12,878 nucleotides of DNA from Candidatus Nanopelagicales bacterium (GTDB taxonomy: Bacteria; Actinomycetota; Actinomycetes; S36-B12): NCBI GenBank assembly GCA_023264215.1, contig JALQSY010000035.1, positions 1 through 12,878 of the forward strand. Direction: 5' to 3'. The stretch's first letter is position 1; each line of letters opens with the position of its first letter. The translations under genes and the position numbers were made by a program. The notes beneath the pieces are model-generated. The model was not told the DNA's origin. It did not search any database and saw only the letters and a list, made by a program, of their open reading frames with translations. Positions 1 through 12,878 of the stretch are shown piece by piece.

Positions 1-744
1 GTACATGCGCAGCATGATCTGCTCGAGCCAGTCGGTCGCGGGCCAGCCGGTGGCGCCACCGGACTCGATGCCGCCGCACCAGGGCGTGACGCCGTCGGCA
101 ACCATATGATCGGACAGGGCGAAGAGCTCATCCCACGTGGTGGGGACGGCGTAGCCCTTCTCCGCGAAGACCTTGGGGGAGTACCACACGAAGGACTTCA
201 TGTTGGAGCCCAGCGGTGCGGCGTAGAAGGTGCCGTCGACGGTGCCGTAGGCCTTCCACGCGGGGTTCCAGTACTGATCGACAAGGGCGGTCACCGAGTC
301 CGGAGCGGCGATCGGGCCGCCGGTCTCGACGAGCTTGGCCAGCAGACCGGGCTGGGGGATGAAGGCGAGGTCGGGTGCGTTGCCACCGGCGATGCGGGTG
401 GGCAGCTGGGCCTCGAACTGATCCGAACCCTCGTACACGATGTCGATGCCCGTGCACTCCTCGAATTCGGCCCAGGCGGCCTCGAACTTCTGCTGCTCGG
501 GCGGAAGGATCGAGGTGAAGAGGGTGACCGAGGCGCCCTCGAACGTGCCGTAGGCCGCGTAGGCCTCACAGCCTGCCGCTGGCGCCGCACTCGTCTCCCC
601 GCCCGAATCTGCGGATGAACTGGCGGGAGCAGCGGACGTGCTCTCGTCGGATGTGCTCGAGCCTCCGCACGCGGCCAGCAGCAGCGCAGCTGCACTGGCG
701 CCCACGAGGAGGGCCACACCGCGACGGCGAGTAGGTACTGACAT
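1..744 (-). CDS. Sugar ABC transporter substrate-binding lipoprotein (C-terminus missing)
   Basis: This is probably the extracellular solute-binding protein of a carbohydrate ABC importer, anchored to the outer face of the membrane. The start is an ATG at 744-742, with AAGGAG (755-750) five bases upstream. Residues 1-8 are basic (MSVPTRRR), residues 9-25 form a hydrophobic signal segment, and LLLAAC places the lipobox Cys at residue 26. A Ser/Thr/Ala-rich linker follows. The mature part has family 1 binding-protein features: GASVTLFTSILPPEQQKFE, then GGNAPDLAFIPQPGLL, then NMKSFVWYSPKVF and VPTTWDELFALSD. It most resembles alpha-glucoside (AglE-like) binding proteins, which fits the alpha-glucosidase and ATPase nearby. 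The frame is open for 248 codons and runs off the left edge, so the C-terminal half is not visible. The permease genes presumably lie beyond the edge. The substrate is inferred from context. Confidence 0.88.
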   Translation of the reverse strand, partial: MSVPTRRRGVALLVGASAAALLLAACGGSSTSDESTSAAPASSSADSGGETSAAPAAGCEAYAAYGTFEGASVTLFTSILPPEQQKFEAAWAEFEECTGIDIVYEGSDQFEAQLPTRIAGGNAPDLAFIPQPGLLAKLVETGGPIAAPDSVTALVDQYWNPAWKAYGTVDGTFYAAPLGSNMKSFVWYSPKVFAEKGYAVPTTWDELFALSDHMVADGVTPWCGGIESGGATGWPATDWLEQIMLRMY

Positions 745-784
745 GCCGTCTCCTTGTCGATGAACGGCCGGGCGTGATCCGGCC

Positions 785-798
785 TGCAAACGCTCCCA
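785..798. promoter_or_regulatory. LacI-family operator-like palindrome
   Basis: TGCAAACGCTCCCA matches 9 of the 10 fixed positions of TGNAANCGNTTNCA, a common form of LacI/GalR-family operators with a central CG. It lies 40 bp upstream of the binding-protein start and overlaps its candidate promoter. This suggests substrate-dependent repression by a LacI-type regulator that is not encoded in this window. Confidence 0.5.
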
Positions 799-826
799 TC
801 TTGTCGACTCCGTCCCATCTCGGCAA
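798..826 (-). promoter_or_regulatory. Candidate promoter for the substrate-binding protein gene
   Basis: Read on the minus strand, TTGCCG (826-821) and CAAGAT (803-798) are separated by 17 bases. The -35 box is good and the -10 box is weak. The operator-like palindrome at 785-798 begins at the -10 box and would cover the transcription start, as expected for repression. Inferred only. Confidence 0.35.
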
Positions 827-908
827 GGGGAACCGGACTTTTGCCGCAGTAACGAAACGACAACAGCGCGATGGTCGATGCAACGGTGCAGAAATGCGAC
901 CCGTTTCA

Positions 909-922
909 TGAAAGCGCTGTCG
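909..922. promoter_or_regulatory. Second LacI-family operator-like palindrome
   Basis: TGAAAGCGCTGTCG matches 8 of the 10 fixed positions of TGNAANCGNTTNCA and contains the palindromic core AGCGCT. It sits on the ATPase side of the divergent region. Its last six bases coincide with the candidate -35 box of the ATPase promoter. Confidence 0.45.
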
Positions 923-945
923 GTGATCGTGTCGACGTCTAGAGT
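917..945 (+). promoter_or_regulatory. Candidate promoter for the ABC ATPase gene
   Basis: A TANNNT-type -10 box, TAGAGT (940-945), lies 17 bases after CTGTCG (917-922), a poor -35 match. The -10 is 40 bp before the GTG start at 986, leaving room for the visible GGGAGGGA ribosome site (973-980). The overlap with the operator at 909-922 supports the placement, but the -35 is weak. Confidence 0.3.
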
Positions 946-985
946 GACGATCTGGCCGCTGGCGAATGCGTGGGGAGGGACCACT

Positions 986-2064
<1,079 letters not shown>

Positions 2065-2068
<4 letters not shown>

Positions 2069-3678
2069 GTCTGCAGCCAGACGGTCGTGCCCGGTGGGAG
2101 CACGCCGCGGTCCGGGAGTTCGTCGGAGCACAGCAGGATCGTGCCCTCGGGGATCGACAGGGGGGTGGACCCGCAGTTTGCCACGCACGCGAACCCGTCT
2201 CCGCGGCGATACGCGACCGCCTCGGATCCCAGGTCCCACCACTGCAGAGGCTGGCCCCACGCGAGTCCCGGGTGGGCACGGCGCAGCGAGAGCCCCCGCC
2301 GATACAGGTGGAGCGTGCTGAAGGGATCGGCTTCCTGCGCCGCCACGGTGAGCGATGCCCACGTGTCGGGCTGCGGCAGCCAGGTGTCGTGCCCGCCGAA
2401 GTCGTAGGGGGGCTGGGCTCCGGCCCAGGGCAGGGGTACGCGTGCGCCATCGCGGCCGAGCTGCTCGCCGCCGGAGCGGAACCACACCGGATCCTCTCGT
2501 CGATCCGGTGGGATGTCCGCGTCTTCGAGACCGAGCTCCTCGCCCTGGTAGACGTAGAGGGAGCCCGGCAGCGCCTGGGCGAGCAGCGCCATCGCGCGAG
2601 CTCGTCGTACCCCCTCGGCTCCTCCGCCGAGGCGCGTCGCGACGCGGGGCGAATCGTGGTTGCACAAGGCCCACGTGACAGGTGCCGGGGCGAGATTGCC
2701 GATCGCGTCGGTGATGATCGAGCGCAGTCGCGATGCGTCCCAGGGCGCCGCGAGGAAGTCGAACGTGAAGATCTGGTGGAGCGTGTCGGGGCGAACGTAG
2801 AGGGGAGCGCGCTCGGAGGGCACCCACGCCTCGGCGACGGCCATGCGATCGCCGGGGTAGGAATCCAGCACCGCTCGCCATTCGCGGAAGATCTCGAAGA
2901 CCTCGTCTCGGTCGAGGTAGTGCGACAGGTCTGCGCTGCGTGGGCCGTCCGACGGCAGGTCCAGCCGCACCTCGTCGAGCACCGCCTCCGGGTCGGCGGC
3001 ATCGGCGTAGGTCATGTCCTTGGCCATGCCCATCGCCACATCCACGCGGAAGCCATCCGCGCCCAGGTCGAGCCAGAAGCGCAGGGTCTGGATGAAGTCG
3101 GCCCGGACGTCCGGATGCGTCCAGTTGAGGTCGGCCTGGGTCGAGTCGAACATGTTGAGGTACCACTCGCCTGGGGAGCCGTCGGCCTCCGTCACGCGGG
3201 TCCACGCCGGCCCGGTGAACAGGCTCAGCCAGTTGTTCGGAGGCTCGTCGCCCTGGGGGCCGCGACCGGGGCGGAAGTGGAAGCGTGACCGCGCGTCCGA
3301 ACCCGGTCCCGCTGAGATCGCCTCGTCGAACCATGGATGCTCGGTCGAGAAGTGGTTCGGGACGATATCGACGATCACGCGCAGGCCCCGCGCGTGCGCG
3401 GCATCGATGAGCGCTCGAGCGTCGTCGAGGCTTCCGTACATCGGGTCGACATTGCGCGGGTCGCTCACGTCGTATCCGGAGTCGTGCTGGGGGGATGGGT
3501 AGAACGGCGACAGCCAGAGAGCGTCCACGCCCAGGGCGGCGATGTAGGGCAGCCGCGAGACCACCCCGACCAAGTCTCCGGTGCCGTCCCCATTGGCGTC
3601 GGCGAAGGATCGGGGGTAGACCTGGTAGATCGCGGCGTCAGCCCACCAGGGGGCGCCGGAGGGGTCTCGCGTCACCAT
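2065..3678 (-). CDS. GH13 alpha-glucosidase, cytosolic
   Basis: This is a 537-residue glycoside hydrolase family 13 enzyme, predicted to release glucose from short alpha-glucosides. The N-terminus WWADAAIYQVYPRSFAD is typical of the oligo-1,6-glucosidase/alpha-glucosidase group. The four conserved regions are present: DIVPNH at 104-109, GFRVDVAMG with nucleophile Asp213, AEAW with acid/base Glu283, and NHD with Asp342. There is no signal peptide, so it should act in the cytosol on imported sugar, matching the binding protein and ATPase beside it. No Shine-Dalgarno sequence precedes the ATG; instead TAGCCT ends six bases before it, suggesting a leaderless transcript. The GTG of codon 2 is a less likely alternative start. 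Exact specificity (maltose, isomaltose, sucrose or trehalose-type) cannot be read with confidence. Confidence 0.95.
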
Positions 3679-3684
3679 GGGGCA

Positions 3685-3690
3685 AGGCTA
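3685..3690 (-). promoter_or_regulatory. Leaderless-type -10 box for the alpha-glucosidase gene
   Basis: On the minus strand TAGCCT is followed by exactly six bases and then the ATG. This TANNNT-N6-start layout would place transcription initiation at or next to the start codon. No ribosome site is visible, which agrees with leaderless translation. The same layout occurs at two other genes in this window. Confidence 0.5.
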
Positions 3691-3744
3691 GGACCAGGGG
3701 CACCGGGCGTTCGGCCGCGGCACGTGTGAGACTGGTGCCCTTGC

Positions 3745-3751
3745 AGGAAGG
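3745..3751 (+). promoter_or_regulatory. Ribosome-binding site of oleA
   Basis: AGGAAGG lies five bases before the ATG at 3757 and fixes the oleA start. It is one of the clearest Shine-Dalgarno sequences in the window. Confidence 0.75.
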
Positions 3752-3756
3752 ATCCG

Positions 3757-4794
3757 ATGAGCGAGCGCCCGGGTGGCGGCAATGCCACCTTCCGTTTCAC
3801 GGACACCGCGGTCTTGTCCGTCAGCGTCGCCGAGGCGCCCATCGTGGTCACCTCGGCGGAGATCGACCAGGCCCTCGCCGACACCTACGCGCGCCTGGAT
3901 GTGCGCCCAGGACTGCTGGAGGGCCTGGCGGGCATCGTCGAGCGTCGGTGGTGGCCGGAGGACGTCACCTTCGCCGACGCTGCCGCAATGGCCGGAGCCA
4001 AGGCGATCGCCGATGCCGGTGTCGCGCCCGAGCGCATCGGGCTGCTCATCGACACGTCGGTGTCCCGAGGGCATCTCGAGCCGTCGGCGGCTGTCGACGT
4101 GCATCACCAGCTCGGGCTCGCACCCCACTGCCTGAACTTCGATCTGTCCAACGCCTGCCTGGGCTTCGTCAACGGCATGCACCTCGCCGGCACGCTCATC
4201 GACGCCGGGCAGATCGACTACGCCGTGATCGTCGACGGCGAGGGTTCGCGTGGGCTTCACGAGCGCACCATCGAACGCCTGCAGCGACCTGAGACGACGG
4301 TCGCTGACATCTTCGAGAACTTCGCCTCCCTGACCCTGGGGTCCGGCGGGGCGGCGATGGTCCTGGGGCGGGCCACCGAGCATCCGGAGGGCCATCGCTT
4401 CGTCGGGGGCGTCTCGCGGGCGGCGACCCAGCACCATCGCATCTGCGTGGGAGACATGACCCAGATGCGCACCGACTCCCGGGCCCTGCTCGAGGCCGGG
4501 CTCGAGCTCTCCGTGGCTCTGTGACAGGAGGCGGCCGAGACCTTCGACTGGTCCGATCTGGACACCTACGTCATCCACCAGGTGTCGAGCGTCCACACCC
4601 AGGCCGTCACGTCGGCCCTCGGCATCGACTCCGCGCGCGTCCCCATGACCTTCCCGCGCTACGGCAACATCGGTCCCGCCTCGATCCCCTTCACGCTCGC
4701 CCTGCAGGTCGACGAACTCCGCGAGGGCGATCGCGTCGGCTGCCTGGGCATCGGCTCCGGCCTCAACGCCAGCGTCATCGAGATCTCCTGGTAG
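3757..4794 (+). pseudogene. oleA: OleA, acyl-CoA condensing thiolase, interrupted by in-frame TGA
   Basis: OleA joins two fatty acyl-CoAs by head-to-head Claisen condensation to a 2-alkyl-3-ketoacid, the first step of long-chain olefin synthesis. The frame from ATG 3757 would give 345 residues, the usual length, but codon 256 (4522-4524) is TGA. Reading continues in the same frame after it with clear homology (YVIHQVSSVHTQAV, then FPRYGNIGPAS, then GIGSGLNASVIEISW), so this is a nonsense codon and not a frameshift. Catalytic Cys134 (NACLGF) and Glu108 (GHLEPS) lie before it; His274 and Asn304 lie after it. The Glu-Cys spacing of 26 equals that of Xanthomonas OleA (Glu117/Cys143), and the spacings to His and Asn agree within two residues. 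A product ending at residue 255 lacks two of the catalytic residues and should be inactive. A Trp codon (TGG) changed to TGA, or a sequencing error, is the simplest explanation. Confidence 0.9.
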
Positions 4795-4805
4795 CCCGCG
4801 CCGCG

Positions 4806-7349
4806 ATGAGTGCGCGCCCACCTGACCTGCCCGGGCTCGACCCTGCCTGGTCGCGATTCGTGGACCTGGACGGCGTGCGCATGCACGTGCTCGAGCGCCC
4901 CGCGCAGGGCACGCCCTCCCTCACCGTGCTGGCGGTACACGGCAATCCCACGTGGTCCTACCTCTGGCGGCGGCTGCTGGCGCTCGCTCCCGCCGACTGG
5001 CGCGTGATCGCGGTGGACCAGATCGGGATGGGGTACTCCGACCGCCTGCCCGAGGGCGCTGCGATGCGCCGGCTCGCGGATCGCGTCGCGGACCTCGGGG
5101 CCCTCTCCGATGCCATGGCCGTCAGCGGGCCAGTCGTCACGGTCGCCCACGACTGGGGTGGGCCGGTCTCCCTGGGATGGGCCCTGGCGCACCGCGCCGA
5201 ACTCGCCGGGGTCGTTCTGGGCAACACCGCGGTCCACCAGCCCGAGGGCGCCCCCGCGCCGACGCTGATCAGGCTCGCGAGATCACGCCCCATGCTGGAC
5301 GCCGTCACGCGTCGCACGGCGACGTTCGTGCGCGGCACCACCGCCCTGTCGCGGGGCATGGCCCCCGATGTCGCCCGCGCCTACCGAGCTCCCTACCCGG
5401 ATCGGGTCAGTCGGCGATCGATCGGCGACTTCGTGGCCGACATCCCCCTCGCCCCGGACCACCCGAGTGCCCCCGCCCTCGATGCGATCGCCGAGGGCAT
5501 TCGCGCGCTGGACGTGCCCGTGCTCCTCGCCTGGGGGTCCGACGACCCGGTGTTCTCCGACCGCTACCTTCGCGATCTCGGCGAGCGGATGCCCCACGCG
5601 GACGTGCATCGCTACGAGGGCGCTCGGCATCTGGTCATGGAGGACGCCGAGCAATGGTGCGACGACGTCATCGCGTGGATCGAGGCGCGAGTCCTGAGCG
5701 AGCGGCCGCACACTCGGGCGTCCGCCGTGATGGAGGCGCCGATCGGTGATGAGCTCGAGCAGCGCTCCGGCGACGACACGGTGGCACTGGCCGATCTGCG
5801 CTCGGATCGACGCGTGGGATGGCGGATGCTCGCGACGCGCACACGTGAGATCGCCGCCGGCCTGATCGACATGGGTGTTCGCCCGGGAGACCGCATCGCG
5901 ATGCTCGTGCCTCCCAGCGCCGATCTCATCGCCTGCGTGTACGCCGCCTGGCGCATCGGCGCGGTCGTGGTCGTCGCGGACTCCGGACTGGGCGTGCGCG
6001 GCATGCGTCGAGCGCTGCGATCCGCCGAGGCCACGCACGTCATCGGGATACCCGCCGGGCTCGGACTGGCCCGCACCCTCGGCCTGCCCGGCCTGCGCAT
6101 CCTCGTCGGCCGCACGGGCCCCGCCACCCGGGTCCTGGGAGCCGACGCCTCGCTGGCGGAGGTCGCGCGGCGTGGGCGGGGATTCCTGGCCGGGTCCGAC
6201 CTGCCGCTTCCTGCCGAAGGCGACGCCGATGCGCTCGTGGCCTTCACGTCGGGGGCGACGGGACCGGCCAAGGGGGTGGTCTACACCCAGGCCCGCCTTG
6301 CCCACCTGCGCGATGCGCTCCGGCGGGCGTACGACATCGGCCCCGACGACGCGCTCGTCGCTGCGTTCGCTCCGTGGTCCGTGCTCGGTCCCGCCCTGGG
6401 CATCCCGTCTGCGATCCCCGACATGGATCTCACCGACGCCAGCACGCTCACCGCTCGAGCATTCGCCGACGCTGCCGCAGCGGTCGGCGGCACCTTCGCT
6501 TGGGCATCGCCCACGGCCCTGCGCGCCGTCGTGGACACCGGCGAGCACCTCGACATGCACGAGCGTCGCGCCCTCGCGCACGTGCGCTCACTGCTCGTCG
6601 CCGGCGCGCCCGTGCCGGTCGAACTCCTGGAGCGCGCATCGCGATTGATGCCCGCTGCCGACCTCGCCACCCCCTACGGGATGACGGAGGCGCTACCGCT
6701 GACCGAGGTCACGCTCGCCGAACTGCGGGAGGCTCACGGGCGAGGCGTGCTCGTCGGGCGCCCGCTGCCCGGCGTCGAGGTGCAGGTCGCTGCGCTGGAC
6801 GCGAGCGGAGTGCCGGCCCTCGAGCCCGGGTGCACCCCGGGGACGACCGGGGAGATCATCGTGCGCTGCGACTGGATGCGCGATCGCTACGACCGCCGCT
6901 GGGCGACGCAGCATCGTGCCGCCCGGCCTGCGGGGTGGCACCGGACGGGCGACGTCGGTCACCTCGACGACGAGGGCCGACTGTGGGTGGAGGGTCGCCT
7001 CGCTCACGTGCTGCAGTGCGCACAGGGCCCCGTCACGCCGGTCGCCGGCGAACTCGCCGCTCAGCGCGCTGCCCGCGTGCCCCTCGCTGCTCTGGTCGGC
7101 GTCGGCCCCGCGGGCACGCAGGTGCCCGTGGTGGTGCTGCTCGCGCCCGGCCCCGCGCTCGGGCTCGCGGACATCGAGATGACCAGAGCCGTACGCGCGG
7201 CGGTGCGGGACGAGACGGGCCTGGAGGTCGCCGCAGTGCTCACCATGCGCGAGCTCCCGGTCGATGTCCGGCACCGGTCCAAGGTCGACCGGATCCGGAT
7301 CGCCCGTCAGGCGGCGGAGTTCCTCGCGGGTGAGCGCGGCGATGAGTGA
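4806..7349 (+). CDS. oleBC: OleBC fusion: beta-lactone decarboxylase plus beta-lactone synthetase
   Basis: This 847-residue protein joins two olefin-pathway enzymes. Residues 1 to about 298 are OleB, an alpha/beta hydrolase of the haloalkane dehalogenase group: HGNPTW at 45-50, nucleophile Asp116 in AHDWGG, a probable acid at Asp246 or Asp247 (WGSDDP), and His275 (GARHLVMED). Residues about 306-847 are OleC, an ANL-superfamily ATP-dependent beta-lactone synthetase: P-loop TSGATGPAKG at 481-490, YGMTEA at 624-629, HRTGD at 712-716, and an A10-like RHRSKVDR with Lys826. OleC closes the beta-hydroxy acid to a beta-lactone, and OleB removes CO2 to give the cis-olefin. OleBC fusions are known from actinobacteria such as Micrococcus. 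The start ATG is 11 bases after the oleA stop with no good ribosome site, so translation is probably coupled. The open frame extends back to 4521, but that part is Arg/His-rich shadow of oleA. Confidence 0.95.
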   Translation: MSARPPDLPGLDPAWSRFVDLDGVRMHVLERPAQGTPSLTVLAVHGNPTWSYLWRRLLALAPADWRVIAVDQIGMGYSDRLPEGAAMRRLADRVADLGALSDAMAVSGPVVTVAHDWGGPVSLGWALAHRAELAGVVLGNTAVHQPEGAPAPTLIRLARSRPMLDAVTRRTATFVRGTTALSRGMAPDVARAYRAPYPDRVSRRSIGDFVADIPLAPDHPSAPALDAIAEGIRALDVPVLLAWGSDDPVFSDRYLRDLGERMPHADVHRYEGARHLVMEDAEQWCDDVIAWIEARVLSERPHTRASAVMEAPIGDELEQRSGDDTVALADLRSDRRVGWRMLATRTREIAAGLIDMGVRPGDRIAMLVPPSADLIACVYAAWRIGAVVVVADSGLGVRGMRRALRSAEATHVIGIPAGLGLARTLGLPGLRILVGRTGPATRVLGADASLAEVARRGRGFLAGSDLPLPAEGDADALVAFTSGATGPAKGVVYTQARLAHLRDALRRAYDIGPDDALVAAFAPWSVLGPALGIPSAIPDMDLTDASTLTARAFADAAAAVGGTFAWASPTALRAVVDTGEHLDMHERRALAHVRSLLVAGAPVPVELLERASRLMPAADLATPYGMTEALPLTEVTLAELREAHGRGVLVGRPLPGVEVQVAALDASGVPALEPGCTPGTTGEIIVRCDWMRDRYDRRWATQHRAARPAGWHRTGDVGHLDDEGRLWVEGRLAHVLQCAQGPVTPVAGELAAQRAARVPLAALVGVGPAGTQVPVVVLLAPGPALGLADIEMTRAVRAAVRDETGLEVAAVLTMRELPVDVRHRSKVDRIRIARQAAEFLAGERGDE

Positions 7350-8349
7350 GCGCATCGCCGTCACCGGGGCCTCGGGGGTCGTCGGCAGTGCTGTCGCCCG
7401 AGCCCTCCTGGCCCGAGGCGACGACGTAGTCGCCATCCAGCGCAGCGAGGCTCCCGCGTCCCTGCGCGCAGCGGGAGCGCGAAGCCTGCGGGCGGATGTC
7501 GCCGGTGACATCGACCCGCTCGTCGAGGCCCTGAGCGGCTGCTCGGCCGTCGTGCACGCGGCCGCCCGCGTCGAGATCACCGGCGGGTGGGAGGAATTCG
7601 AGCGCATCAACGTGCGGGGAACGAGACAGATCATCGAAGCCGCGCGCCGCGCGGGCGTCCGGCGCTTCGTGCACGTCTCGTCTCCCTCTGTCGCGCATGC
7701 CGGCTTCGCCCTTGTCGGGGCGCAGGCAGCGGCGGCTGATCCGGAGCGAGCTCACGGACACTATTCGCGCAGCAAGGCGCTGGCCGAAGCGAGCGTGCTC
7801 GCTGTGCGCGACGAGCGGATGGCCGTGACGGTCGTGCGGCCTCATCTGGTGTGGGGACCGGGTGACACGCAGTTGACGGCGCGCATCATCGAGCGGGCCC
7901 GTAGTGGACGACTGGTGCTCATCGGCAGTGGAGCAGCGCTCATCGACACGACGTACATCGACAATGCAGGTGACGCGCTCGTCGCCGCGGTCGACCGTGC
8001 GGAGCATCCCGAGGTGAGGGGTAGGGCGTTCGTGGTGTCCAACGGCGAGCCGCGCACCGTGAGCGAGATGCTCACGGGCATCGCGCAGGCTGCGGGCGCG
8101 CCGGGCCCCTCGCGCAGTGTTCCCTTCCCTGCCGCGCGCGTGGGGGGCATGGTGCTCGAGCGCCTCTGGGAGCGCACGGGCCGCGAGGGTGACCCTCCTG
8201 TGACGGCGTTCCTCGCGGAGCAGCTCGCCACAGCCCACTGGTTCGATCAGCGGCAGACGCGATCGGCGCTGGCGTGGTCACCGCGGGTGAGCATCGACGA
8301 GGGATTCGCGCTGCTCGCGGCAGCCGAGGGCATTCTTCGCGACGCCTGA
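7342..8349 (+). CDS. oleD: OleD, 2-alkyl-3-ketoacid reductase (extended SDR)
   Basis: OleD reduces the ketoacid made by OleA to the 2-alkyl-3-hydroxyacid, which OleC then activates. The 335-residue product is an extended short-chain dehydrogenase. Its Rossmann glycine motif is TGASGVVG (Gly9, Gly12, Gly15), followed by an Arg-containing segment after the second strand (AIQRS) that would suit NADPH. The catalytic Tyr141 and Lys145 are in HYSRSKALAE, and the preceding HVSSPSV carries the serine region. The ATG at 7342 overlaps the oleBC stop by eight bases (ATGAGTGA), with a weak GGGTGAG at 7328-7334, so the two genes are translationally coupled. An upstream in-frame extension to 7264 is rejected because it lies within the OleC C-terminus and precedes the glycine motif. 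The name rests on context as well as fold, since similar SDRs have many roles. Confidence 0.92.
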   Translation: MSERIAVTGASGVVGSAVARALLARGDDVVAIQRSEAPASLRAAGARSLRADVAGDIDPLVEALSGCSAVVHAAARVEITGGWEEFERINVRGTRQIIEAARRAGVRRFVHVSSPSVAHAGFALVGAQAAAADPERAHGHYSRSKALAEASVLAVRDERMAVTVVRPHLVWGPGDTQLTARIIERARSGRLVLIGSGAALIDTTYIDNAGDALVAAVDRAEHPEVRGRAFVVSNGEPRTVSEMLTGIAQAAGAPGPSRSVPFPAARVGGMVLERLWERTGREGDPPVTAFLAEQLATAHWFDQRQTRSALAWSPRVSIDEGFALLAAAEGILRDA

Positions 8350-8394
8350 TCGGCGTGGCTCCGCGATCGACCGCCCGTGTTGGCCTATAAATGA

Positions 8395-8429
8395 CGAGAC
8401 CCCTGGAAGTATGAGTTCCAGGGGTCTCG
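8395..8429 (+). terminator. Strong hairpin downstream of oleD, possibly bidirectional terminator
   Basis: CGAGACCCCTGGAA (8395-8408) and TTCCAGGGGTCTCG (8416-8429) form a perfect 14-bp stem with the 7-base loop GTATGAG. It lies 46 bases after the oleD stop. No T-run follows on the plus strand, which is common in high-GC actinobacterial terminators. On the minus strand the stem is followed by TCATTTATAG, a somewhat U-rich tail, so it may also stop transcription coming from the right. Confidence 0.75.
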
Positions 8430-8913
8430 CTCGGTCACCAGCTGTCCGGCAAAGCCATTCCGCTTAGTGACCCGGATCGCACCTACTGGCCCCGCGAGGG
8501 GAAGTCAGGGGTGTCGCCCCTACTCCGTCGCACCCGTTGCCGGGGCGCCTCCAGCGCGGCTTGCGCCGCCTCAGCCGATCCCGAAACTCCGGTCCCCCCC
8601 GCGACACCGGGGTGGGGAGTTGCCTCCGATCTCGTCTTGCGACTCGATCTCCGTTGCTCCGATCGCTCGGTTTCCCTTGCGATAGGACAGTTCTATTCGC
8701 TCCGCGCAACCCGCGCAAGGGTGTGTCGGAACATTTTCAAAAAACTTGACCACCATTGATCACACAGAGTCCGCGCAGTCACACGCGTCCCGGTCAGGGC
8801 GCGAGTTCCGATGGCTAACGACGCTGACAGGGCCCTCAGCGTCGGGGACGGGCGGATGGCGCGCACCAGCTCGTCCCAAGCCGACGCGCGGGCCCTCGGC
8901 CGGTCATGGGCCG

Positions 8914-8919
8914 TACCCT
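8914..8919 (+). promoter_or_regulatory. Leaderless-type -10 box for the alpha/beta hydrolase gene
   Basis: TACCCT is followed by exactly six bases (CAAGGC) and then ATG 8926. No Shine-Dalgarno sequence is in place. This fixes ATG 8926 as the likely start in preference to the in-frame TTG at 8746. No clear -35 box is visible. Confidence 0.55.
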
Positions 8920-8925
8920 CAAGGC

Positions 8926-9822
8926 ATGTCACCCGCCCTCGCCCACGGCAGCGTGGTCTACCTCCATGGGGTGGGTGGGGCGCGTGAGTCGTGGTGGCAT
9001 CCGCTGCGCGAGGCGCTGGGCGGCATCACTGTCGACTACGTGGCTCCGGCGTACGACGATGTGCTGACCACCTCCGGATCGGTCCACGCCCGTCGCACCG
9101 CCCATCCGGTGATCCCCCCGAGCGACGAGGCCCGCCTGTCCTACCTCTCACGGCAGGCGCGACTGGTCAGCATGATCGACGCGGTCGGGGAGTCATCGAC
9201 GCTGCGCTGGCCGGCCCTGCTGCCCCATCCCTCCGACATCGCCGAGCGCCTGCCCCTCACGCACCTCATGCGCACGCCCGTCTTCGGCCTCGACCAGGTC
9301 GGGCGCTACCTCGATGACGAGTCCCGGCGGGCAGCTGTCCTGCACCGCGCGTCGGTGGCGCTCCGGCGCGCCCCGCGCCCTCGCGTCGTCGTCGCCCACT
9401 CGCTCGGCTCGATCGTCGCGTGGGACCTGCTCGCCGACCCGCGCGTGGAGATCGATCTGCTCATCACCCTCGGCAGCCCGCTCGCGCAGCCGGCCGTCGT
9501 CGTCGAGCCCCTCGCGTTTCCCTACGACCGTGTCGGCGCTTGGCTCAACGTCGTGCACCTGCTCGACCCCGTCCCCGCGGGACGCGGTCTTGGCGAGAGC
9601 TTCCCGGCCGCATGCGATGTCTTCCTGTCCCCGACGGCGGGCTGGGCGTCTCCGGCCAACGCGTTCTCCCGGATCACCGCGGCGGTCGCGGGCGCCGCCA
9701 CGGCGCACCTGGACTCGACGTACCTGATCTCGCCCACGGTCCACGCGGCGATCCGGGAGGCTATGCGCATGCCGCCGCCCGCACGATACGAAGCCCCTCC
9801 CGCCGATGCGGTGGCGTCGTGA
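8926..9822 (+). CDS. Alpha/beta hydrolase (lipase/esterase-like, substrate unknown)
   Basis: This 298-residue serine hydrolase has the alpha/beta fold. It opens with VVYLHGVGGARESWW (oxyanion region HGVGG at 14-18). The nucleophile elbow is AHSLGS with Ser159. Probable triad partners are Asp214 in HLLDPVPAG and His261 in AHLDSTYL. There is no signal peptide and no membrane segment, so it is probably cytosolic. It starts at ATG 8926, directly behind a leaderless-type -10 box; the longer frame from TTG 8746 adds 60 residues of poor composition. Its TGA overlaps the GTG start of the next gene (GTGA at 9819-9822), so the two are co-translated. Lipase, esterase or thioesterase activity is possible. 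The sequence does not decide, and no link to the ole operon is shown. Confidence 0.85.
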   Translation: MSPALAHGSVVYLHGVGGARESWWHPLREALGGITVDYVAPAYDDVLTTSGSVHARRTAHPVIPPSDEARLSYLSRQARLVSMIDAVGESSTLRWPALLPHPSDIAERLPLTHLMRTPVFGLDQVGRYLDDESRRAAVLHRASVALRRAPRPRVVVAHSLGSIVAWDLLADPRVEIDLLITLGSPLAQPAVVVEPLAFPYDRVGAWLNVVHLLDPVPAGRGLGESFPAACDVFLSPTAGWASPANAFSRITAAVAGAATAHLDSTYLISPTVHAAIREAMRMPPPARYEAPPADAVAS

Positions 9823-10844
9823 CCCCGTGGCGCGTCTACGCCGATCCGCCGCAGTCCGATCCCTCAATCACCGGCGCGCAGCGTCGCGCGCAGGCGCGCG
9901 CCCGACGCGATGATGTGGGCTTCGTCGATGCCCTTGACTCCGATGCCAGCGGCTACGTGGTGTGGATGTGCTCCGACTCGCTCGGTGCGGTCGACGGGCC
10001 CCGCGGTCCGATCGTCGACGCGCGCGAGGTGGACGACGCGCTTCCCGGTCCCTGGGAGGCGGACCTGCTGGCGCTCGCTCGCCGCCACGACCTCACCGGA
10101 CGTGCCGCCGAGGCCATGGCGGAGGGTTATCAGCAGGCGATTGGCACGATCGCCGCGGAGCCGCTCCACGCATCGCGCTCCGCGGCACTGAGGCAGTCCG
10201 GGCGACTGGCCAAGGGGATCGAGCCCGCCGCGGGAGCCTCCGCCGCTGGGGCGGTCGGTCGACTCGTGGCTCCCGGCACCCGTCTTCGCCGCGATCGGGT
10301 GAGCAAGCGCTGGGGGACCGAGGTGGCCGCCGCGCCCGATCTCGGCCCCGAGCTGGCGCAGTACCGCGAGAGCCTTCCCGAGCCCACCGCACGGCTCCTG
10401 TCGCAGTATCGCGTCGCCGATGCTCTGGAGGGTGCCACGGGCATGGTCCTCGTGCTCATGGCACGCGGGGACGACGGAGGCGATGTGCTGCTCGTGGAGG
10501 GCACTCCCGCTGCGCCATCCACGCGTGAGGACGACTACGGCGCGTGGCGCGACGGCTCGGACGTGCAGCGCGTGCTCCTGGCGCGAGAGATCGTCCCGCT
10601 CGTCGCGGCTGAGTTCGCGGGCTGGTCGACGAGCGCCGACGGTGCGACCGCCCGTGTGTGGTCTCGGGCGCGAGCCGCGAAGGCGCTACCGGATTGGGGC
10701 TCGCGTCGTTCCCGTGCACGCACCCTGGGTGCAGCTCTCGGCCTGCTCCATGCGGCGAGCGGGGATGCCGCCTCGCTCGCGGGCTACCTCGGCCACTCCG
10801 GCCGGTTCCCCGCGGCCGTCCGCCGGGTGATGGCGGGGGACTAG
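9819..10844 (+). CDS. Divergent DUF2252-family protein, probably non-catalytic
   Basis: This 341-residue protein starts at a GTG overlapping the hydrolase stop (GTGA). It matches DUF2252 in order: VDDALPGPWEADLLALARRH at 71-90 (family pattern NDFDExLPGPWEWDLKRLA), YRESLPEPTARLLSQYRVAD at 182-201 (family pattern YRxSLPxxRRxLLxRYxxxD), and a C-terminal HAASGDAASLAGYLGHSGRF at 311-330. As I recall the family, typical members have a GDxHxxNFG motif before the PGPWE block, an NDFDE acidic motif, and a VKEA lysine. Here these read CSDSLGAV, AREVDDA and LVEGTPA, so the His, Asn and Lys are gone. It is also shorter than the usual 400 or more residues, at both the N-terminus and the final YADQ segment. 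A structural or regulatory role, or decay, is inferred. It is convergent with the CPBP gene, sharing CTAG for both stops. Confidence 0.75.
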   Translation: MTPWRVYADPPQSDPSITGAQRRAQARARRDDVGFVDALDSDASGYVVWMCSDSLGAVDGPRGPIVDAREVDDALPGPWEADLLALARRHDLTGRAAEAMAEGYQQAIGTIAAEPLHASRSAALRQSGRLAKGIEPAAGASAAGAVGRLVAPGTRLRRDRVSKRWGTEVAAAPDLGPELAQYRESLPEPTARLLSQYRVADALEGATGMVLVLMARGDDGGDVLLVEGTPAAPSTREDDYGAWRDGSDVQRVLLAREIVPLVAAEFAGWSTSADGATARVWSRARAAKALPDWGSRRSRARTLGAALGLLHAASGDAASLAGYLGHSGRFPAAVRRVMAGD

Positions 10845-11737
10845 GAGCGTGAGAGGACGAACGCGTCCATACCCCAGGCGATCGTCAGGTGCGCGACGAC
10901 CCCCGCCAGGATCGAGCGCAGTCGCAAGGCGAGGTACCCCAGGATGAGCCCGCCGATGAGACTCGACGCGGCCTCGGGCAGCGGCTTGCCCAGGTGCAGC
11001 AGGCAGTAGGAGAAGGCCATCACGGGGACGGCGTGAATGCCGAGCACCGGTTGTCCGGCGAAGACGAGGAACCCGCGGAAGTAGAACTCCAGCGCGACGA
11101 ACGAAGCCCCGTACGCCGCCTCGAAGGCCACCAGCGACCACCCGTCGCCCTGGTAGAACGGATAGGTGTCGAGGAAGCGCTGGTCTGCTGATGCGAGCCA
11201 CACGATGGCGAGGGCGATCGGTGCGATGAGCACGATGAGGATCCCCTCGGTGCGGACGAACGACGCGGACAGGCCATAGCCGCGCACCGACTGGCCGAAT
11301 GACCGCGCGTAGACGACCGGCACCAGGACGTAGATCGCGATGGAGCTCCCTGCCCACCACAGCAGATTGGCGAGGTCGGCATCGAACGGCTTGCGCTGGG
11401 AGACGTACAGCAGGACGGCCGGCGTCGCCCACAGGGCCACGAGGTACGCGGTCGACGCCGCGCTCACCCTCGTCGCGGAGCGTCGCGACCGCACGAGCGC
11501 GATCCCGACCGCGACCGCAGCCGGCAGGGCGAAGATCGCTAGCCCGACGGGCAGGCTGTCCCGGCGCCACTGCTCGACCGGGGCGACCTCGTAGGCGAGC
11601 CACAGGCAGATGAGCGCCGCGGCCGACAGGCCGGCGGTGACCGCGGCGGCTCGCGTGTCGTAGGCGCGCCGCACCCACAGCGAGATGAAGCCTGCGGCAA
11701 GTGCCGCGAGGGCAATCACCTGCCAGGTCGCCAGCAC
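10841..11737 (-). CDS. CPBP-family intramembrane metalloprotease homologue
   Basis: This 298-residue, very hydrophobic protein has about eight to ten predicted membrane segments (for example around 4-21, 30-50, 62-81, 95-112, 125-143, 164-182, 238-250 and 258-272). The C-terminal half carries the CPBP (Rce1/Abi-like) signature in altered form. Motif 1 is ALEFYFRGFL, where Glu217 and Arg221 are kept but the first Glu of the usual EExxxR is Leu. Motif 2 is YCLLHLG with His248. Motif 3 is VAHLTIAW with His283 but no Asn four residues later. Both metal-binding His residues therefore remain. Bacterial CPBP proteins are linked to prenyl-protein-like processing, bacteriocin immunity and membrane-stress functions; no substrate can be named here. 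Translation starts at GTG 11737, six bases after a TAGGGT box and without a ribosome site. Confidence 0.82.
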   Translation of the reverse strand: MLATWQVIALAALAAGFISLWVRRAYDTRAAAVTAGLSAAALICLWLAYEVAPVEQWRRDSLPVGLAIFALPAAVAVGIALVRSRRSATRVSAASTAYLVALWATPAVLLYVSQRKPFDADLANLLWWAGSSIAIYVLVPVVYARSFGQSVRGYGLSASFVRTEGILIVLIAPIALAIVWLASADQRFLDTYPFYQGDGWSLVAFEAAYGASFVALEFYFRGFLVFAGQPVLGIHAVPVMAFSYCLLHLGKPLPEAASSLIGGLILGYLALRLRSILAGVVAHLTIAWGMDAFVLSRS

Positions 11738-11743
11738 CGGGTC

Positions 11744-11749
11744 ACCCTA
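11744..11749 (-). promoter_or_regulatory. Leaderless-type -10 box for the CPBP gene
   Basis: On the minus strand TAGGGT is followed by GACCCG and then the GTG start at 11737, again a TANNNT-N6-start layout. It supports the GTG as the true start and implies that the CPBP gene has its own promoter, separate from the CorA gene upstream. Confidence 0.5.
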
Positions 11750-11759
11750 TTCCGGTGCC

Positions 11760-11814
11760 TCGCGCGCTGAGGGATGCGTCGGTGATTCGCGCGCTGGCCG
11801 GTTCGTCGGCGTAT
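11760..11814. repeat. Two degenerate 27-28 bp direct repeats
   Basis: Two adjacent units each begin TCGCGCGCTG (11760-11769 and 11787-11796) and end with related GTCGGTGAT / GTCGGCGTAT. The middle of each unit differs. They abut the large palindrome at 11814-11885. Low-level similarity in GC-rich DNA could arise by chance. Confidence 0.4.
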
Positions 11815-11885
11815 CACGCGCGTCGTACAGGCGAATCAGGCTTTTCGCGCGAGAAATCCCTCGTTCGCCCGTACGGCGCGCGTGA
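11814..11885. repeat. 72-bp imperfect palindrome; possible terminator of the CorA gene
   Basis: Positions i and 23699-i pair across the whole element, giving two 33-base arms (11814-11846 and 11853-11885) around a 6-base centre. There are 27 Watson-Crick pairs, two G-T positions (11823/11876 and 11836/11863) and four mismatches (11829/11870, 11837/11862, 11841/11858, 11842/11857). The outer 15 bp differ from perfect pairing by one G-T. It begins 25 bases after the CorA-family stop and lies between two minus-strand genes. A terminator, or a small mobile palindromic element, are the two readings. Confidence 0.8.
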
Positions 11886-11910
11886 CCTGACGATCGCGGC
11901 GGATCGGCAT

Positions 11911-12878
11911 CTATTCGGCGACGGCGGGGTTCGCGGGTGGCCCATCCGCCGACGCGCCAGTGTTCGCGGGTGACCCATCCGCCGACGCGCCAGTGTTCGC
12001 GGGTGCCGCGGATGGTCCCGACAGCGGCGGGCCGGGTGGCGCGGCCGTCGCGCGGGGCGCTTGTGGGCGACTGCGCACGTGGAATCGGCGAGCGCGCTCA
12101 CGACCGATCTGGAAGCCCTTGCGCTGAAGCAGCCAGATGGACACCATGACGGCCACGATCGGCAGGAGCAGTCCGAGGAGCAGCCACGAGGCGGGGGACT
12201 CGGTGGAGTTGACGAGCCATTGGAAGTTCATGCCGAAGTAGCCGGTGATGAAGGTGATCGGCAGGAAGATGATCGAGACCAGCGTGAGCTGGTTGATCCG
12301 GTTGCCCTGCACCGTGCTCACCTGTCCCTGGTAGTCCTGGATGGCGCTTCGGACATCCGTGCCGGCGCTGTCGATGCGCTGCACGACATCGTTGACGCAC
12401 GCGGAGTAGGTCTGCAGGGCCTGTACTCCCTCGGCATCGACACCCGGCATCTCGCCGGTGCCGACGAGTGACTCGCTGACGTTCTCGGCGTATCCCGGGA
12501 TCGTCGTGGCGAGTGCCTCGATGGGTGAGCGCAACTGCTGCAGCTGGGTCAGTTGGCCGGGCTCCGTGGTGACGATGATCTGGCCGTCGAGGAGGGCGAT
12601 CTGCGTCTGCAGGCCCGTGAGCTGCCGATCGATGCTGTCCAGGATCAGTTGCATGACCACGCCGGGCACAGGTCCCGGGCTCGAGAAGAGCTTGGGCGCG
12701 CGCGGCTTCAACTCGTCGAGCGCGGTGGCAATGGCCTGGTCGGCTCCGAAGCGGATGGTGACGAAGCACCCGGCATTCCACGCGCAGTGGACGAGGACAG
12801 GCGGATCATTGGGATCGTCGGCGCACGCGAACGTGCTGCCGAGCATGTTGGAGCCGAACGACTGGAACATCCCGCCGG
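11911..12878 (-). CDS. CorA-family divalent metal transporter (N-terminus missing)
   Basis: This is the C-terminal part of a CorA-type channel for Mg2+ or other divalent cations in the cytoplasmic membrane. The frame is open to the right edge, so the start is outside the window; residues here are numbered from the Met at 12870. A mostly helical stalk (about 70-195) precedes TM1 (about 194-212), which ends in GYFGMNF with the selectivity motif GMN at 213-215. TM2 is about 228-248 (SWLLLGLLLPIVAVMVSIWLL). CorA proteins normally end soon after TM2 in a basic stretch. This one has the basic stretch (RKGFQIGRERARRFHVRSR) and then a Pro/Ala/Gly-rich tail to residue 319 holding two 11-residue repeats. 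Which ion is carried cannot be read from the sequence. Confidence 0.88.
   Translation of the reverse strand, partial: GGMFQSFGSNMLGSTFACADDPNDPPVLVHCAWNAGCFVTIRFGADQAIATALDELKPRAPKLFSSPGPVPGVVMQLILDSIDRQLTGLQTQIALLDGQIIVTTEPGQLTQLQQLRSPIEALATTIPGYAENVSESLVGTGEMPGVDAEGVQALQTYSACVNDVVQRIDSAGTDVRSAIQDYQGQVSTVQGNRINQLTLVSIIFLPITFITGYFGMNFQWLVNSTESPASWLLLGLLLPIVAVMVSIWLLQRKGFQIGRERARRFHVRSRPQAPRATAAPPGPPLSGPSAAPANTGASADGSPANTGASADGPPANPAVAE
11930..12005. repeat. 33-bp tandem repeat within the CorA C-terminal tail
   Basis: Units at 11930-11962 and 11963-11995 are identical except for one base (G at 11940, A at 11973). A third partial copy (TTCGCGGGTG) occupies 11996-12005. Because 33 is a multiple of three, the repeat keeps the frame and encodes ANTGASADGSP then ANTGASADGPP. 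The near identity points to recent duplication and probable copy-number variation between strains. Confidence 0.9.

Follow-up and report, generated by a model that had tools for sequence, protein, structure and literature searches.

A lone in-frame TGA at a conserved tryptophan codon of oleA in a Candidatus Nanopelagicales ole operon: apparently an ordinary nonsense lesion or a sequencing error

The DNA analysed here, called the window throughout, is a stretch of 12,878 nucleotides from contig JALQSY010000035.1 of a Candidatus Nanopelagicales bacterium (assembly GCA_023264215.1). Its oleA frame adjoins oleBC and oleD, as in the ole operon, and the order oleA-oleBC-oleD of the pathway is retained (Table 1). 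Fusion of oleB and oleC is described for Actinobacteria in passages of PMC7064751 and PMC7158056. The equivalog scores of OleC and OleD fall below their cut-offs, and these names were assigned from the best match, the order of the domains and the neighbouring genes. In alignments to relatives, oleBC and oleD are matched almost end to end, the exceptions being contig edges and a single small gap in locus L002, and no internal stop was found in nine further genes or partial genes of the window. As such, the initial annotation was right that the full downstream pathway, with uninterrupted oleBC and oleD, has been kept. In the 'hydrolase' reading frame further along, similarity starts at residue 57 or 66 in two relatives and at residue 22 in a third, and the true start may lie further in than the listed TTG.

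Table 1. Features of the oleA locus and its neighbours (positions in the window)
Feature	Position	Strand	Remarks
oleA frame	3757..4794	+	ATG at 3757 to TAG at 4792-4794; 345 residues if read through
oleA, translated part as encoded	3757..4521	+	255 residues, with Glu108 and Cys134
Possible mosaic tract	4504..4572	+	Codons 250-272; seven of eight differences from P0002
In-frame TGA	4522..4524	+	oleA codon 256; all 120 listed homologues have Trp here
Remaining oleA frame to TAG	4525..4794	+	Residues 257-345, with His274 and Asn304; untranslated without readthrough
AGGAGG	4526..4531	+	Within oleA codons 257-259; not followed by a start codon at ribosome-binding distance
oleBC fusion	4806..7349	+	No internal stop; ends in TGA; begins 11 nt past the oleA TAG
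oleD	7342..8349	+	No internal stop; ends in TGA
'Hydrolase' reading frame	8746-9822		TTG start in listing; ends in TGA

The oleA frame is open on either side of the TGA at codon 256. When this codon is read through, the product scores 446.3 bits against the family model NF006720 over residues 12-345 (cut-off 285), and it shows full-length similarity (309 bits) to solved OleA chains such as 3row and 3s21, which we take to be the X. campestris enzyme. Alignment to two solved chains places Glu108 and Cys134 upstream of the stop and His274 and Asn304 downstream of it in the same frame, and all four residues, which we take to be catalytic, are present in the full reading frame. The active-site cysteine of OleA, C143, and its mutants are treated in part of PMC7064751. 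Unlike the solved chains, the product encoded under translation table 11 ends at residue 255 and lacks His274 and Asn304, which are removed by the stop; because translation ends before both, the encoded product should be inactive.

The reading frame beyond the TGA is clearly that of OleA. Residues 240-285 align to 120 homologues with no gap, and Trp265, Tyr271, His274 and Gln275, all past the stop, are identical in every one of these listed proteins; chance does not account for the open frame. The placement of the stop by the initial annotation, its residue numbers and the distribution of the active-site residues around it are therefore all correct, and its description of a gene damaged at one codon alone, by a nonsense change where Trp is expected, is borne out both by these homologues and by the DNA of relatives, to which we now turn.

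At position 256, Trp is found in all of the best 120 of 6,094 protein matches (E <= 0.001), a selection that favours intact proteins. The two solved chains aligned carry Phe where these 120 homologues have Trp256. Among 118 loci of relatives, 112 gave an oleA match that spans codon 256, and none of these alignments holds a stop; the 93 distinct DNAs carry TGG (76), TTC (14) or TTT (3), that is, a Trp codon or one of 17 Phe codons, which answers the proposal in the initial annotation that residue 256 be compared among homologues. Furthermore, 85 genomes from the family to which relative G002 belongs were searched, with OleA status counted from the search table: 67 have a near-full OleA and six have pieces of it, and an internal stop occurs in none of these 73; the other 12 genomes have only weak FabH-like matches or none. 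The in-frame TGA is thus shared by none of the 120 listed proteins, none of the 93 distinct DNAs and none of the 73 genomes with an OleA match. The genomes G028 and G032 (contigs C228 and C248) have the closest oleD sequences, at 78% and 75%. In both, the ole match starts at the contig edge, within oleC, and OleA was not found elsewhere in either genome, so an assembly break is probable and the nearest oleA DNA may be absent from the comparison.

The ole operon is widespread in the same 85 genomes (OleA in 73, OleBC in 73, OleD in 69). In passages of PMC10176705, Nanopelagicales appear as hydrocarbon degraders, and the olefin producers named there belong to other groups. The best loci come from metagenome-assembled genomes of Actinomycetota or Candidatus Nanopelagicales, the titles of which indicate that the habitat is probably fresh water. 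Each of the genomes that hold the eight best loci (L001-L008) has one OleA and one weak match, labelled FabH-like from its score, and no second OleA. Because of this pattern, a spare first enzyme is not expected in the strain of the window. The pattern is in line with the claim that, if the stop is real, the strain has no working first enzyme; the hints of readthrough that had been attached to it fared less well, as set out below.

Copies of the lesion were also sought among proteins. No protein of 255 residues appeared among the best 120 matches to a 255-residue OleA query, and no identical 3' fragment was seen among 36 matches to the 89 residues after the stop, of which 22 sequences were inspected; the collection is clustered, which leaves absence unproven. 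Two proteins listed only with the 255-residue query, P0122 and P0123, are damaged versions of OleA in which similarity is lost from about residue 250 and residue 235, respectively. Two C-terminal OleA pieces, P0149 (79 residues, on a contig of 673,526 bases) and P0162 (62 residues, on a contig of 117,221 bases), begin with Met at about residue 268 and are perhaps further damaged oleA copies of other lineages. No OleA relative was found in viral contigs, and no report of a premature stop in oleA was found in the literature searched.

Apart from codon 256, oleA has no visible decay, because every other residue of the read-through protein recurs in at least two of the 120 homologues. The ratio dN/dS against the nearest relative with DNA was 0.074 before the stop and 0.110 after it, and the later value was the higher one in six of six relatives. 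Relaxed selection after the stop was considered as the cause and rejected: as a control, pN/pS was compared among six intact relatives, and 12 of 15 pairs likewise gave the higher value in the later part. The excess therefore belongs to the region and does not indicate that selection on the window has relaxed. That nearest relative, at about 84-86% nucleotide identity, is too distant to date the stop or to inform on readthrough; nearly all of the history compared is older than the stop, and the substitution test is consequently mute on whether it is read through. The absence of decay fits a recent mutation and tolerated readthrough equally well.

Programmed recoding of the codon, or reassignment of UGA in this lineage, has the open frame after the TGA as its sole point in favour. 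The three window genes oleBC, oleD and the 'hydrolase' frame all end in TGA, as had been pointed out in support of a standard code, and TGA is for this reason an ordinary working stop in this DNA. Moreover, the nine other genes or gene parts hold no in-frame stop, the window gave no Rfam match at the gathering score, and prfB, encoding RF2, was over the cut-off in seven of eight genomes of relatives with a partial match in the eighth. The nine tRNA-Trp genes inspected in eight relatives show the standard five-pair anticodon stem, A9 and G24 (in our own numbering, and for the relatives only); the variants described in part of PMC13092985 as raising UGA reading have four-pair stems, A9C or G24A. 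Recoding or reassignment is already contradicted by the TGA terminators, and the chance left to it is negligible.

A milder form of readthrough, in which the stop is real and tolerated and UGA is decoded, at a rate of a few per cent, by a near-cognate tRNA-Trp, would restore Trp and sustain a low level of olefin. In E. coli, according to sections of PMC11126739, UGA leaks more than the other stops, chiefly through insertion of Trp, and does so more in the cold; such insertion would put back exactly the conserved residue. In-frame stops in genes under purifying selection have also been reported across prokaryotes (PMC7918605, in part), and no decay is visible after the stop, a point that, as noted, a recent mutation accounts for just as well. 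Against such tolerance, the stop is present in none of the relatives examined, whose tRNA-Trp and RF2 are of the ordinary kind described above, the RNA downstream of the stop has an ordinary predicted fold (z -0.95), and the +4 base is C, not G. The following C had been offered as a hint of readthrough, which is unsupported: the same sections of PMC11126739 give G as favouring readthrough and T termination in E. coli, cite earlier studies that found termination to be favoured by T and C, and name C as the leakiest +4 base for mammalian cells only. Similarly, the suggestion that the AGGAGG just downstream slows ribosomes finds no support, as this motif codes for part of OleA and occurs five times on both strands of the window against 7.08 expected by chance. 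Low-level readthrough could occur here as at any UGA, and nothing was found that is built for it; we regard tolerance of this kind as unlikely. A more elaborate version, in which the TGA is present at high frequency in a living actinobacterial population, probably of fresh water, that still obtains some OleA through insertion of Trp at UGA, the leaky stop throttling the ole pathway and perhaps opening further in the cold, seems to us very improbable. Reinitiation at the stop was also examined, since CTG TGA holds a GTG (4521-4523) in the oleBC frame that is open as far as oleBC; it was given no weight, because the sole nearby AGGAGG follows this GTG and does not precede it.

Comparison with the closest listed protein, P0002, brings up an observation that goes beyond the initial annotation. 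P0002 is 98% identical to read-through OleA and differs from it at eight residues, of which one is residue 182 and the others (250, 253, 254, 255, 260, 270 and 272) flank codon 256 on both sides. In 100,000 random draws weighted by entropy, none placed seven of eight differences within 22 residues. This clustering suggests recombination between strains or a consensus mixed from several strains; the mosaic partner may be P0002 or the window, and the protein data fit both. In either case, the cluster lowers trust in the base calls exactly at the stop.

The cluster speaks for a rival view, in which the TGA arose through faulty sequencing or assembly, with several close strains collapsed into one contig and an unreliable consensus over codons 250-272. 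Such an error is also consistent with the existence of damaged OleA versions in the protein collection (P0122 and P0123) and with the lack of a second witness for the stop among the listed matches. However, natural recombination would yield the same cluster, with P0002 possibly the mosaic one, and a mosaic by itself makes no stop that is absent from both parents. The tract is, moreover, variable across the family (mean entropy 0.85 bits): in 173 close protein pairs, defined by 5-12 differences with no gap at them, it holds 24% of all differences, and at least half of the differences in eight pairs. All but one difference fell within 22 residues in five of the 173 pairs, the pair of the window and P0002 among them; each of the remaining four shows just five differences, and one protein is common to three of them. 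On this evidence, an error is a substantial possibility, to which we would nevertheless not give the better part of our confidence.

How often isolated stops turn up in these assemblies bears on the same question. In the 85 genomes of the G002 family, oleD has no internal stop in 70 matches, and in oleBC the single true case is a TAG in G032. This lone in-frame TAG (positions 404-406 of locus L133, on contig C248) corresponds to OleBC residue 802 and has good similarity on both sides. The oleBC genes of five relatives were flagged with one TGA each; on re-reading, the match ends at residue 844 and none of the five falls within it, and they are taken to be natural terminal stops. Isolated stops in these assemblies are rare, yet they do occur. 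The oleA of the window resembles the otherwise intact prokaryotic genes with isolated in-frame stops presented in part of PMC7918605 in having one stop and no other damage, and differs from them in that its stop is a single observation with no conservation; because the stop is single and not conserved, neither readthrough nor selection can be claimed for it.

Taken together, the explanation that we prefer, and to which we give an even chance of being correct, is that the TGA is a genuine and very recent nonsense allele of an ordinary oleA. It is supported by the in-frame stop with coding sequence on both sides, by Trp or Phe at this position in relatives, by the lack of other decay and by the lone TAG in oleC of G032, which is an isolated stop elsewhere in the operon. 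Weighing against a real allele, no independent copy of the truncated gene or its 3' fragment was present among the listed matches, and the cluster of differences fits a mixed-strain consensus equally well. Here we infer three things, namely that the base is real, that the change is recent and that activity is lost. Of the three origins first proposed for the stop, a recent mutation, an error or tolerated readthrough, the first two remain at the strengths given, and the hints put forward for the third are unsupported. The weights attached to these explanations are our judgement and were not computed.

If the recent nonsense allele is real, a single-codon change at a conserved Trp would halt translation after 255 of 345 residues. 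The truncated product would be expected to carry out no acyl-CoA condensation, because the thiolase active-site His and Asn and the rest of the C-terminal domain would be absent, and with an OleA unable to condense, that cell line would be stopped at the entry to the ole pathway. Downstream, oleBC and oleD would be idle or under-translated, and the roughly 280 untranslated bases ahead of oleBC might lower its expression.

To summarize, the stop looks like an ordinary nonsense lesion or a sequencing error; nothing points to a special mechanism, and in either case it does not change the understanding of the ole pathway or of translation. If it is an error, it would counsel caution in calling loss of function from one contig. 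If it is real, it would be a natural single-step loss of the first ole enzyme in a pathway kept by most relatives, and would allow one to ask what olefins do for these bacteria.
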